From: Paracidovorax avenae
Lineage (GTDB): Bacteria; Pseudomonadota; Gammaproteobacteria; Burkholderiales; Burkholderiaceae_C
Length of the DNA stretch: 64,000 nucleotides
NCBI RefSeq assembly: GCF_040892545.1
Contig: NZ_CP156079.1
Location: 558,001-622,000, forward strand
Direction: 5' to 3'
Under the pieces are notes generated by a model, which was not told where the DNA came from, made no database searches, and worked only from the letters and a program-made list of their open reading frames with translations. Position numbers and translations under genes: made by a program. This document shows positions 1-64,000 of this stretch, piece by piece. Every line of letters begins with the position of its first letter. The first letter of the stretch is position 1.

Positions 1-44
1 TGCGCAGCCGGGGCGCATGGACGTGCGGCCCGGCATGCCGACCC

Positions 45-611
45 TTACTGCTGGGGCATCGGCTGGGGCATGGGAGCCGGCGGCGGGGCCTTGGGCGCGC
101 CCGGCATCGGGTGCGGATGGGGCTTGCCGTGCGGATGGGGGCGGCCGCCCGGAGGGGGCATGGCGCCGGGCGCGCCGCCCGGAGGCGGGGGCATGGCGCC
201 TGCGCCGGGTTGCGGAGTTGCCGGCACCTGGGTGGTCGCTTCCATCAGGATGCCGCCGCCGGCCACGGAGCCGTCCTGGGTGCCGGAGCGCACGCGCGCC
301 ACGCAGGCGTCGCGGTCCACGGGGGTCTTGAACACTTCGCAGCGCTGGAGCGCATTGCGGGCGTAGCCGTTCGCGGCGGCGTCCTGGGCGTCGAGCTGGC
401 CGGAGCGGGCGGCCTGCAGTGCAGCGCCGGCTTCCTTCAGGCAGGTGTCGCGGCTCTGGGGGGTGGCGCCGCTCATGCAGGCCTGGCGGTCCTGCTGGTA
501 GCGCTCACGGGCGCCGGCGGCGTCTGCGGGGGCGGCCTGGGCGGCGGCGCAGGCCGCGATCAGACAGGCGGCGGACAGGATGCGGGGTGCGATGGCAAAG
601 CGATTCGGCAT
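45..611 (-). CDS. Secreted Pro/His-rich hypothetical protein
   Basis: A 188-aa protein that I do not recognise as a named family. The start at 611 is chosen because a GGAGG ribosome site lies just upstream and an N-terminal signal peptide follows (basic MPNRF start, Ala-rich hydrophobic stretch ending near AQAAPA). The mature part contains four spaced cysteines in a helical region (RQACM, RDTCL, QRCEV, RDACV), suggesting two disulfides in the periplasm. The last 60 residues are a low-complexity Pro/Gly/His/Met tail. Similar Cys-containing small exported proteins are common in Burkholderiales, but no function is known to me. The His/Met-rich tail could bind metal; that is inference only. Confidence 0.7.
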   Translation of the reverse strand: MPNRFAIAPRILSAACLIAACAAAQAAPADAAGARERYQQDRQACMSGATPQSRDTCLKEAGAALQAARSGQLDAQDAAANGYARNALQRCEVFKTPVDRDACVARVRSGTQDGSVAGGGILMEATTQVPATPQPGAGAMPPPPGGAPGAMPPPGGRPHPHGKPHPHPMPGAPKAPPPAPMPQPMPQQ

Positions 612-795
612 ATCAGGAACCTCCATGTGTCGGTGGTGCCGGCCGCGGACGGACGGCGTGGGGTCACAGTTTCCGCGCCGTGGGGCGAAAACGGTCGAGC
701 CAGCGTAGCCGCTGCGGTGCGCTTGCCGTGTCGGACGGACCAGACAATCGCTGTGGCCGTTGCCCCACGGCTGCGCTTCCCGGCAGTCCCGTCGC

Positions 796-1569
796 TCAGT
801 CCCCGATGCGGCCGAGGAACTGCCGGCAGCGCTCGCTGGCGTCCGGACCGAAGAACTCGGCCGGCGTTGTGTCCTCGAGGACATGGCCGCCTTCCATGAA
901 GACGATGCGGTCGGCCACGTCCCGGGCGAAGCGGGTTTCGTGGGTCACCACCAGCATGGTCATGCCCTCGCGCGCCAGGTCGCGCATGACTTTCAGCACT
1001 TCGTCCCGCAGCTCCGGGTCGAGCGCCGACGTGGGTTCGTCGAAGAAGATGACCTCCGGCTCCATGGCCAGCGCCCGGGCAATCGCCACGCGCTGCTTCT
1101 GTCCGCCCGAGAGACGCCCCGGGTACTCGTCGGCCTTGTGGCCCAGGCCGACCTTCTCCAGCAGCGCCCGGCCGCGCCGGCGGGCGGCGCCCTTGCGCAC
1201 ACCTTTCACCGATACCGGGCCCTCGATGATGTTTCCCAGGACCGTCATGTGCGGAAACAGGTTGAAGGACTGGAACACCATGGCGGTCTTCTGCCGGATC
1301 GCCTGGATGCCCTTGCGCGTGGCGGTGTCCGTGCCCGTCCCCGGGGCCGTGATCCCGGTGGCGCAAATCTCGATGTGCCCCTGGTCCGGCATTTCCAGGA
1401 AATTGAGCGACCGGATGAAGGTGGTCTTGCCCGAGCCGGAGGGGCCCATGATGACCACCACTTCGCCGCGATTCACCGACAGGTCCACGCTTTTCAGCAC
1501 CTGGTTCGAACCGAAGCTCTTGGCGAGTCCGCGGACGCGGACGATGGGGGCGGTGTTAGTGGTGTTCAT
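796..1569 (-). CDS. Amino-acid ABC transporter ATP-binding protein (GlnQ-like)
   Basis: A 257-aa ABC ATPase of the polar amino-acid uptake family. The Walker A motif (MGPSGSGKTTF), the signature LSGGQKQRVAIARAL and the Walker B VIFFDEPTSALDP are all intact, and length is normal for GlnQ/HisP proteins. It energises import across the inner membrane together with the permease encoded just upstream, whose stop codon region it overlaps by 4 bp (ATGA), so the two are translationally coupled. It is the last gene of a minus-strand operon: PLP lyase, permease, ATPase. The substrate-binding protein is encoded divergently at 4555-5379. The substrate cannot be read from the sequence; the linked lyase suggests a sulfur-containing or modified amino acid. 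Confidence 0.93.
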   Translation of the reverse strand: MNTTNTAPIVRVRGLAKSFGSNQVLKSVDLSVNRGEVVVIMGPSGSGKTTFIRSLNFLEMPDQGHIEICATGITAPGTGTDTATRKGIQAIRQKTAMVFQSFNLFPHMTVLGNIIEGPVSVKGVRKGAARRRGRALLEKVGLGHKADEYPGRLSGGQKQRVAIARALAMEPEVIFFDEPTSALDPELRDEVLKVMRDLAREGMTMLVVTHETRFARDVADRIVFMEGGHVLEDTTPAEFFGPDASERCRQFLGRIGD

Positions 1570-2216
1570 GCGTAGCGCCGGGACAGCCGGCTTTCCAGCC
1601 AGGTTTGCAGGATGGTCAGTACCTGGTTGATGAACCAGTAGATCGCACCGACCATCAGGAACATCTCCATGTAGCGGAAGGTGGCGGCGCCGATCTGCTC
1701 GGCCACGCGCGTCAGCTCGATCACGGTGACGGTCGATGCCAGCGACGTGTCCTTCATCAGCCCGATGAGGCGGCTGCCCAGCGGCGGCAGCGCCACGCGG
1801 AACGCCTGCGGCAGCACGATGCGAAAGAGCGCTTTCCAGTAGCCCATGCCCATCGACCAGGCGGCCTCCCACTGGCCTTTGTCGACGGCCAGGATGCCGG
1901 AGCGGAAGTTCTCGCTCAGGTAGGCGCCGGCGAAGAGGCTCAGGGCCAGCAGGGCCGAGGGCAGCGGCCCCATCACGATGCCGTAGCTCGGCAGGCCGAA
2001 GTAGATCAGCAGGATCTGGATCAGCAGCGGCGTGCCGCGGAAGATGGAGACGTAGGAGAAGGCGAACCAGCGCAGCGGCCGGTAGGGCGAGATGCGCGCC
2101 AGGGCCACGAGCAGGCCGATCACGCATCCGCAGAAGAAAGCCGAGAACCCCAGCCCCAGAGTGACCAGGACGGCCTTCTCCAGGAGGGGCGCGGCCCGCA
2201 AGAACAGTTCCAGCAT
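1566..2216 (-). CDS. Amino-acid ABC transporter permease (HisM/GlnP family)
   Basis: A 216-aa inner-membrane permease. It has about five hydrophobic helices and the cytoplasmic EAA-loop signature of the His/Glu/Gln/Arg/opine permease family (…SMGMGYWKALFRIVLPQA…), which docks to the ATPase. The ATG at 2216 gives a normal N-terminus (MLELFLRAAPLLEKAV). It lies 38 bp downstream of the PLP lyase gene and overlaps the ATPase gene by 4 bp, so all three should be co-transcribed. Only one permease gene is present, so the transporter would use a homodimer. Confidence 0.92.
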   Translation of the reverse strand: MLELFLRAAPLLEKAVLVTLGLGFSAFFCGCVIGLLVALARISPYRPLRWFAFSYVSIFRGTPLLIQILLIYFGLPSYGIVMGPLPSALLALSLFAGAYLSENFRSGILAVDKGQWEAAWSMGMGYWKALFRIVLPQAFRVALPPLGSRLIGLMKDTSLASTVTVIELTRVAEQIGAATFRYMEMFLMVGAIYWFINQVLTILQTWLESRLSRRYA

Positions 2217-2254
2217 GGGTGATTCTCCAGCGTGGGTTCGTGTGTGCCGCGGGG

Positions 2255-3418
2255 TCAGCCGGCTGCCAGCGCGGCGTTGTAGGCGGCGAGCGCCGCCGCC
2301 AGGTCCGCCTTCAGCGCTTCCGGGTCTTCCAGCCCGATGGACAGGCGCACGACCGGCTGGTCGGTGCGCGGGAACTTGCGGTGGGCCTGCTGGGCGGCAG
2401 GGTAGTACGCCGCCAGGCTGTGGACACCGCCCCAGCTCGCGCCGATGACGAAAATCCTGAACTCGTCGAAGAAGGCATGGAATGCCTTTTCCGGACCCGG
2501 GGCGAGGATCACGGAGAACAGGCAGCCGTTGGTCCTGAAGTCACGCTTCCAGATGGCGTGGCCCGGGTCCGACTCCAGCGGCGGGTACAGCACCTCGTGC
2601 ACGCCGGGCTGCCCCTGCAGCCATTGCGCGATCCGGAGGGTCGCCGCGCTCTGCGCCGCCAGGCGGACCTGCAGGGTTTCCAGGCCGCGCAGCACCAGGA
2701 AGCAATCGTCCGGACTGACCTGCTGGCCGAGGATGCTCTGGGTTTCGCGCAGCACCTCGTAGTGCTTCCCGTCGTTCATGCTGATGCTGCCCATCAGGAG
2801 GTCGGAGTGGCCGCCCATGAACTTGGTCGCGGCCTCGACGCTGAAGTCGATGCCGTGCTCCAGCGGGCGAAATCCCAGCGGACTGGCCCAGGTGTTGTCC
2901 ATCATGGTCAGCACGCCCCGGCTGCGCGCCACCCTGGCGATGGCGGGCGTGTCGTGCATTTCCATGGTGACGGTGCCCGGGGCCTCGAGGCAGATCATCC
3001 GGGTGTTGGAGCGGATCAGCATCCTGATCTCGGCGCCGATCGCGGGGTCGAAGAACTCGACCTCGACATTCATGCCCGCGAGCCATTTCTCGGCGAAGGT
3101 CTTGAGCGCACCGTAGCTCGCCGCGGAGACCAGCAGATGGTCGCCCCCGCGCACGAACCCCATCACGGTGGTCATCAGGGCCGCCTGGCCAGAAGGCGCG
3201 ATGACGCAATGCGCCCCGCCTTCCAGCGCGGCGATCCTGTGTTCGAGCGAGCGTGCGGTCGGCGTGCCGGTGATGCCGTAGCTGAACCCGTCGGGCTGGC
3301 GGCGCTTGCGCTGCACGAAATCCTCGAAGTCGTCGAACACCACGGTGGAGGCGCGAATGACGGGAGGTGACAGGCACGCGAATTGCAGATCGGTATTAGC
3401 TCGGTTGATTGAATTCAT
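2255..3418 (-). CDS. Cys/Met-metabolism PLP-dependent lyase (cystathionine beta-lyase-like)
   Basis: A 387-aa fold-type I PLP enzyme of the trans-sulfuration family (MetB/MetC/MetY). The PLP-lysine context is visible as AATKFMGGHSD, the upstream cofactor-binding Asp/Asn as MMDNTWASP, and the substrate-loop motif as YGITGTPTARSLE. Family members cleave C-S bonds in cystathionine or cystine, or catalyse gamma-replacement; the exact reaction cannot be fixed from motifs. It heads the minus-strand operon with the ABC permease and ATPase, and is divergent from a LysR regulator at 3521. The context implies degradation of an imported sulfur amino acid such as cystine, lanthionine or cystathionine. 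Confidence 0.88.
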   Translation of the reverse strand: MNSINRANTDLQFACLSPPVIRASTVVFDDFEDFVQRKRRQPDGFSYGITGTPTARSLEHRIAALEGGAHCVIAPSGQAALMTTVMGFVRGGDHLLVSAASYGALKTFAEKWLAGMNVEVEFFDPAIGAEIRMLIRSNTRMICLEAPGTVTMEMHDTPAIARVARSRGVLTMMDNTWASPLGFRPLEHGIDFSVEAATKFMGGHSDLLMGSISMNDGKHYEVLRETQSILGQQVSPDDCFLVLRGLETLQVRLAAQSAATLRIAQWLQGQPGVHEVLYPPLESDPGHAIWKRDFRTNGCLFSVILAPGPEKAFHAFFDEFRIFVIGASWGGVHSLAAYYPAAQQAHRKFPRTDQPVVRLSIGLEDPEALKADLAAALAAYNAALAAG

Positions 3419-3431
3419 GGAACGTATTCAA

Positions 3432-3453
3432 TGGGGTTATGCGCTGAAACCCA
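3432..3453. promoter_or_regulatory. Possible LysR operator dyad in the divergent promoter
   Basis: In the 102-bp region between the divergent PLP-lyase and LysR genes there is an imperfect inverted repeat, TGGGGTT then AACCCA on the other side of a short spacer. LysR regulators usually bind T-N11-A dyads in exactly this divergent position, so this is a reasonable candidate operator. No binding evidence is available. Confidence 0.4.
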
Positions 3454-3520
3454 GTATTCAGCATCCCCAACCCGGCCTCAACAGCCCGCAGAACTCACCT
3501 GATAAGTACCGGTTATAGCC

Positions 3521-4441
3521 ATGGAAATGCGAGATATCGGCGTCTTCCGAGCCGTCATGCAGGCGGGGACCACCAGCAAGGCGGCGACGTTGCTGGGCGT
3601 ATCCCAGCCAGCGGTCAGCCAGTCGATCCGCAGGCTCGAGACGGATTCGGAGCTTCGGCTTTTCGACCGGGTGCGGGGCCGGCTCGTGCCGACCCAGGAA
3701 GCGCTGGCCCTGATGGTCGAGGTGGACCGGTACTTCATGGGCGCCGAGATGATCGAACACCGCGTGAGGAGCTTGAAGTCCTTCGGGCTCGGCCGCCTGA
3801 CGGTCGCGTCTTTGCCCGCCCTGGGCACCGGTTTCATGCCGCGCGCCATCGCGGCCTTCGGCCTGGAGGCCCGCCGCGTCCAGCTGTCTTTCCAGATACT
3901 CAGTTCGCCCCAGGTCCACCAGCATGTGTCATCAGGGCAGATCGACTTCGGCCTGATGGCCGACGAACTCTCCGTGTCGGGCGTCGAGAACTCGGAGTTC
4001 CTCAAGATCCCCGGGGTCATCGTGATGAATGCGCAGCATCCGCTGGCGCGCAAGCCGGTGATCGATTCGGACGACCTCGCCACCCACCCGTTCCTGGCGC
4101 TCAACCCCGAAGACTCGTGCCGCAGGCGGCTGGAGGCTTCGCTGCGCTCTGAGGGCAAGGCATTGCGCCCGATCCTGGAGACGCCCTATTCCAATTCGAT
4201 TTGCGAACTCGCCCTGCAAGGGGTGGGCATGGGGATGGCCCATCCGATCCAGGCGCTCGATTACCTGTCGCGCGGCCTGCTCATGAAACCCGTCACGGTC
4301 GAAGCCTGCTTCACCAGCCTGCTGGTCTTCCGGCCCGGCACGCCGCTCTCGGAAAACGCGAAGGAGCTGCTGCGCATCATGCGCATACAGATGGAGTCGG
4401 ATCGACAGCGTGTGTCGCGGGCGCTCGGCCACGGGCGATAA
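3521..4441 (+). CDS. LysR-family transcriptional regulator
   Basis: A 306-aa LysR protein. Residues 1-60 form the winged helix-turn-helix (GTTSKAATLLGVSQPAVSQS followed by LFDRV), and the remainder is the periplasmic-binding-like co-inducer domain (EIRLARK-type core, with segments such as GQIDFGLMAD). It is divergent from the lyase-permease-ATPase operon and sits directly upstream of the cognate substrate-binding protein gene, so it most likely controls this uptake and degradation module. The effector could be the imported amino acid or its breakdown product. Confidence 0.9.
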   Translation: MEMRDIGVFRAVMQAGTTSKAATLLGVSQPAVSQSIRRLETDSELRLFDRVRGRLVPTQEALALMVEVDRYFMGAEMIEHRVRSLKSFGLGRLTVASLPALGTGFMPRAIAAFGLEARRVQLSFQILSSPQVHQHVSSGQIDFGLMADELSVSGVENSEFLKIPGVIVMNAQHPLARKPVIDSDDLATHPFLALNPEDSCRRRLEASLRSEGKALRPILETPYSNSICELALQGVGMGMAHPIQALDYLSRGLLMKPVTVEACFTSLLVFRPGTPLSENAKELLRIMRIQMESDRQRVSRALGHGR

Positions 4442-4554
4442 CCTGGGCTTATGGAGCAAGTGGCCGCGCCGGATTGCGGCCTGCGGGGCAGCATCCAAGA
4501 ATCAGGTGGCGGCGCCTCGTGGCGTCCGCCCCAACCCTGTCGAAAGCCACTGTC

Positions 4555-5379
4555 ATGAAACCTGCCGCCGTACGCCGCCATGCCCTCGCCATGCTCATGG
4601 CCCTCGCTGCCTGCCACCCTGCCTGGTCGCAGCCCCAGGACATCCTGGCCACCGCCCGCGCCAATGGCGTGATCCGGGTCGCCAACACCCAGGCCAGCCC
4701 TCCCTGGAGTTCGCTGGACGACAGGAACCAGCCTTCCGGCTACGACGTCGAGGTCGCGAAGGAGGTGGCCAGGCGCATCGGCGTCGCACGCGTCGAGTTC
4801 GTGGCCGACCTGTTCAAGAACTTCGTCGAGGGCCTCAAGGCCGGCAAGTACGACCTCGTCATGAACGATCTGACGCCGACGGCCGAGCGCATGAAGCAGG
4901 TGGATTTCGCTGCGCCGTACGGCGTGGAAGACTTCCGCATCTTCGTGCGCAACGGCAACAACGACATCAGGGACCGGCCCGATCTGAAGGGGAAACGGGT
5001 GGGTGTCACCGCCGGCAGCAGCAACGAGTCCTGGTCGCGCGCGCACCTGAAGGAATCCGAGATCGTCACCTACGACAACGGCGGCCTGGTGTTCAACGAC
5101 CTGGCCATCGGCCGCATCGACGCCATCATCAGTTCGCATTTCGGTGGCATGAAGTACGCCACGGTGAACAAGCTGCCCATCAAGGAAGTCGGGCCGATCC
5201 AGACCTACCAGCTGTCGGCGCCCGCGATGGCGAAGGGGCAGCCGGCCTTGAAGGAGGCGGTGTCCAGGGCCGTCAACGACATGATGGCCGACGGCACCAT
5301 CGACCGCCTGTCCAGGCGCTGGGTCGGCGTGAGCTACGACATGGCCGCGGAGATCCAGAAGGCCCAGAAGGAGCAGTAG
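4555..5379 (+). CDS. Amino-acid ABC transporter periplasmic substrate-binding protein
   Basis: A 274-aa family 3 solute-binding protein. The ATG at 4555 is preferred because it gives a clean signal peptide (MKPAAVRRHALAM, hydrophobic core, cleavage near AWSQ). The mature protein has the usual two-lobed SBP landmarks: GYDVEVAKEVA, DLVMNDLTPTAERMKQVDF and LKGKRVGVTAGSS. These bind the amino-acid carboxylate and amino groups in this family. It is 113 bp after the LysR gene and divergent from its ATPase and permease genes. Together they form one complete importer. Confidence 0.92.
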   Translation: MKPAAVRRHALAMLMALAACHPAWSQPQDILATARANGVIRVANTQASPPWSSLDDRNQPSGYDVEVAKEVARRIGVARVEFVADLFKNFVEGLKAGKYDLVMNDLTPTAERMKQVDFAAPYGVEDFRIFVRNGNNDIRDRPDLKGKRVGVTAGSSNESWSRAHLKESEIVTYDNGGLVFNDLAIGRIDAIISSHFGGMKYATVNKLPIKEVGPIQTYQLSAPAMAKGQPALKEAVSRAVNDMMADGTIDRLSRRWVGVSYDMAAEIQKAQKEQ

Positions 5380-5581
5380 GTACCGCGCGATGATCCGCGG
5401 CGGGCCGCAGGGCATCCGAGGCACCCGGGGGGTTAGCATCCCGGTGCATCACCGGTGGAAGGGCGCGCAGTGTGTCCGCTGCCAGGCGGTGCGAGTGGTC
5501 GATGCCCCCATGGCGAACCGGTTCCCTCCGGGTCCTCATGGCCGGCGGGCCGTGTGGTGCGATTTCCTGAACCTCATTTCC

Positions 5582-6289
5582 ATGATTGCAGACATTATTC
5601 CGGTGACCCGGGCACGCGCCGATGCGGCGATCGTGGACCTGGACGGCACCATGGTGGACACCCTGGGCGATTTCGCGGAAGCGCTGCGGCGCATGCTGGG
5701 CGACCTGTCCCTGCCGGGCATTCCCGCGGCGGAGATCGAGCGCATGGTGGGCAAGGGCACGGAGCACCTGCTGCGCTCGGTGCTGGACCACGTGCTGCAG
5801 CCGATGGAGCCGCAGCGCCGCGCAGCAGCGGTGGAGGCGCACTACCCGCAGGCGTGGGAGGCCTACGGGCGCCATTACCTGGCCATCAACGGCAGCCATT
5901 CTCGCGTTTACGAGGGCGTGGCCGAGGGGCTGCAGGCCCTGCGCGCCGCGGGGCTGCGGCTGGCCTGCGTCACCAACAAGCCCGGGGCCTTCGCCGTGCC
6001 CCTGCTGCGGGCCAAGGGGCTGGACGGCTTCTTCGACCATGTCTTCGGCGGGGATGCGTTCGAGCGCAAGAAGCCCGATCCACTGCCGCTGCTCAAGGCC
6101 TGCGAGGCCCTGGGAACGGCCCCCGCCCGGACCCTGGCCATCGGGGACTCCGTCAACGATGCGCGCGCGGCCCGCGCCGCCGGCTGTCCCGTGGTGCTGG
6201 TCACCTACGGCTACAACCATGGCCAGCCCGCCCGGCAGGTGGACGCGGACGCGCACGTGGACAGCCTGCAGGCGCTGTGCGCGGGCTGA
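5582..6289 (+). CDS. gph: Phosphoglycolate phosphatase (HAD superfamily)
   Basis: A 235-aa HAD-family hydrolase, normal in length for Gph. It carries motif I DLDGTMVDT with the nucleophilic Asp, motif II in LACVTNKPG, and motif III/IV KKPDPLPLL followed by IGDSVNDARAARAAG. It dephosphorylates 2-phosphoglycolate. An in-frame ATG at 5510 is also possible, but 5582 puts motif I at the usual distance from the N-terminus. gph upstream of trpE is the conserved order in many beta-proteobacteria, which supports the assignment. Here a minus-strand gene (6314-6913) lies between them. Confidence 0.88.
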   Translation: MIADIIPVTRARADAAIVDLDGTMVDTLGDFAEALRRMLGDLSLPGIPAAEIERMVGKGTEHLLRSVLDHVLQPMEPQRRAAAVEAHYPQAWEAYGRHYLAINGSHSRVYEGVAEGLQALRAAGLRLACVTNKPGAFAVPLLRAKGLDGFFDHVFGGDAFERKKPDPLPLLKACEALGTAPARTLAIGDSVNDARAARAAGCPVVLVTYGYNHGQPARQVDADAHVDSLQALCAG

Positions 6290-6313
6290 CGCCGCACTGC
6301 GGCGGTCCGGCGC

Positions 6314-6913
6314 TCAGCCGGCCTTGCCCAGCAGGGCGTCCTTGAGCTTCCAGTCCGCGGGCTGCGGCCCGAGCCAGATGCCCATCAGCGCGTCGAAGAA
6401 TTCGGGCTCGCGGAAAGCTTCGCCCTGCCGGACGCCTTTCACGGTGATGACGGTGCCGGTGCCGGGCAGCCAGTCCACGGTGAAGCGGTCGCCGGCCGCC
6501 AGCCGGCGGTGCGCGGCGAAGACCTCGCCCATGCGCAGCACGCCCGGCGCGAGGCGGGAGAACGCCGCCTTGTCCAGGTTGTCCTCGATGCCGCGTGCGA
6601 AGAGCTTGCCCAGCTCCGTCGAGTCGATGTCGCGCAGCATGGTGATGGACAGCCGCTTCGGTCCCGGCAGCGCCACCACGTCCTGCAGCGAGCCGGCGTG
6701 GCGCTCCAGGTACAGCCCCGCCGCATAGACCTTGAAGACGGCCTTGTAACGCACGCCCGCGCCGTTGAGCGCCAGCGGAACGTCCGCCAGCGTGACACGC
6801 GGCTCGAACGCCACGCCGGCCACGGTGGTGGTGGTCTGCGCGCCCACGGGCGCAGCGCCGCAGGCGATGAGCCCGGTGAGCGCCCAGGCGAGGCCGCGTT
6901 GCCGAAGTGTCAT
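6314..6913 (-). CDS. Exported chalcone isomerase-like protein
   Basis: A 199-aa protein with a signal peptide (MTLRQRGLAWALTGLIACG… cleaving near VGAQT) and a chalcone-isomerase-like domain (GAGVRYKAVFKVYAAGLYL, typical of the bacterial periplasmic CHALCONE_2-type family). These bacterial homologs usually lack true chalcone isomerase activity and their role is unclear. It is transcribed toward gph, and its start is separated by about 100 bp from the trp leader peptide on the other strand. It is not obviously linked to tryptophan synthesis. Confidence 0.8.
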   Translation of the reverse strand: MTLRQRGLAWALTGLIACGAAPVGAQTTTTVAGVAFEPRVTLADVPLALNGAGVRYKAVFKVYAAGLYLERHAGSLQDVVALPGPKRLSITMLRDIDSTELGKLFARGIEDNLDKAAFSRLAPGVLRMGEVFAAHRRLAAGDRFTVDWLPGTGTVITVKGVRQGEAFREPEFFDALMGIWLGPQPADWKLKDALLGKAG

Positions 6914-6999
6914 GGCGACTCCCAAAAAAGCACGATCGTTCTTTTTATTTTCCGCGCCCTGACGCAGGCGGCGCAACAGGGTTTTCGCGCAGGCCGCTT

Positions 7000-7016
7000 T
7001 GCTACACTTTGCGCCC
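7000..7016 (+). promoter_or_regulatory. Extended -10 promoter of the trpE leader
   Basis: TGCTACACT (7000-7008) is an extended -10 element (TGn + TACACT). It ends only eight bases before the ATG of the leader peptide at 7017, so transcription would start at or within two bases of that ATG and the leader ORF would be leaderless. There is no good -35 box, as often seen with extended -10 promoters. Confidence 0.5.
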
Positions 7017-7100
7017 ATGTTCATTCACCACGTGGTCATCACAGGTCGCAGCGGCCGGGGAGCCTGGCCCTGGCGCAAGCCTGCCGCACCGAACCGCTGA
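7017..7100 (+). CDS. trpL: Tryptophan leader peptide upstream of trpE
   Basis: A 27-residue ORF with two near-adjacent Trp codons (residues 17 and 19, sequence GAWPWRKPAAPNR). It lies 132 bp upstream of trpE and is followed by mutually exclusive base pairings: GGCCCCGC at 7110-7117 can pair with GCGGGGCC at 7144-7151, or GGCCCC at 7137-7142 can pair with GGGGCC at 7146-7151. This is the architecture of transcription attenuation by ribosome stalling at Trp codons. The hairpin is not followed by a clear U-run, so the exact mechanism (intrinsic termination or other) is uncertain. A second leader with the same WRKPA ending precedes trpG at 45369. Confidence 0.75.
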   Translation: MFIHHVVITGRSGRGAWPWRKPAAPNR

Positions 7101-7108
7101 CCGCACCC

Positions 7109-7151
7109 GGGCCCCGCGTCCCGGCGTGTCCTCCGTGGCCCCTGCGGGGCC
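7109..7151 (+). promoter_or_regulatory. Candidate trp attenuator with competing hairpins
   Basis: Directly after the leader peptide stop, an 8-bp pairing (7110-7117 with 7144-7151) competes with a compact GGCCCC-TGC-GGGGCC hairpin (7137-7151). The compact hairpin would be the terminator or inhibitory form, and the long-range pairing the anti-terminator. There is no downstream T-tract. Confidence 0.5.
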
Positions 7152-7232
7152 GAACGCAATGAACCTGGCGCGGCACCGGCCGCGGGCGCAACGACCGCCC
7201 GTGGCGGGCCGGCCGATCTGGAGCGATCTCCC

Positions 7233-8732
7233 GTGATCACCGAACTCGAATTCAAGAGCCTGGCCGGCGAAGGCTACAACCGCATTCCGCTCATCGCGGA
7301 GGCTTTCGCGGACCTGGAAACCCCCCTGTCCCTCTACCTCAAGCTGGCCCATGCCCGCGACGGCGGCCGCCACAGCTTCCTGCTGGAATCCGTGGTGGGC
7401 GGCGAGCGCTTCGGGCGCTACAGCTTCATCGGCCTGCCGGCGCGCACGCTGCTGCGCGCCAGCGGTTTCGGAGACCAGGCCCGCACCGAAGTGGTGACCG
7501 ACGGGCAGGTGGTGGAAACCGACCGTGGCAACCCCCTGGACTTCATCGCCGCCTACCAGAAGCGCTTCAAGGTGGCGCTGCGGCCCGGCCTGCCCCGCTT
7601 CTGCGGTGGCCTGGCGGGGTATTTCGGCTACGACGCGGTGCGCTACATCGAGAAGAAGCTGGAAGCGAGCTGCCCGCCCGACACGCTGGGCATGCCGGAC
7701 ATCCTGCTGCTGCAGTGCGAGGAGGTGGCCGTCATCGACAACCTGTCGGGCAAGCTCTACCTGATCGTCTATGCGGACCCGGCGCAGCCCGAGGCCTATG
7801 CGCGCGGCAAGAAGCGCCTGCGCGAGCTGAAGGACCAGCTCAAATACTCGGTGGCCGCCCCCCTGGTCAAGCCGACGGAGAGCCATCCGCCGCAGCGCGA
7901 CTTCGCCAAGGCCGACTACCTGGCGGCCGTGGAGCGGGCCAAGGAACTCATCGCCGCGGGCGACTTCATGCAGGTGCAGGTGGGCCAGCGCATCCACAAG
8001 CGCTATACGGAGTCGCCGCTGTCGCTCTACCGCGCGCTGCGCTCGCTCAATCCTTCGCCCTACATGTACTACTACCACTTCGGCGATTGCCACGTGGTGG
8101 GGGCGAGCCCCGAGATCCTGGTGCGCCAGGAGCGCACGGACGAGGGCCAGAAGATCACCATCCGCCCGCTGGCCGGCACGCGCCCGCGCGGCGCCACGCC
8201 CGAGAAGGACAAGGCGGCCGAGATCGAGCTGGTGAACGACCCCAAGGAGCGTGCCGAGCACGTGATGCTCATCGACCTGGCGCGCAACGACATCGGGCGC
8301 ATCGCCCGCACCGGCACGGTGAAGGTGACGGAAGCCTTCGCGGTGGAGCGCTACAGCCACGTGATGCACATCGTGAGCAATGTGGAGGGCCTGCTGAACG
8401 AAGGCATGACCAGCATGGACGTGCTCAAGGCGACCTTTCCCGCCGGCACGCTCACCGGCGCGCCCAAGGTGCATGCGATGGAGCTCATCGACCGGCTGGA
8501 GCCGACCAAGCGGGGGCTGTACGGCGGCGCCTGCGGCTACCTCAGCTATGCGGGCGACATGGACGTCGCGATCGCCATCCGAACGGGCATCGTGAAGGAC
8601 GGGACGCTCTACGTGCAGGCCGCGGCCGGCGTGGTGGCGGACTCGGTCCCCGAGCTGGAATGGAAGGAAACGGAGCACAAGGCCCGCGCCCTGCTGCGCG
8701 CGGCCGAACTCGTCGAAGAAGGACTGGAGTGA
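7233..8732 (+). CDS. trpE: Anthranilate synthase component I
   Basis: A 499-aa chorismate-utilising enzyme. With the glutamine amidotransferase TrpG it converts chorismate and glutamine to anthranilate, the first committed step of tryptophan synthesis. Family signatures include the N-terminal LLES feedback motif region (SFLLESVVGGERFGRYSF), IRPLAGTRPRG, ELVNDPKERAEHVMLIDLARND, and FPAGTLTGAPKVHAME near the C-terminus. The GTG at 7233 has GGAG about nine bases upstream. It is preceded by a Trp leader peptide, and overlaps the chorismate mutase gene by 4 bp (GTGA). Its partner trpG is about 37 kb away on the other side of the hrp region. Confidence 0.97.
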   Translation: MITELEFKSLAGEGYNRIPLIAEAFADLETPLSLYLKLAHARDGGRHSFLLESVVGGERFGRYSFIGLPARTLLRASGFGDQARTEVVTDGQVVETDRGNPLDFIAAYQKRFKVALRPGLPRFCGGLAGYFGYDAVRYIEKKLEASCPPDTLGMPDILLLQCEEVAVIDNLSGKLYLIVYADPAQPEAYARGKKRLRELKDQLKYSVAAPLVKPTESHPPQRDFAKADYLAAVERAKELIAAGDFMQVQVGQRIHKRYTESPLSLYRALRSLNPSPYMYYYHFGDCHVVGASPEILVRQERTDEGQKITIRPLAGTRPRGATPEKDKAAEIELVNDPKERAEHVMLIDLARNDIGRIARTGTVKVTEAFAVERYSHVMHIVSNVEGLLNEGMTSMDVLKATFPAGTLTGAPKVHAMELIDRLEPTKRGLYGGACGYLSYAGDMDVAIAIRTGIVKDGTLYVQAAAGVVADSVPELEWKETEHKARALLRAAELVEEGLE

Positions 8733-9070
8733 CCCGCGCCATCGACAAGACCCGCAGCTGCCGCAGCATGGCGGAGGTGCGCGAACGCATCGATGCGCTC
8801 GACGACATCCTCGTGCCGCTGCTGGTGGAGCGGGGCGGCTACATGACCCAGGCGGCGCGCAACAAGCGCGAGGCCTCCCAGGTGCGCGACGAAGGACGCA
8901 TCGAGTTCATCGTGCGGCGGGTGCGCGAGCGCGCGCTGGCCGAGGGGGGCGAGCCCGACGTGATCGAGGCGATCTACCGCGGCATGATGGAAGCCTACAT
9001 CGCCTACGAGCACCGCGAGTTCGACCGGATGGTCGCTGCGGGCGAGAAGGCGGGCGGCGGTCCGGCCTGA
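8729..9070 (+). CDS. Chorismate mutase (AroQ type)
   Basis: A 113-aa all-helical AroQ-class chorismate mutase. It has the pattern RERIDALDDILVPLLVERG near the N-terminus and a second-helix region with VIEAIYRGMMEAYIAYEH. It rearranges chorismate to prephenate, at the branch toward Phe/Tyr. The GTG at 8729 overlaps the trpE stop (GTGA), implying translational coupling. An internal ATG at 8768 is an alternative start. Co-expression of the two chorismate-consuming enzymes places a competing branch under trp control, which is unusual but seen in some beta-proteobacteria. Confidence 0.85.
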   Translation: MTRAIDKTRSCRSMAEVRERIDALDDILVPLLVERGGYMTQAARNKREASQVRDEGRIEFIVRRVRERALAEGGEPDVIEAIYRGMMEAYIAYEHREFDRMVAAGEKAGGGPA

Positions 9071-9115
9071 CCGCGCTTGCTGCCCGCCGGCCCACCCGGG
9101 GGGCGTGCGCGGCGC

Positions 9116-10606
9116 TCAGTGCCGCATCGACGACAGCTTGAAGGCATTCGCCAGGGTGGAGCGGTTGCTGATGCCCCAGCGGGAGGCGACGTCCAGCATG
9201 TGGACGCGGCCGCCCGTGGCGCTGGCCTCTTCCATCTCCCCCTCGATGCGCCGCACGCGTTCGCGCCGGATCAGTTCCGCGGGGGTCATGCCCAGGTGGT
9301 TGCGGAATGCCAGTTGCAGCGCGCGCTCGGTGACGCCGAGCCGGCCGGCGATCTCGCGCACCGAGAGGTTGGGGTCGTGCAGGTTCTCGATGATGTAGCG
9401 GTAGGCGGCGCGGTAGCGCGGAGGCAGGCGCAGGCCCACGGTGTCCTGCGGGGCGTTGCCGGCGGGCGCGTCCATCCGCTGCAGGGCCGCGTGGTGCACC
9501 ACGCGCATGGCCTGCGCCACATGGCGCTTGTACTGCCGCAGCGATTCGCCGAGACGGCCTTCGCTCATGTGGATCTTCGACAGGCAGTACTGGATGTCCG
9601 AGGCCAGGGGGTGGTGTTCGATCTCGCGCTCGCCCCCGGCCAGCGGCATGATCGCTTCGCGGGCCGCAGGGATGGCGCGGTCCGCCAGCAATGCGAGGCA
9701 GCCCTCGACCCGGGCTTCCGCGTCGATGCCCGAGATGCCGTGCTGGCGCAGCCAGCGCCCGAAGCCGGCAACGGCTTCCTGGCGGGCTGACGGATCGCAG
9801 GCATGCATGCCTGCCAGGTACCCGAGGCGGGCGCGCAGCAGCGCGGGCGTGCCAGGTGTGGATTCCAGGGTGCGCAGCTCGGAGGCGAGGGCCTCGCCGG
9901 ACAGGCGCTCGCGGCCCAGTTCCTGGGCGGCCTCGGCGAAGGCGTGGTCCGACAGCTCTTCGCTGTGCAGCAGTTCCACGCGCGAAAGGACTTCGAGCCG
10001 GATGGCTGCGGCGTGGAGCGCGAGGGAGGCCGCTGCCTCCTCCGACTCGCACAGCGACTGCGCGCGCTGGGCCGCCACCAGCGCCGAGGCGTGCTGGCCC
10101 TGGGCCTGCAGCGACAGGGCGAGTCCGCAGCAGGCTTCCACGCGCAGCGGGGCGGGGACGTCGTGGTCATTGGCCACGATGGCCCAGCAGGCGGCAGCCC
10201 GGGCGGGCTTGCGCAGGTGCTGGAACATCCAGGCCTGGTCCAGCGCGGAATGCCAGCGCACCATGCTGCGCGAGACGGCGTCGTAGGCCTTGAGCTGCTG
10301 GTGGAAGACATCGCTCGCGAGTTCTTCCTGTCCGATCAGCAGCAGGGTGCGCCCGAGCAGGGCACCTTCTTCCACGGGGCTCGCATCGCGGGACTGCCCG
10401 CGCTCCAGGCGGCGGCGGCCCATCGCGGCGGCCTCCTTGACCTGCAGGTTCTGGAGCAACTGGGTGAGCGCTTGCGCTCCATGGCCGATGCGATGGCAGG
10501 AAAGAGAGAGCAGAGAAAGGAGCATGTCGTTCGTCGCGGCCCCCGCCGCGCCCCATGTGGTTTGGATGAGGACGATGCTAGGAACCATGCCGCGGACAAA
10601 TCTCAC
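9116..10606 (-). CDS. hrpX: HrpX, AraC-type activator of the hrp regulon
   Basis: A 496-aa regulator. The C-terminal third (about residues 385-496) is an AraC/XylS DNA-binding domain with two helix-turn-helices (LSVREIAGRLGVTERALQLAF and a second ending DVASRWGISNRSTLANAF). The long helical N-terminal part resembles TPR-like regions of the HrpX/HrpB family of Xanthomonas and Ralstonia (about 476 aa). It is expected to bind PIP boxes in hrp and effector promoters; several such sites lie in this window. The start is uncertain: GTG at 10606 is used here, and ATG at 10588 is equally possible. It is divergent from hrpG across a 418-bp AT-rich region. Confidence 0.9.
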   Translation of the reverse strand: MRFVRGMVPSIVLIQTTWGAAGAATNDMLLSLLSLSCHRIGHGAQALTQLLQNLQVKEAAAMGRRRLERGQSRDASPVEEGALLGRTLLLIGQEELASDVFHQQLKAYDAVSRSMVRWHSALDQAWMFQHLRKPARAAACWAIVANDHDVPAPLRVEACCGLALSLQAQGQHASALVAAQRAQSLCESEEAAASLALHAAAIRLEVLSRVELLHSEELSDHAFAEAAQELGRERLSGEALASELRTLESTPGTPALLRARLGYLAGMHACDPSARQEAVAGFGRWLRQHGISGIDAEARVEGCLALLADRAIPAAREAIMPLAGGEREIEHHPLASDIQYCLSKIHMSEGRLGESLRQYKRHVAQAMRVVHHAALQRMDAPAGNAPQDTVGLRLPPRYRAAYRYIIENLHDPNLSVREIAGRLGVTERALQLAFRNHLGMTPAELIRRERVRRIEGEMEEASATGGRVHMLDVASRWGISNRSTLANAFKLSSMRH

Positions 10607-11024
10607 CTAGGTTTTCCAAATCCTCAAATTTGCACACTCCAGGCACGGGGAACCGAAATTTTCGCTACCGGGCCGCATTCGGGAGGTGGACGCCGCTGCT
10701 GCCTGGGTCCATATAGGAAAGTTATTGATATCCGAAATTAAATATGTACTCAGGTCCTTGACAGCGTTGGCGCCGGGGATTAACAAACGGCAGCACCATC
10801 GGGACTGTTGATACAAATCCATGCAGGAAATTGCATATTTCTATCGACGTCTTACAGACGATCAATACACCTATCTCGGCTGGAATGAACTAAGCTTGCG
10901 CCTGTCGCCACTCACGCACGGATATTTGCAATGAAATGCAAAAATTGTGAATATCCCGGTGGAGGACACACGACTGTCATGGTCGTGACTAGATCTACGA
11001 AAACGTTTGCGTATGGGGAAATTC
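10607..11024. promoter_or_regulatory. AT-rich divergent promoter region between hrpX and hrpG
   Basis: This 418-bp gap is clearly more AT-rich than its surroundings and holds no convincing gene. On the plus strand a perfect TTGACA (10758-10763) is followed 17 bp later by TAACAA (10781-10786), a plausible sigma-70 promoter for hrpG with a long leader. No PIP box is seen, consistent with hrpX and hrpG lying upstream of, not within, the HrpX regulon. AT-rich hrp regulator promoters are often targets of nucleoid proteins; that is inference. Confidence 0.55.
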
Positions 11025-11834
11025 ATGCGAGTCGCATTGCTGTCGCGCCGTTCGGCGGTGAACCAATTCCTTGTGGATTTGTTGAATCGAGGGGGCATTC
11101 AGGCCATCTTGCAGGTCAGCATCGCTGCCTTCAGGATGCAGGCCCGTCGGCACCCGCCCGATGCGGTCATCCTGGAGGATTGCGGCGGCACGCTTGCCGA
11201 GGACCTGGGCCTGATCCGCAGTTGCATATCCGCCCACGTGCCCGTGCTGGTGGCCGGATCGGAACTGCAGGCGGGCTTCGGCACGGCCCTGGCATGTGGT
11301 GCGGTGGACTACATCAACCTCTCCCGCGTCGGGCATGACGAATTGAAGGCGCGGCTGCGCGGGCACGTGGAGGCCTATGCGCTGGAGACCGCGCGGTCGA
11401 TCACGGTGGATGGCTGCGAACTGGATCCGGCCCGCCAGTGCTTCGTCCATCGCGGCACGGTGGTCGAACTCACCCACCGCGAATGCGAACTCGCCTGGCT
11501 GCTGTTCTCGCGGCCCAACCAGGTGGTTTCCTCCCCCACCATCGTGGCCCGGGTCTGGGGACGGTCGGTCGAATCCAACAAGCGCACGCTGGAGCAGCAC
11601 ATCTACAAGCTGCGCGTGAAGCTGCGCCAGTGCGGGTGCAGCCTGCATGTGCAGGCCGCGTACGGCCGGGGTTACCGCCTCATGTCGTCCACCGAGGAAG
11701 TCACCGCCGCTCCGGTCGCGCAGCCCCCCAGCATGCAGGTGTCCCGGGTCCGGCCCGCGGTGCCCGCGGCCATGTCCGCACCCATGCCGGCGTCCCTGAC
11801 GGCCATGTTCTCCATGCCGCCGCTGGGCAGCTGA
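11025..11834 (+). CDS. hrpG: HrpG, OmpR-type response regulator
   Basis: A 269-aa OmpR-family regulator at the top of the Hrp2 cascade. Residues 1-120 form a receiver-like domain and about 125-225 a winged-helix DNA-binding domain (VVELTHRECELAWLLF…, VVSSPTIVARVWG, LEQHIYKLRVKL, GRGYRLMS). A Pro/Ala/Met-rich tail follows. The start at 11025 has GGGGA six bases upstream; a further ATG lies at 11013. The receiver has PPDAVILEDC, so counting from the conserved PD places Glu51 where the phosphoacceptor Asp is expected, with Asp52 next to it. HrpG of Xanthomonas and Ralstonia activates hrpX/hrpB in response to plant signals. Confidence 0.9.
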   Translation: MRVALLSRRSAVNQFLVDLLNRGGIQAILQVSIAAFRMQARRHPPDAVILEDCGGTLAEDLGLIRSCISAHVPVLVAGSELQAGFGTALACGAVDYINLSRVGHDELKARLRGHVEAYALETARSITVDGCELDPARQCFVHRGTVVELTHRECELAWLLFSRPNQVVSSPTIVARVWGRSVESNKRTLEQHIYKLRVKLRQCGCSLHVQAAYGRGYRLMSSTEEVTAAPVAQPPSMQVSRVRPAVPAAMSAPMPASLTAMFSMPPLGS

Positions 11835-11837
11835 TCG

Positions 11838-11854
11838 GGCGGCCTGCCCGCCCC
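11838..11854. terminator. GC hairpin between convergent hrpG and hpaB
   Basis: GGGCGG (11838-11843) and CCGCCC (11849-11854) form a six-pair stem with a five-base loop in the 34-bp gap between the convergent hrpG and hpaB ends. There is no T-tract, so it is only a possible bidirectional terminator. Confidence 0.3.
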
Positions 11855-11868
11855 GCCAGGGGCAGGGC

Positions 11869-12324
11869 TCAGACCTTGATCCACAGGTATTCGCCGGAGC
11901 AGATCCCCAGGAAGGCCTCGTCGGTGGAGGTCAGGATGTTGTCGCTCCAGTAGCGGCCATGCTCGGCATAGTGCGTGAGCGTTTCGGCCAGCCAGGTGCC
12001 GGTGATGTCGGGCGTCATCGGAACGCGCACGATGAGAATGATGCCGCCGGTGTCCGGGTTGATCCCGGCCTGCGCCTGGTCCTGAGCATAGACCGTGAGA
12101 TTGGCCTCCAGCAGGAGGCGATAGACGGCCAGCGTGCGGCCGGCCGTGACGATGCCGAAATGGAAGTTCAGGTACATCGCGCCCACGTCGTTCTCGTAGT
12201 GCGCGATCTGGACCTCGAAGCCTTCGACTTCCACCCAGCCGCGGTTCAGCACGGCCTGGGCATCGGGCAGGTCGATGACACCGCAGAGATCGGTGACGAG
12301 TTGCTCGTACTGCTGGAAGCTCAT
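11869..12324 (-). CDS. hpaB: HpaB-like general type III secretion chaperone
   Basis: A 151-aa acidic protein with the size and alternating helix/strand pattern of CesT-type chaperones (SFQQYEQLVTDLCGVIDLPD at the start, then strands such as FEVQIAHYENDVGAMYLNFHFG). It is the last gene of the hrcU operon, immediately after hpaA. The start at 12324 is chosen because it overlaps the hpaA stop by 4 bp (ATGA), as do most junctions in this operon. In Xanthomonas HpaB escorts many effectors and works with HpaA, which secretes first and releases it; the same order here supports the name. An in-frame ATG 30 bp upstream is possible. Confidence 0.75.
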   Translation of the reverse strand: MSFQQYEQLVTDLCGVIDLPDAQAVLNRGWVEVEGFEVQIAHYENDVGAMYLNFHFGIVTAGRTLAVYRLLLEANLTVYAQDQAQAGINPDTGGIILIVRVPMTPDITGTWLAETLTHYAEHGRYWSDNILTSTDEAFLGICSGEYLWIKV

Positions 12325-13295
12325 GATCGTTCGGGCATGCGCGGCAGAAGCCATGCGGGACCGCCGGCCAGCCGTTCCGTCGTCAGGCGCAGTTGCGACG
12401 TGGTCCGGGGCCGGCTGTAGTTCAGCAGCTGCAGGGGCAGGAGCGCGAAGCGGTCGGACGGTTTGCTCGAGACGTCCATGCCGGCACGCAGCAGCGCCTC
12501 GCGCACTTCGGCGACCGTGGTGAGCGGTTTGCCGCCGTTCTGGCGGCGCAGGTGCTCGGCGATCCGGGCCAGGAGCATGGCCTGCACCGGGTGCCCGGCG
12601 CCATGCGATGCCCAGACGATCGAGCCGAGCGCGGCCACCAGCGTGTCGGCCTGCACCACGGGGTCGTCGCTGGCCATGCCCTTCTCAAGGTTATCGAGCA
12701 TGGCCTGCATGCGCAGCTTCGCCGCACTGCCGCCCGCCTGCGCCTGGCCGCCATGGCCGCGGCCATCGCCGCCCTGGTGGTGGCCTCCGGACTGCCCGCC
12801 GGCGCCGGATTCGCCATCGCGCGTGTCCTGCTGCGCCGTGTTGCTGCCGGGCTGCAGGAAGATGTCCTGGGAGTACTGCTCCTGCTCTTCCAGGTCGCGA
12901 CGGTGCTCGGCGCGGCCTTCCCGGCCGCGCTCCTGCACCTCCCGGCTGCTTTCCTCTTCCTGGCCCTTGTGCTCGCTGCGCGCGGATTCGCCGGTTTCCT
13001 TCGCCTGTTCGAAGTCGGCCAGGAAGTCCAGCGGCGTGCGCTCTTCGGTGGGCGCGTGCTCGCTGCCCTGGCCCGGCAGGTGGCTGTGCCGGGGTGGCGG
13101 CGGTGGCGGCGGACGTCCCAGCGTCTTGAAGACGTAGTCGCCGTAGCGGCCCTGCAGCACGGCGCGCTGGCGGTCCTGCACGGCTTCTTCATGCAGTTGC
13201 TCGCGCAGGTTTTCCCGCTTGATCAGCTGCTGTTGCTGAAGCTGGCGCGTGCGCAGCTGCTTCAGCCGGAATACCGAGAACAGGTTCTGCATCAT
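12321..13295 (-). CDS. hpaA: HpaA-like type III secretion control protein
   Basis: A 324-aa hydrophilic protein. It starts with a basic, Gln-rich helical segment (RLKQLRTRQLQQQQLIKREN), followed by a Pro run, a long charged Glu/Arg/Gln-rich middle (about residues 90-190), and a folded C-terminal third rich in helices. This position, after hrcS and before hpaB, is where HpaA lies in Xanthomonas and Ralstonia. There it is a secreted regulator that captures HpaB and helps switch between pilus/translocon and effector export. The tandem ATGATG start overlaps the hrcS stop. Identification rests mainly on position and composition. Confidence 0.7.
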   Translation of the reverse strand: MMQNLFSVFRLKQLRTRQLQQQQLIKRENLREQLHEEAVQDRQRAVLQGRYGDYVFKTLGRPPPPPPPRHSHLPGQGSEHAPTEERTPLDFLADFEQAKETGESARSEHKGQEEESSREVQERGREGRAEHRRDLEEQEQYSQDIFLQPGSNTAQQDTRDGESGAGGQSGGHHQGGDGRGHGGQAQAGGSAAKLRMQAMLDNLEKGMASDDPVVQADTLVAALGSIVWASHGAGHPVQAMLLARIAEHLRRQNGGKPLTTVAEVREALLRAGMDVSSKPSDRFALLPLQLLNYSRPRTTSQLRLTTERLAGGPAWLLPRMPERS

Positions 13296-13555
13296 GGCGT
13301 GAACACTGCCGTGAGAAGCCGCTGTGAAAACTGCAGCACGGTGCTGCCCACCCAGGGCGCGCTCACGGCGACGGTGACCGTCACGCAGATGAGCTTGATG
13401 CCCTGCGAGATCGACTGGTCCTGCAGCGAGGTGACGGCCTGCACCAGCGCCACGAGCAGGCCGACGATCGCCGCGACGGCCACGGCCGGCAGCGACAGCA
13501 GCAGGCACAGCATGAGGGCCTCGGAGGTGAGCTGGACGATGTTGTCGTGGTTCAT
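13292..13555 (-). CDS. hrcS: HrcS, export apparatus inner-membrane protein
   Basis: An 87-aa FliQ/SctS family protein with two transmembrane helices flanking the conserved LVALVQAVTSLQDQSI segment. SctS packs around SctR/SctT in the export-gate complex of the inner membrane. Length matches the family. The start MNHDNIVQL at 13555 gives the typical short N-terminus; the gene follows hrcR by 20 bp and overlaps hpaA by 4 bp. Confidence 0.95.
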   Translation of the reverse strand: MNHDNIVQLTSEALMLCLLLSLPAVAVAAIVGLLVALVQAVTSLQDQSISQGIKLICVTVTVAVSAPWVGSTVLQFSQRLLTAVFTP

Positions 13556-13575
13556 GGCGTGCGTGGTCCGTGGAC

Positions 13576-14238
13576 TCAGCGGTAGGTCATGACCAGCCCG
13601 TGCATCACCTGGGACCATCCGTCGAGCACGACGAAGAGCAGCAGCTTGAAGGGGATGGCGACGTTGGTGGGGGAGACCTGGGACAGGCCCATGGCCAGCA
13701 GGACGTTGGCGATGACCAGCTCGACGATGATGAAGGCCAGGTAGAGCAGGAAGCCGATGCGGAAGGCGGCGGTGAGTTCGGTGAGCAGGAAGGCCGGCGC
13801 CAGCACGACGAGGTCATCGGCCTGCAGGGACCGGGCGCGGTCCTCGGGCCAGAGCGCCTGGGCCGATTTGAGGAAGAACGCTTTCTCGGCGGCGTCGGCA
13901 TGCTTGTCCAGGAACTTGCGGAACGGCTCGCGTGCGGCCGAGGCGGCGGCGAGCATCTGCTGGGTGTTGGAGCTCTGCGCGGAAGGCGGCAGCATCTGCA
14001 TGCGGTCCGAGGCTTCCATGGCGACCGGGGCCATGACGTACACGGAGATGATGATGGCGATGCCGTTGAGCACCATGTTGGGAGGCACCTGCTGCACGCC
14101 GAGCGCGTTGCGCAGCAGGCCCAGGACCACCACCACCTTGGTGTAGGACGTGACGATCATGGCGGCGAACGGCAGCACCGCCAGCAGCATCAGCGCCAGC
14201 GCCAGCGAGATGGGATCGAGTCCCGAGAGCGGCGTCAT
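13576..14238 (-). CDS. hrcR: HrcR, export apparatus inner-membrane protein
   Basis: A 220-aa FliP/SctR protein, core of the export gate through which substrates pass the inner membrane. Diagnostic stretches are MIVTSYTKVVVVLGLLRNAL near the N-terminus and a C-terminal part with AFLLTELTAAFRIGFLLYLAFIIVE and LAMGLSQVSPTNVAIPFKLL. A soluble loop (about residues 75-145) separates the membrane parts as usual. Its ATG overlaps the hrcQ stop by 4 bp. Confidence 0.97.
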   Translation of the reverse strand: MTPLSGLDPISLALALMLLAVLPFAAMIVTSYTKVVVVLGLLRNALGVQQVPPNMVLNGIAIIISVYVMAPVAMEASDRMQMLPPSAQSSNTQQMLAAASAAREPFRKFLDKHADAAEKAFFLKSAQALWPEDRARSLQADDLVVLAPAFLLTELTAAFRIGFLLYLAFIIVELVIANVLLAMGLSQVSPTNVAIPFKLLLFVVLDGWSQVMHGLVMTYR

Positions 14239-15356
14239 GGTGCGTCCGTTGCCGTGGGCGATGCCGCTGGGCCGGCCGCCGCCATGTGCGCGATGCGCAC
14301 GCCCAGGCTTTCGCCGATCACGACCAGGCGGCCCGTGCCCACGACCTGGCCGTGGCAGACCAGGCGGACGGTGGCGTCGCGGGCGGGGACGGCGAGCGGA
14401 ACGACCGAGCCGGCATCCAGCGCCGCGAGTTCGTCCAGGCGGATGTGCGCGGTGTCGATCTCGACGGCGACGGGAACGCGGATGCCGCCGATGTCGGCCA
14501 GGGGAAGCGGTGTGGCCTGGGGGGCGGCTTCGCTGCCGGCATCTTCCGTGACTTCCGCGGCGGCGCGGGCGGGGGCCGCCTCTCCGCTGCCGTCGTCCAG
14601 GTTCGCGAAGGCATCGGCCTGTGGCGCGGCATGGAGCGCGAGTTCGGAGTCGTCCAGATCGAGTTCTGCGGGTATGTGCATGGTGGTTCCCAGTCCGAAG
14701 GAAAGGTGGCAGAGGCGCCGCCGGCCCGCGGCGAGCGCGCCGCACAGGACGACGTCGCCTGTCGCCAGGGTGGCGAGGTCCGCGGGCGCGAGCCTGCGGG
14801 TGGCGAGGCGGACGGTGCCCGGCAGGCGCAGCGCCGCCAGGGGGGTGCCGTCGGCCTGCGCGGAATGCGCGAGGCTGGCCTGCAGCCGGGCAGCCACGGT
14901 GCCGTCGATGGCGTGCAGGCCGATGCGCAGGCCGCCGTATATCCATTCCAGCGGCGCCTGGACGGCCGGGCGCACGGCCACGCCGGACAGGGCGAGGCCG
15001 GGCAGCACCGGGGCTGCGGCCGCGAGGGGGCCTGCGAGCAGGGTTTCCGCCACTTCGCGCGCCAGCGCGGCATCGGCGAGGCGGACCGCCATCCCGAGCG
15101 CCGGCCAGGCCGACACGGGCACGGAGACCTGCAGGTGTCCGTGCATGCAGGAGAAATCCAGCATTGCTGCTTCGTGCCGGTTGCCGGGCGTGGCCGCTGC
15201 CACGCGCCCTTGCGGCTGTCCGCAGAGGCCGGCCGCCCAGCGGGCGAAGCGGCGGTCGAAGGCGATGCGCGCCAGATGCGCCTCGCCGGCAGGCACGGTC
15301 GGCAGGCAGTCGGCCAGTTCGGCGGTGGTGGCGGATGAGGACGCGAGGACGTTCAC
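14235..15356 (-). CDS. hrcQ: HrcQ, cytoplasmic C-ring/sorting platform protein
   Basis: A 373-aa SctQ/FliM-FliN-like protein. The C-terminal SpoA domain (about residues 300-370) shows the typical pattern of short strands with IPVAVEIDTAHIRLDELAAL, GSVVPLA and VVIGESLGVRIA. A less conserved N-terminal portion and an acidic Ala-rich linker precede it. It forms the cytoplasmic sorting platform with HrcL and HrcN. I chose the GTG at 15356, which overlaps the hpaP stop (GTGA). The single-gene form is like Xanthomonas and Ralstonia rather than the split hrcQA/QB of Pseudomonas. Confidence 0.9.
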   Translation of the reverse strand: MNVLASSSATTAELADCLPTVPAGEAHLARIAFDRRFARWAAGLCGQPQGRVAAATPGNRHEAAMLDFSCMHGHLQVSVPVSAWPALGMAVRLADAALAREVAETLLAGPLAAAAPVLPGLALSGVAVRPAVQAPLEWIYGGLRIGLHAIDGTVAARLQASLAHSAQADGTPLAALRLPGTVRLATRRLAPADLATLATGDVVLCGALAAGRRRLCHLSFGLGTTMHIPAELDLDDSELALHAAPQADAFANLDDGSGEAAPARAAAEVTEDAGSEAAPQATPLPLADIGGIRVPVAVEIDTAHIRLDELAALDAGSVVPLAVPARDATVRLVCHGQVVGTGRLVVIGESLGVRIAHMAAAGPAASPTATDAP

Positions 15357-16159
15357 GTTGGAGATTCCAGATCGATGTCGATGCCGCGCTGTCCGGGGCC
15401 CAATGCCTCGAGCTGCGCACGCAGTGGATCGCGATGGAGGGAGATTAGCCGTGCCGATTCGGAGGACCGGGTGCGGAACCGAAGGCTCATCGCGTAAGGC
15501 GAAAGGGTGAGGGCGACTTCGCTTTCCGGGAGCACGGCGGGGTCCATCGGCACCGTGACGGACCAGGACTGGAAGGCCGGATCCGCCTGGGCGCACAGCC
15601 ACGCGATGCGCTGCACGGTGTCCTGCAGCCAGGCGGGCGCATCGGCCGCGGCGGGGCGTGCCGGTGCGGCGGGGCCTGGCTGGTCCGCTCCGGAGTCCTG
15701 CCTTGGGTGCCGTGACGTGTCGCCGTCCTGGCGCGCCTGGGGAGGCGCCTGCGGGGGCGGCGAAGCGGGAGGCGGAGGCGGCGCGGGTGGGGTGCCAGAG
15801 GGCGCGACAGGGGGGGTGTCCGGCGCGGAGCCCGGCAGGGAGTCCGCGGTGTCGGTGGATGGCGTGGCGCTGTCCTGCGCAGCGGCCTGGCTGTCCGGCG
15901 AGCCGTCTTCCGCCCGCTGGCTGGACCGGGCCGGCCTCTCCGCCTCGGCCGGGCACGCAGGCGCGCGCCTTCCGGGCATCAGCAGGAAGCCGCCGGATTC
16001 CGGCAGGCCGTCGGCCGCGTCGCCCAGCAGGTGGCGCTGGAACCGGTGGGCGGCGCCGGCCGCATGCGGCAGCGCGGATGGCCCACGCCACGCGGCCTCC
16101 GCAGCCGGGCTGCGGCTGCCGGACGGGCCCGGGCGGAGTTGCGGGAGGTCTCGGCCCAT
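15353..16159 (-). CDS. hpaP: HpaP/HpaC-like substrate-specificity switch protein
   Basis: A 268-aa protein if started at the ATG at 16159, nine bases after the hrcV stop; a start at 15979 (208 aa) is the main alternative. The N-terminal half is Pro/Ala/Gln-rich and disordered. The C-terminal third is compact (AWLQDTVQRIAWLCAQADPA … ESEVALTLSPYAMSLRF), as in HpaP, HpaC and the T3S4/YscP-FliK class that switches export from early pilus components to late substrates by acting on HrcU. Its place between hrcV and hrcQ matches Xanthomonas hpaP. The sequence itself is poorly conserved, so position is the main support. Confidence 0.7.
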   Translation of the reverse strand: MGRDLPQLRPGPSGSRSPAAEAAWRGPSALPHAAGAAHRFQRHLLGDAADGLPESGGFLLMPGRRAPACPAEAERPARSSQRAEDGSPDSQAAAQDSATPSTDTADSLPGSAPDTPPVAPSGTPPAPPPPPASPPPQAPPQARQDGDTSRHPRQDSGADQPGPAAPARPAAADAPAWLQDTVQRIAWLCAQADPAFQSWSVTVPMDPAVLPESEVALTLSPYAMSLRFRTRSSESARLISLHRDPLRAQLEALGPGQRGIDIDLESPT

Positions 16160-16167
16160 GGCGCAGG

Positions 16168-18231
16168 CTATGCGACGCGGCCGATCGGCCGCAGCTCGAT
16201 CAGGTTGCCCAGTTCCTGGAAGGAGTACACGCGCAGCCAGTCGATGCGGCCTTCGATCATCTTCTTGACGTAGCGGCGGATGTCCATCGATGTGACCAGG
16301 GCCACGCCGGTGGCGGGCGACGAGCGGGCGACGGCCGCGATGCGGTCGGTGATGTCGCGCGCGTCGTCGGGCGACATGGCGAGGTAGTTGCCGGCGGGCG
16401 TGGGCTTGATGCACCCCCGGATCGCCTGTTCGATTTCCGGCGCGAGCAGGATGGCCGAGATGTGCCGCTGGCCGCCGCCGGCCTCGTGCGCGAGGTACCG
16501 CCCCAGGTCGGAGCGCACATACTCGGTGAGCAGCAGCAGGTCCTTTTCCTTGGGGGCCCAGGTGATGAGGCTTTCGAAGATGCTGCGGATGTTGCGGATG
16601 GGCACCTGTTCTTCCAGGAGGCGGCGCAGCACCTCGGCCATGCGCTGCAGCGGCATGACCTTCTGCACTTCGGCCACCAGCCCCGGATATTCCGGCGTGG
16701 CCCGCTCGATGATCCACTGCACTTCCTGCACGCCCATGAACAGGTGGGCGTGGCGCTGGAGCATCTCCACCACTTCGCGGGCGATCACCTGTTCGATCTC
16801 CAGGCACGCCCCGGCGCGCTGGGCGGGCGGGATGGCCGCCTGGGGCACCCAGAGCGATTCCTCCATGCCCAGCAGCGGGCCGTGCCGCTGGGCCTGCGCA
16901 GCCAGGGGGGATTGCGGATCCAGCAGCAGGAGCATGTCGCCGGGCAATTGGGGCTGGGCCACGGGCACGTCGTTGATGAGGATGTCGAAGCGCAGGTCCT
17001 CGAGACCGTCCCAGACCCACATCGCGGCGCCGGGGAAGGGCAGCCCCAGCCGCGTCTGCAGCCCTTCGCGCTCCTTGTTCAGGGCCTGGTCGAGCCGCTC
17101 GGCATTGAGCAGGCGGGCGAGGGGATCGGACAGGCGGATCGACAGCGGCTTGGCGAACTCGGGCGCGCGGTGCTGGATGGCCGTGCCCTCGCCCTTGCCG
17201 CCTTCGCGCAGCAGGGATGCAATGGGCTTGGAGTGGGTCTTGGCGCTGCCCGGGGTGGCCGACTTGCGGCTGCGCGACAGCCACTGGCCGCCGCCCACGA
17301 GGCCCGCCGCCAGCAGGCAGAACGGAACGGCGGGAAAGCCCGGAATGGCCGCGAAGCCCAGGGTGAGGGCGCCCGCGAGGTACATGGAGCGGGTATTGCG
17401 CGTGAGCTGCTCCGTCATGTCCTCGCCCAGGGAGGTGGGCTTCTTGCGGTGCTCGTCGGCCACGCGGGTGGTCAGGATACCGGCGGCCATACAGATGAAG
17501 AGCGCGGGAATCTGCGAGACCATGGCATCGCCGATGGACAGCACGGCGAAGCGGTTGGCCGCCTCCCCGGCGGTCATGCTGTGGTACATGATGCCCACGA
17601 CGATGCCCGCGAGGATGTTGACCAGCGTGATGATGAGGCCCGCGATGGCGTCGCCCTTCACGAACTTCATCGCGCCGTCCATCCCGCCGTGCAGCATGCT
17701 TTCCATGCTGAGCCGCGCGCGCTTGGCCTTGGCCTCGTCGGCGGTGAGCAGGCCGGCGCGCAGGTCGGCGTCGATGCTCATCTGCTTGCCGGGCAGCGCA
17801 TCGAGCGTGAAGCGCGCGCCGACTTCGGCGACGCGCTCCGAGCCCTTGGCGATGACGATGAACTGCACGATGGTGATCACCAGGAACACCACGATGCCCA
17901 CCACGAGGTTGCCGCCCACCACGAGCTGGCCGAAGCTCTCGATCAGGTGGCCCGCGTCGGCGTGCAGCAGGATGGCCTTGGTCGAGGCGATGTTCAGCGA
18001 CAGCCGGAACAGCGTGGTGAACAGCAGCAGCGAGGGGAAGGTGGAGAGGGAGACCGCGTCCGGTATGAACAGGGTGGTCATGAGCAGCAGCACGCTGATG
18101 CTGAGGTTGATCGCGAGCAGAGAGTCGATCAGCAGCGTGGGCAGCGGCAGGATCATCAGCGCGATCACGCCGACGAGAAAGCCGGCCATCGTCAGGTCAT
18201 TGACCAGGGTGGAGTCGAATCGTTTGGCCAT
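16168..18231 (-). CDS. hrcV: HrcV, major export gate protein
   Basis: A 687-aa FHIPEP/SctV protein. The N-terminal half has about eight transmembrane segments with the family block GAMKFVKGDAIAGLIITLVN and GDAMVSQIPALFI; the C-terminal half is the cytoplasmic domain that forms a nonameric ring receiving chaperone-substrate complexes. The ATG at 18231 gives MAKRFDSTLVND, a normal start. It lies 45 bp after hrcU. Confidence 0.97.
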   Translation of the reverse strand: MAKRFDSTLVNDLTMAGFLVGVIALMILPLPTLLIDSLLAINLSISVLLLMTTLFIPDAVSLSTFPSLLLFTTLFRLSLNIASTKAILLHADAGHLIESFGQLVVGGNLVVGIVVFLVITIVQFIVIAKGSERVAEVGARFTLDALPGKQMSIDADLRAGLLTADEAKAKRARLSMESMLHGGMDGAMKFVKGDAIAGLIITLVNILAGIVVGIMYHSMTAGEAANRFAVLSIGDAMVSQIPALFICMAAGILTTRVADEHRKKPTSLGEDMTEQLTRNTRSMYLAGALTLGFAAIPGFPAVPFCLLAAGLVGGGQWLSRSRKSATPGSAKTHSKPIASLLREGGKGEGTAIQHRAPEFAKPLSIRLSDPLARLLNAERLDQALNKEREGLQTRLGLPFPGAAMWVWDGLEDLRFDILINDVPVAQPQLPGDMLLLLDPQSPLAAQAQRHGPLLGMEESLWVPQAAIPPAQRAGACLEIEQVIAREVVEMLQRHAHLFMGVQEVQWIIERATPEYPGLVAEVQKVMPLQRMAEVLRRLLEEQVPIRNIRSIFESLITWAPKEKDLLLLTEYVRSDLGRYLAHEAGGGQRHISAILLAPEIEQAIRGCIKPTPAGNYLAMSPDDARDITDRIAAVARSSPATGVALVTSMDIRRYVKKMIEGRIDWLRVYSFQELGNLIELRPIGRVA

Positions 18232-18276
18232 GGAGTGATCCTTGGGGGGGCGGGGCACGGAATGGAAAGCAGGGCG

Positions 18277-19335
18277 TCAGCGCGGGCTGCCGCCGCCGAG
18301 CCGGTCGAGTTCCGCCACCCAGCGCAGCACGACGGAGACGGCTTCGAACAGTTCCTCGGGAATGGGCTGGTCCAGCGGCAGCTTGTGCAGGGCACGCGCC
18401 AGCGGCGGATTGGCGATGAGCGGGATGTGGTGCAGCGCGGCCAGCCCGCGGATGACGGCCGCCTGTTCGTCCATGCCCTTGGCCACGACGATGGGCAGCG
18501 GGGTCGCACCGGCTTCGTAGCGCAGCGCCACGGCGTAGTGGGTGGGGTTGGTGACGACCACCGTGGCGCCCGGGACCCGTTCCTGCGGCGGCGATGTCGC
18601 CATTTCCTCGCGCAGCGACTTGAGGTGGCCCTTGAGGTGCGGATCGCCTTCGCTGTCCTTGTTCTCGCGCTTCACGTCGTCCTTGCTCATGCGCTGGTCC
18701 CGCATGAAGAGCCAGTGCTGCAGGCCGAAGTCGAGGGGGCCGATGACCAGGAAGACGAGGAATGCGAACGAAAAGAGTTTCAGCAGCGCGCTCCAGGCGA
18801 TCTGTCCGCTGGCCTCGGGCGTGAGATAGACGGAGCCCACGAGCAGGGGCACCAGCCCGGTCACGATGTGCCACAGCACGGCGCCGAAGACGACGGCCTT
18901 GAGGACGGACTTGGCGAATTCGACGAGCGACCGCGCGTTGAACATCTTCTTGAGTCCTTCGGCGGGGTTCAGGCTGTCGAACTTGGGCGTGAGGGGCTCG
19001 AAGGTGATCATGAAGCCGACCTGCGGCAGCAGTGCCAGCACGGCCACCAGCACCGAGACGATGACCATGCCGAAGGCCACCGCCATGCCGTCGAGCGCCA
19101 TGGAGGACAGCAGCGCCAGCAGCTCCTGCGTGCTGTGCACGCGCACGCCCTGCTCCAGCGCCGTGGTGACGATGCGGCGCACGCGGTCGTAGAGCATGGG
19201 CCCCGCGCCCGTGAGCACGAGCAGGGCCGCGCCCAGGACGGCACCGGCCACCAGGTCCTGGCTCTTGGTGGTCTGGCCCTTCTTGCGGGCGTCCTTGAGT
19301 TTCTTGGCTGTGGGCTCTTCGGTTTTTTCCGACAT
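18277..19335 (-). CDS. hrcU: HrcU, autocleaving export switch protein
   Basis: A 352-aa FlhB/SctU protein. It starts with the conserved SEKTEEPTAKKLKDARKKGQ, has four transmembrane helices, and contains the autocleavage motif NPTH at residues 263-266 (VVVTNPTHYAVAL). Cleavage between Asn and Pro is needed for substrate switching. It is the first gene of the eight-gene operon to hpaB. A perfect PIP box with a matching -10 lies upstream, placing the predicted transcription start about 34 nt before the ATG. Confidence 0.97.
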   Translation of the reverse strand: MSEKTEEPTAKKLKDARKKGQTTKSQDLVAGAVLGAALLVLTGAGPMLYDRVRRIVTTALEQGVRVHSTQELLALLSSMALDGMAVAFGMVIVSVLVAVLALLPQVGFMITFEPLTPKFDSLNPAEGLKKMFNARSLVEFAKSVLKAVVFGAVLWHIVTGLVPLLVGSVYLTPEASGQIAWSALLKLFSFAFLVFLVIGPLDFGLQHWLFMRDQRMSKDDVKRENKDSEGDPHLKGHLKSLREEMATSPPQERVPGATVVVTNPTHYAVALRYEAGATPLPIVVAKGMDEQAAVIRGLAALHHIPLIANPPLARALHKLPLDQPIPEELFEAVSVVLRWVAELDRLGGGSPR

Positions 19336-19375
19336 GGTGGGCCATCGATCCGGCGCGGAATGCGCGGCATGCGCC

Positions 19376-19437
19376 AATCTAGGACCCGGGCGGCTGCGGG
19401 GCCCCGTGCCGGGCGAAGCGGTGCTGCCCGGCGCGAA
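19376..19437 (-). promoter_or_regulatory. PIP-box promoter of the hrcU operon
   Basis: Read on the minus strand: TTCGC-N15-TTCGC (19413-19437), then 31 nt, then TAGATT (19376-19381), which fits the YANNNT -10 rule. This is a perfect HrpX-type composite promoter. Predicted start of transcription is near 19369, 34 nt from the hrcU ATG. Confidence 0.85.
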
Positions 19438-19472
19438 GCGGCGGCCGGGCGCGTGCGTGTGCGCCGCGGGGG

Positions 19473-19534
19473 TTCGCATTCCGGTGGACGGCTTCGGGGC
19501 GGCCGGCGCCGGGCGGGCCGGGATGCCCCAGGCT
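19473..19534 (+). promoter_or_regulatory. PIP-box promoter of hrpB7-hrcT
   Basis: TTCGC-N15-TTCGG (19473-19497), 31 nt, then CAGGCT (19529-19534), matching YANNNT. It lies only 35 bp from the oppositely oriented hrcU PIP box, so two HrpX sites are packed back to back in one 240-bp divergent control region. Predicted transcription start is about 35 nt upstream of the hrpB7 GTG. Confidence 0.82.
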
Positions 19535-19575
19535 GCTGGCCAGCAGGCCGGGGTGGATCGGCCGATGGAGAACTC

Positions 19576-20118
19576 GTGAGCACGATCAAAGGCCTGCGCA
19601 CGCTGGTGCGCCTGAAGGCACGCCGCACGGAGCAGGCCGAAGCGGCCCTGCAGGAAAGCATCCAGGCGCTGAAGGGCGAAGAGGAGGCGCTTGCGCAGGC
19701 GCAGGCCGAGGAGTCGCATGCGCGCGATGCGGAGCGTGCGCGCCGCGAGCGGCTGGCCTCGGCCACGTCGGCGGGCAGCTGCTTCCTGGCCAACGATGCG
19801 ATCACCCTGCAGATGCTGGTGTCCGAAGCGCAGGGCCAGAGCGCGGAGGCCGAGCGCCACACGGCGCAGGCCCTGGGGCGCTTGGATGCGGCCCGCGAGC
19901 AGGTGCGGCTGCGCGACGCGGCCGTGCGCCGCGCGCAGCGGCAGCTGGAGGCCACGCGCGAGCGCCTGGAGCAGGCCCTCGCGGCCGCCGAGCGCGCGCA
20001 GGAAGACGCGCAGGACGAGGAGGCCGAGGAAACCGCGGTGGCCCGCATGCTGGCCACCGCGCGGCAGGGGCGGCGCACCGGCGCACGATCCGGGGCATCG
20101 AGGGCGGTGGAGGCCTGA
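19576..20118 (+). CDS. hrpB7: HrpB7-like coiled-coil protein (SctO/FliJ family)
   Basis: A 180-aa protein that is almost entirely charged coiled coil (Glu/Arg/Ala heptads from about residue 10 to 165), the hallmark of the SctO/FliJ stalk proteins, which insert into the HrcN hexamer and link it to HrcV. The GTG start at 19576 has GGAG six bases upstream. In Xanthomonas hrpB7 lies between hrcN and hrcT; here it still precedes hrcT but has been separated from hrcN, which is 10 kb away on the other strand. Confidence 0.8.
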   Translation: MSTIKGLRTLVRLKARRTEQAEAALQESIQALKGEEEALAQAQAEESHARDAERARRERLASATSAGSCFLANDAITLQMLVSEAQGQSAEAERHTAQALGRLDAAREQVRLRDAAVRRAQRQLEATRERLEQALAAAERAQEDAQDEEAEETAVARMLATARQGRRTGARSGASRAVEA

Positions 20119-20122
20119 CGCG

Positions 20123-21037
20123 ATGGAAGAGTATTTGCAGAACGGATATGCGCTGGTCCGGCTGGGCGGGGACCTGCATGGGCTGCTGGGATTGCTGGCG
20201 CTCTGCTGCGCGCGCTTCTACGCGGCCATGCTGGTGCTGCCGGCGACCAACGACCAGCTGCTGCTCGGGCGCGTGCGCAACGGGACGGTGCTGCTGCTGG
20301 GGGCGTTCGTGGCGTGGGGCCAGCCCTCGGGGCTGCTCGAGTCCACCAGCCCGCTGGTCTTCATCGCCCTGGTGGTGAAGGAGGCGCTGATCGGCATGCT
20401 GATCGGATTCGCCGTCTCCGTGGTGTTCTGGGCGGCCGAAGGCGTCGGCATGCTGATCGACAACCAGGCGGGATACAACAACATCCAGCAGACCAACCCG
20501 CTCAGCGGCCAGCAGAGCACGCCGGTGGGCAACCTGCTCATGCAGCTGGCGATCGTGGGCTTCTACATGCTGGGCGGCATGATGGTGTTCGTGGGGCTGC
20601 TGTTCGACAGCTACGACTGGTGGCCGCTCACGGGGATGATGCCCAGCTGGCCGGTGCTGGCGGAACGGTTCTTTCCCGACGAGGTCGCCGGCTACGCCCA
20701 GACCGTGCTCAAGATCGCGGGGCCGGTGCTCATGACGCTCATGCTGATCGACCTGGGCATGGGGCTTCTCAGCAAGGCGGCCGAGAAGCTCGAGCCGGGC
20801 AGCCTGGCGCAGCCCATCAAGGGCGCGGCCACCATGCTCCTGCTGGTGCTGCTGGTGGGGGTCTTCTTCCACCAGGTGCGTGAGCAACTCACCCTGCGGC
20901 CCGTGGCGCAGCGGCTGGAGCGCATCTTCGCTCCGCGTGACCCGGCGGATTCCGGCCCTCCAGGCGGGGCTTCGCCATCGGTGCCCGCGCCGGCCGCTGC
21001 TCCTGTCCCCGCCGCGAGCGCCGCTGCAGGCCGATAG
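20123..21037 (+). CDS. hrcT: HrcT, export apparatus inner-membrane protein
   Basis: A 304-aa FliR/SctT protein with about six membrane helices. The characteristic region VVKEALIGMLIGFAVSVVF then AAEGVGMLIDNQAGYNNI is present, and a short Pro/Ala-rich cytoplasmic tail follows. SctT forms the export gate with SctR and SctS. It starts 4 bp after the hrpB7 stop and so shares its PIP-box promoter. Confidence 0.95.
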   Translation: MEEYLQNGYALVRLGGDLHGLLGLLALCCARFYAAMLVLPATNDQLLLGRVRNGTVLLLGAFVAWGQPSGLLESTSPLVFIALVVKEALIGMLIGFAVSVVFWAAEGVGMLIDNQAGYNNIQQTNPLSGQQSTPVGNLLMQLAIVGFYMLGGMMVFVGLLFDSYDWWPLTGMMPSWPVLAERFFPDEVAGYAQTVLKIAGPVLMTLMLIDLGMGLLSKAAEKLEPGSLAQPIKGAATMLLLVLLVGVFFHQVREQLTLRPVAQRLERIFAPRDPADSGPPGGASPSVPAPAAAPVPAASAAAGR

Positions 21038-21174
21038 CAGCGCTCCGTCGTCCTGTCTCCATTTCGTGCGCCGGCACGCCCTGCGGGGCGCCCGGCGTCT
21101 GGTGCCCAGGGCCCCTTGCGCACGCTCCGTTCGCTCCGGACATCCACCTCGGCCATGTCCGTTGCCGCAGACGG

Positions 21175-21236
21175 TTCGCATCCGCTGCGCCGTCTTCGCG
21201 TGGCGCTCCCGGACTGCGGGGGCCGGCTCTTAACGT
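21175..21236 (+). promoter_or_regulatory. PIP-box promoter of the harpin genes
   Basis: TTCGC-N15-TTCGC (21175-21199), 31 nt, then TAACGT (21231-21236). Predicted transcription start is near 21243, leaving a long 5' leader of about 300 nt before the first harpin ATG at 21544. Confidence 0.82.
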
Positions 21237-21282
21237 GCCAGTGCGATCTCCTGATGCCTGCCGTGCGGGTTTCTGCTTCCGT

Positions 21283-21434
21283 GCACGCAGCGCGCCGTCG
21301 CTCCTTCCTGGTTCGGAGTGTCGGCGCGCTGCGTGCCCGCGGTGGAAAGTGCGCAGCCGGAGCGGGAGGTCGGGACGTGTTGCCCGGCATGCCTGCCGCC
21401 GGCCGCCTTCGGGGTGGCCGGCCGTGCATGCCGG
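21283..21434 (+). promoter_or_regulatory. Structured 5' leader of the harpin mRNA
   Basis: The 506-bp gap between hrcT and the first harpin gene holds no credible gene. Downstream of the PIP promoter it contains a perfect 15-bp inverted repeat (21283-21297 with 21322-21336, 24-nt loop). A second one follows, with 9-bp outer arms CCGGCATGC/GCATGCCGG (21384-21392 with 21426-21434) and a GC-rich inner helix closed by TTCG. Both would form very stable hairpins in the untranslated leader. Possible roles are mRNA stability or translational or export-coupled control; nothing in the sequence decides between these. Confidence 0.55.
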
Positions 21435-21543
21435 CCATCGCTCGGCGGCGGCCCGGGAAGCGATTGCTTTTCCAGGACCGCGGCAACGGCGTCCGCCGCG
21501 AGGCGGCCGCTGCTTTTTTGATCCACTTCACAGGAGTTCATCC

Positions 21544-23115
21544 ATGGCCATTTCTCTCCAGACGCAGATGCAAACCTCCTCGCTGGGCCTTTCCAGCGAT
21601 TCTTCCGCGGCATCGGGCAGCAGCAGCGGGGACAATCCCCTGCAGCAAATCATGATGCTGATCATCGAGCAGGTGCTCAAGGCGCTGCAGGACAAGCTCG
21701 GCAACAAGGACGGCGGCAAGGCGGCCGGCGGTGCCGATTCCGCGTCCGGTCCCGGCGGTGCCGGCGGCAACCAGGGAGGTTCGGGCCCGGAAGGCGCGCT
21801 GCAGCGCTTTGCCGAACTGTTCAAGGGCCTGAGCGAAGCGCTGGACAAGTCGCTCAATGACCAGAAGGCCAACGATTTCGCGCAGAAGCTGGCCAACGCG
21901 CTGGGCACGGACGCCAAGACGCTGGACAAGCTCGATGACGGCAAGGAAAACGGCAGCTTCAACGACTTCGCCAAGGACTTCATGAAGAACCTGGACTCGC
22001 TCGCCCAGGGCGGCGGTGCGGGTGGCGGTGCCAGCGGCGCGGGCAATGCCGGCGGCGCGGATGGCGCTGGCGGTGCCGGTGGAGCCAGCGGGGCCGAAGG
22101 CGCTGGTGGCGCCGGCGGGGCCGATGGCGCAGACGGCTCCGAGGGCAGCATCGGCGATCTGGTCAAGCAATTGATCGAGCGCTTGCTCAAGGGTGATTCC
22201 AAGGGTGCGGACAACGTGTCGGGCAAGGATGGCGCCGGCGACAAGGGCGGTGCGGACGGCAAGGGCGACGCTTCGCTCGACAAGCTGATGGAAGTGCTCA
22301 AGCAATTCATCCAGCTGCTGGAAATGGCCCTGAAGGGCAACGGCGGCCAGGGTGGCGGCAGCGGCGGCGGTGCCGGCGCTCCCCAGGGCGCTGGTGGTGC
22401 CGGCGGTGCGCAGGGCGGTGCGGGTGGCGCCCAGGGTGGTGCCGGCGGCGCGCAAGGTGCCGGTGGCGGTGCTCCCGCCGGCGGCTCGCCGGAGGCAGGC
22501 GGCGCGCAGGGTGCAGGCGGCACGGGTGGTGGTGCCCAGGGCGCCGACGGTGCCGGCAGCCCCGAGGACCAGATCAAGCAACTGCTCGACGATTTCGCGA
22601 AGGGCAACACCAGCGGCGTGGACAACATGCTCAAGGGCGAGAAAGGCCAGGAGCAGCTCAAGCAGATTCTCGAGATGCTGATGAAGCTGATCGAGGCGCT
22701 GACCGGCAAGAAGGCCGGCGACGACGGCGCCGGCCAGGCAGGCGGCCAGGGTGGTGGCAGCGGCGGTGGATCGCCGGCCGCAGGTGGCGCACAGGGCGGC
22801 CAGGCACCGCAGGGTGGCCAGGCTGCGCCGGCTCCGGCCGCCGCTCCGGCTCCTGCTCCCGCCCCGACCCCGGCACCCCAGCCGTCCGGCACCGCCGCAC
22901 CCCGGCCCACCTCGACCGAGTCGGACACCCGCGACGGCACGCAGCATGACTCCGATCCTGCGGCCAAGACCCGGCCCCCGGTGCCCGAGCCGGTCAAGGC
23001 GCAGCCGCCCGAAGCCACGCAGGCCCAGGCTCCTGCCCCGGCTCCCGCCCCCGCCCCCGCCCCGGCTCCTGCGCCGGCTGCCGCTCCCCAGGAGCAGCAT
23101 GCAGCGTCCCGCTGA
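21544..23115 (+). CDS. Gly-rich harpin-like secreted protein (copy 1)
   Basis: A 523-aa protein with harpin properties: very Gly/Ala-rich, acidic, heat-stable composition, no cysteine, and few aromatics. Amphipathic helical islands (LQQIMMLIIEQVLKALQ; ALQRFAELFKGLSEALDKSL; LMEVLKQFIQLLEMALKG; LKQILEMLMKLIEALTG) are separated by long GGAG-type repeats. The last 110 residues are a Pro/Ala repeat tail. Harpins are T3SS-exported helper proteins that act at plant membranes or walls. This one is much longer than Xanthomonas Hpa1 (about 137 aa). A good ribosome site (AGGAG) precedes the ATG. It is followed by a shorter paralog, and is expressed from the PIP box at 21175. Confidence 0.8.
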   Translation: MAISLQTQMQTSSLGLSSDSSAASGSSSGDNPLQQIMMLIIEQVLKALQDKLGNKDGGKAAGGADSASGPGGAGGNQGGSGPEGALQRFAELFKGLSEALDKSLNDQKANDFAQKLANALGTDAKTLDKLDDGKENGSFNDFAKDFMKNLDSLAQGGGAGGGASGAGNAGGADGAGGAGGASGAEGAGGAGGADGADGSEGSIGDLVKQLIERLLKGDSKGADNVSGKDGAGDKGGADGKGDASLDKLMEVLKQFIQLLEMALKGNGGQGGGSGGGAGAPQGAGGAGGAQGGAGGAQGGAGGAQGAGGGAPAGGSPEAGGAQGAGGTGGGAQGADGAGSPEDQIKQLLDDFAKGNTSGVDNMLKGEKGQEQLKQILEMLMKLIEALTGKKAGDDGAGQAGGQGGGSGGGSPAAGGAQGGQAPQGGQAAPAPAAAPAPAPAPTPAPQPSGTAAPRPTSTESDTRDGTQHDSDPAAKTRPPVPEPVKAQPPEATQAQAPAPAPAPAPAPAPAPAAAPQEQHAASR

Positions 23116-23220
23116 CCTGCAGGACGGCGGACTGCCCCCGGGCGGTCCGTCGCCGCGGGCGACGCCCCGGACCGGCCGCGGCATGGCGGTCTGAACGCTT
23201 CCCGCGCCGGTCTTCTTTCC

Positions 23221-23237
23221 ACATTCCTCCGGAATGT
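23221..23237. repeat. Perfect inverted repeat between the two harpin genes
   Basis: ACATTCC-TCC-GGAATGT is a perfect 7-bp inverted repeat with a 3-base loop in the 228-bp intergenic region. There is no T-run after it, so termination is uncertain. It could reduce read-through into, or stabilise the 3' end upstream of, the second harpin gene. Confidence 0.4.
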
Positions 23238-23343
23238 CTGCCTGCAGGCTGCCGAGGGAGGGCGCGCAGCTGCCATGCCCGCAGCGAGGTCCTGTCCCGC
23301 AGGAATCCATTCCTCTTCCATCCATTCACAGGAATCCACATCC

Positions 23344-24369
23344 ATGTCCGTCTCTCTTCAGACATATTCCCAATCCACGTCGCTGCGGATCACCGAGACG
23401 CCGGCGGCCACGCCGGCCGGCGGTGCGGAGCCGGCGATCGACCAGCTCGTGCTGCAGGTGCTGGAGCAGGTACTCAAAGCCCTGCAGGGCGCCGCCCAGG
23501 GTGGCAACGGCGTCGGCGGCCATTGCGGCGCCGGCGGCACCGGCGGCACGCGCTCCGCTGACGGGCAGCGCAACGGCCCGGAAGGGGTGCTGCAGCGTTT
23601 CGCCGAATTGCTCAAGCACCTGGGCCAGGCGCTGGAGAAATCGCTGGCGGCCGTGCGGGCGAACGCGTTCGCGAACAAGCTGGCACGCGCCCTGGGCTCC
23701 GATGCCCGCACCCTCGACCGGCTGGACGACGGCGCGGAAAACGGGAGCTTCCAGTCCTTCGCGAAGGACTTCCTCAAGAACCTGGATGCGCTCTCGGGCA
23801 ACGGCGCGGCCAGTGGCTCCGGCAGCGTGGGCAGCGGCCATGGGGATGACGACGATGATCTGAGCGATCTCGTGCGCCAGCTGATCCTGGCGATGCTGCT
23901 CGGCAATCCCCAGGCGCTCGCCAAGCTGCTGGGTAACCGCGGCGCCGGCTCCGATGTCCTCCTGAAGGTGCTGGAGCAGTTCGTGCAGCTGCTGGGCCTG
24001 GGCCTGCAGGCTGCGGGTGGTGGCGCTGCGGGCGGCAGCCATGCCGCCGGCGGCGGTGGCGCCGAGGCCATGGCGGAGCTCGTCAAGCAACTGCTGGGCG
24101 CTTTCATGCAGGGCGATACCGGCGGCGTGGACAAGCTGCTGCAGGGCCAGGGCGGCAGGAATTCGCTCCAGCAGATCCTGGCGCTGCTGACGCAGCTGAT
24201 CACGATGCTGTCCGGCGGCAGGCCCGCCGGCGGCGGTGCGGCAGGCCAGGGCGGTGGTACCTGCTCCGGCCATGCCTCGTTCAACAGCGGCAAGGAGGGG
24301 GCCAGGGTGCCTTCGGATGCCGCGCAGGACGGCGCACAGAACTGCGGAACCCGGAGCCATACTGGCTGA
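23344..24369 (+). CDS. Gly-rich harpin-like secreted protein (copy 2)
   Basis: A 341-aa paralog of the preceding protein. The common core is clear: RFAEL-K-LG-ALEKSL, then a block around ALGSDARTLDRLDDG with ENGSFQSFAKDFLKNLDAL, and later GDTGGVDKLLQGQ with QQILALLTQLITMLSG. It lacks the Pro/Ala tail and has shorter Gly linkers. Unlike typical harpins it has three cysteines (GGHCGAG, GTCSGH, QNCGT). No PIP box lies in the 228 bp before it, so it is probably transcribed with copy 1. The bases before both ATGs are similar (TTCACAGGA … ATCC), consistent with tandem duplication. Confidence 0.75.
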   Translation: MSVSLQTYSQSTSLRITETPAATPAGGAEPAIDQLVLQVLEQVLKALQGAAQGGNGVGGHCGAGGTGGTRSADGQRNGPEGVLQRFAELLKHLGQALEKSLAAVRANAFANKLARALGSDARTLDRLDDGAENGSFQSFAKDFLKNLDALSGNGAASGSGSVGSGHGDDDDDLSDLVRQLILAMLLGNPQALAKLLGNRGAGSDVLLKVLEQFVQLLGLGLQAAGGGAAGGSHAAGGGGAEAMAELVKQLLGAFMQGDTGGVDKLLQGQGGRNSLQQILALLTQLITMLSGGRPAGGGAAGQGGGTCSGHASFNSGKEGARVPSDAAQDGAQNCGTRSHTG

Positions 24370-24495
24370 CGGCGGCTGCCGGCGCGCGGCACAGGCCGCC
24401 CGCCGGTGGACGCGGGCGGGGCCCTGTCCATGCGCGCGAGCGGCATGCCAGGGCCTTTTCCTCGTCCAGGGCGGGGCGCCGGACGCCCCCGGCGG

Positions 24496-25881
24496 TCAGC
24501 CGGCCACGCGGCCCGCCCAGCGCGGTGCCGTGCCGCGGCGCCGCAGCCAGGGGGCGCAGGGGCTGTGGAGCGCCTGGTCGGTGACGCGGTTGTCCCACAG
24601 GTCCAGGCTGGCCAGGCTGGCGCTGCCGGCGAGCGCGTGGGCGCCCGCATTGCCGACCTGGTTGCGTGCCAGTCCGAGCCGGCGCAGCCGCGGGTTGGCG
24701 GCGAATGCGCGGGCCCCGGCCGATCCCACGGCATGGCCTTCCAGGTCGATTTCTTCCAGCGATGGGCTGGCTGCCAGTGCAAGCGCGCCGCGTTCCCCGA
24801 TGCGCACGCCCTCCGCCGAGCTGTTGTTGAGCACCAGCGATGCCAGCTGCGGACAGCGCGAGAGCGCCGAGGCGCCGGTATCGCCGATCTGGCAGTCGCC
24901 CGCATCGAGGAAGCGCAACGAATCCGAAGCCGCCAGGGCGCCAGCGCCGGCATCGCCCAGCGGGTTGTGGGCGATGACCAGGGCGGTGAGCGCGGGCAGG
25001 CCGGCCAGGGTGGCGGCCCCTTCTGCGCCGATGCCGTTGCGTGCGAGGTCGAGCTGCTGCCACCGGGTGGCTGTGGCCAGGGCGCGGACGCCGGCATCGC
25101 CCAGGCGGTTGCGGTGCAGGTCCAGGGCGCGCAGCGCGGCACCGCGCGCCAGGGCCGCGGCTCCTGCCGCCCCGATCTGGTTGGCCTGGGCCGACAGCGT
25201 ATGCAGGCCGGGCAGTGCCGCCAGGGCCTGTGCGCCATCGTCGCCCAGCGCGTTGTGGCTCACCGATAGGGTCCGCAGGCCCGGCATGCGCGCGATCACG
25301 GCGGCGCCATCGGCTCCCAGGCAGTTGCTGTCCAGGTCCAGTTCCGCCAGGCTGCGCAGGCCCAGCAGCGCGGGCATGGCTTCAGGGCCCAGTCCGTTGC
25401 CGCGGGCCTGCAGGCGCGAAAGCCGCGGCAGGGACGACACGGCCGCGAGCCCTTCCGGCGTGAGGCCGCAATGGTCCAGCCGCAGCGTGGCGAGCGAGCC
25501 CGCGGCCGCGAGCACACGCGCTCCCTCTGCATCCAGCGGCACGTGGGCCAGCTCCAGGGTCGCCAGGCGGCCGTGGCGTACCAGCGCGTGCAGGGCTTCA
25601 GGCCGCAGGGCCATGCGCCGCAGGGCCAGGGTGGCCAGCGGCAGGTCGAGCAGGCAAGACAGGCCGCGTGCCGTCAGCCCGGTGCAGTCGGACAGTTCCA
25701 GGGACTGGAGGGTGGCGGGCAGCAGGCGCAGGTCGTCGTCGCAGAAGTCGCCGCGCAGGGTGAGTCCGCGCAGGCCCCGCATGTCCTCGCGGCACAGCGA
25801 GAGCAGGCCTCGGACGTCGCGGACGGTGTGTTCCTCGGGGCCGGCATCCGGGCCGGCAGGCGCATGGGAGAAGGCGTTCAT
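24496..25881 (-). CDS. Leucine-rich-repeat protein, candidate type III effector
   Basis: A 461-aa protein that, after an unstructured N-terminus of about 25 residues, consists almost wholly of 24-residue LRRs of the ribonuclease-inhibitor type (consensus LxxLxLxxNxLGDxGAxALA). About 16 copies cover residues 40-450. No signal peptide or membrane segment is visible. LRR proteins in or beside hrp clusters (XopAE/HpaF, PopC, GALA effectors) are delivered into plant cells and bind host proteins. There is no F-box that I can see, so it is not a standard GALA protein. An imperfect PIP box with -10 places transcription about 31 nt before this ATG. Confidence 0.72.
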   Translation of the reverse strand: MNAFSHAPAGPDAGPEEHTVRDVRGLLSLCREDMRGLRGLTLRGDFCDDDLRLLPATLQSLELSDCTGLTARGLSCLLDLPLATLALRRMALRPEALHALVRHGRLATLELAHVPLDAEGARVLAAAGSLATLRLDHCGLTPEGLAAVSSLPRLSRLQARGNGLGPEAMPALLGLRSLAELDLDSNCLGADGAAVIARMPGLRTLSVSHNALGDDGAQALAALPGLHTLSAQANQIGAAGAAALARGAALRALDLHRNRLGDAGVRALATATRWQQLDLARNGIGAEGAATLAGLPALTALVIAHNPLGDAGAGALAASDSLRFLDAGDCQIGDTGASALSRCPQLASLVLNNSSAEGVRIGERGALALAASPSLEEIDLEGHAVGSAGARAFAANPRLRRLGLARNQVGNAGAHALAGSASLASLDLWDNRVTDQALHSPCAPWLRRRGTAPRWAGRVAG

Positions 25882-25918
25882 GGTGTGTCGTCGTGCGAAG
25901 GCGGATTCGAAGGCGCCC

Positions 25919-25981
25919 AGGGTAGGCGGGGCGGTGGCGCGCAGGTCCCCTCGGACACGAAGAGAACGCCGGCCTGGCGAG
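25919..25981 (-). promoter_or_regulatory. Imperfect PIP-box promoter of the LRR gene
   Basis: On the minus strand: CTCGC-N15-TTCGT (25957-25981; one mismatch in the first half-site), 32 nt, then TACCCT (25919-25924). Spacing and -10 are correct, and the predicted start is about 31 nt upstream of the LRR ATG. A functional but weaker HrpX site is likely. Confidence 0.55.
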
Positions 25982-26015
25982 GGAGGGCGTCGATCCGGCG
26001 AAGGGCGGCAGGGGC

Positions 26016-26076
26016 TTCGCGGTGCCGCATGCAGCTTCGCCCGCCACGCGCGGGCATTCCTGCGCCTTCCTAGGAT
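26016..26076 (+). promoter_or_regulatory. PIP-box promoter of the chaperone/571-aa protein operon
   Basis: TTCGC-N15-TTCGC (26016-26040), 30 nt, then TAGGAT (26071-26076): a perfect composite HrpX promoter. It should drive the four plus-strand genes from 26185 to 29420. Confidence 0.83.
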
Positions 26077-26184
26077 GGATCCAAGCAGTCGATCCGCCTG
26101 GCGGCTTGGTCTGCGGCGGCGCGGGCGTCGCGCTGATCCGACGGTCACCCGGACATGGCGGACCTTTTAGAAATCTGGAGGAGT

Positions 26185-26673
26185 ATGGCAACCAAAACAA
26201 CCGAATCCGCGCAGGCGCATGTGCCGCCGCGGATACCCCTGTCCCCTGCGCGCCGCGCCTGCCTGGCGGCCGCCCTGCAGCACATGGGGGCGGACGATGC
26301 TTCCGTGCGCGCCTTCGCCGAGCAGGGCATGGTGATGGTCAACGAGGTCCTGCTGGCGATCGCATCGTTGCAGGAGCGCGATGACGGCCGCTGGTTGGCC
26401 TCCGCGCTGTTGCCTCGCCCAGAGGGCGTCTCGAGCGCCCGCTGGAGCGAGGCCCTGCTGGTGGCGAACGGGCAGGCGATCCTGCTGGCCCCGTGGGCTT
26501 TCAGCCTGGACGACAGCGGCGACGCGGTGCTGCTGATGTCCCTGGAGCCCGACATGGCCGACGCGCGCACGCTGGCTGCGTATTTCGACGGCATGCTGTC
26601 GCTGTGCGAGGCCGTGTCCACCGGTGCCCAGGCGCTGGCGCAGGCTGCCCGGACGGGCAAGGAGGCCGCATGA
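26185..26673 (+). CDS. CesT-like type III chaperone (first of a pair)
   Basis: A 162-aa protein. The ATG at 26185 has a strong GGAGGA site six bases upstream. Size, acidity and the helix-strand pattern (VMVNEVLLAIASLQERDDGRW; QAILLAPWAFSLDDSGDAVLLMSLEP) resemble class I T3S chaperones of the CesT/SycE type, which bind effectors as dimers and keep them competent for export. It overlaps the next chaperone-like gene by 4 bp and heads an operon whose third gene encodes a large secreted-protein candidate. Two chaperones in tandem suggest a heterodimer or two clients. Homology is inferred from pattern only. Confidence 0.6.
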   Translation: MATKTTESAQAHVPPRIPLSPARRACLAAALQHMGADDASVRAFAEQGMVMVNEVLLAIASLQERDDGRWLASALLPRPEGVSSARWSEALLVANGQAILLAPWAFSLDDSGDAVLLMSLEPDMADARTLAAYFDGMLSLCEAVSTGAQALAQAARTGKEAA

Positions 26674-27173
26674 ACGCGCCGCTCGACCTGTCGAAACAGT
26701 CGCCTGCTCCGGTGCAGGAGTTCGAGGCCTCGCCGGCACTGCAGGCCCTGGTATGCGATGCCGCGCTGGTGCTGGGCGCCGGCGCCGGGCAGGCGCAGGA
26801 GGCTGCGCGCACCGGCCGCTTCGAACTGGAGCGGCACACCGTGGCCGTGACGCCCGATGCCAGCGAGGAAACGCTGCTGCTGTCGGTGGACCTCGGCCCC
26901 GCCTACCTGGCCGACCCCGATCGCGCACAGGCCGCGCTTATCGCCAACATGCACCTGTTCGTCAAGGCCGGCGTCGTGTTCGCCCGGGGCCCCGCCGGCC
27001 CCGTGCTCGTGGGCCGCTGGCCTTCGACCGATGCGCAGGCACTTGCCAACGGCGTGCGCCAGATGGGCGCCATCGCCCAGGGCTTCCGGGCCCCCAGCCC
27101 TTCCGGGGCTTCCTCTTCCCCTTCCTCTTCCCTTTCCCGGCCGGCGCGAGGCGCTGGCGAACGCCAGGAGTGA
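26670..27173 (+). CDS. CesT-like type III chaperone (second of a pair)
   Basis: A 167-aa protein starting within the stop of the previous gene (ATGA). It has the same strand-rich middle (FELERHTVAVTPD; TLLLSVDLGPAYL) followed by a helix (DAQALANGVRQMGAIAQGF) and a Ser/Arg-rich tail. It is probably a diverged paralog of its neighbour, forming a chaperone pair for the protein encoded 4 bp downstream. Confidence 0.55.
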   Translation: MNAPLDLSKQSPAPVQEFEASPALQALVCDAALVLGAGAGQAQEAARTGRFELERHTVAVTPDASEETLLLSVDLGPAYLADPDRAQAALIANMHLFVKAGVVFARGPAGPVLVGRWPSTDAQALANGVRQMGAIAQGFRAPSPSGASSSPSSSLSRPARGAGERQE

Positions 27174-27177
27174 CGCC

Positions 27178-28893
27178 ATGACGCCCCTTTCCTCGACCCC
27201 CAGGTCTTCCATCACCCCCGCTGCCGGAGACCCGGGCTCCAGTTCGCAGGCCGGTGTCTCCACCTCGCAGGCCCCTGCGGCCCGCGGCAGCCAGCGCTTC
27301 GGCAACGAAGGGGGGCCACCGGTGCGCAACGCCGGCGGGCGCGCCCGGGCGGACGCGCCGCCCCCTCCGCGTACCGCGAATCCGTTGTTGGAGATGTCTT
27401 CCCTGCAGGACAGCGTGCCCCTGCGGGACCGCTCCGATCTCGGATCCAGCCATCCTTCCTTCCGGACGGAGGTAACGCATTACTCCGACGCCTTGCAGGA
27501 CGAGTTGCCCCACATCGACTTCAGCCCTTCCGGCTCGCTGGCGCACCCTGCAGCGGACGGCTCCGACGCCGCCCGTGAATCCTTCCGTACCGCCATGGGC
27601 GAACGGCAGTCGTCCCCGCCCGCCGGCAACGAAGACGGCGCGGCCGTGCCGGCACAGCAAAGCTGGCGGCAGATGGCGACCGCGGCGCTGCGCCACCGGG
27701 CTACAGCTGCCAGACAGGTCGTGCAGAGCGGCGGTGCGGCCCTGGGGCGCACGGCGATGGCCCCGGTCTCCCTGGCCCGCAGCGGGGCCTCCGCGGCGTG
27801 GAGCATGGGCAGCCAGGCCTTCCGCATTCCCAAGGTGGCCATCGGCCATCTGACGCACCAGGGCATCGCCGTGGGCGTGACCACCGCGGTGCGCGAGGTG
27901 GCCGCGGAAGCGCTGATCGCCGGTTTGCGCCAGGCGCCGGCCGGTGCGCTGCTGGGCATCGAAATCGGCATGGGCGTGGTCAACATGTCGCTGCAGGCGC
28001 TGCGCCAGGTGCGTGAGAAGCGCAACCCCGACGAGGCAGCGCGCGGCTTCCATGCGCTGAGCCCCGAGCAGTGGGCGAACAAGACCCCGGAGGAAAAGGC
28101 CCAGTTGCGCAAGGAGCAGCAGCAGCATTCGGACCGCGTCGCTTCGCTGCAGATGGCCTCGGTCATGGTGAACGTGGGCTTCGCGGCGTACGGCACGGCC
28201 CATGGCGACAACTCCTTCGCGGCATCGAGCATCGCGAGCGAGGCCAAGGTGATCGCCTATTCGCTGATGCGGGACGGCATCCAGTCCAAGTTCTCCATGA
28301 TCAAGATAGACAAGCCGACCCACGGGGTGAGCGGCAGCCACCTGACCGGCGCAGCGCTGTTCTATGGAGGAGCCAACCTGGCGGCCGCCTATGCCTGGAG
28401 TGCGTTGCCGCCCCTGGGACTGCCGGCCGGCGTGACGACGGCGAATGTGCGTGACGTGCTGCGCGGCGTGCCGGTGGAGGGCGTTTCCCTGCAGGGCGCC
28501 GTCGGGGCCACGGCCAAGATGATCGGCGTGAAGGCCGCCATCAACACCGTGCTGGAGGCCTCGGACTGGTTCTCCGTGACCGAACAGGAGGCGCGGCAGG
28601 CGGGCGCGAAGCAGCAGTTGGCCCCCCGCACCCTGCCCGACGACTACGGTCGCCTGAAAGACCATGTCGCCGCACGCGTCGCGATCATCGACAGCTCCAA
28701 CTCGGTCGGAGACCTGGTGGGCTTCCTCACCAAGGACATGCCCCCGGCAACCAGCGCCTTGCTCACCAATGGAGCGCTGGGTGTCTGGGCTGGTGTCAAC
28801 TACAAGAGCATCGGCTCCACCTGGCAGGCCGACGGTGCCGTGCGTGCCGCGGAAGACCGCCGCCCCGCGCCCCAGGGCGCGGAGAACGTCTGA
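27178..28893 (+). CDS. Candidate type III effector or translocator (571 aa)
   Basis: I do not recognise this protein. The first 160 residues are Ser/Pro/Gly-rich and disordered, as in T3SS-delivered proteins. From about residue 170 there are several moderately hydrophobic helical stretches (GIAVGVTTAVREVAAEALIAGL; GALLGIEIGMGVVNMSL; ASVMVNVGFAAYG; LTGAALFYGGANLAAAYAW). There is no signal peptide. Two chaperone-like genes directly upstream, with a PIP box, indicate that it is an export substrate. The membrane-active profile suits either a translocon component (HrpF/PopF/HrpK role) or a membrane-targeted effector. No other obvious hrpF homolog is in the window, which makes the translocator option worth testing. 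Confidence 0.6.
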   Translation: MTPLSSTPRSSITPAAGDPGSSSQAGVSTSQAPAARGSQRFGNEGGPPVRNAGGRARADAPPPPRTANPLLEMSSLQDSVPLRDRSDLGSSHPSFRTEVTHYSDALQDELPHIDFSPSGSLAHPAADGSDAARESFRTAMGERQSSPPAGNEDGAAVPAQQSWRQMATAALRHRATAARQVVQSGGAALGRTAMAPVSLARSGASAAWSMGSQAFRIPKVAIGHLTHQGIAVGVTTAVREVAAEALIAGLRQAPAGALLGIEIGMGVVNMSLQALRQVREKRNPDEAARGFHALSPEQWANKTPEEKAQLRKEQQQHSDRVASLQMASVMVNVGFAAYGTAHGDNSFAASSIASEAKVIAYSLMRDGIQSKFSMIKIDKPTHGVSGSHLTGAALFYGGANLAAAYAWSALPPLGLPAGVTTANVRDVLRGVPVEGVSLQGAVGATAKMIGVKAAINTVLEASDWFSVTEQEARQAGAKQQLAPRTLPDDYGRLKDHVAARVAIIDSSNSVGDLVGFLTKDMPPATSALLTNGALGVWAGVNYKSIGSTWQADGAVRAAEDRRPAPQGAENV

Positions 28894-28913
28894 TCCTCGC
28901 GCCAGGCCGTCCC

Positions 28914-29420
28914 ATGCCCGCCCCGACGGAAGCTCCCACGCCCCGTGCCCGCGGTGCGTGGAGCCGGCGGCTCCGCACCACCGCGGTGCCGGCCGCCGGC
29001 GCGCGGCTGCCGCTGCGGGGCGCGCGGGCACTGGCGGCGGTGTCCGCGCCCGTGCGCGCCTCCATGGCGGCTGCATCCCCGCACGATCCCGGTGACGGCG
29101 CGCCGGCTTCCCCTGCCCGCCAGCTGTTGGAGCGCTTCCAGTTCTGCGAGCTGGATGCCATGCCCCCTGGCCGCCTGCGCCAGGTGGTGGAGTTTCTCGG
29201 CGGCCGGGGCCGGGCACTGAGGACGGCGCCGTTGCGCGCCAACTGGAAGGCGCTGCGCCTGGCACTGGAGGAGTCCGCGCTGCGTGCACTGCTTCTCGAA
29301 CGTACCGACGAGGTGGTCGCGTTCCTGCTGCGGCCTGATGCGGCCGGCGATGGCGGGCTGGGTGCACAGGCCCCCAGCTTGGAGGCGGGCGTGCACGCGC
29401 CGTCCGCCTTCTTCGCCTGA
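28914..29420 (+). CDS. Hypothetical protein, last gene of the chaperone operon
   Basis: A 168-aa protein of unknown function, 20 bp downstream of the 571-aa candidate effector. The N-terminal 60 residues are basic and Pro/Ala-rich. The rest is helical and Leu/Arg-rich (RQLLERFQFCELDAMPPGRL; WKALRLALEESALRALLLE). The position suggests co-secretion or a control role, but no family is recognised. GC-rich codon use is like its neighbours. Confidence 0.5.
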   Translation: MPAPTEAPTPRARGAWSRRLRTTAVPAAGARLPLRGARALAAVSAPVRASMAAASPHDPGDGAPASPARQLLERFQFCELDAMPPGRLRQVVEFLGGRGRALRTAPLRANWKALRLALEESALRALLLERTDEVVAFLLRPDAAGDGGLGAQAPSLEAGVHAPSAFFA

Positions 29421-29482
29421 ACCGTTTCCCCGGGGTGATTTCCCCACCCGTGCGCGGCGTGCGCGGCCGGGCGGTGGGCCTG

Positions 29483-30811
29483 TCAGCCCGAGATGTCCGA
29501 GAGCGTATCGACGGAACGCCCGAAGTCCCAGAGGTCGGACGTGGACTGGTTGAGGAAGGCACGGATCTCCTCGTGCTTTTCCATGGCCTCGTCGGCCAGC
29601 GGGTCGTTGCCGGGCTTGTATTCGCCCATCTGCACCAGCGGCTCGATCTCCTCGTACTTGGCCATGAGCTGGCGGAAGCGCCCGCCGGCCTGCTGGTGCT
29701 CCCGCGGCACGATCTGCGACATCACGCGCGAGAGGCTGCCCAGCACGTCGATGGCCGGGTACTGGTTGCGCGCCGCGATCTTGCGCGAGAGGATCATGTG
29801 CCCGTCGAGGATGCCTCGCACTTCCTCCGAGATCGGGTCGTTGCCGCTTTCATCCTCGTAGAGCACGGTATAGAGCGCGGTGATGGAGCCGCGCGCACCC
29901 ATGCCGGCGCGCTCCAGCAGCCGCGGGATCTCGGCGAACACCGAGGGCGGAAAGCCCCGGCGCGCCGGCGGTTCGCCCGCAGCCAGCCCGATCTCCCGCT
30001 GGGCTCGCGCGAAGCGGGTGAGCGAATCCATCATCAGCAGCACCTTCAGGCCCTGGTCGCGGTAGTACTCCGCCACGGCCGTGGCCACGTGCGCCGCCTT
30101 GGCCCGCTCGCTGGAGGAGCGGTCGGAGGTGGCGCAGACCACCACCGAGCGCGCCATCCCTTCCTCGCCGAGGATGAACTCGACGAACTCGCGCACTTCG
30201 CGGCCCCGCTCGCCGATGAGCGCGATTACGCTGACGTCGCACTGCGTGCCGCGCGCGAGCATGCCCATCAGCGTACTCTTGCCCACGCCGGCCGGCGCGA
30301 AGATGCCCATGCGCTGCCCCTCGCCCAGGGTGATGAGGCCGTCGATGGCCTTCACCCCCGTGGGCAGGGGGTGCTCGATCATCTCGCGCTCCATGGGGGT
30401 GGGCGGCAGTGCGAACACGGGCCGCGTCTCGCTGCAGTCCAGCGGGCCCTTGCCATCGATGGGCTGGCCCAGGCTGTCGATCACGCGGCCCAGCAGCCGG
30501 GGGCCGACGGGCACCGAGAGCACCTCGCCCAGGCCCACCACGGGCGATCCGCCGCGCACGCCGAGGATGGAGCCGAAGGGCGAGAGAATGCTCTGCCCGT
30601 TGGCGAAGCCCACCACCTCGGCCGCCTGCAGCAGCCCGCCGCGTTCGTCCAGCACATGGCACAGCTCGCCCAGCTTGGCATCCAGGCCGTTCACGCGCAT
30701 GAGCGTGCCGATCACCTCCGCCACCTTGCCGCTGCGGCGCACCAGCGGGGCGGCGGCGATCTCTCGCTCCATCCAGCGGGCGATCCGCGCGGTTCCGTTC
30801 ACGTCATGCAT
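29483..30811 (-). CDS. hrcN: HrcN, type III secretion ATPase
   Basis: A 442-aa F1-like ATPase (SctN). Walker A is GVGKST (residues 175-180) and Walker B is in [12 protein letters not shown]; the SctN/FliI signatures [25 protein letters not shown] and [19 protein letters not shown] are intact. It unfolds substrates and strips chaperones at the sorting platform. The ATG at 30811 is preferred over 30817 because GGGAGG is then six bases upstream. It is the last gene of the long hrcC operon and overlaps hrcL. Confidence 0.97.
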
Positions 30812-31643
30812 CGCCATCCTCCCGGTCCAGGCGGCTTTCGTCCTGGCCATCGTCCTGGTATTCGTCGTTGTCGTCCTGGTGGCCGCCGTCCTCGCCCAGC
30901 CGGCTCGCATAGGCCACGGTGACCGGCTCCTCGGCGGCCACGCGGACGGCGCGCTCCAGCGCGCCGCGCAGGCCGGCCAGCTGCACCTGCAGGCTGGTGT
31001 CCAGGCGGCCGATATCGGCATCGAAAATGCTGCTGCCGGGCGGGAGGCCGGCATCGGCTTCCACCTGGACGCGCGGGGCGTCGGGGTCGCTGCCGATGGC
31101 CGAGAGCGCGGCGCGTGCCGCGTCCGCATCGTCCGGATGGACGCGCAGGCGTGCGGTACGGGCGTCGCCCAGGGTATCGCGCAAGGTCAGGATCGACCGC
31201 TGCAGCAGCGCCTGCCTCGGCTCCGCCAGCACCATGCGTTCCACCGCCATCGCGACGACGGCCGCCAGGCGCCTTTCCATGCCCGCCATGGCGGCACCGT
31301 GCGATGCCTGCAGCGCGGCGAATTCCGCATGCCAGCGGCGGGCGGCGTCCTCGGAGGCATCGGCCACGGCCTGCTCCGCGAGGAGCCGCGCATCGGCGCG
31401 GGCCTGATCAACCAGCGCTGCGGCATCCGCCGCGGCCTGGTCGCGCATCGCCTGCGCCTGCGTGGCCGCGGCCTCCAGCAGGTCGGCCGCCTCGTGCCTT
31501 GCCTGTGCGAGGAGGTGGTCGCCTTCGGTGCGTGCGCCTTCCAGCAGGGCCACGGCCGTGGTGGCGGTTTCGAATTCAGCGGCCCGAAGAATGCCGGCCG
31601 GCGAATGCAGGCCGGCGCCTCGGGGGGAAGACCAGATCAGCAT
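30804..31643 (-). CDS. hrcL: HrcL (HrpB5-like), ATPase regulator/stator
   Basis: A 279-aa SctL/FliH-type protein. The N-terminal half is an Ala/Glu/Gln coiled coil (about residues 30-110); the C-terminal half has the conserved region [21 protein letters not shown] and ends with a very acidic Asp/Glu tail. It controls HrcN and tethers it to HrcQ. It is somewhat longer than Xanthomonas HrpB5 (233 aa). It overlaps hrpB4 by 7 bp and hrcN by 8 bp. Confidence 0.88.
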
Positions 31644-32272
31644 GCGCGGCCCTCCGGGAACAGGGTTTCGAGCGCCTGCAGGCGCTCCCGCGGCGCGGCC
31701 GATGCGCGGGGCACCAGGTGGGGGCGGGGGGCGCCGGAGCGCGATGCCGGCAGGGCCAGCCGCACCATGCGCCGCAGCGCGCGGTCCGGCCAGGCGCCGG
31801 CGCGCACCAGTTCGCGGTAGCCCACCCAGGACCATGCGAGCGGTGGCCAGCCGGCCACTTCGGGGGACACGGCAGCGCCGCCGTCGCGCGCGCGCAGCGG
31901 AGCGAAGGCGGGGCCCAGAGCCTCCTGCAGCGCCGTGCGCGCGCTGCGCTGCACGCAGCAGCGCAGCACGCCGGGCCGGCCCAGCAGCGCCAGCGCGCAC
32001 AGGCGCGCCAGCAGCGATGTCCGGTCCAGCAGCGCGAGGCGTGCGCCGCCGTCCTCCAGCCGCTCCAGCGATGGCAGGGGGCCGCAGCGGCGGACGAACC
32101 AGTCCTTGGAAAGGGCGCCCTGCACCTGAGGGGGCAGCGCATCGCTGCGTGCCGCGGCGGCGTCCCCGGCGTCCGTGGGCCGCAGCCAGCTGGGATCGAC
32201 GTGGTCGGGCAGCGCATCGATGCGGGCCTGCAGTTCGCAGGCCAGCCGGGCGAGGTCGCGGGCGCGGCTCAT
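31637..32272 (-). CDS. hrpB4: HrpB4-like type III secretion protein (SctK-like)
   Basis: A 211-aa protein between hrcJ and hrcL, exactly where hrpB4 lies in Xanthomonas and Ralstonia. It is Leu/Arg/Ala-rich with a conserved-looking core (LLARLCALALLGRPGVLRCC; LAWSWVGYRELVRAG). HrpB4 is regarded as the SctK/OrgA-class sorting-platform accessory factor. The ATG at 32272 overlaps the hrcJ stop by 4 bp. Confidence 0.8.
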   Translation of the reverse strand: MSRARDLARLACELQARIDALPDHVDPSWLRPTDAGDAAAARSDALPPQVQGALSKDWFVRRCGPLPSLERLEDGGARLALLDRTSLLARLCALALLGRPGVLRCCVQRSARTALQEALGPAFAPLRARDGGAAVSPEVAGWPPLAWSWVGYRELVRAGAWPDRALRRMVRLALPASRSGAPRPHLVPRASAAPRERLQALETLFPEGRAC

Positions 32273-33126
32273 CCCGCAAGTCCCTTGGCCATGGCAGGGG
32301 CCGACGGCAGGGGCGCCGCCGCGGATGGAGCGGATGCGTCCGCTGCGAGTTCGCCGGTGGCGGCTTCCGGCTTGCGGCGCAGGCCGGCGGGCAGCCAGGC
32401 CGGCCGCTTCCAGGCGATCCATCCTGCTGCGCCGCCCAGCACCAGCAGCAGGGCGGCGGCCAGCGCGGCCCAGAGGCCGGCGCGCGAGGCCTCCTTCTCC
32501 GGCGCGGGGCCGATGGGCATGCCCGGCACGAGCGTGACCGTGACGTTCTCGTACGTCAGGCCTTCGACGCTGCGCGCCACCATGTTCTTGATGCCCGCCG
32601 TCAGCCCCGCGATGTTCGCGCTCTCGCGGTACTTGATGAACACCGCGGCGCTCGCGGGCTTGACGGTGGAGGCGAGCGGGTCGTTGTTGGGCAGCACGAT
32701 CTGCACCCGCGCGGTGACCACGCCGTCGATCTGCGACAGCGTGGCCTCCAGCTGCTGGGCGACGCCATAGATGAAGCGCACCCGCTCCTCCGTCGGGGTG
32801 GAGATCAGGCCTTCCTTCTTGAACATCTCGCCCAGGGTGGCATGGCGCTCGCGCGGCAGTCCGTAGGAGCGAAGCACGGCGAGCGAGCGCACCACGTCGC
32901 TCTTTTCCACCTGCACGTTCCAGGTCTTGCCGGCGTCGGAGGTCGCCTTGCCTGCGTCGATGCCGCTTTCGAGCAGTGCCGCCACCATGTCGTTGGCGTC
33001 TGCCTCGGTCTGCCTGGTGTAGAGGTCGTCCTTGCAGCCGACCAGTGCCAGCAGCAGGACGAGGGGAGCGAGCCACCGGCGCAGCGGCGGGAGGCCCGGG
33101 GCCGGACAAGGCGTGTCATGCGTCAT
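32269..33126 (-). CDS. hrcJ: HrcJ, inner-membrane ring lipoprotein
   Basis: A 285-aa SctJ/PrgK-family protein. It has a lipoprotein signal peptide with lipobox LVGC (Cys31), the YscJ periplasmic ring domains (LYTRQTEADANDMVAALL; FIYGVAQQLEATLSQIDGVVTARVQIVLP), and a C-terminal membrane helix (WAALAAALLLVLGGAAGW) with a cytoplasmic tail. It forms the inner-membrane ring with HrcD. Confidence 0.96.
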   Translation of the reverse strand: MTHDTPCPAPGLPPLRRWLAPLVLLLALVGCKDDLYTRQTEADANDMVAALLESGIDAGKATSDAGKTWNVQVEKSDVVRSLAVLRSYGLPRERHATLGEMFKKEGLISTPTEERVRFIYGVAQQLEATLSQIDGVVTARVQIVLPNNDPLASTVKPASAAVFIKYRESANIAGLTAGIKNMVARSVEGLTYENVTVTLVPGMPIGPAPEKEASRAGLWAALAAALLLVLGGAAGWIAWKRPAWLPAGLRRKPEAATGELAADASAPSAAAPLPSAPAMAKGLAG

Positions 33127-33138
33127 GGTGGCCTCCGC

Positions 33139-33519
33139 TCACTGGTTGCGCATCAGCGTCTGCAGGCCGCTCTTGCCGCTCTGGGCCAGATAGACCATGG
33201 CATGGAACTGGAACTGCATGCCGGACACCCGGTACATCAGCTCGATCTGGCGGGACGTCATGTCGATGTCGTTCATGGAGTTGTCCTTCTGCGCGTGGGC
33301 CAGCGCGTGCATGTCCTGCAGCGCCTTGCGCATGGATTCATCCTGGTGCATGAGCGCGTTGCCCAGGGTGGAGTCGGGGGCCATCTCGGCCAGGGGGGCC
33401 TGGGGCTTGCCTTCCATCAGGCGTGCGAACTTCTCCGCCAGCGCGCTCAGGTTGCTGGGCTGGGCGGCGCCGGATTCGATGGCCGGCGCGGGGGATACGG
33501 GCAGCTGGAGGGCGTTCAT
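33139..33519 (-). CDS. hrpB2: HrpB2, inner rod-type protein
   Basis: A 126-aa protein matching HrpB2 in size, position (between hrpB1 and hrcJ) and C-terminal pattern (MNDIDMTSRQIELMYRVSGM then QFHAMVYLAQSGKSGLQTL). HrpB2 is needed for pilus assembly and is itself an early export substrate under HpaC/HrcU control; it is the probable inner rod (SctI). Confidence 0.92.
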   Translation of the reverse strand: MNALQLPVSPAPAIESGAAQPSNLSALAEKFARLMEGKPQAPLAEMAPDSTLGNALMHQDESMRKALQDMHALAHAQKDNSMNDIDMTSRQIELMYRVSGMQFQFHAMVYLAQSGKSGLQTLMRNQ

Positions 33520-33560
33520 GGCGTTGTCCTGTAGGGAGAAGGGGGCACCGCGCGCGGGGC

Positions 33561-34079
33561 TCAGGCGCGCAGCTGGAATACGAAGGGGTTGGTGAGCGGA
33601 TCCACGGGCGCGAACTTGCGCGGGCGGAATGCGGCCTGCGGATCCGGCGTCTCACCGGACTCCTGTGGGGCGGTGTCCTGGCCGGCAGTGTGGCCATCGG
33701 CATCGCCGGTCTGTGCGAACAATTGCTGCACCAGGTACAGGGCGGTGGGGTCCGTGCAGCCTGCCAGCACCTCGTCGGCATTGGCGCGCCAGGCGGGGTC
33801 TTTCATGAAGCGCTGGCAGCGCGCCATCAGCGCCTTGGCCATGCCCCAGTGGGTGGGGCTGCCTTCCACGTTGCGCATGAGGCGGATGCACTCATCCACC
33901 TGGCCGCGCTGGATGCAGATCCAGCCTTCGAGCAGGTCCAGTTCGACCATGCGCGGGCGCAGGATGCGCGCGCCCTGGAGGATCTCGGCGGCGTCGTCGG
34001 TGAGTTCGAATTCGACGGCTTTCGTCGCCAGATTGATCAGGCCGGCGACCACTTCTCGTCGAGAGATTTTGGGGGTCAT
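33561..34079 (-). CDS. hrpB1: HrpB1, periplasmic/accessory T3SS protein
   Basis: A 172-aa HrpB1/HrpK-family protein made of TPR-like helix pairs (RREVVAGLINLATKAVEFEL; MVELDLLEGWICIQRGQVDE), with the motif DPAWRANADEVL. In Xanthomonas HrpB1 is periplasmic and binds peptidoglycan and HrcD/HrpB2. It follows the 59-aa membrane protein gene with a 4-bp overlap. Two other proteins here (35206-35655 and 42967-43353) share the DPxW motif. Confidence 0.9.
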   Translation of the reverse strand: MTPKISRREVVAGLINLATKAVEFELTDDAAEILQGARILRPRMVELDLLEGWICIQRGQVDECIRLMRNVEGSPTHWGMAKALMARCQRFMKDPAWRANADEVLAGCTDPTALYLVQQLFAQTGDADGHTAGQDTAPQESGETPDPQAAFRPRKFAPVDPLTNPFVFQLRA

Positions 34080-34255
34080 GGAGCGGTCTCCCTGGAGGGT
34101 TTTTGGGGTGCGTCCGACGGGGCGAGTGGCGGCCCGGCGGTGGCCGGCGATTCGCGCAGCGCGGGCTGCGCGGCCGCTTCGGTGCCGGAATGCACCAGAA
34201 CCGCGTAGGCCGCGCAGGAGAGTGTGGCCACGGCCAGGAACACGGCATACGGCAT
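34076..34255 (-). CDS. Small single-pass membrane protein (59 aa)
   Basis: A 59-aa ORF: one hydrophobic helix at the start (MPYAVFLAVATLSCAAYAVL) and a Pro/Ala/Ser-rich tail. It is supported as a real gene by its 4-bp ATGA overlap with hrpB1, the junction type used elsewhere in the cluster, and by an AGGA site upstream. It sits between the pilin genes and hrpB1. Function unknown; it may be an assembly factor in the inner membrane or an uncleaved anchor. Confidence 0.6.
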   Translation of the reverse strand: MPYAVFLAVATLSCAAYAVLVHSGTEAAAQPALRESPATAGPPLAPSDAPQKPSRETAP

Positions 34256-34305
34256 ATGCGTCGTTCCTGGATCGGCGGCTCGGACTGCGCGGGGCACCGC
34301 GTGCA

Positions 34306-34512
34306 TCAGTTGGGTGCGAGGCCGGACAGGCCCTTGCCCATGGCGCCGATGGTCTTGGCGTTCATTTCCGCCATTTCCTTCTGGAAGTTGAGCAGGGCCT
34401 GCTTGGCCATGTTGCGGGTGCTGGCGTCGGTGAGCGCCTCCTGGTTGCGCATGTTTTGTTCCTGCAGTGCGATGGAACGCTGCGTCGATGCGTCTGCGCC
34501 GGAAATGGACAT
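34306..34512 (-). CDS. Hrp pilin-like protein, copy 3 of 3 (operon-distal)
   Basis: A 68-aa protein identical to the products at 34593 and 34880. It is a short hydrophilic helical protein rich in Met, Gln and Ala (core STRNMAKQALLNFQKEMAEM), lacking Cys, Trp, Tyr and Pro except near the end, as expected for T3SS needle/pilus subunits (HrpE, HrpY). Its position after the hrcD and hrpD6-like genes matches hrpE of Xanthomonas and hrpY of Ralstonia. AAGGAG precedes the ATG by eight bases. It differs from the middle copy by one silent base (34315). Confidence 0.65.
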   Translation of the reverse strand: MSISGADASTQRSIALQEQNMRNQEALTDASTRNMAKQALLNFQKEMAEMNAKTIGAMGKGLSGLAPN

Positions 34513-34592
34513 GGTGGGACTCCTTGAGAAAAAGAATGACTGGATGAAAAAGGGGACGATGTCGCGCCACGCCCTGCGCGGCGCCGTGGACA

Positions 34593-34799
34593 TCAGTTGG
34601 GCGCGAGGCCGGACAGGCCCTTGCCCATGGCGCCGATGGTCTTGGCGTTCATTTCCGCCATTTCCTTCTGGAAGTTGAGCAGGGCCTGCTTGGCCATGTT
34701 GCGGGTGCTGGCGTCGGTGAGCGCCTCCTGGTTGCGCATGTTTTGTTCCTGCAGTGCGATGGAACGCTGCGTCGATGCGTCTGCGCCGGAAATGGACAT
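34593..34799 (-). CDS. Hrp pilin-like protein, copy 2 of 3 (middle)
   Basis: An identical 68-aa protein. The whole unit (ORF plus an 80-bp spacer with ribosome site) is repeated at a 287-bp period. It is almost base-for-base equal to copy 3, and differs from copy 1 at four silent positions. Three pilin genes in one operon would raise subunit dosage relative to single-copy ring proteins. Confidence 0.65.
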   Translation of the reverse strand: MSISGADASTQRSIALQEQNMRNQEALTDASTRNMAKQALLNFQKEMAEMNAKTIGAMGKGLSGLAPN

Positions 34800-34879
34800 G
34801 GTGGGACTCCTTGAGAAAAAGAATGACTGGATGAAAAAGGGGACGATGTCGCGCCACGCCCTGCGCGGCGCCGTGGACA

Positions 34880-35086
34880 TCAGTTGGGCGCGAGGCCGGA
34901 CAGGCCCTTGCCCATGGCGCCGATGGTCTTGGCGTTCATTTCCGCCATTTCCTTCTGGAAGTTGAGCAGGGCCTGCTTGGCCATGTTGCGGGTGCTGGCG
35001 TCGGTGAGCGCCTCCTGGTTCCGCATGTTTTGCTCTTGCAGAGCGATGGAACGCTGCGTCGATGCGTCTGCGCCGGAAATGGACAT
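34880..35086 (-). CDS. Hrp pilin-like protein, copy 1 of 3 (operon-proximal)
   Basis: The first pilin gene in transcription order; 68 aa, identical to the other two. Its upstream sequence (CTCGAGGAGTTTTCC) differs from the spacers before copies 2 and 3, so it is probably the ancestral copy from which the two downstream units arose. Lysines are at residues 37, 45, 53 and 60. Assignment as the pilus/needle subunit rests on size, composition and gene order. Confidence 0.65.
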   Translation of the reverse strand: MSISGADASTQRSIALQEQNMRNQEALTDASTRNMAKQALLNFQKEMAEMNAKTIGAMGKGLSGLAPN

Positions 35087-35205
35087 GGAAAACTCCTCGA
35101 GAGAATGTTGCGGTACGAACCGCGGTTAGCGGAGACCGCACCCTGCGGTCTCCATTCGGGAGGCGCACCGGCAACGCCGACGCGCCGTGTCTTGTGGCCT
35201 GCCCG

Positions 35206-35655
35206 TCAGTGGATGACGGGCTTCTGGGTGGCCCGGCCCAGGAAATGCAGAACCCCTTGAGCGGCCTGCCGCACCGGCTGGTCCACGCTGGTCGCCAGCA
35301 CGTTGTCGATCCAGTGGCGCCAGGCGGGGTCGCCGTTGAAGAGCAGCGTGAGCGCCAGGGCGACCTTGCTCACGCCGTCTTCCGGGTGGGTCTCCACGTG
35401 GTGCAGCAACTGGTCGCGCTCCTTGCCCCGCTGTCCGGCCATGGCCAGCACGATGTTGCGGTAGAGCAGGTAGGTGCTCGAGTCCTCCAGGGTGGCCTCG
35501 ACGGCCCGGCTGATCGTGTCCGCGTCGTCGCCGACGCGGTACACGGTGCCCAGCAGGGCGACGCTCATCAGGTTGCGGTAGATCACCGGGTAGGGCGCGG
35601 CCGGCGCTTCGGCGGCGGCGTACGGGGCGGCGGTGGGGCGGGGTGCGTGGATCAT
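35206..35655 (-). CDS. HrpB1-like TPR protein next to the pilin genes
   Basis: A 149-aa helical protein with the motif FNGDPAWRHWIDNVLATSVD and VRQAAQGVL, matching the end of the TPR-like unit in HrpB1. It lies directly upstream of the three pilin genes and 13 bp after the 87-aa gene. In other T3SSs, small TPR proteins of the YscG/EscG class, encoded beside the needle gene, pair with a YscE-like partner to chaperone the needle subunit. The gene pair here fits that arrangement, which is my inference. Confidence 0.6.
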   Translation of the reverse strand: MIHAPRPTAAPYAAAEAPAAPYPVIYRNLMSVALLGTVYRVGDDADTISRAVEATLEDSSTYLLYRNIVLAMAGQRGKERDQLLHHVETHPEDGVSKVALALTLLFNGDPAWRHWIDNVLATSVDQPVRQAAQGVLHFLGRATQKPVIH

Positions 35656-35668
35656 GGTCGTGCCTCCC

Positions 35669-35932
35669 TCACACCGCCAGCGTCGTGCCGTGCAGCGTTT
35701 CCCAGATCTTGCGGATCACGCGCTGCGAGGCCTGGAATGCATCGACCAGCTGGCCGATCAACTGGCGCTCGGCGTCGATCTGCGCCTGGATCCGCATCGC
35801 ACTGCTTTCGCGGGCGACTTCGTCGAAGTAGCGGATCATGGCGCGTGCGCGGTCTCCGCTGAGGTCTTCGCTCAGGGCCTGCTCTAGGTTCTCCAGATCG
35901 CTGAAAATGGTGGATTCGATGGATGCGGTCAT
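35669..35932 (-). CDS. HrpD6/YscE-like small T3SS protein
   Basis: An 87-aa all-helical acidic protein (two long helices, about residues 5-40 and 45-85; LENLEQALSEDLSGDRARAM and ERQLIGQLVDAFQASQRVI). Its place between hrcD and the pilin locus corresponds to hrpD6 in Xanthomonas and hrpX in Ralstonia (a different gene from the regulator hrpX here). It is possibly the co-chaperone of the pilin with the adjacent TPR protein. Confidence 0.6.
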   Translation of the reverse strand: MTASIESTIFSDLENLEQALSEDLSGDRARAMIRYFDEVARESSAMRIQAQIDAERQLIGQLVDAFQASQRVIRKIWETLHGTTLAV

Positions 35933-35957
35933 GGTCTGAAAAGGTCTCTTGGGTGTG

Positions 35958-36959
35958 TTATCGGAAGGACGCCGGCTGGTCGGCCGAAGCGATCCGCGAA
36001 CCGGACGTGAGCGAAAGGTGCTTCACCCCGTCCCGGGTCTGCATGTACTGCAGGCCGTCGGTTTCCATCAGCGCGCTCATGGCGGGCGGGCTGGCCGGGG
36101 GGCGCTGGGTCGCGGCCACGTCGATGCCGCGCACCAGCGGTGCCAGGTCGGTGGCCACACGGGCCGCGTTCTGCTTCAGGACCGTGAGGTTCGCCACCTC
36201 TCCCGTGACCGTGAACAGGCCGTTGCCGTGGTGGGCGATGCGCAGTCCGGGCTGGCCCAGTGCGTCGGAGATGCTCTGCGCGACTTCCGTCGCCGAAGCG
36301 AAGGACTGCACGATGCGGTCGCCCTGGAAGCTGGCCAGGCGCTGGCGCAGCGCGTCGGCATCGGAGGGCTGGCGCAGCAGGCCGCGCACCACCACTCCGT
36401 CTCCCTGCTGGACCACTTCGTAGCCCGCCACGGAGGTGTCCGCCAGGGCGCGCTCCACGCGCATCCTCAGCGGCTCGGGCGGCAGCACCGAGGTCAGCGC
36501 CTTGCGTTCCGCCTGGCTCTGGCTCAGGGGGGCGACGGCGGCGCTGAGCGCTGCCGTCATGAGCGCCGTGCCGACCACGGCCGAAGTGATGCGGGGCCAC
36601 ATCGACCGCACCCTGGCTGGTGCGGCGGGCGGGGCGGCCACGACGGCGGCGGCGGGGGCCAGCCGGGCGATGATGTCCGCGTCGGCAGGCCAGGTGGCGT
36701 CGGCGGGGCCGGCGCACAGCACCACGTCGCCGAAGCGCCGGGGCGTGAAGTCGGCCAGGACGGCAGGGGCCTGTGCCTCTGCGGATGCCGTTGCGATGTG
36801 GACCATGCCGTCGTCTCCAGCGTCGATGACCACCGGTTCGGCGGTCCAGTCGAGCAGCTGGATGTCCGCCGTGTCGTCCGCGCTGATATGTTGGCGCGTT
36901 GGAGTCAAATCTATGCGGGCCCCGGCGTGCTGGCCGGTCAGGATACGAAGTTGCTTCAT
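35958..36959 (-). CDS. hrcD: HrcD (HrpD5-like), inner-membrane ring protein
   Basis: A 333-aa SctD/YscD family protein. It has an N-terminal FHA-like cytoplasmic domain (KQLRILTGQHAGARIDLTP), one membrane helix (about residues 122-145, SAVVGTALMTAALSAAVAPL), and periplasmic ring-building domains (EVVQQGDGVVVRGLLRQPSD; NGLFTVTGEVANL). It forms the outer of the two inner-membrane rings with HrcJ. It overlaps the hrcC stop by 4 bp. Confidence 0.9.
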   Translation of the reverse strand: MKQLRILTGQHAGARIDLTPTRQHISADDTADIQLLDWTAEPVVIDAGDDGMVHIATASAEAQAPAVLADFTPRRFGDVVLCAGPADATWPADADIIARLAPAAAVVAAPPAAPARVRSMWPRITSAVVGTALMTAALSAAVAPLSQSQAERKALTSVLPPEPLRMRVERALADTSVAGYEVVQQGDGVVVRGLLRQPSDADALRQRLASFQGDRIVQSFASATEVAQSISDALGQPGLRIAHHGNGLFTVTGEVANLTVLKQNAARVATDLAPLVRGIDVAATQRPPASPPAMSALMETDGLQYMQTRDGVKHLSLTSGSRIASADQPASFR

Positions 36960-39007
36960 GGCTTGCGAACCTCCGGAGAGATCGAGGAAACGGTGGTCGG
37001 TGCGTCTTGCGCGAGGACGCGCGGCGTGATCAGGAACAGGCGCTCGGTGCGGCGGGTGAGGCGCTCCGTGTTGCGGAAAACCCCGCCCACGACGGGCAGC
37101 TTGGACAGGCCCGGCACCGCGTTGTCCTGCGTGTTCTCCGACTCGACGGTGATGCCGCCGATCAGCAGGCTCTCGCCTTCGCGGACGTGGGCCTCGGTGC
37201 GGATCTCGGTCTTCTTGACCAGGGGGATCTGGTCCACCACGTTGGTCTCGAAGGCGCCGTCCTCGATGTAGAGGCTCAGCTTGATGTTGTTCTTGCCTTC
37301 CACCGCGGTGACCTGTGGCGTCATCTGCAGCAGCGTGCCGGCCTCGATCTGGAAGAGATTGGCCTCCAGGTTCCCGGCGACGCGCACGGTGGCCACGCGC
37401 TTCTCGCGCATCACCGCCGCCCGGTTGGCGACGCCCAGCACGGACGGCTTGGACAGGATGCGCGCCTTGCCCTGGGCCTCCAGGGCGTTCACGTTGGCCA
37501 GCAGGTGGCGGCCCGCGTCGAGCACGATGGTGCTGAGCGCGGCCGGGGTGCTCGGGCCGGGCAGGTTGGTGGCGATGCTGCTCGTGCCGGCGCGCAGCGA
37601 CCAGTTCACGCCCAGCGCATCCACGCTGTCGGAGTTGACTTCGATGATCGTGGCCTCCAGCTCGACGAGCTGCGGCTTCTGGTCCAGGCGGCGGATCAGC
37701 GATTCGTATTCGTCCATCCGGTCGGCCCGGCCGTACACGACGACGGAGTTCGTGCCCTCGTCGGCCTCGAACCGGGGAGGTGCTTCCTCGGCCTTGTCCG
37801 CTGCGGTGGCGGTGGGCAGGGACACGGGCTCTGGCGGGCGCATGCCCTCGGAAGGGTTGGCGCGCGGCAGCGGCGGCAGGAACTGGTTGGCCGCGGGCAC
37901 GGGCACGTAGGCGCTCATCTTGCGGCGCGTCTGCTGCTGGATCTTTTCGATCACCTCGGCGCTCGTCACCTTGGAGGACGCCAGCCCTTCGCCGTCATCC
38001 TTGCTGTAGAGCTTGCGCAGCGTGGTGGCCACGCCGGGCACCACGGAGTCGCCCATCGAGCGGTCGCTGGCAGAGGCGAACTGCAGGGAGAAGACGCGCA
38101 CCGTGCGCTCGGCGCTGGCCGTGACACCGGCATCCAGGGCCTCCAGCGCGGAGCTCACGAGTTCCACGTGCCGGGGCGGGCCGGACACATAGATCGTGCT
38201 GCTGGCGGCGTCGAAGCGGATGGGGTAGCGCTTGTCTCCCACGTCCAGGGACTGCAGCATGGCCGTGAGCTGGTCGCGGCTGAATCCCTTGATGCGGAAC
38301 ATGCGGCTCTGGATGGACTTGCCCGGGTAGAAATACAGCGCCGAGCCGTCGTGGTACCAGAGCATGTTGTAGGCGCGCGCCACGCTGTCGAGGAACTCCC
38401 GGGGCTTCGCGTCGAAGTTCGCGTTGACGATGCCGTCCAGCCCGTCCGCCACCACGGCGGGGATGCCCTGGCTGGCGGCGAAATCCTGCAGGACGTCCGT
38501 GAGTCGCTTGTTCTCCGCGCGGTACACGAAGCGCCCGCGGTTGAGGACGTCGGAAGCCCGCGAGGCAGGCGTGAGCGTTTCCAGTGCCCGGGCGGCGGGG
38601 ATGGTCGGTATCGCCACGGGTGCGGTGGCGGCCGGAGCGGGCGCGCTGGCGGCGGCTGCGCCGACGGCGCCTGCCGAGAAGGTCGCCGCTGCCAGCGCAT
38701 GGTAGGGGGTGTGCTTGCGCGGCGGGGCCTTCTGCAGCGTGTTGCTGCGCTGGGCCGGGGCGGGCGCAGCGGCCGTGCTGGAGGGAGCGGCGTCCGTGCC
38801 GGCCGTGGCCAGTTCCGCGGCGGGCACCGCCAGGGCGGCGCCTGCGCCCGCCGTGGGCAGGCTGGAGAGGCTGGCGCTCAGCCGCAGCGAGGAGGCCTGG
38901 GCTGCGGGCAGGCCGGCCATGCCCAGCGCGAGCACCGCGCCGGCCAGCACGCTGCCGGTCATGCCGGTGGCTGCATGCCGTGGTCGGGGGGCGGAAATTT
39001 TGGGCAT
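36956..39007 (-). CDS. hrcC: HrcC, outer-membrane secretin
   Basis: A 683-aa secretin (SctC). It has a signal peptide (MPKISAPRPRHAATGMTG… then a hydrophobic core ending AQASS), an Ala-rich linker, N-domains (about 165-380), and the secretin core with LVELEATIIEVNSDSVDALG, RILSKPSVLG and GESLLIGGITVE, ending LFLITPRVL. It forms the outer-membrane channel. It heads the long operon down to hrcN and has a perfect PIP promoter with a predicted leader of about 32 nt. Confidence 0.96.
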   Translation of the reverse strand: MPKISAPRPRHAATGMTGSVLAGAVLALGMAGLPAAQASSLRLSASLSSLPTAGAGAALAVPAAELATAGTDAAPSSTAAAPAPAQRSNTLQKAPPRKHTPYHALAAATFSAGAVGAAAASAPAPAATAPVAIPTIPAARALETLTPASRASDVLNRGRFVYRAENKRLTDVLQDFAASQGIPAVVADGLDGIVNANFDAKPREFLDSVARAYNMLWYHDGSALYFYPGKSIQSRMFRIKGFSRDQLTAMLQSLDVGDKRYPIRFDAASSTIYVSGPPRHVELVSSALEALDAGVTASAERTVRVFSLQFASASDRSMGDSVVPGVATTLRKLYSKDDGEGLASSKVTSAEVIEKIQQQTRRKMSAYVPVPAANQFLPPLPRANPSEGMRPPEPVSLPTATAADKAEEAPPRFEADEGTNSVVVYGRADRMDEYESLIRRLDQKPQLVELEATIIEVNSDSVDALGVNWSLRAGTSSIATNLPGPSTPAALSTIVLDAGRHLLANVNALEAQGKARILSKPSVLGVANRAAVMREKRVATVRVAGNLEANLFQIEAGTLLQMTPQVTAVEGKNNIKLSLYIEDGAFETNVVDQIPLVKKTEIRTEAHVREGESLLIGGITVESENTQDNAVPGLSKLPVVGGVFRNTERLTRRTERLFLITPRVLAQDAPTTVSSISPEVRKP

Positions 39008-39045
39008 CACTGGAGCGCTCCGTTCGGTGTCTTCGTGTGGGGGAC

Positions 39046-39107
39046 AGCTTAGGAGCCGGTGCCGGGCGGAGTGCGCGGGGATGCGAAGCCGCGCGACGGC
39101 TTGCGAA
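39046..39107 (-). promoter_or_regulatory. PIP-box promoter of the hrcC-hrcN operon
   Basis: On the minus strand: TTCGC-N15-TTCGC (39083-39107), 31 nt, then TAAGCT (39046-39051). It should drive hrcC, hrcD, the pilin locus, hrpB1, hrpB2, hrcJ, hrpB4, hrcL and hrcN. Confidence 0.85.
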
Positions 39108-39140
39108 GCCCTCCGCAGCGCCCGCCGTGCGGCAGGTTCC

Positions 39141-39165
39141 TTCGCCTTTCGGGTCATCGCTTCGA
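39141..39165 (+). promoter_or_regulatory. Imperfect PIP box facing the methyltransferase gene
   Basis: TTCGC-N15-TTCGA lies 34 bp from the hrcC PIP box in the opposite direction. The last base is A, which the consensus excludes, and no YANNNT element is found at 30-32 nt. It may be degenerate or non-functional. It lies in the 309-bp gap between hrcC and the methyltransferase gene, which otherwise holds no gene. Confidence 0.35.
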
Positions 39166-39316
39166 GCCTGGGACCGCTGCCAGCGGGGTGTCCGTTTGCA
39201 ATGGCGATGCGGGCACTGCCGCGCGCCGGACATCGCCCGCGCGTGGGCCATGCCCTTCGATTGCGCTCCCGGACCGCCGCGCGGCCCCGGGCACTCCCCC
39301 TCAGAAAGGAACGACG

Positions 39317-40816
39317 ATGTCACTCCCCCGCACCGCGGCGAACGAACTGGTCTATACCCACGGCTATTACGAAATCCTGTCTCCCGGCGTGATTGCCGCC
39401 GCGCTGGAATCGCGCGGGCAGCGCGCTCCCGACCTGCAGGATCCGCTGTGCTACTTCGAACTGGGCATGGGCTTCGGGGTCTCGCTGCTCGCCCATGCGG
39501 CCAGCTTTCCGCACATGCGTTTTTTCGGCAACGACTTCAATCCCGCCCACGTGGCCTATGCGCGGGACCTGGCCCGCGATGCGGGGCTGTCGAACGTGGA
39601 GGTGTTCGAGGACGGCTTCGAGGAATTGCCCGACCGCGACCTGCCGATGATGGACTGCATCGTGATGCACGGCGTGTACTCCTGGGTGTCCCCGGCGCTG
39701 CGGCAGGCGATCGTGCGGTTCATCGAGCGCCGCCTCAAGCCCGGCGGCGTGGTCTATGTGAGCTACAACACGCTGCCCGGCTGGGCCCCGCTGCTGCCGC
39801 TGCGCGAGCTGTTCCACCTGCATGCCTCGCGCGTGGCCGATCCGGAGTCGGGCGCTGCCGGGCAGTTGCAGGGGGCGCTGGACTTCATCGGCCGGCTCGC
39901 GGCCTGCGAGGGCGGCTATGTGCAGGCCCATCCGGCGGTGGCCGAGCGCCTGCGGCATGCGCAGGTGGAAGGGCCGAACTACGCGCTGCACGAATACGTG
40001 GGGCCGGATTCGCACCCGCTGTACTTCCACCAGGTGGCCGCGGAATTCGAGGCGGCCGGACTGTCGTTCGCCGCGCCGGCCCTGCTGGCCGAACAGGTGG
40101 ACGCCGCCTGCGTGCCGGAGGAACTGGCCGCGCTGCTGGAATCGACCCCCGACCCCGTGCTGCGCGAAACGCTGCGCGACTACGGCCTCAACCGCGCCTT
40201 CCGCCGGGACCTTTTCGTGCGCGGGGGGCAGGCGCTGGCGCCTGCCGAACAGGCTGCGCGCATGCGGGAGCGGGAGTGGCTGCTGGCCGCGCCGCGCGAC
40301 GCCCTGCCGCAGTGCGCGGCCCTGCGGCTGGTCGGCCAGTGGCTGGGCGAGGCGGTCTGCGCCGATTTGCTCGATGCGCTGAGCGAAGGGCCGGTGCGCC
40401 TGGGCGACCTGGCGGCCAGGCCGCAGCTCGGTGGCCTGCCCGCGCAGTCCATCCATGAAGGGCTGCTGTTGCTGTCCAGCAGCGGCGTGGTGATGCCGGC
40501 ACTGCCTGCCGCGCTGCGCGCCACGGCCCGTGCGTCGGTGCAGGGCTTCAACGCCGCGGTCCTGCAGCGCGGCGGCGCGGACGGCACGCGCCACCTCGTG
40601 TGCGGAGCCTCCGGGATCGCGACCGAATGGACGCCCGCCGCGCTGCGGCAGATCCGTGCCGCGCAGAGCCATGGCGGCGACCCGGACGCCATCGCTCGCG
40701 CCGTGGCGGAATCGTTGGGCCGCGACGGCGTGCTGGATGCCGCCGAGCTCGCGGAAAGCGCCCGGCGATACCTCGCGCAGCGTGCTCCGCTGCTGCGCCG
40801 GCTGGAGGTGGTGTGA
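39317..40816 (+). CDS. SAM-dependent methyltransferase with methyltransferase regulatory domain (PKMT-like)
   Basis: A 499-aa class I methyltransferase. SAM motif I is at residues 48-54 (ELGMGFG), followed by FFGNDFNPAHVAYARDLA and a beta-4 region with MMDCIVMHGVYSWVSP. A long middle/C-terminal part (about 230-499) corresponds to the methyltransferase regulatory domain found in rickettsial protein-lysine methyltransferases (PKMT1/2), which modify surface proteins. AAAGGA precedes the ATG. It is divergent from hrcC and overlaps the lytic transglycosylase gene (TGATG). A role in modifying a secretion component is suggested by context only. Confidence 0.8.
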   Translation: MSLPRTAANELVYTHGYYEILSPGVIAAALESRGQRAPDLQDPLCYFELGMGFGVSLLAHAASFPHMRFFGNDFNPAHVAYARDLARDAGLSNVEVFEDGFEELPDRDLPMMDCIVMHGVYSWVSPALRQAIVRFIERRLKPGGVVYVSYNTLPGWAPLLPLRELFHLHASRVADPESGAAGQLQGALDFIGRLAACEGGYVQAHPAVAERLRHAQVEGPNYALHEYVGPDSHPLYFHQVAAEFEAAGLSFAAPALLAEQVDAACVPEELAALLESTPDPVLRETLRDYGLNRAFRRDLFVRGGQALAPAEQAARMREREWLLAAPRDALPQCAALRLVGQWLGEAVCADLLDALSEGPVRLGDLAARPQLGGLPAQSIHEGLLLLSSSGVVMPALPAALRATARASVQGFNAAVLQRGGADGTRHLVCGASGIATEWTPAALRQIRAAQSHGGDPDAIARAVAESLGRDGVLDAAELAESARRYLAQRAPLLRRLEVV

Positions 40817-41586
40817 TGGCGCGGCCTGCTTCCCGGATGCGGGCCGCCCGCCGCATGCTGGCCGGCGTGTTCGCCCTGTCGGCCGGCGCGGCCATGGCGG
40901 CGGGTGCCTACGACTGCCGGCTGCCCGGCGGGGCGGCCCTGCTCGTGGTGGGCGCGGACATCGCGCAGCGCTTTCCTTCCATCGGCAGTTCGTGCAACGC
41001 GGCCGCCTGGACGCCCGCGCGCGACGTCGCGCTGCCCGGCTGGCCGGACACCTCGGCGATCGCCGCCGCGCGTGTGATCCACGCGCCGGCGCCCCGCGAC
41101 ATCTACGCACCCACGGCCGGCGCCGCGCTGCCGGGCATGCGCTGGCCGGAAGGCGGCGCGCGGCGCGGGCCCGGGATCAGCCCCCGGGCGGAAGCGCTGT
41201 CGCCCATCATCGAATCCGCGGCGCAGCGCCACGCCATCGATCCCCACCTGGTGCGCGCGGTCATCCAGGTCGAGTCCGGCTATGCCCCCCGCGCGCGGTC
41301 GCCCAAGGGCGCGATGGGCCTGATGCAACTCATGCCCGCCACGGCCGCACGGTTCGGGGCCGCCTCCGAGGACGACATCCTCAGCCCCGCGGTGAATGTC
41401 GATGTGGGCGTGCGCTACCTCCGGTTCCTGGCCGACCGCTTCGGCGGCCGCACCGACCTCGTGCTGGCCGCCTACAACGCGGGCGAGGGCGCCGTCATCC
41501 GCCACGGCTACCGCGTGCCGCCCTACCGCGAGACCCAGGACTACGTGCGCAAGGTCCTGGACCTGTATCCACTGGCGAAACGCTAG
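40816..41586 (+). CDS. Lytic transglycosylase (SLT family), T3SS-associated
   Basis: A 256-aa exported lytic transglycosylase. It has a signal peptide (basic start, AGVFALSAGAAMAAG) and a goose-type/SLT domain from about residue 125, with catalytic Glu153 in VIQVESGYAP, then KGAMGLMQLMPATAARFG and DLVLAAYNAGEGAV. Such enzymes (Hpa2, HrpH, VirB1) open peptidoglycan to let the secretion apparatus pass. It is translationally coupled to the methyltransferase gene and ends at a strong terminator. Confidence 0.9.
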   Translation: MARPASRMRAARRMLAGVFALSAGAAMAAGAYDCRLPGGAALLVVGADIAQRFPSIGSSCNAAAWTPARDVALPGWPDTSAIAAARVIHAPAPRDIYAPTAGAALPGMRWPEGGARRGPGISPRAEALSPIIESAAQRHAIDPHLVRAVIQVESGYAPRARSPKGAMGLMQLMPATAARFGAASEDDILSPAVNVDVGVRYLRFLADRFGGRTDLVLAAYNAGEGAVIRHGYRVPPYRETQDYVRKVLDLYPLAKR

Positions 41587-41595
41587 GCAAAACAA

Positions 41596-41619
41596 AAGGC
41601 GGACCGACCGGTCCGCCTT
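41596..41619. terminator. Bidirectional terminator after the transglycosylase gene
   Basis: AAGGCGGACC-GACC-GGTCCGCCTT is a perfect 10-bp stem with a 4-base loop, flanked by an A-run on the left (serving the minus-strand operon) and a short T/C run on the right. It lies between convergent genes. Confidence 0.8.
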
Positions 41620-41656
41620 CATGCGCCGCCGCCGCAAGGGGGCTTGTTCGCCGCGC

Positions 41657-42469
41657 CTACTGCAGGAAGCCCTGGAAGCCCGCGATCTGCTTGTCCGTGG
41701 GCCGGGCCACCGGCGCCAGCGCATCCGGCAGGGGCAGGTCGGACAGCAGCCATTGCACCAGTGTCCGCACCCCGAGCCGCGATGCCAGGGTGCCGGCGTC
41801 CTGCGACAGCGTCGCGCCCCGGTCGCCCAGGTCCTGCTGCGCGAGCGCGCGCGCAGCCTCCAGCAGCAGTGCCAGGCGGTCGCCGCCCGGGCCGGCCGGT
41901 CCCGTGTCCGGCAGCATGTCCAGGCGCCGTGCGGCCCGGGGAATCTCCGCCAGGCGCACCAGCCCCGCGATCAGCGCGGGTGCCGGCCGGGCGTTGTGGA
42001 AACCCCGCTGCGCATCCACCACCAGCCAGTCATGCTCCACGTCGATGTCCACGAGGCGGGGCAGGGGCGCCGTGCCGTCATCGGCATGGCCGGTCAGGCG
42101 CTGGAAGTCGGCGGTGCTGGCGAACACGTGCGTCAGCCGCCCTTCGACCAGCATGCGCAGCGTATGGTTGGCTGCCATGGCGTGGCTGGCCCCGGCCATC
42201 GATTCCAGCCGGATCAGCAGGCCGTGCATGGCCATGTGCAGCAGCGCCAGCGAGTTCATTCCGCACGAAAAACGCAATTGCGAGGACACCCACAGGCCCG
42301 AGGCCTGGGGAAAGCCTTCGTCCAGCAGCAGCGGCGGCTCCACGAGCGAGACCAGGCGCAGTTGCACGCCGGGCCGGCCCCCGCAGGACACGAGCCGGTT
42401 CGCGCCGGAGCGCCAGGCTGCCGGGATGGTGGATGGCTGGAGGGACGGGGTCAGCTGGGATGTGTGCAT
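41657..42469 (-). CDS. Hypothetical protein (270 aa), last gene of the 45-kb minus operon
   Basis: Not recognised. A soluble, Leu/Arg-rich protein without signal peptide or membrane segment. Features seen are a strand-rich N-terminal part (VSCGGRPGVQLRLVSLVEP), a Met/His-rich stretch (SLALLHMAMHGLLIRLESMA), and a helical C-terminus. Its start lies inside the preceding acetyltransferase gene (19-bp overlap), so the two are coupled. The operon begins at an imperfect PIP box near 45271, so a role in virulence or secretion control is plausible. Confidence 0.5.
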   Translation of the reverse strand: MHTSQLTPSLQPSTIPAAWRSGANRLVSCGGRPGVQLRLVSLVEPPLLLDEGFPQASGLWVSSQLRFSCGMNSLALLHMAMHGLLIRLESMAGASHAMAANHTLRMLVEGRLTHVFASTADFQRLTGHADDGTAPLPRLVDIDVEHDWLVVDAQRGFHNARPAPALIAGLVRLAEIPRAARRLDMLPDTGPAGPGGDRLALLLEAARALAQQDLGDRGATLSQDAGTLASRLGVRTLVQWLLSDLPLPDALAPVARPTDKQIAGFQGFLQ

Positions 42470-42939
42470 GGTGCCACCTCGGTGGATGGAGAAACGATGC
42501 CGCGCGCGCGGCGGCGGAAGGGGTAGGCGGTCTTGCGCGTACCGCCCTGGGGCTCGAGCCGGTAGAGCAGGTCGCCGTCGCGCTCGCCGGCGCGCTGCCA
42601 GCCGTGCCGGTCGAGAAAGCGCAGGCAGCGGCTGTTGTTCCGCTCCACCGCCACCGTGATGCCCGGCTGCAGCGCGAAAAGCCACGCCAGGGCCGGCTTG
42701 AGCAGCAGCGCCCAGCGCCCGTGGTGCGAGGGCAGCACGGCGATGTGTGCCTCCTCGCCGTCGAACAGGATGCCGCCGATGGGTTGGCCGTCGGCCTCGA
42801 AGCCGATCGACGGGCAGTCCGCGTAGAACGCCGCGAAGCGCTCGCGCGTCACGGTCTCCGTGTAGCCCTGGTCGCCATAGCGTGCGGCGTCGGCGTCGTA
42901 GAACACGCCGAGATCGGCGCGGTCTGTCAGTTTCAGCAT
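42451..42939 (-). CDS. GNAT-like acetyltransferase (162 aa)
   Basis: A small protein with the C-terminal signature of GNAT N-acetyltransferases: strand GITVAVERNNSRCLRFLDRHGW then QRAGERDGDLLYRL. The usual acetyl-CoA loop (R/Q-x-x-G-x-G/A) is replaced by LPSHHGRWALLLKPA, so the cofactor site looks degenerate. AGGGAG precedes the ATG. It could be a dedicated protein acetyltransferase or an inactive relative. It overlaps the next gene by 19 bp. Confidence 0.6.
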   Translation of the reverse strand: MLKLTDRADLGVFYDADAARYGDQGYTETVTRERFAAFYADCPSIGFEADGQPIGGILFDGEEAHIAVLPSHHGRWALLLKPALAWLFALQPGITVAVERNNSRCLRFLDRHGWQRAGERDGDLLYRLEPQGGTRKTAYPFRRRARGIVSPSTEVAPCTHPS

Positions 42940-42966
42940 GGGGTGCTCCCTGGTGCGGCCCGCCGG

Positions 42967-43353
42967 TCAGGCCGCCAGGGCCGCGGGCTCGTCCTCGGGT
43001 TCCATCTGCAGCAGCTGGCGCATTGCCTTGCGCACGTGCGGGTCGTCGCTTTCCAGGCACTGCTGCGCGTGGTAATGCCAGGTGGGGTCGCCCAGGATGT
43101 TCAGGCACAGGGCCTTGAGCTCCGGCGCGGTGTCCTCGCCCAGGGTGTTCAGGTACTGCAGCGCCTCGGTGATGTAGCCGCGCTGGATGGCGATCAGCAC
43201 CGGGAAGATCAGGTGCTCCTCGGTTTCGGGGCTCAGGGCGTTCATCTCGTCGAGCAGCGTCTCGGCTTCGTCGAGGCGGTCGTCGCGCAGCGCCTCCACC
43301 AGGCGCACGGCCAGGGCGGCGACGGGGTCATCGGGAAGTTGGGTTTCGTCCAT
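42967..43353 (-). CDS. HrpB1-like small TPR protein (128 aa)
   Basis: A highly acidic helical protein with helix-pair repeats (LVEALRDDRLDEAETLLDEM; FPVLIAIQRGYITEALQYL) and the motif GDPTWHYHAQQCLESDDPHV, the third instance of DPxW-x3-A-type sequence in the cluster. It lies 80 bp after the 565-aa gene. Small acidic TPR proteins next to large secreted-protein genes often act as class II chaperones for translocators (SycD-like, though shorter). That role is inferred. Confidence 0.55.
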   Translation of the reverse strand: MDETQLPDDPVAALAVRLVEALRDDRLDEAETLLDEMNALSPETEEHLIFPVLIAIQRGYITEALQYLNTLGEDTAPELKALCLNILGDPTWHYHAQQCLESDDPHVRKAMRQLLQMEPEDEPAALAA

Positions 43354-43433
43354 GGCTTGGCGTGCCTTTGCAAAGGAAGTGGATGGGGGCCGGGCGGGCG
43401 AACAAGGGCCGCCGCGCCCGGCGGCGGGCCGCG

Positions 43434-45131
43434 TCAGGCCCGGATCTGGTAGTGGCTGATCTGGGCTTCGATCTGCACCTGCAGCGTTGCCGCAGTGGAG
43501 CTGCCGCCCAGCGGGAGCTTGTCGGCGAGGCCCTGCTCCACGGTCTGGCGCGCGGCCACGCCGATGGCGCCCTGCACCGCGTCGAAGACGCTGCGCGAGG
43601 CCTGCTCGATGGGCTGCATCGCCGCGTTGCGGGTGATGGCCGCCAGGTCGCCTCCCAGGGTGCGGGCGTTGTTGCCGCCGCCCGCCAGGCCCTGCAGCAG
43701 GCGCTGTCCGATGGCCTCGGTGGCCTGGCGGGTGGCCTGGTCGATGGCCATCTCGATGGACAGGCCCATCTGCTGGCGGATGTGCGCGGCAGCGCGGCGC
43801 GCCATTTCCGCCGGGCCCTGTCCGGTGGGGGGGGCGCTGGTATCCGAGGCTTCCGACAGCGAGGCGAAGCCCTTGAGCGCTGATGCGTCCAGCTGGCCGA
43901 GCGCGCTCTGGATGGCTTCCAGGATGGTGCGTGCGATCACCTGCTGCACGAACTGGTCCACGGCGAGCAGGATGGCGCCCTTGGTGGCGGCCAGGGCGGT
44001 GGACGGTGCCATCGGCTGCACCGCGCCGTCCAGGCCGCGCTGGCGGCCCGTGAAGGCATGGTTCACCGCGGCGCCGGCCACGCCCGCGGCGGCGTCGGTG
44101 CCGATGGCGCCCAGGCTCGAGCCCAGGCCCGTGCCCGTGCCTGCACCCAGCGGCGACAGTTGCTCGTAGATCGCGCCCTGGACGGCGGTCTGCGCCGAGA
44201 AGTTCAGGCTGTTGAGCGCGGCGTCCGTGGCGGCGCCCTGCACGCCGCGCAAATGCTCGCCGGCCGTGGCGCGCGTGCCGTCGGCGCGGCGGCGGCCGGC
44301 AGTGGCCTGGAAGAGGGCGGCGTTCGCCGCGCTGTCGAAGGCGTTCGCCCCTGCTTCGCCGGCGCGCGAGTCGCCGTCGGGGTCCAGGGTCATCTGCACC
44401 TTCAGCGTGAGCGTGGACACCTGTTCCTGCGCGAAGCCGAGGGCGGCCGTGCGGGCCGTGTCCTGCACGGCGTGTTTGGCGCCCTGCAGCATGCCCGTGG
44501 CACCCGTGCCGCAGCCCGCGAAGCGGCCGGCACGCGATCCGCCCAGGCCGCCGCCCACCGCCGCGCCCACCATGTCGGTGGCCAGCGCTCCGAAGCGGGA
44601 GGTTCCGTGCGGGTCCAGCACCTTGGCCGCGAGCTTCGTGGCCTCCTGCCCGGCCAGCCCGATGGCGGCGTCCACGGCCATGCGTGCCATGTTCTTGGCC
44701 ACGCCGCCGGGGCCGAAGTTGGACGCCGTGTCCACCACCCCCATCGCCAGCTGCGTCAGGCCCTGGAAGGCCTTGGAGAAGTTGCCCTTGGCGATGGCCT
44801 TGGCCGTATTGACCACGCCGTCCTTGATGTTGGAGAGGCCTCCTTCCACGCTGTCCACGACGGAGTCGGCCAGCTTCTGCGCGGTTTTCTGCACCTTGTT
44901 CAGCACCTTGTCGAGCGCGCCGTCGAGCAGTGTGTTGGCCGCCATCGCCGCCGGCATGAGGTTCATGGCGCCGCGCGCCATGGTCATGGTGGCGTCGGCC
45001 AGGCCCTTGAGACCTTCGGCCGCGGCCTTCAGGTTCAGCGTGACGATTCCCTTGGCGATCTGGCCGACGCTATGGACGGCTTTTTCGATTCCCTTCCCTA
45101 TCGCCTGGAAGGCTTTCTTGATGGCACTCAT
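43434..45131 (-). CDS. Large Ala/Gly-rich helical protein (565 aa), candidate T3SS substrate
   Basis: Not recognised. The N-terminus is an amphipathic basic helix (IKKAFQAIGKGIEKAVHSVG). The remainder is rich in Ala/Gly/Gln/Thr with repeated helical pieces and many small-residue segments ([38 protein letters not shown]). There is no signal peptide and only one or two Cys. AGGAG precedes the ATG. An imperfect PIP box with proper -10 is about 100 nt upstream. The composition and following TPR gene suggest a secreted membrane-interacting protein (translocator or HrpK-like), but homology is unproven. Confidence 0.55.
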   Translation of the reverse strand: MSAIKKAFQAIGKGIEKAVHSVGQIAKGIVTLNLKAAAEGLKGLADATMTMARGAMNLMPAAMAANTLLDGALDKVLNKVQKTAQKLADSVVDSVEGGLSNIKDGVVNTAKAIAKGNFSKAFQGLTQLAMGVVDTASNFGPGGVAKNMARMAVDAAIGLAGQEATKLAAKVLDPHGTSRFGALATDMVGAAVGGGLGGSRAGRFAGCGTGATGMLQGAKHAVQDTARTAALGFAQEQVSTLTLKVQMTLDPDGDSRAGEAGANAFDSAANAALFQATAGRRRADGTRATAGEHLRGVQGAATDAALNSLNFSAQTAVQGAIYEQLSPLGAGTGTGLGSSLGAIGTDAAAGVAGAAVNHAFTGRQRGLDGAVQPMAPSTALAATKGAILLAVDQFVQQVIARTILEAIQSALGQLDASALKGFASLSEASDTSAPPTGQGPAEMARRAAAHIRQQMGLSIEMAIDQATRQATEAIGQRLLQGLAGGGNNARTLGGDLAAITRNAAMQPIEQASRSVFDAVQGAIGVAARQTVEQGLADKLPLGGSSTAATLQVQIEAQISHYQIRA

Positions 45132-45233
45132 CGGTAGTGGCTCCTAGTGGTTGACGTGGAAAAAAGCACCGGTGCACCAGGCACTTTCACCATCGGAGGG
45201 GGAATCGTGGATCGGTGGACCAACGCGGCTACC

Positions 45234-45295
45234 AATGTGCGGGGGCGGCCCGGCGCGGAAGGCCGGCCGTGCGATGGCATGTAAGAAGATGCGAA
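45234..45295 (-). promoter_or_regulatory. Imperfect PIP-box promoter of the 565-aa gene operon
   Basis: On the minus strand: TTCGC-N15-ATCGC (45271-45295; one mismatch in the second half), 31 nt, then CACATT (45234-45239), a valid YANNNT. Predicted start about 95 nt before the ATG at 45131. Confidence 0.5.
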
Positions 45296-45355
45296 GCGGC
45301 CGGGCCGCCGCCATGGCTGGCGGGCCCGGGGCGTGGCGCGCGCTGCCCGCCGGGT

Positions 45356-45368
45356 GATAATGCGGCGC
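45356..45368 (+). promoter_or_regulatory. -10 element of the trpG leader
   Basis: GATAAT (45356-45361) lies seven bases before the leader-peptide ATG at 45369, so the transcript would begin at or next to that ATG, giving a leaderless ORF as for the trpE leader. Confidence 0.5.
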
Positions 45369-45449
45369 ATGCTGTGTCCGCAGGCGTTCCCTTCCCGTCC
45401 CTGGCAGGCGACCTTTTCCGGTTTCCGCTGGCGCAAGCCTGCGCGCTGA
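45369..45449 (+). CDS. trpL: Tryptophan leader peptide upstream of trpG
   Basis: A 26-residue ORF with Trp codons at residues 12 and 21 and the ending GFRWRKPAR. The same WRKPA ending, and an identical 15-base stretch CTGGCGCAAGCCTGC, occurs in the leader before trpE. It is followed by GC-rich sequence with alternative pairings (CCGGGCGC at 45470-45477 with GCGCCCGG at 45518-45525) and a palindromic GGACCC/GGGTCC hairpin (45556-45569) just before trpG. It probably controls trpGDC by attenuation. Confidence 0.7.
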
Positions 45450-45595
45450 CCACCCCCTCGCGCCCCATGCCGGGCGCCCCCTCCCCCAGTCCGCCCGGAA
45501 AGCGCTGCGCCCGCCGCGCGCCCGGGTGCCGGAACCGTCCCTGGAAGGGGCCGACGGACCCGCGGGTCCCGCCCCGTCCGCAGAAGGAAGCACCC

Positions 45596-46165
45596 ATGCT
45601 GCTGATGATCGACAACTACGACAGCTTCACCTACAACATCGTCCAGTACTTCGGAGAACTCGGCGCGGAAGTGGAAGTGCACCGCAACGACGAGATCACC
45701 GTGGAGGAGATCGCGGCCCGCAATCCGCGCCACCTCGTCATCTCGCCCGGCCCGTGCTCGCCCGCGGAGGCCGGTGTATCCGTGGAGGCCATCCGCCACT
45801 TCGCGGGCAAGCTGCCCATCCTGGGCGTGTGCCTGGGCCACCAGTCCATCGGGGCGGCCTTCGGCGGGCGCATCATCCGGGCCCGCGAGCTGATGCACGG
45901 CAAGACCAGCACGATCACCACCACCGGCCAGGGCGTGTTCGCCGGCCTGCCGGAGCAGTTCACCGTGAACCGCTACCACTCGCTGTCCATCGAGCGCGAG
46001 TCCTGCCCCGGGGTGCTGGAGGTCACGGCCTGGACAGACGATGGCGAGATCATGGGCGTGCGCCACAAGGAGCTGCCCATCGAAGGCGTGCAGTTCCACC
46101 CCGAGAGCATCCTGACCGAGCATGGGCATGCCATGCTGAAGAACTTCCTTTCGACGAAGGCGTGA
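45596..46165 (+). CDS. trpG: Anthranilate synthase component II (glutamine amidotransferase)
   Basis: A 189-aa class I glutamine amidotransferase that delivers ammonia to TrpE. It has the N-terminal [20 protein letters not shown], the nucleophile Cys79 in GVCLGHQ, and the His/Glu pair in [16 protein letters not shown] precedes the ATG. It begins the trpGDC half of the pathway. Confidence 0.97.
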
Positions 46166-46170
46166 CCGCC

Positions 46171-46671
46171 ATGGACGCATCCCTGGTTTCGCTCTTCGAG
46201 TTCAAGCGCTGGTCCAACGATGAGCTGCTGGCGCTGGGCATCGCCTCGCGCGACCAACTGCCCGCGGACGATTTCCGTACCTTCTCGCGGCTGCTGAACC
46301 ACACCCATCTCGTGGACCGGATCTTCCGCGCCCACCTCGCCGGCGATGCGCAGGGTGCGCCCGCGGCCACCCAGACCGAAGAAACGCCCGCGCTGGAGGC
46401 GCTGGTGCCCGAAGTCCGGGCGTGCGACGACTGGCTCGTGGCGTATGTGCAGGCGCTGGATTGGGCCCGCCTCGCCGAGCGCATCGCGTTCCGCTTCACC
46501 GACGGGGACACGGGCACGATGACTCGCGCCGAGATGCTGCACCACCTGCTGCTGCACGGCACCTACCACCGCGGCGCGGCGGGCCGCATCCTGGCGGTGC
46601 ACGGCGTGCAGCCGCCGCGCGATGCGATCACCACGTTCCTGCACCGTTTCGAGCCCGGGCGGCGCTGGTAG
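46171..46671 (+). CDS. DinB-family protein
   Basis: A 166-aa four-helix DinB/YfiT-like protein. Metal-binding His residues are seen in [12 protein letters not shown] and [15 protein letters not shown], the usual DinB pattern. Function is unknown; such proteins often act as small-thiol-dependent enzymes. It starts 5 bp after trpG and so is co-transcribed with it. Confidence 0.85.
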
Positions 46672-46689
46672 GCGAAGGAGGAAAGCGCG

Positions 46690-47364
46690 ATGCCGGATTT
46701 CCACCATCTCCTGCTGTTCATCGCCGCGGGCTGGCTGCTGAACCTCACGCCGGGCCCCGACGTCTTCTATATCGCCACGCACGCCCTGCGCTCGGGCGTG
46801 CGCGCGGGCATCGTGGCGGGCCTCGGGATCACGGCCGGCTGCTTCGTCCACGTGGCCGCCGCGGCGCTCGGCGTGGGGGCGCTGCTGGCCACGTCGGCCA
46901 CCGCATTCTCCGTGCTCAAGTGGGTGGGTGCCGCCTACCTGGTCTGGATGGGCCTGCGCATGCTGCGCGCCCGGCCGGGCGGCGGGCTGGCGGCCGTGGC
47001 CCGCTCGGCGGGCGGCTTTCCGGAGGACGCGGGCGCCCCGGCCGGCACCCCGCTGCGCCAGGTCTTCCTGGGCGGCTTCTGGACGAACGTGCTGAACCCC
47101 AAGGTGGCCATCTTCTTCCTGGCCTTCGTGCCGCAGTTCATCGCCCCGGGCGCGGAGCACAAGGCGCTCGCCTTCGTGCTGCTGGGCACGCTCTTCAACC
47201 TCAACGCCATTCCCGTCAACGTCGGCTGGGCCCTGGCCGCCGCCTGGATGGCGCGGCGGGTGTCGCTGGTGCAGCGGCGCATGCACTGGCTGGACCGTGC
47301 GGCCGGCGCGATGTTCGTCGGCTTCGGCATCAAGCTCGCGCTTTCCGAGCGCCCGGGTGCCTGA
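46690..47364 (+). CDS. LysE/RhtB-family amino-acid exporter
   Basis: A 224-aa inner-membrane protein with about six hydrophobic helices and the family start [20 protein letters not shown]. The family exports amino acids such as lysine, threonine or homoserine lactone. Being between trpG and trpD it might export an aromatic amino acid or intermediate, but this is a guess. An AAGGAGGA-type site is upstream. Confidence 0.88.
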
Positions 47365-47399
47365 ACACTTCCCCGATTTCACGAATAGGCTTTATCCGC

Positions 47400-48437
47400 A
47401 TGTCCATCACCCCCCAGGAAGCGCTGCAGCGCACGATCGAACACCGCGAAATCTTCCACGACGAGATGCTGCACCTGATGCGCATGATCATGCGCGGCGA
47501 ACTCTCCCCCGTGATGACCGCGGCCATCGTCACCGGCCTGCGCGTCAAGAAGGAAACCATCGGCGAGATCACCGCGGCGGCGCAGGTGATGCGCGAGTTC
47601 TCCCGCAAGGTGGCCGTGGCCGACAGCACCCACCTGGTGGACATCGTGGGCACCGGCGGCGACGGCGCCAATACCTTCAACATCTCCACCTGCGCCATGT
47701 TCGTGGCCGCGGCGGCGGGCGCCAAGACCGCCAAGCACGGCGGCCGGGGCGTGTCGAGCAAGAGCGGCAGCGCCGACGTGATGGAGTCGCTCGGCGTCCA
47801 TATCGACCTGCCGCCCGAGGCCATCGCGCGCTGCATCGCCGACACCGGCATCGGTTTCATGTTCGCCCCCAACCACCACCCGGCCATGAAGAACGTGGCG
47901 CCCGTGCGCAAGGAGCTGGGCGTGCGCACGCTCTTCAACATCCTCGGGCCGCTCACCAACCCCGCCGGCGCACCGAACATCCTCATGGGCGTGTTTCACC
48001 CCGACCTCGTGGGCATCCAGGTGCGTGCGCTGCAGCGCCTGGGCGCGGAGCACGCGCTGGTGGTCTATGGCCGCGACGGCATGGACGAGGTGAGCCTGGG
48101 AGCGGCCACCATGGTGGGCGAGCTGAAGAACGGCGAGATCACCGAGTACGAGATCCACCCGGAGGACTTCGGCCTGGCGATGTCCAGCAACCGCGCCCTC
48201 AAGGTGGAGACGCCCGAGCAGTCGCGCGAGATGCTGCTGTCGGTGCTGCGCGGCGAGCCCGGGCCCGCGCGCGAGATCGTCAGCCTGAACGCGGGCGTGG
48301 CGCTCTATGCGGCGAACGTGGCTGCCACCATGGCCGACGGCATCGCGCGGGCCCGCACGGCCCTCGACTCCGGCGCGGCGCTCGCGCGGCTGGAGCAGCT
48401 GGTGGCGCGCACCCGGGCCCTGGCCGCGGGTGCCTGA
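47400..48437 (+). CDS. trpD: Anthranilate phosphoribosyltransferase
   Basis: A 345-aa enzyme joining anthranilate to PRPP. Signatures are [18 protein letters not shown] (PRPP loop), [16 protein letters not shown], and [20 protein letters not shown]. Length is normal. Followed by a 51-aa gene and trpC. Confidence 0.97.
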
Positions 48438-48462
48438 GGCGCCAGCCGGCCGCAACCTCCCC

Positions 48463-48618
48463 ATGTGGCGCGACAGCGGAACCTGGATCGCCCTCGGCGT
48501 ATCCCTGCTATTCATCGTGGCGGGCATCGTGATGCACCGCGTCTTCATCCACATCCTGAAAAAAGGCGCCCCCGAGGGGCAGGCGCCCTCTTCGAAGAAA
48601 GCACCGGAACATGAGTGA
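48463..48618 (+). CDS. Small membrane protein between trpD and trpC (51 aa)
   Basis: A 51-aa ORF: short hydrophilic start (MWRDSGTWI), one transmembrane helix ([20 protein letters not shown]), and a Lys/Pro-rich cytoplasmic tail. It overlaps the trpC start by 8 bp, which supports translation. No known function. Its two Trp codons at positions 2 and 8 might make its translation sensitive to tryptophan supply. Confidence 0.6.
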
Positions 48619-49411
48619 CATCCTGAACAAGATCGTGGCCGTCAAGCGCGAGGAAATCGCGGCGGCACAGAAGAAGACGCCCCTGGCCGCCATGCGCGCC
48701 GATGCCGAGAGCCGCGTGCTCACGCGCGATTTCGAGGGCGCCCTGCGCGCGAAGATCGCCGCGGGCCAGGCGGCCGTGATCGCCGAGATCAAGAAGGCCA
48801 GCCCCAGCAAGGGAGTCATCCGCGAAAACTTCATTCCGGCCGACATCGCCCAGAGCTATGCGGAGGGCAACGGCAAGGTCAGCGCGGCCTGCCTCTCGGT
48901 GCTGACCGACCGGCAATTCTTCCAGGGCCAGCCCGACTACCTCAAGCAGGCCCGCGCGAGCTGCGCGCTGCCGGTGCTGCGCAAGGACTTCATGGTCGAT
49001 GCCTACCAGATCTACGAATCGCGCGCGATGGGCGCCGATGCCATCCTGCTGATCGCCGCCTGCCTGGAGGATGCGCAGATGGCGGAGTTCGAGGCCATCG
49101 CCCACAGCCTGGGCATGGCGGCGCTGGTGGAGGTGCACGACGGCGCCGAGCTGGACCGCGCCCTGAAGCTGCGCACGCCGCTGGTGGGCATCAACAACCG
49201 CAACCTGCGCACCTTCGAGGTGTCGCTGGACACCACCGTCTCGCTGCGCAAAGCGGTGCCGTCCGACCGGCTGCTGGTGGCGGAATCGGGCATCCTCACG
49301 CCGCAGGACGTCAAGACCCTGCGCGATGCCGACGTGCATGCCTTCCTCGTGGGCGAGGCCTTCATGCGGGCCCAGGAGCCCGGGGCGGCGCTGGCGAAGC
49401 TGTTTTCCTGA
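48611..49411 (+). CDS. trpC: Indole-3-glycerol-phosphate synthase
   Basis: A 266-aa TIM-barrel enzyme. It has [13 protein letters not shown] at the start, [15 protein letters not shown] (catalytic Lys region), [20 protein letters not shown], and [13 protein letters not shown]. It catalyses ring closure to indole-glycerol phosphate. It is a stand-alone TrpC, not fused to TrpF. Confidence 0.97.
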
Positions 49412-49422
49412 TTCCTCCGGCC

Positions 49423-50151
49423 ATGAACCCTCCCGCGCACGAACCCTCCGCCCCGCCTTCGCAACTGCAGGGCGCCGATCCCGCCGACTGGCCGGTGGCG
49501 CCCGGCTGGCAGCCGCTGGTCGATGATTTCTTCGCGAGCGCGCGCGGGCAGGCGCTGCTGGGCTTCCTGCGCCAGCGGCTGGAGGCGGGTGCGGTGATCT
49601 TTCCGCCCCGGCCGCTGCGCGCCCTGGAGCTCACGCCGCCGGAGTCGGTGCGCGTGGTCATCCTGGGGCAGGACCCCTACCACGGGCGCGGCCAGGCCGA
49701 AGGGCTGGCCTTCTCGGTCGCACCCGGCGTGGCCCTGCCGCCCTCGCTGCGCAACATCTTCAAGGAGCTGCAGCGCGACCTGGGCACACCGTTCCCCGCC
49801 TGGCCCGAGCCGGGCGGCAGCCTCGTCAAATGGGCGAAGAACGGCGTGCTGCTGCTCAACACCTGCCTCACCGTCGAAGAGGCCCAGCCCGCAAGCCATG
49901 CGGGCAAGGGCTGGGAGCAGCTCACCGACGCGGTGATCCGCAAGGTGGGCGAGGGCGACCGTCCCGCGGTCTTCATGCTCTGGGGATCGCATGCGCAGTC
50001 CAAGCGGCCGCTCATCGACACCAGCCGCCACCTCGTGCTGACCGCCAACCATCCGTCGCCCCTGTCCGCGCTGAGGCCTCCCGTGCCATTCATCGGCTGC
50101 GGGCATTTCGGCCGGGCGCGCGAATTCCGCGAGCAGCGGGCGGCGAAGTAG
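49423..50151 (+). CDS. ung: Uracil-DNA glycosylase
   Basis: A 242-aa family 1 UDG. The water-activating loop VVILGQDPYHG, LLLNTCLTVE, and the minor-groove HPSPLSA loop are intact. It removes uracil from DNA in base excision repair. It sits 11 bp after trpC, probably in the same transcript. Confidence 0.96.
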   Translation: MNPPAHEPSAPPSQLQGADPADWPVAPGWQPLVDDFFASARGQALLGFLRQRLEAGAVIFPPRPLRALELTPPESVRVVILGQDPYHGRGQAEGLAFSVAPGVALPPSLRNIFKELQRDLGTPFPAWPEPGGSLVKWAKNGVLLLNTCLTVEEAQPASHAGKGWEQLTDAVIRKVGEGDRPAVFMLWGSHAQSKRPLIDTSRHLVLTANHPSPLSALRPPVPFIGCGHFGRAREFREQRAAK

Positions 50152-50219
50152 CGCGGGCCGCCTCGTCTCCCCTGCCATCGGCTGCGGCGAGGCGTTGGAG
50201 CTTGCCGGCCGGCGGACGC

Positions 50220-50280
50220 TTCGCGCAGATGCTCGGGGCTTCGTCTCCGGCCTGCGCTGTATCGCGCGCTGGCGCAGCAT
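50220..50280 (+). promoter_or_regulatory. PIP-box promoter of the XopP-like effector gene
   Basis: TTCGC-N15-TTCGT (50220-50244), 30 nt, then CAGCAT (50275-50280), a perfect composite HrpX promoter. It lies outside the core hrp cluster, behind ung, and points at the gene starting at about 50335. Confidence 0.82.
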
Positions 50281-50334
50281 GGAGCTCTCCCGGGTGCAGG
50301 CATCCGCGCAGGCTCGCGCGGTGTGCCCCCGCGG

Positions 50335-52527
50335 ATGCAGTTCATGCGGCCCACCATGCAATCAGGAAACGTCAATCGGAGCCACTCCACCCGGAGCGGA
50401 GGAACAGCACCGCAGCAGCCTCCCGACGCAGGCACCGCCGCCCGGCGCGGCAGTGCACCGGCGCCCCGGGGCAGCGTCCCGGCGCTGATCGCCCCGCGCG
50501 CGCAGACCGCCGGCTCCCCGGGTGTGGCGGGCGTGCAAGGGCCGCCGCCGAGGGCTGCCCTGCCCGCACGGACCCGTGCGTCGCCGCCGGCCATGAGCGA
50601 CACGGCCGCGGGCAGGGTGGTCGACGAGGTCATGGTGTATCTGCAACGGTTCGAGAAGCTCATGTCCGACCCGGCGGTGTCTCGAGAAGCCACCGCGCGC
50701 ATGCTGCCCGGCGCATTGAAGGCCGCGCGGCGCGGGCTGGACGCCGTGCCGTTCCTCAACGTCTACCAGCTCAACAGCCAAAAGGGCCAGATGGCTCTGC
50801 GGTATCTCCCGCAGAAACAGGCGTTCATGGCCGGCGACTTGGCGGGGGTGCTGATCGACACCTTTGATGCGAAGGATGCCGGGGGCAAGCTCAAGTGGCG
50901 CATGCACGCGGCCGAGGCGGCGCGGATGGGCATGACTCCGGAGTTCGACCGGGAGCTCTCGGACTACCTGACGGGCCTGGACGGGACCCTGCAGCAGCTC
51001 GAACCCTGCATGGACGCCGCCTCGGTTTCGATCCGGCGCCTGGGTGCCAGGCCGGATCTCAAGACCGATGCGGGCATGGCCCGGGCCCTCAAGGACGCCG
51101 TGGTGGGGCTCACGGAAATGCGGCTCAAGCGCATCGAGCGGCACCTCGATGGCGTCCAGCTGTGCATCCAGCGCCTCGGCATGGAGCCAGCCCTGGCCGG
51201 CACGCCGGCCGGGGCCGCCCTCGGTGCGCTGAAAAACCGCGCCGCAGGCCACGAAGAACTGCTGGACGCACTCGACGTGCTGCTGGACGCGCGCGCACCC
51301 GCACCGCCCGAGAAGGTGGCGCAGCTGCAGGGCCAGCTGGACGCGCTGCTGGGCGCCGCCCGGGCGTTCGTGGAGGTGGCCGGCGCGCAGTTCGCCTCCG
51401 AGGGCGACGATCCGACCTCCGCGACGTTGCGGCTGGCACCGCATATCCTGCATTCCATCGCGCGCGTCGCCGGCGAAATGGAAGACGCGCTGGGTGCCTA
51501 CAAGCTGCCGGAAGCTGCGGCCAGGCATGTGCAGGGCATCACCTACCTGGGCCAGTCCCTCGCGCCGGAGGGGGCGGCTCGCAACGACGCCGACAGCCCG
51601 GAGCACGAGGCGGCAAGCGACCCAGCGCCGGACAGACCGGCTGCTGCTGCGGCGGCGCAGCGGCACAGGCCGCAAGCGCATGCCAAGCACCGCAAACAGA
51701 AGACGCCGCAGGGCGGCGGGCCCTCCTCTTCCTCCTCCGCCGCGCAGGACCCCGCGCGCGATGCGCTGCTGCAGCTGGCCCGCGAGCGCCTGGCCACGTT
51801 CAGCCGCCCCCCCGCGGTCCGCGTGACCGGGTTGGACAACGTGATCGCGGTGGGCGCGTCGCTCCGCAAGGACACGTCGGCTCTGCAGGCCTATCGCAAC
51901 GAGGACAGCGATCCGCTCGAAGCCGGCAGGCAGATGCGGCTGGCACTCGACAGCTGGTTCGGCCGTGCGGGCCGCTGGACGGGCGTGCAGGAGCAGTTGC
52001 AGGCATCGCAGAGCGGGGATGGAACTCCGGCGAGCGACCTCCTGCGGAAAATCCAAGAAGAGCGGATCCAGCCGCTCAGGCAGTTGCACGCGCAGATCGA
52101 TGCCGTGGAACTGGACCGGGTCAAGACTTTCGCGTACCCCCGGCTCAAGCACGTGGAGCACCTGATGCAGGCCGACCCGCAGGGCCGGAGCCTGAGGGTG
52201 GGCACGCCCGTGCCGCTGCGCTCGCAGGACAGTGCCAGCGGAAACCGCGCCACGCTCTTCGAGGTAGCGCTGGACGTCGGGACGCTCGCGAACGGCCAAC
52301 CCGCGCCGCCGCTCTACGTGCACCTGCACACACGGCAACCGGTCACGGCCGATACCTGCCGCACCATCGCATTCGACGACCTGGACGCCGTCCACGTCAA
52401 GAATGCGGAGCAGCGCGGAAAGGGGCGCACCTGGGAGGTGCTCAATAACGCTCTCGACAGCGTGCACCGGGGGCCCCTCGACGCGAAGGTGCTGGAGCAG
52501 CTGCAACAGCGCATGGCCAGGAACTGA
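50335..52527 (+). CDS. XopP/RipH-like type III effector (candidate)
   Basis: A 730-aa protein when started at ATG 50335 (GTG 50323, ATG 50344 and ATG 50356 are alternatives; none has a clear ribosome site). The first 90 residues are Ser/Pro/Arg/Gln-rich and lack structure, as in T3SS signals. The body is helical. The C-terminus contains PLYVHLHTRQPVTADTC with AFDDLDAVHVKNAEQRGKG and RTWEVLNNALDSVHRGPLD, which I recall as similar to the XopP/HLK (RipH) effector family; this needs a search. The PIP box 55 bp upstream strongly supports HrpX control. Confidence 0.7.
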   Translation: MQFMRPTMQSGNVNRSHSTRSGGTAPQQPPDAGTAARRGSAPAPRGSVPALIAPRAQTAGSPGVAGVQGPPPRAALPARTRASPPAMSDTAAGRVVDEVMVYLQRFEKLMSDPAVSREATARMLPGALKAARRGLDAVPFLNVYQLNSQKGQMALRYLPQKQAFMAGDLAGVLIDTFDAKDAGGKLKWRMHAAEAARMGMTPEFDRELSDYLTGLDGTLQQLEPCMDAASVSIRRLGARPDLKTDAGMARALKDAVVGLTEMRLKRIERHLDGVQLCIQRLGMEPALAGTPAGAALGALKNRAAGHEELLDALDVLLDARAPAPPEKVAQLQGQLDALLGAARAFVEVAGAQFASEGDDPTSATLRLAPHILHSIARVAGEMEDALGAYKLPEAAARHVQGITYLGQSLAPEGAARNDADSPEHEAASDPAPDRPAAAAAAQRHRPQAHAKHRKQKTPQGGGPSSSSSAAQDPARDALLQLARERLATFSRPPAVRVTGLDNVIAVGASLRKDTSALQAYRNEDSDPLEAGRQMRLALDSWFGRAGRWTGVQEQLQASQSGDGTPASDLLRKIQEERIQPLRQLHAQIDAVELDRVKTFAYPRLKHVEHLMQADPQGRSLRVGTPVPLRSQDSASGNRATLFEVALDVGTLANGQPAPPLYVHLHTRQPVTADTCRTIAFDDLDAVHVKNAEQRGKGRTWEVLNNALDSVHRGPLDAKVLEQLQQRMARN

Positions 52528-52613
52528 TGCCGCCACGGCGGGCGCCGCGCGGACCGCGCACCTGCAAGAATGCCGTCTCCACCTGAACGCATTCCTGAAG
52601 GAGACAACGCACC

Positions 52614-54230
52614 ATGACTGCACCCCGCGGCGACCGCGCCATCGATTCGACCCTGCCCTACGCCTCGCACCGCAGCGCGGTCATGGGCCGCAATGTCGTG
52701 TCCACCTCCCAGCCCCTGGCGGCCCAGGCCGGGCTGCGGATGCTGCAGGCGGGGGGCAATGCGGTCGATGCAGCCCTGGCCGCGGCGATGGTGCTCACCG
52801 TGGTCGAGCCCACGGGCTGCGGCATCGGCAGCGACGCATTCGCCATCGTGTGGGACGGCCAGGAGCTGCACGGCCTGAACGCCTCGGGGCGGGCCCCCGC
52901 CGCCTGGACGCCCGGCTACTTCGCCGAGCGTGGAGGCATCCCGGAGACGGGCTGGAATGCCGTGACGGTGCCGGGCGCCGTCTCCGGCTGGGTGGCGCTC
53001 TCGCGGCGCTTCGGCCGCCTGCCTTTCGCGCAACTCGCGCAGCCGGCCATCGATTACGCGCGCGGCGGCTTCGCCGTCTCGCCCACCATCGCCCGGCAAT
53101 GGGCGCTGGGGGCCGCCAAGCTGGGCGGCCAGCCCGGGTTCGCCGAATGCTTCATGCCCGGAGGCCGCACGCCGCGCGCGGGCGAGATCTTCCGCAGCGA
53201 AGCCCATGCCCGCACCCTGGAGCGCATCGCCGCCACCGAAGGCGAAGACTTCTACCGCGGCGAGCTGGCCCGGCAGATGGCGGCGCACGCCCGCGCGAAC
53301 GGCGGCGCGATGACCGAGGAGGATCTCGCGGCCCACCAGGCCGACTGGGTGGGCACCGTGAGCCGGCGTTTCGGTGATTCGGTGATCCACGAGATCCCGC
53401 CCAACGGCCAGGGCATCGCGGCGCTGATGGCGCTGGGCATGCTGGATGCGCACGGCATAGGCGCACAGCCCGTGGACCACGTGGACACCGTGCACGCGAG
53501 CATCGAGGCCATGAAGCTCGCGCTGGCGGACCTGTACCGGCACAACGCCGATGCGGACGCCATGCGCGTGGCCGCGCGCGACCTGCTGTCGGACGCCTAC
53601 GTGCGCGAGCGCGCCGCGCTCATCGACCCGGCCCGCGCGGGCGACCCCGGCCACGGCACGCCGCGCCCGGGCGGCACCGTGTACCTCGCCGCGGCCGACG
53701 AGAGCGGCATGATGGTCTCCTTCATCCAGTCCAACTACATGGGCTTCGGCTCGGGCGTGGTGGTGCCGGGCACGGGCATCAGCCTGCAGAACCGCGGCCA
53801 CTGCTTCACGGCCGAGGCGGGCCACGCGAACGAGGTGGCGCCGCGCAAGCGCCCCTCGCACACCATCATCCCGGCCTTCGCCATGGATGCCGACGGCGCG
53901 CCGCGCATGGCCTTCGGCGTCATGGGCGGGCCGATGCAGTCCCAGGGACATGTGCAGATGGTGCTGCGCGTGCTGCGCTACGGACAGAACCCGCAGGCTG
54001 CCGCCGATGCCCCGCGCTGGCGCGTGACGGGCGGCCGCGGCGTGGCCGTGGAGCCCACATTCGATCCCGCCGTGGCAGAGGCTTTGCGCGCGCGCGGCCA
54101 CGAGGTGGCGGTGGAGGCAGGCGATGGCGTCTTCGCGTTCGGCGGCGCCCAGCTGGTGCTGCGGCTGGACAGCGGCGCCTATGCGGCGGGATCGGACCCG
54201 CGCAAGGACGGACACGCCGTCGCGTACTGA
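52614..54230 (+). CDS. Gamma-glutamyltransferase family protein
   Basis: A 538-aa Ntn-hydrolase of the GGT family. The N-terminal part has VSTSQPLAAQAGLRMLQAGG and AVDAALAAAMVLTVVEPTGCG; the self-cleavage/nucleophile Thr is likely in RPGGTVYLAAADESG, and later GVMGGPMQSQGHVQM is typical. No signal peptide is seen, so it is probably cytoplasmic. GGTs hydrolyse or transfer gamma-glutamyl groups of glutathione; some relatives are acylases. AAGGAG precedes the ATG. Confidence 0.88.
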   Translation: MTAPRGDRAIDSTLPYASHRSAVMGRNVVSTSQPLAAQAGLRMLQAGGNAVDAALAAAMVLTVVEPTGCGIGSDAFAIVWDGQELHGLNASGRAPAAWTPGYFAERGGIPETGWNAVTVPGAVSGWVALSRRFGRLPFAQLAQPAIDYARGGFAVSPTIARQWALGAAKLGGQPGFAECFMPGGRTPRAGEIFRSEAHARTLERIAATEGEDFYRGELARQMAAHARANGGAMTEEDLAAHQADWVGTVSRRFGDSVIHEIPPNGQGIAALMALGMLDAHGIGAQPVDHVDTVHASIEAMKLALADLYRHNADADAMRVAARDLLSDAYVRERAALIDPARAGDPGHGTPRPGGTVYLAAADESGMMVSFIQSNYMGFGSGVVVPGTGISLQNRGHCFTAEAGHANEVAPRKRPSHTIIPAFAMDADGAPRMAFGVMGGPMQSQGHVQMVLRVLRYGQNPQAAADAPRWRVTGGRGVAVEPTFDPAVAEALRARGHEVAVEAGDGVFAFGGAQLVLRLDSGAYAAGSDPRKDGHAVAY

Positions 54231-54278
54231 GTGCCGCTCCGGGACCCGCCCGGGGCTTCCCGTGCGGGCGGTGCCGCG

Positions 54279-55388
54279 TCAGCGACGCGCCAGCAGCATC
54301 GCGTCACCGTAGCTGAAGAACCGGTAGCGCTGCGCGATCGCGTGGCGGTAGAGGCCCATGGCATGGTCGTAGCTCGTGAAGGCGCTGATGAGCATCATCA
54401 GCGTGCTCTTGGGCAGGTGGAAGTTGGTGACCAGCAGGTCCACCACCTGGAAGGCGAAGCCCGGCGTGATGAAGATGTCGGTATCGCCCGTGGCCTGCCC
54501 GCTGCGCGCCCAGGATTCGAGCGTGCGCACCGTCGTCGTGCCCACGGCCACCACGCGGCCGCCGCGCTGCCGGCAGCGCTCCAGCGCCGCCAGCGTGGCC
54601 AGCGGCACCTCGTACCACTCGCTGTGCATGCGGTGGTCCGCCAGGCTCTCGGTCTTCACGGGCTGGAAGGTGCCGGCGCCCACGTGCAGCGTGACGCTCG
54701 CGCGCTCCACGCCGCACGCCGCCAGCGCCGCCAGCACCCCTTCGTCGAAATGCAGCGCCGCCGTGGGCGCCGCCACCGCGCCCGGCGCGCGCGCGAACAC
54801 GGTCTGGTAGCGTTCGGCATCCTCGGCCGCATCGGGATCTCCGCCGCCTTCCTGGTGGCGCTCGATGTAGGGTGGCAGCGGCATGTGGCCGTGGCGCTCC
54901 ATGAGCGCATGCGGGCCCGCGCCGTCGGGGCTCGACAGCGCGAAGCGGAACAGGGGACCGTCCTCGTCGGGCCAGCGGCCCAGCAGCGTCGCGCCGAAGC
55001 CGCCGCTCGCAGGGCCTCCGGCCATGTGGAGCATGGCGCCCACGGCAGGCTTCTTGCTCACCTTCATGTGCGCGACCACCTCGTTGCCGGGCTCGCCGCC
55101 CGGGCCCACGAGCACGCGCTCGATCAGCAGCTCCACCTTGCCGCCGCTGGCCTTCTCGCCGAACACGCGGGCCTTGACCACGCGCGTGTCGTTGAACACC
55201 AGCAGGTCGCCTGGCTGCAGCAGGTCCGGCAGCTCGCGGAAGATGCGGTCCACGGGTGCATCCGCACGGCCATCGAGCAGGCGCGAGGCGCTGCGCTCGG
55301 GCGCGGGGTGCTGGGCGATGAGTTCGGGGGGCAGCGAGAAATCGAAGTCGCTGAGGGTGAAGGCGCGGGGCGGCTGACTGGCGGACAT
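54279..55388 (-). CDS. queA: S-adenosylmethionine:tRNA ribosyltransferase-isomerase
   Basis: A 369-aa QueA protein. The start [20 protein letters not shown] gives the typical N-terminus. Conserved blocks include [42 protein letters not shown], and C-terminal [15 protein letters not shown]. It adds the epoxycyclopentane moiety in queuosine synthesis on tRNA. Confidence 0.96.
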
Positions 55389-55723
55389 GGGGGGCTTGAG
55401 GGCCGGACGGGCCCGTTCCAAGGAGAGGGGGCAGAAAGGCGAAGTTTCCGATTCTCCCATGGAGGGCGGTTTGCGCCTTGCCCGGTCCGTGTCGGCCTCG
55501 AAGGCCGTTGAGAGCCTCCTGATGCTACCGAGCTCATGGTCCCCCGCCTATCTGCCGAAGCCAATCTACAGCCAGCTGCCGAGCTGCAGCAGGCCGGCGA
55601 CGGTGATTGAAATGCGGCGCAGCATTGCCGCGCCAGTCCATGGACCGGACCGAACGCAATCCATCAGGTCCTTTTCTGGCATGCATGTCCGGTCGTTATG
55701 TGATCTGTCCCGCAAGCGCCTGC
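55389..55723. other. Gene-poor gap between queA and the FAH-family gene
   Basis: A 335-bp stretch with the probable queA promoter on its left side. A 38-codon minus-strand ORF (55566-55682) is present but lacks a ribosome site and known features. I see no RNA gene, repeat or terminator. Confidence 0.5.
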
Positions 55724-56509
55724 TCACACCACCTTCAACGCCAGGTCCGGCAGCCCGTCGATGTGCGCCACCATCACGTCCCCCCTCACCACAGCGCCCA
55801 CGTTCTCCGGCGTGCCGCTGTAGATCAGGTCGCCGGCCTTGAGCTCGAAGGCTTCGGAGAGCTTGGCGATCTGTTCGGCCACGCTCCAGATCATCTGGTC
55901 GAGGTCGGCCTGCTGCTTCACGGTGCCGTTCACCGCCAGGGTGATCGCGCCGCGGGGGAAATGGCCCGTCCGTGCCACGCGGTGGATGGGGCCGATGGGA
56001 GCGGAGAGGTCGAAGCTCTTGCCGATCTCCCAGGGCTTCTTCTGGTCCTTCATGTCGCCCTGCAGGTCGCGGCGCGTCATGTCCAGGCCCACGGCGTAGC
56101 CGAAGACGTGCTGCAGGGCCTGGTCGGCCGGGATGTTGCGCCCGCCGCTGTGCAGGGCGGCCACCAGTTCCACTTCGTAGTGGTAGTTGCGCGTCAGGGC
56201 CGGGTAGGGGTGGTCGGCAGTCTGTCCGGGCGGCACGTACTGGATCGCGTCGTTCGGCTTCTGAAAGAAAAACGGCGGCTCGCGCGTCGGGTCCGAGCCC
56301 ATCTCGCGGGCATGGGCCGCGTAGTTGCGGCCGATGCAGTAGATGCGGTGCACCGGGAAGACCTCGGCGCTGCCGGCGATCGGCACGGCGGGCACGGGCA
56401 GGGTGAAGGGCGAGGGGGCGGCGGGCGTGGCGGCGACGCTGGCGCAGCCGGCGGCCAGGGCGCCGCCGAGGGTGGCGGTGGTGTTCATGAGGATGTCTCT
56501 GCGTTGCAT
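55724..56509 (-). CDS. Fumarylacetoacetate hydrolase-family protein with Tat-like signal
   Basis: A 261-aa FAH-fold protein. Landmarks are IYCIGRNYAAHAREMG, the metal-binding region YHYEVELVAALHSGG, and AGDLIYSGTPENVG. The ATG at 56509 has AGGAG upstream and begins MQRRDIL followed by a hydrophobic Ala/Gly stretch, resembling a twin-arginine signal peptide. FAH hydrolases are normally cytoplasmic and cleave C-C bonds in aromatic catabolism, so export would be unusual. It could also be an uncleaved N-terminus. Confidence 0.8.
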   Translation of the reverse strand: MQRRDILMNTTATLGGALAAGCASVAATPAAPSPFTLPVPAVPIAGSAEVFPVHRIYCIGRNYAAHAREMGSDPTREPPFFFQKPNDAIQYVPPGQTADHPYPALTRNYHYEVELVAALHSGGRNIPADQALQHVFGYAVGLDMTRRDLQGDMKDQKKPWEIGKSFDLSAPIGPIHRVARTGHFPRGAITLAVNGTVKQQADLDQMIWSVAEQIAKLSEAFELKAGDLIYSGTPENVGAVVRGDVMVAHIDGLPDLALKVV

Positions 56510-56600
56510 GGGCTGTCTCCTGTGTCCTGGATGGCGGGCGGCCTCTCTCGGGCCGGTGCATGCCACTGTAGGAGCGGCCGGGGCGCCGCATGCGGACGAT

Positions 56601-57566
56601 TCAGCGCAAGACTTGGACGCGTTCGCGGGCAGCGGCCTCGCCCTGCAGTTCCCGCAGCCGCTCCGTGCGCCAGTCGCGCGGGCTCTGGCCGTGCCACTGG
56701 CGGAAGCGCCGCGCGAAGTACGCCTCGTCCGCGAAGCCGCAGCGCCGCGCGATCTCGCCGATGCGCTCGCCGGTGGCCAGCAGCAGTTCCTGCGCCAGGG
56801 CCAGCCTGCGCTCGGTCAGCAGTTCGGTGAAGGTGCGGCCCGTTTCCTTCTTGATGAGGTGGGCGAGGTAGTTGGGCGAGAGGCAGGCCGCCTCGGCCGC
56901 GCTTGCGAGCGTGGGCTCGCCCGCCAGCTCGCCGCGCAGGTAGCGCAGCACCCGGGCCAGGGCCGCGCGCCGGCTGCCGCGCTGGGCCTGGTTGGCGGCC
57001 AGGGCGCGCAGCTCGCCCTCCCGGCACTGGCAGGCGCGCGCCAGCAGCTCCAGCAGCCCGCCGCGGATGCGCGCCACCGACGCCAGCCGGCGCGCCGTGT
57101 TCTCCTGCTGCAGCATGTCCAGCACCCCCAGCACGGCCTGCCAGGCCGCGCCGCCGAAGGTGAAATCCAGGTGCTCCTGGAACTGGAAGGGCGCGAGTTC
57201 GGGCGCCAGCGCCAGTGGCACGTCCTCCAGGTCCAGCGGGTCCACGCGCAGGTCCGGCCAGAGAAAGCGCTGGCTGAAGTTCACCACCAGCCAGCGCGTG
57301 CCGGGCGGGTGCGGCACCAGGTGCATGCGGTGCGGAAGCACGAAGCTCAGCGTGCCCGGGGTGAAGGGGCGCACCGTGCCGCCCACGTGGTGCTGCGTCG
57401 CCCCCTCGAGGCTGGCCTGGATCTGGAAATACTCGTGCTTGTGCGGCTGCGTGAGCGGCGTGCGGCCGCTCTGGTCGCGGATGTCGAAGTCCAGGTGCCG
57501 GGAGCGCTCCGCCATCGCATACGTGCGGACGACCGTGGGCGCGCGGTCCGGACGCGCCCGGCTCAT
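56601..57566 (-). CDS. AraC-family transcriptional regulator
   Basis: A 321-aa regulator with an N-terminal cupin-like sensing domain (HKHEYFQIQASLEG … FTPGTLSFVLPHRMH) and a C-terminal AraC domain (AAEAACLSPNYLAHLIKKETG; IGEIARRCGFADEAYFARRF). The start overlaps the stop of the HD-GYP gene by 4 bp. It may control the adjacent FAH-family gene. Its target is unknown. Confidence 0.88.
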   Translation of the reverse strand: MSRARPDRAPTVVRTYAMAERSRHLDFDIRDQSGRTPLTQPHKHEYFQIQASLEGATQHHVGGTVRPFTPGTLSFVLPHRMHLVPHPPGTRWLVVNFSQRFLWPDLRVDPLDLEDVPLALAPELAPFQFQEHLDFTFGGAAWQAVLGVLDMLQQENTARRLASVARIRGGLLELLARACQCREGELRALAANQAQRGSRRAALARVLRYLRGELAGEPTLASAAEAACLSPNYLAHLIKKETGRTFTELLTERRLALAQELLLATGERIGEIARRCGFADEAYFARRFRQWHGQSPRDWRTERLRELQGEAAARERVQVLR

Positions 57567-58858
57567 CCGGCCGCGCCCCCGGGCCGGGCCCAGAGATCGA
57601 CCAGGTCCGGGAAGCGCCATTTGTCCGGATCTTCGCGCGCGACGATCTTGTCGCCGGAGGCGGGCGAGGAGAGATCGACCACCTCGGTCGGGATGCGCAG
57701 GTCGGATTTGGTGGAGAAGAACACTTTCACGCGCGGCGAGACCAGCGAGGCGGACTGCTCCATCACCACCCCGATGCGGCCCGAGGCGAGCCGCACCAGC
57801 GAGCCGACGGGATAGATGCCGATGCTCTTGACGAAGGCCTGGAACAGCCGCGCGTCGAAATGCCCGTGCGTCCATTCGGCCATGCGGCGCAGCGACTCGG
57901 CCGGATCCCAGCCGCGCTTGTAGGGCCGGTCGGAGGTGATGGCGTCATAGACGTCGCAGATCGCCGTCATGCGCGCGATCAGGCCGATGTCCTCACCCGC
58001 GAGCCGGTGCGGGTAGCCGCTGCCGTCCATCTTCTCGTGGTGGTGCAGGCAGGCGTCCAGCACCTCCTCGTCCACGCCGCCGCAGGCCAGCAGCATCCGG
58101 TGGCCGTGCTCGGAGTGGCTGCGGATCACGTCGAACTCGTCGTCGGTGAGCTTGCCGGGCTTGTTCAGCACCGACAGAGGGATGCGCGCCTTGCCGATGT
58201 CGTGCATGAGGCCGGCCATGCCGGCGGTGCGCAGGCGATCGCCCTCCAGGCCGATCTGGCGGCCCAGGGCCACCATGAGCGCGCACACGGCCACCGAATG
58301 CATGTAGGTGTAGTCGTCCGCGGTCTTCAGGCGCGCGAGACTGATCAGGGCCGACGGGTTGCGCGTCACGGAGTCGGAGATTTCCTCGACGAGGCTGCGG
58401 GCCTCGGTCGAATCCACCACCCGTCCCATGCGCGCCTCGGTGAACATCGAGGTCATCGTCTGGCGGGCGTGGCTGGTCAGGGCCGCCGCATGCGCCAGTT
58501 CCTCGGACATGCTGGTCGGCGCCGTCCCCCGCGAACGCGCGGGCGCCGCCGGGGAGGGCGCAGGCGGTGGTGGCGCGGCCACCTTGAGTTCCGGCATGTC
58601 CTGCAACTTCTGGAAATCCGTCTCCCGCCGGGCTTCGGCCTGCTCGGGCGTGACGGTTTCCACCCCGGCGGCGACGTCGCGGCCCTTGGAGACGTCGATC
58701 CAGACCTCCTGGATGGCCGTGGCGTGGATGCGTGAGAGGTCCGCCGGATCCTGCAGCACGAAGCCCGTGCGCCAGAACGGATGGTCCATCCAGGAGCCGC
58801 AGAACTGGTGCAGGTACATGCCCAGGGTGAGGTGCTGTACGCTGATTCGCTTGAGCAT
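57563..58858 (-). CDS. HD-GYP domain protein (probable cyclic-di-GMP phosphodiesterase)
   Basis: A 431-aa protein. The N-terminal DUF3391-like region (residues 1-90, LTLGMYLHQFCGSWMDHPFW) and a Pro/Ala linker are followed by an HD-GYP domain: HD at 219-220 (MHDIGKARIP), then HHHEKMDGSGYP around 272-283. Active-site metal ligands are intact, so degradation of cyclic-di-GMP is likely. In plant pathogens this class affects motility and virulence. It is translationally coupled to the AraC gene and divergent from recG across a 181-bp AT-rich promoter region. Confidence 0.9.
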   Translation of the reverse strand: MLKRISVQHLTLGMYLHQFCGSWMDHPFWRTGFVLQDPADLSRIHATAIQEVWIDVSKGRDVAAGVETVTPEQAEARRETDFQKLQDMPELKVAAPPPPAPSPAAPARSRGTAPTSMSEELAHAAALTSHARQTMTSMFTEARMGRVVDSTEARSLVEEISDSVTRNPSALISLARLKTADDYTYMHSVAVCALMVALGRQIGLEGDRLRTAGMAGLMHDIGKARIPLSVLNKPGKLTDDEFDVIRSHSEHGHRMLLACGGVDEEVLDACLHHHEKMDGSGYPHRLAGEDIGLIARMTAICDVYDAITSDRPYKRGWDPAESLRRMAEWTHGHFDARLFQAFVKSIGIYPVGSLVRLASGRIGVVMEQSASLVSPRVKVFFSTKSDLRIPTEVVDLSSPASGDKIVAREDPDKWRFPDLVDLWARPGGAAG

Positions 58859-59039
58859 GGGGCGAAAAGGGAACTGGTGCGGGAAGGACGGCCGGGGCTG
58901 CGGCAGCATGTTAGCCTTTTGCGCGTCCCCGTGGCGCGCAGGGTGCGCTGTTTCCATTTTTGCAATTATTGCGATTTTTAGTATTTTAACGTCCAGCGCG
59001 ACCCGGTCCTCCCGCTGTCCCGCCGCCGCCGCCTCGCCC

Positions 59040-61166
59040 ATGCCCGTTCCCGCACCCGGTCCCGCCCAGAAAGCCCTCCTGAAGCTGGGACTGTCGCGCG
59101 ACATCGACCTCGCGTTGCACCTGCCGCTGCGCTACGAGGACGAAACCCGCATCATCCCCCTGCGCAACGTGCGCGATGGCGACACGGCCCAGATCGAGGC
59201 CACGGTCACGGCCAGCGAAGTGCAGTTGCGCCCGCGCCGCCAACTGGTGGTGACGGTGGACGACGGCACCGGCACCTGCGAGCTGCGCTTCTTCAGTTTC
59301 TATCCCTCGCACCAGAAGACCCTGGCCGTCGGCGCGCGCCTGCGCATCCGCGGCGAGGTCAAGGGCGGCTTCTGGGGGCGGCAGATGCTGCACCCGGCAT
59401 TCCGCCTGGCGGGCGGTGAGCTGCCCGCCGCCCTCACGCCGGTCTATCCGACCACGGCCGGCCTGCCCCAGCCCTATCTGCGCCGGGCCATCGTGAGCGC
59501 ACTGCAGCGCGTGGATCTGTCCGAAACCATCCCGCCGGGCCTGGAGCCCCCGATCCCGCGGTTCCTGGGCGAGGGCGGAGGCGGCCGCTCCTGGTGGACG
59601 CTGCGCGACGCTCTCGTGTTCCTGCACCATCCCGCGCCCGACGTGGCCCTCGCCACGCTGGAGGACCACAGCCATCCGGCCTGGCAGCGGCTGAAGGCCG
59701 AGGAGTTGCTGGCGCAGCAGCTCTCGCAGCTGGAAGCCAAGCGCGAGCGCGACCGGCTGCGTGCCCCGGTGCTGCGGCCCGTGCCGGGCGAGCAGGGCGG
59801 GCCCGCGCTGCACGAGCGCCTGCTGGCCGCGCTGCCCTTCGGCCTCACGGCCGCGCAGCAGCGCGTGTGCGCCGAGATCGCGGCCGACCTCGCCCGCCCC
59901 GTGCCCATGCACCGGCTTCTGCAGGGCGACGTAGGTTCGGGCAAGACCGTGGTGGCGGCGCTTTCGGCGGCCGTGTGCATGGATGCCGGCTGGCAGTGCG
60001 CGCTCATGGCGCCCACCGAGATCCTGGCCGAGCAGCACTTCCGCAAGCTCATCGGCTGGCTGGAGCCCCTGCTCGCCGCCGGCGGACGTCGCGTGGCCTG
60101 GCTGGCCGGCGGCCAGAAGAAGAAGGAGCGCGCCGCCATGCTGGCGCTGGTGGAAAGCGGCGAGGCAGCCCTGGTCGTGGGCACCCACGCCGTGATCCAG
60201 GACCAGGTGCGCTTCCGCAACCTCGCGCTGGCCGTCATCGACGAGCAGCACCGTTTCGGCGTGGCGCAGCGGCTCGCGCTGCGCCGCAAGCTTGCCGACC
60301 AGGGCATGGAGCCGCACCTGCTGATGATGAGCGCCACGCCGATCCCGCGCACGCTCGCCATGAGCTACTACGCCGACCTCGACGTCTCCACCATCGACGA
60401 ACTGCCCCCCGGCCGCACGCCCATCGTCACTAAGCTGATCGCCGACAGCCGCAAGGACGAGGTCATCGAGCGCATCGGCGCGCAGGTGGCCTCGGGCCGG
60501 CAGGTGTACTGGGTCTGCCCGCTCATCGAGGAAAGCGAAGCGCTGGACCTCTCCAACGCCACCGCCACCCACCTGGAACTCAGCGAGGCCCTGCAGGGCG
60601 ATCCGGCGCGCGGGCAGGCGCCGGTCATGGTCGGCCTGCTGCACTCCCGCATGCCACCGGCCGAGAAGAAGGCCGTCATGGAACTGTTCACCGCCGGCAC
60701 CATGGGCGTGCTCGTCTCCACCACGGTGATCGAGGTGGGCGTGGACGTGCCCAACGCTTCGCTCATGGTGATCGAGCATGCCGAGCGGTTCGGCCTCTCG
60801 CAGCTGCACCAGCTGCGCGGCCGCGTGGGCCGCGGATCGGCGGCGTCTGCCTGCGTGCTGCTCTACTCGACGGGCGAGAGCGGCCGGCTGGGCGAGACCG
60901 CGCGCGACCGCCTGCGGGCCATGGCCGAAACCCAGGACGGTTTCGAGATCGCGCGGCGCGACCTGGAAATCCGCGGCCCCGGCGAATTCCTCGGTGCGCG
61001 GCAGTCCGGCGCGCCGATGCTGCGCTTCGCGGACCTCGCCACCGACACCCTGCTGCTGGAGTGGGCGCGCGAGACGGCCCCGCGCATGCTCGACGGGCAT
61101 CCCGGCGATGCGCGCCGCCACGTGGGCCGCTGGCTCGGCGGCAAGGCCGATTACCTCAAGGCCTGA
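59040..61166 (+). CDS. recG: ATP-dependent DNA helicase RecG
   Basis: A 708-aa RecG. It has an N-terminal wedge/OB domain (IIPLRNVRDGDTAQIEATV), Walker A LLQGDVGSGKT, DEQH box LAVIDEQHRFG, and motif VI LHQLRGRVGRG. It remodels stalled replication forks and Holliday junctions. Length is normal. The ATG at 59040 fits the divergent promoter. Confidence 0.96.
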   Translation: MPVPAPGPAQKALLKLGLSRDIDLALHLPLRYEDETRIIPLRNVRDGDTAQIEATVTASEVQLRPRRQLVVTVDDGTGTCELRFFSFYPSHQKTLAVGARLRIRGEVKGGFWGRQMLHPAFRLAGGELPAALTPVYPTTAGLPQPYLRRAIVSALQRVDLSETIPPGLEPPIPRFLGEGGGGRSWWTLRDALVFLHHPAPDVALATLEDHSHPAWQRLKAEELLAQQLSQLEAKRERDRLRAPVLRPVPGEQGGPALHERLLAALPFGLTAAQQRVCAEIAADLARPVPMHRLLQGDVGSGKTVVAALSAAVCMDAGWQCALMAPTEILAEQHFRKLIGWLEPLLAAGGRRVAWLAGGQKKKERAAMLALVESGEAALVVGTHAVIQDQVRFRNLALAVIDEQHRFGVAQRLALRRKLADQGMEPHLLMMSATPIPRTLAMSYYADLDVSTIDELPPGRTPIVTKLIADSRKDEVIERIGAQVASGRQVYWVCPLIEESEALDLSNATATHLELSEALQGDPARGQAPVMVGLLHSRMPPAEKKAVMELFTAGTMGVLVSTTVIEVGVDVPNASLMVIEHAERFGLSQLHQLRGRVGRGSAASACVLLYSTGESGRLGETARDRLRAMAETQDGFEIARRDLEIRGPGEFLGARQSGAPMLRFADLATDTLLLEWARETAPRMLDGHPGDARRHVGRWLGGKADYLKA

Positions 61167-61272
61167 TCCGGCGGACCTGTATCCGTGGCAGACTTGGCGG
61201 CCCGCCGGCACGGTCCGCATTCCGTGTCGCGGGCGCACAATCGCACCTTCCGCATTGCCGACCCTTCAGACA

Positions 61273-62238
61273 ATGACCCTCACAGAACTCAAATACATCG
61301 TCGCCGTTGCACGGGAGAAGCACTTCGGCCGCGCGGCGGACGCCTGCTACGTGTCGCAGCCCACCCTGTCGGTGGCGATCAAGAAGCTCGAGGACGAGCT
61401 GGAGGTCAAGCTCTTCGAGCGCAGCGCGGGGGAGGTGTCGGTGACGCCCCTGGGCGAGGAGATCGTGCGCCAGGCCCAGAGCGTGCTGGAACAGGCCGCG
61501 GCCATCAAGGAAATCGCCAAGCGCGGCAAGGATCCGCTGGCCGGCGTTCTCACGCTGGGCGTGATCTACACCATCGGCCCCTACCTGCTGCCCGAGCTGG
61601 TGCGGCACGCCATCGCCCGCACCCCGCAGATGCCGCTCATGCTGCAGGAGAACTTCACCGTCAAGCTGCTGGAGATGCTGCGCACCGGCGAGATCGACTG
61701 CGCCATCATGGCCGAGCCGTTCCCGGACACGGGCCTCGCCATGGCGCCGCTCTACGACGAGCCGTTCCTGGCGGCGGTGCCTTCGTCCCACCCCCTCGCC
61801 GAGCGCAGGAGCATCTCGGCCGCCGAGCTCAAGAGCGAGACCATGCTGCTGCTGGGCGCCGGCCACTGCTTCCGCGACCACGTGCTCGAGGTCTGCCCCG
61901 AGTTCGCGCGCTATGCGAGCAACGCCGAGGGCATCCGCCGCACCTTCGAGGGCTCGTCGCTGGAAACCATCAAGCACATGGTGTCGGCCGGCATGGGCGT
62001 CACGCTGGTTCCGCGCCTGTCCGTGCCGCGCGACGCGCTGCACACCGGCACCAAGCGCCGCAAGAGCGACGACACCCACATCCGTTATCTGCCCATCGAG
62101 GAAGAGGACGGCAGCCCGCCGCCCATGCGCCGCGTGGTCCTGGCCTGGCGCCGCAGCTTCACGCGCTACGAGGCCATCGCGGCGCTGCGCAACGCCGTGT
62201 ACGCCTGCGAGCTGCCGGGCGTCACCCGCCTTTCCTGA
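61273..62238 (+). CDS. oxyR: OxyR, peroxide-sensing LysR regulator
   Basis: A 321-aa LysR protein. The N-terminal helix-turn-helix is FGRAADACYVSQPTLSVAIK. The redox pair Cys199 and Cys208 is present at the same positions as in Escherichia coli OxyR (GHCFRDHVLEVC). Hydrogen peroxide forms a disulfide between them and activates antioxidant genes. The dps gene directly downstream is a classical OxyR target. recG-oxyR adjacency is common in related bacteria. Confidence 0.95.
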   Translation: MTLTELKYIVAVAREKHFGRAADACYVSQPTLSVAIKKLEDELEVKLFERSAGEVSVTPLGEEIVRQAQSVLEQAAAIKEIAKRGKDPLAGVLTLGVIYTIGPYLLPELVRHAIARTPQMPLMLQENFTVKLLEMLRTGEIDCAIMAEPFPDTGLAMAPLYDEPFLAAVPSSHPLAERRSISAAELKSETMLLLGAGHCFRDHVLEVCPEFARYASNAEGIRRTFEGSSLETIKHMVSAGMGVTLVPRLSVPRDALHTGTKRRKSDDTHIRYLPIEEEDGSPPPMRRVVLAWRRSFTRYEAIAALRNAVYACELPGVTRLS

Positions 62239-62338
62239 GAAAGCCGGGCCTGCCCCGATGGCCCGCAGTGCTCCGGGGGCGGTGCGCTTGCGATAAAGTT
62301 TCCCCGATTCCCAGCCCATCCAACGAAGGAGCTCCTCC

Positions 62339-62863
62339 ATGGCCAAAGCCTCCGGCAAATCCACTGCATCCCGGTCCCCCGCCACCGCGCCGCGCATCAA
62401 CATCGGCATCAGCGACAAGGACCGCGCCGCCATCGCGCAGGGCCTCTCGCGCCTGCTCGCCGACACCTACACGCTCTACCTGACCACGCACAATTTCCAC
62501 TGGAACGTGACGGGCCCGATGTTCAACTCGCTGCACACCATGTTCATGGAGCAGTACACCGAACTGTGGAACGCCGTCGATCCGGTGGCCGAGCGCATCC
62601 GTTCGCTGGGCCATCCCGCCCCCGGCTCCTATGCCGAGTTCGGCCGCCTGACCTCGCTGGCCGACGTGCCCGGCACGCCGCCCGCGGCGCTGGACATGGT
62701 GCGCATCCTGGTCGAAGGCCATGAAGCCGTGGCCCGCACCGCGCGCGAACTGTTCCCCGTGGCCGACAAGGCCAGCGACGAGCCCACGGCCGATCTGCTC
62801 ACCCAGCGCCTGACCGTGCATGAGCAGACCGCCTGGATGCTGCGCTCGCTGCTGGAAGGTTGA
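62339..62863 (+). CDS. dps: Dps-family ferritin-like DNA-protection protein
   Basis: A 174-aa Dps. A basic N-terminal tail ([12 protein letters not shown]) for DNA binding is followed by the four-helix ferritin fold with ferroxidase residues in [20 protein letters not shown] and [16 protein letters not shown]. It oxidises and stores iron with peroxide. GAAGGAG precedes the ATG. It is followed by an intrinsic terminator. Confidence 0.95.
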
Positions 62864-62883
62864 GTCTTTCCCGCTCCAGCCCA

Positions 62884-62907
62884 CGCCCGCCTGCCGCGGG
62901 CGTTTTT
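62884..62907 (+). terminator. Intrinsic terminator after dps
   Basis: CGCCCGC-CTGCC-GCGGGCG is a 7-bp GC stem with a 5-base loop, followed immediately by TTTTT. A canonical rho-independent terminator 20 bp after the dps stop. Confidence 0.88.
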
Positions 62908-62925
62908 CATTCCCGCCGCACGCCC

Positions 62926-63813
62926 ATGCAGAGCACCGCACCGCACCGTCCCCCCCGGCCCTCGCGCCTGGCGCTGTACCTCGACCTGATCCGCTGGAGC
63001 CGGCCTGCCGGCTGGCTGCTGCTGCTCTGGCCTACGCTCTCGGCGCTGTGGATCGCGGCCGGAGGCTTTCCGGGCTGGCACCTGCTGGCCGTCTTCACGC
63101 TGGGCACCATCCTCATGCGCAGCGCAGGATGCTGCGTGAACGATGTCGCCGACCGCGACTTCGACCGGCACGTGAAGCGCACCGCGCAGCGCCCCGTCAC
63201 CAGCGGCGCCGTATCGGTGCGCGAGGCGCTGGCCGTGGGCGCGGTGCTCGCCCTGGTGTCGTTCGGCCTCGTGCTCACCACCAATGCGGCCACCGTCGCG
63301 TGGTCGCTGCCCGCGCTGGCCGTCACCATGGCCTACCCGTTCGCCAAGCGCTTCGTCTCCATGCCCCAGGCCGTGCTCGGCGTGGCTTTCAGCATGGGCA
63401 TCCCGATGGCCTTCACCGCGGTGGGTGGCACCGTGCCGATGCTGGCTGCCTGGCTGGTGCTGGGCAACCTCTGCTGGGTGCTGGCCTATGACACCGAATA
63501 CGCCATGGTGGACCGCGACGACGACCTGAAGATCGGCATGAAGACCTCGGCGATCACCCTGGGGCGACACGACGTGCCGGCCGTGATGGCCTTCTACCTG
63601 GCGTTCGTCGCCCTCTGGGCCTGGGCGCTGGCGCCCTTCGGCCTGGGCTGGCCCCTGCATGCCGCGCTGGCCGCCGTGCTGCTCCAGGTGGCTTGGCACT
63701 GGCGCCTCATCCGGCACCGCACCCGCGATGGATGCTTCCGTGCATTCACCAGCAACCACTGGCTGGGCTTCACGCTGTTCGCGGGCATCGTGGCGGGGTT
63801 CGCACTGCACTGA
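62926..63813 (+). CDS. ubiA: 4-hydroxybenzoate polyprenyltransferase
   Basis: A 295-aa integral membrane prenyltransferase of ubiquinone synthesis. The two Asp-rich prenyl-diphosphate motifs are [15 protein letters not shown] and [13 protein letters not shown]; about eight transmembrane helices are predicted. The ATG at 62926 is preferred because it lies beyond the dps terminator and gives the usual [17 protein letters not shown] start. Confidence 0.95.
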
Positions 63814-63858
63814 TCTGCCGCCGGCGCGCGTCCTTGGCGCCCGCCGGCCGGCGGTCTG

Positions 63859-64000
63859 CTACGGCGCGAACGGCCCTTGCTGCACATGCCGGCCGCTGCG
63901 CCGCAGCAGTTCGCCGAAGGCCTCGGACATCAGATAGGCGAACTCCACCGGCCGTTGCGCGCCGATGGCATCGCCATGCACCACCTCCGTGGCCGGATGG
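63859..64000 (-). CDS. C-terminal end of an unidentified gene (cut by the window edge)
   Basis: An open frame enters from the right edge and ends at TAG 63859-63861. The readable 46-residue tail contains EFAYLMSEAFGELLRRSGRH and ends QGPFAP. The pattern is gene-like and convergent with ubiA, but too short to name. Confidence 0.5.
   Translation of the reverse strand, partial: HPATEVVHGDAIGAQRPVEFAYLMSEAFGELLRRSGRHVQQGPFAP

What the first reader, a model, noticed from the sequence alone, without database searches (positions are those of the whole stretch)
34306..35086. Triplicated, protein-identical Hrp pilin-like gene
Three 287-bp tandem units each encode the same 68-aa protein; all base differences (one between units 1 and 2, four between units 2 and 3) are silent. 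Hrp pilus subunits are normally single-copy. Purifying selection or gene conversion on a tandem array, with its own ribosome site in each unit, suggests selection for dosage of a structural subunit, or a locus whose copy number varies between strains by slipped recombination.
Basis: partly seen in the sequence, partly recalled or inferred. Interest (0 to 1): 0.78.

Follow-up and report, generated by a model that had tools for sequence, protein, structure and literature searches.

The report
Tandem array of injectisome pilus genes
Plant-associated bacteria of the Paracidovorax/Acidovorax group carry two to five side-by-side copies of a small gene that most likely makes the shaft of their protein-injection pilus; the copies are kept alike within most species while differing between species, and a published name appears to have put the pilus label on the wrong gene.

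Summary
Confirmed: three 287-bp units encode the same 68-aa protein; all coding differences are silent. It is not an isolated duplication. All 8 genus members whose locus is unbroken carry 2-5 units in this slot; 5 drafts have contig ends inside it. Copies are homogenised within genomes (14 of 15 units of the five 3-copy genomes are nearest to a unit of their own genome). In 22 more distant clusters the slot holds 5-6 copies (4), 2 copies (4), one (11) or is cut by a contig end (3), so arrays probably arose more than once. Size, predicted helix, fast divergence, position after hrpD5-hrpD6 and a preceding TPR protein resembling needle chaperones support the Hrp pilin reading; secretion and filament assembly are untested. 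Two covarying RNA hairpins precede the array. The 'hrpE' studied in A. citrulli (Aave_0464) is reported with a FliH domain, so it is the SctL stator; the real pilin gene seems unnamed. An unlinked gene, with a HrpX-type box in 10 of 12 genomes, encodes a longer protein ending in a pilin-like domain. Most likely: dosage of a filament subunit within a long operon, kept uniform by recombination, with occasional diverged copies.

The parts
34593..34799 (-). pilin-like gene, second copy, identical protein
34306..34512 (-). pilin-like gene, third copy, identical protein
34800..34879 (-). 80-bp spacer between first and second copy, with ribosome site; identical to the next spacer
34513..34592 (-). 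80-bp spacer between second and third copy
35131..35153 (-). RNA hairpin 1 (10-bp stem) upstream of the array; base pairs covary across the genus
35110..35123 (-). RNA hairpin 2 upstream of the array; its loop-closing pair covaries, the other four pairs never vary
35206..35655 (-). 149-aa TPR-like protein; HrpB1/HrpK match below cut-off; predicted fold like needle-subunit chaperones YscG/PscG and other TPR proteins
35669..35932 (-). hrpD6-like gene (NF041505, 31.6 bits, below its cut-off of 100)
35958..36959 (-). hrpD5 (sctD-type), NF041525 354.5 bits, over cut-off
36956..39157 (-). hrcC / sctC secretin
39083..39107 (-). HrpX/PIP-box match near the start of the hrcC-to-hrcN gene run; it lies inside the longest hrcC ORF, so the true hrcC start may be downstream (inference)
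33561..34079 (-). HrpB1/HrpK family protein downstream of the array
33139..33519 (-). hrpB2 (inner-rod type, as recalled)
30804..31643 (-). sctL stator (FliH domain), the gene whose counterpart is published as 'hrpE' in A. citrulli

Best explanation
The array encodes the Hrp pilus (type III filament) subunit of a group II Hrp injectisome. Shown: three protein-identical tandem copies in the pilin slot, two to five units in every unbroken genus locus, homogenisation within genomes, a covarying two-hairpin leader. Inferred: the protein polymerises into the pilus; the copies raise subunit supply from one long co-oriented gene run (hrcC to hrcN) in which the filament needs far more molecules than its neighbours; the hairpins separate, stabilise or attenuate the pilin part of the mRNA; recombination between tandem units keeps copies uniform, so that the filament stays close to a homopolymer while its sequence can change fast between species.
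For: Position after hrpD5 and an hrpD6-like gene and before HrpB1-HrpB2-HrcJ; in other species pilin-like short ORFs lie between hrpD6 and hpaB (PMC5483457). 68 aa and a predicted single helix at residues 3-64 fit the published pilin criteria of 66-113 aa and almost only helix (PMC3973906 passages). In a list of ORFs of 45-115 aa with a ribosome site the one other evident real small gene is hrcS. The preceding 149-aa protein is predicted TPR and aligns to YscG and PscG, the needle-subunit chaperones, over 111 of 112 and 112 of 113 residues at 2.8 and 3.1 A. Two or more units in 8 of 8 unbroken genus loci. Within-genome dS 0.02-0.20 in the five 3-copy genomes, against means of 0.22-0.31 for units and 0.33-0.93 for flanking genes between the two subclades. 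14 of 15 units have a same-genome nearest neighbour. Hairpins: 96.1% of cells paired, covariation score above all 500 shuffles, slid versions at most 53.1% paired.
Confidence: 0.8

Rival explanations
1. Array of specialised subunits: the copies are not only dosage; diverged copies are minor pilins (base, tip or stage-specific), giving a heteropolymeric pilus.
For: In G010 the fifth copy differs from the first four at dS 0.86-1.14 and 12 residues; G011's fourth copy differs; G012's two units are clearly unlike though alignable; three Collimonas-type genomes (G318, G830, G789) have four like copies plus two diverged 3' copies, G873 three plus two; G232 and G1031 copies have unlike N-termini and like C-terminal parts, G111 copies differ mainly at the N-terminus; G005's first copy differs from the others by 7 residues.
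Against: In the window and in G009 all three proteins are identical, so specialisation cannot be general.
Confidence: 0.35
2. Nearly neutral tandem duplication: unequal crossing-over makes and loses copies, conversion homogenises them, without selection on dosage.
For: Copy number differs between species; 11 of 22 distant clusters have one copy.
Against: Tandem copies in bacteria are easily lost (general knowledge), yet 8 of 8 unbroken genus loci keep at least two, with intact frames and ribosome sites, and arrays recur elsewhere with unlike sequences.
Confidence: 0.2
3. The 68-aa protein is another secreted or accessory type III protein (harpin-like, rod or chaperone partner), and the pilin lies elsewhere.
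For: No homology to an experimentally shown pilin was demonstrated; a table in print puts the name HrpY on Aave_0456 (PMC9748350).
Against: By gene order Aave_0456 corresponds to a 523-aa glycine-rich protein in the window (21544-23115), outside the pilin size range; no better candidate was seen in the ORF list.
Confidence: 0.12
4. Assembly artefact.
For: None beyond repeat structure.
Against: Single-contig genome, non-identical units, other genome records with arrays and their own spacers.
Confidence: 0.01

Closest known systems
Hrp pilin HrpE (Xanthomonas) / HrpY (Ralstonia)
   Same: group II Hrp cluster, slot near hrpD6, small helical protein, fast-diverging sequence (PMC5483457, PMC3973906)
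   Different: those are single genes (my recall; PMC3973906 names one major pilin per species); here an array with homogenised copies; direct homology not tested
YscE-YscF-YscG / PscE-PscF-PscG needle subunit with two chaperones
   Same: small protein plus TPR protein encoded next to the filament subunit (arrangement recalled); the TPR neighbour aligns to YscG/PscG
   Different: the subunit is not predicted as the needle helix-loop-helix and is multicopy; HrpD6 as a YscE counterpart is inference only
'HrpE' of Acidovorax citrulli, Aave_0464 (PMC9409176)
   Same: published as the Hrp pilus gene of this genus
   Different: the paper itself reports a FliH domain at residues 95-255; gene order HrcN-E-B4-J and the window gene identify it as the SctL stator
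Multicopy flagellin genes (recalled)
   Same: several gene copies for one filament subunit, gene conversion
   Different: flagellum, not an injectisome; no relation claimed

Membership tests
Hrp pilin (HrpA/HrpE/HrpY type) | size 66-113 aa in plant pathogens | tested here: met
   68 aa; criterion from PMC3973906 passages. Collimonas-type units (about 48-50 aa) fall below it
Hrp pilin (HrpA/HrpE/HrpY type) | almost exclusively alpha-helical | tested here: met
   AF2 helix 3-64, mean pLDDT 78.8, pTM 0.38; moderate confidence
Hrp pilin (HrpA/HrpE/HrpY type) | encoded in hrp cluster near hrpD6 | tested here: met
   hrpD5 354.5 bits over cut-off; hrpD6-like 31.6 bits, under its cut-off of 100
Hrp pilin (HrpA/HrpE/HrpY type) | sequence relation to a proven pilin | not tested
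   no pilin model matched; sequences of proven pilins were not fetched
Hrp pilin (HrpA/HrpE/HrpY type) | secreted by the T3SS and polymerises into surface pili | not testable with these tools
   needs EM and proteomics
SctF needle subunit (YscF/PrgI/MxiH) | helix-loop-helix fold, sequence match | tested here: inconclusive
   single helix predicted; no PDB sequence match of note and no Foldseek hit
Needle chaperone YscG/PscG (for the 149-aa neighbour) | TPR fold of about 115 residues | tested here: inconclusive
Hrp pilin, as applied in print to A. citrulli Aave_0464 | small subunit without other domain | tested here: not met
   FliH domain at 95-255 (PMC9409176); window counterpart is 279 aa with PF02108 at 106-222 over its cut-off and SctL-family models as best matches, below their cut-offs

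The most novel reading that the evidence does not exclude
The array makes a pilus whose copy number and sequence are tuned as a unit by recombination, with diverged copies as minor subunits; and a second, unlinked gene under a HrpX-type box (window genome at 2.77 Mb; box 91-96 bp before the proposed start in 10 of 12 genus loci) makes a 177-576-aa, mostly low-complexity protein whose C-terminal 60 residues are a pilin-like domain (44% identical to the window pilin over residues 6-64), which could copolymerise with or cap the Hrp pilus: a pilus-integrated secreted protein.
Probability: 0.2. Interest if true: 0.85.

Novelty: new variant of a known kind. Interest (0 to 1): 0.62.

Why it matters
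It gives a natural set of systems with 1 to 6 copies of a likely injectisome filament gene, so that subunit dosage, filament uniformity and fast pilin change can be studied together. It also points to the likely true pilin gene of a crop pathogen genus, where the phenotypes published for 'hrpE' (PMC9409176) would belong to the SctL stator, and it explains contig breaks at this place in draft genomes.

Tried and rejected
Led nowhere: Pfam and NCBIfam for the 68-aa protein and for several distant slot proteins; PDB sequence search; Foldseek with the pilin model; tblastn of the 68-aa protein in plasmids and phages; the 75-aa slot protein of G742 as query found only itself. Paper searches listed no paper that, by title or abstract start, describes tandem Hrp pilin genes; I opened seven papers: PMC9409176, PMC5483457, PMC3973906 and PMC9748350, cited in this report, and PMC5880930 (passages) and PMC6913199 (passages), which named no pilin gene in what I saw (PMC1367247 was not held). 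The library lacks most subscription papers.

Considered and dropped: that arrays replace a missing promoter (single-copy slots lack a HrpX box within 1 kb too); that copies are one-to-one orthologues by position (same-position copies are no closer); that the C-terminal domain of the dispersed gene simply tracks the pilin of its own clade (mixed: pilin1-domain1 37.0%, pilin1-domain2 32.6%, pilin2-domain2 31.7%, pilin2-domain1 25.9%, but domain1-domain2 38.5%). A C-terminal motif in 5 of 15 slot proteins was built from the same sequences and is not counted as evidence. Slot proteins in the 22 distant genomes were picked by eye from ORF lists. hrpD5 scans scored only some first-look candidates per genome, so clusters can have been missed. 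G014 was left out of the hairpin alignment because the script's anchor missed it. One search held one row read on the wrong strand; it was replaced. HrpB1 was not found by script in G003 and so is missing from its comparisons. No shuffle control was run for the boxes.

Full report
What is there. Three tandem units (34306-35086, minus strand) each encode the same 68-aa protein; all five coding differences are third-position, both 80-bp spacers are identical, and the period is 287 bp. The window lies in a single-contig chromosome of 5,625,582 bases. Named neighbours place it with Paracidovorax: hrpD5 relatives in named genomes are P. oryzae (96%), P. cattleyae (91%), P. citrulli (88%), P. konjaci (82%), P. 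anthurii (78%) and an uncultured Acidovorax MAG (72%). Protein relatives that carry a name are called hypothetical or uncharacterised.

Context. Reading with transcription: hrcC, hrpD5 (NF041525, 354.5 bits), an hrpD6-like gene (below cut-off), a 149-aa gene with a weak HrpB1/K match, the array, a short ORF with a hydrophobic segment, HrpB1/HrpK, HrpB2, HrcJ, a gene in the HrpB4 position, SctL, HrcN. A HrpX-type box lies near the start of this run (39083-39107); 8 such matches occur in the window against 0.81 expected; none lies within 1.5 kb upstream of the array.

Is it a pilin? Criteria in print: 66-113 aa in plant pathogens, nearly all helix, low or no similarity between species (PMC3973906, passages seen); short ORFs between hrpD6 and hpaB may be pilin-like in Collimonas and P. 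andropogonis (PMC5483457, passages and one section read). The 68-aa protein meets size, helix and a place near the hrpD6-like gene. Its upstream neighbour is predicted TPR and overlays YscG and PscG over nearly their whole length at 2.8-3.1 A, though Z ties with other TPR chains, no Foldseek match reached E 0.001 and the model is of moderate confidence (pLDDT 69.6). In a list of ORFs of 45-115 aa with a ribosome site no rival stands out, but that filter missed the hrpD6-like gene and is not exhaustive. Secretion and polymerisation are not shown.

Names in print. The A. citrulli 'hrpE' paper (PMC9409176; abstract, sections 3, 5 and 20, part 1 of section 16, and passages) deleted Aave_0464 and reports a FliH domain at residues 95-255. 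A gene table in PMC9748350 (passages seen) orders Aave_0463 HrcN, 0464 E, 0465 B4, 0466 J, 0473 D, 0474 C. The window's counterpart between HrcN and the B4 position is a 279-aa protein with FliH at 106-222 (over cut-off) and SctL-family models as its best NCBIfam matches, below their cut-offs. So that 'hrpE' is the stator. By the same order 'HrpY' (Aave_0456) falls on a 523-aa glycine-rich protein. I infer that the pilin gene of this genus is unnamed; the match of Aave tags to window genes rests on order and domain, since I did not fetch AAC00-1.

Genus survey. Of 17 genomes (the window's included), 13 have hrpD5. Eight have an unbroken locus: G000, G002, G003, G005, G009 with 3 copies, G010 with 5, G011 with 4, G012 with 2 unlike units. 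Five drafts (G001, G004, G006, G014, G015) have contig ends inside a unit. The four without hrpD5 gave no pilin hit. The G010-G012 proteins are 23-33% identical to the window's, so the same slot holds very unlike versions of the subunit. In a sample of 299 genomes of the family only two genus members matched the 68-aa protein.

Concerted evolution. In the five 3-copy genomes within-genome dS is 0.02-0.20; between the two subclades unit means are 0.22-0.31 and flanking genes 0.33-0.93. In G011 three copies are identical at DNA level; in G010 four are nearly so while the fifth is far off (dS 0.86-1.14). 14 of 15 units have their nearest neighbour in the same genome; mean differences are 6.7 within and 18.8 between genomes (0 of 2000 label shuffles as strong); copies at the same position in different genomes are no closer (18.8). 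For G000, G002 and G003 alone 5 of 2000 shuffles are as strong. Against a simple picture: G005-G009 alone is weak (182 of 2000), G002's middle unit is nearest to a G000 unit, and G000-G002 units are more diverged than their flanks.

Leader. Two hairpins stand just before the first copy. On 12 of the 13 hrpD5 genomes, 96.1% of cells pair, 4 pairs change on both sides (38 of 500 shuffles reach this), 11 cells change on both sides (0 of 500), further pair types 12 (171 of 500), and the covariation score exceeds all 500 shuffles; sliding the partner drops pairing to at most 53.1% (RNAalifold finds the same two hairpins on its own). The shuffles do not allow for relatedness. A pair of hairpins also precedes the Collimonas-type arrays, with no evident sequence likeness; the two-copy G853 shows none of note. 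In the window no T-run follows hairpin 2, but G012 and the Collimonas-type genomes have five T's shortly after it, so I cannot choose between mRNA stabilisation or processing and partial termination.

Beyond the genus. From scans of 399, 294 and 399 genomes (overlapping samples, capped scoring) I examined all 22 non-genus genomes with hrpD5 hits of 180 bits or more. Four (G318, G873, G830, G789; one genus; G318's length, 5,186,898, equals my recollection of C. fungivorans Ter331) hold 6, 5, 6 and 6 tandem copies of a protein of about 48-50 aa and unlike sequence; two of that genus (G851, G721) end in the array; four (G853, G232, G1031, G111) have two tandem copies; eleven have one; in one (G241) the contig ends before the slot. 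A repeat scan of 54 loci of the first two searches found tandem repeats in 6, five of the Collimonas-type genus and G853. Unlike sequences and the scatter of single-copy systems suggest several independent expansions; I made no formal test of that.

The dispersed relative. A second locus in 12 of 17 genus genomes encodes a protein of 177-576 aa, by eye largely low-complexity, ending in a pilin-like domain. In 10 of 12 a HrpX-type box begins 91-96 bp before the proposed start; G001 and G005 have none in 300 bp. It may be a secreted protein that joins the pilus; that is the boldest reading left open.

Mechanism, with standing. Shown: array, homogenisation, hairpins, co-oriented gene run. Inferred: pilin identity (about 0.8), dosage as the selected effect (about 0.5), gene conversion or unequal crossing-over as the homogeniser (well supported together, not separable here), mRNA-level control by the hairpins (about 0.4).

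Noticed in passing
G000:C1:2773794-2773970 (L004 1501-1677; L043) and eleven genus counterparts (L062-L072): Unlinked gene, in most genomes with a HrpX-type box, encodes a long low-complexity protein ending in a pilin-like domain; the G009 version carries long internal repeats and G005 a shorter run of them.
   Followed up: partly
window 30804-31643: Counterpart of the published A. citrulli 'hrpE' is the SctL stator, so the published pilus phenotypes likely concern the ATPase stator.
   Followed up: yes
window 21544-23115 and 23344-24369: Two glycine-rich, harpin-like proteins with related N-termini next to hrcT; by gene order one stands where 'HrpY' is named in A. citrulli.
   Followed up: partly
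window about 34080-34256: Short ORF with a hydrophobic N-terminal segment directly after the array; similar stretches follow the arrays of other genus members.
   Followed up: no
window 33561-34079, 35206-35655, 42967-43353: Three HrpB1/HrpK-like proteins in one cluster (one below cut-off); the third also weakly matches the SctY chaperone model.
   Followed up: no
G232, G1031, G111 (L172, L173, L180): Two-copy slots whose copies share the C-terminal part and differ at the N-terminus.
   Followed up: no
L104, L137, L139, L140: HrpX-type box match 453 bp before the first unit of the Collimonas-type arrays, inside or near the hrpD6-position gene.
   Followed up: no
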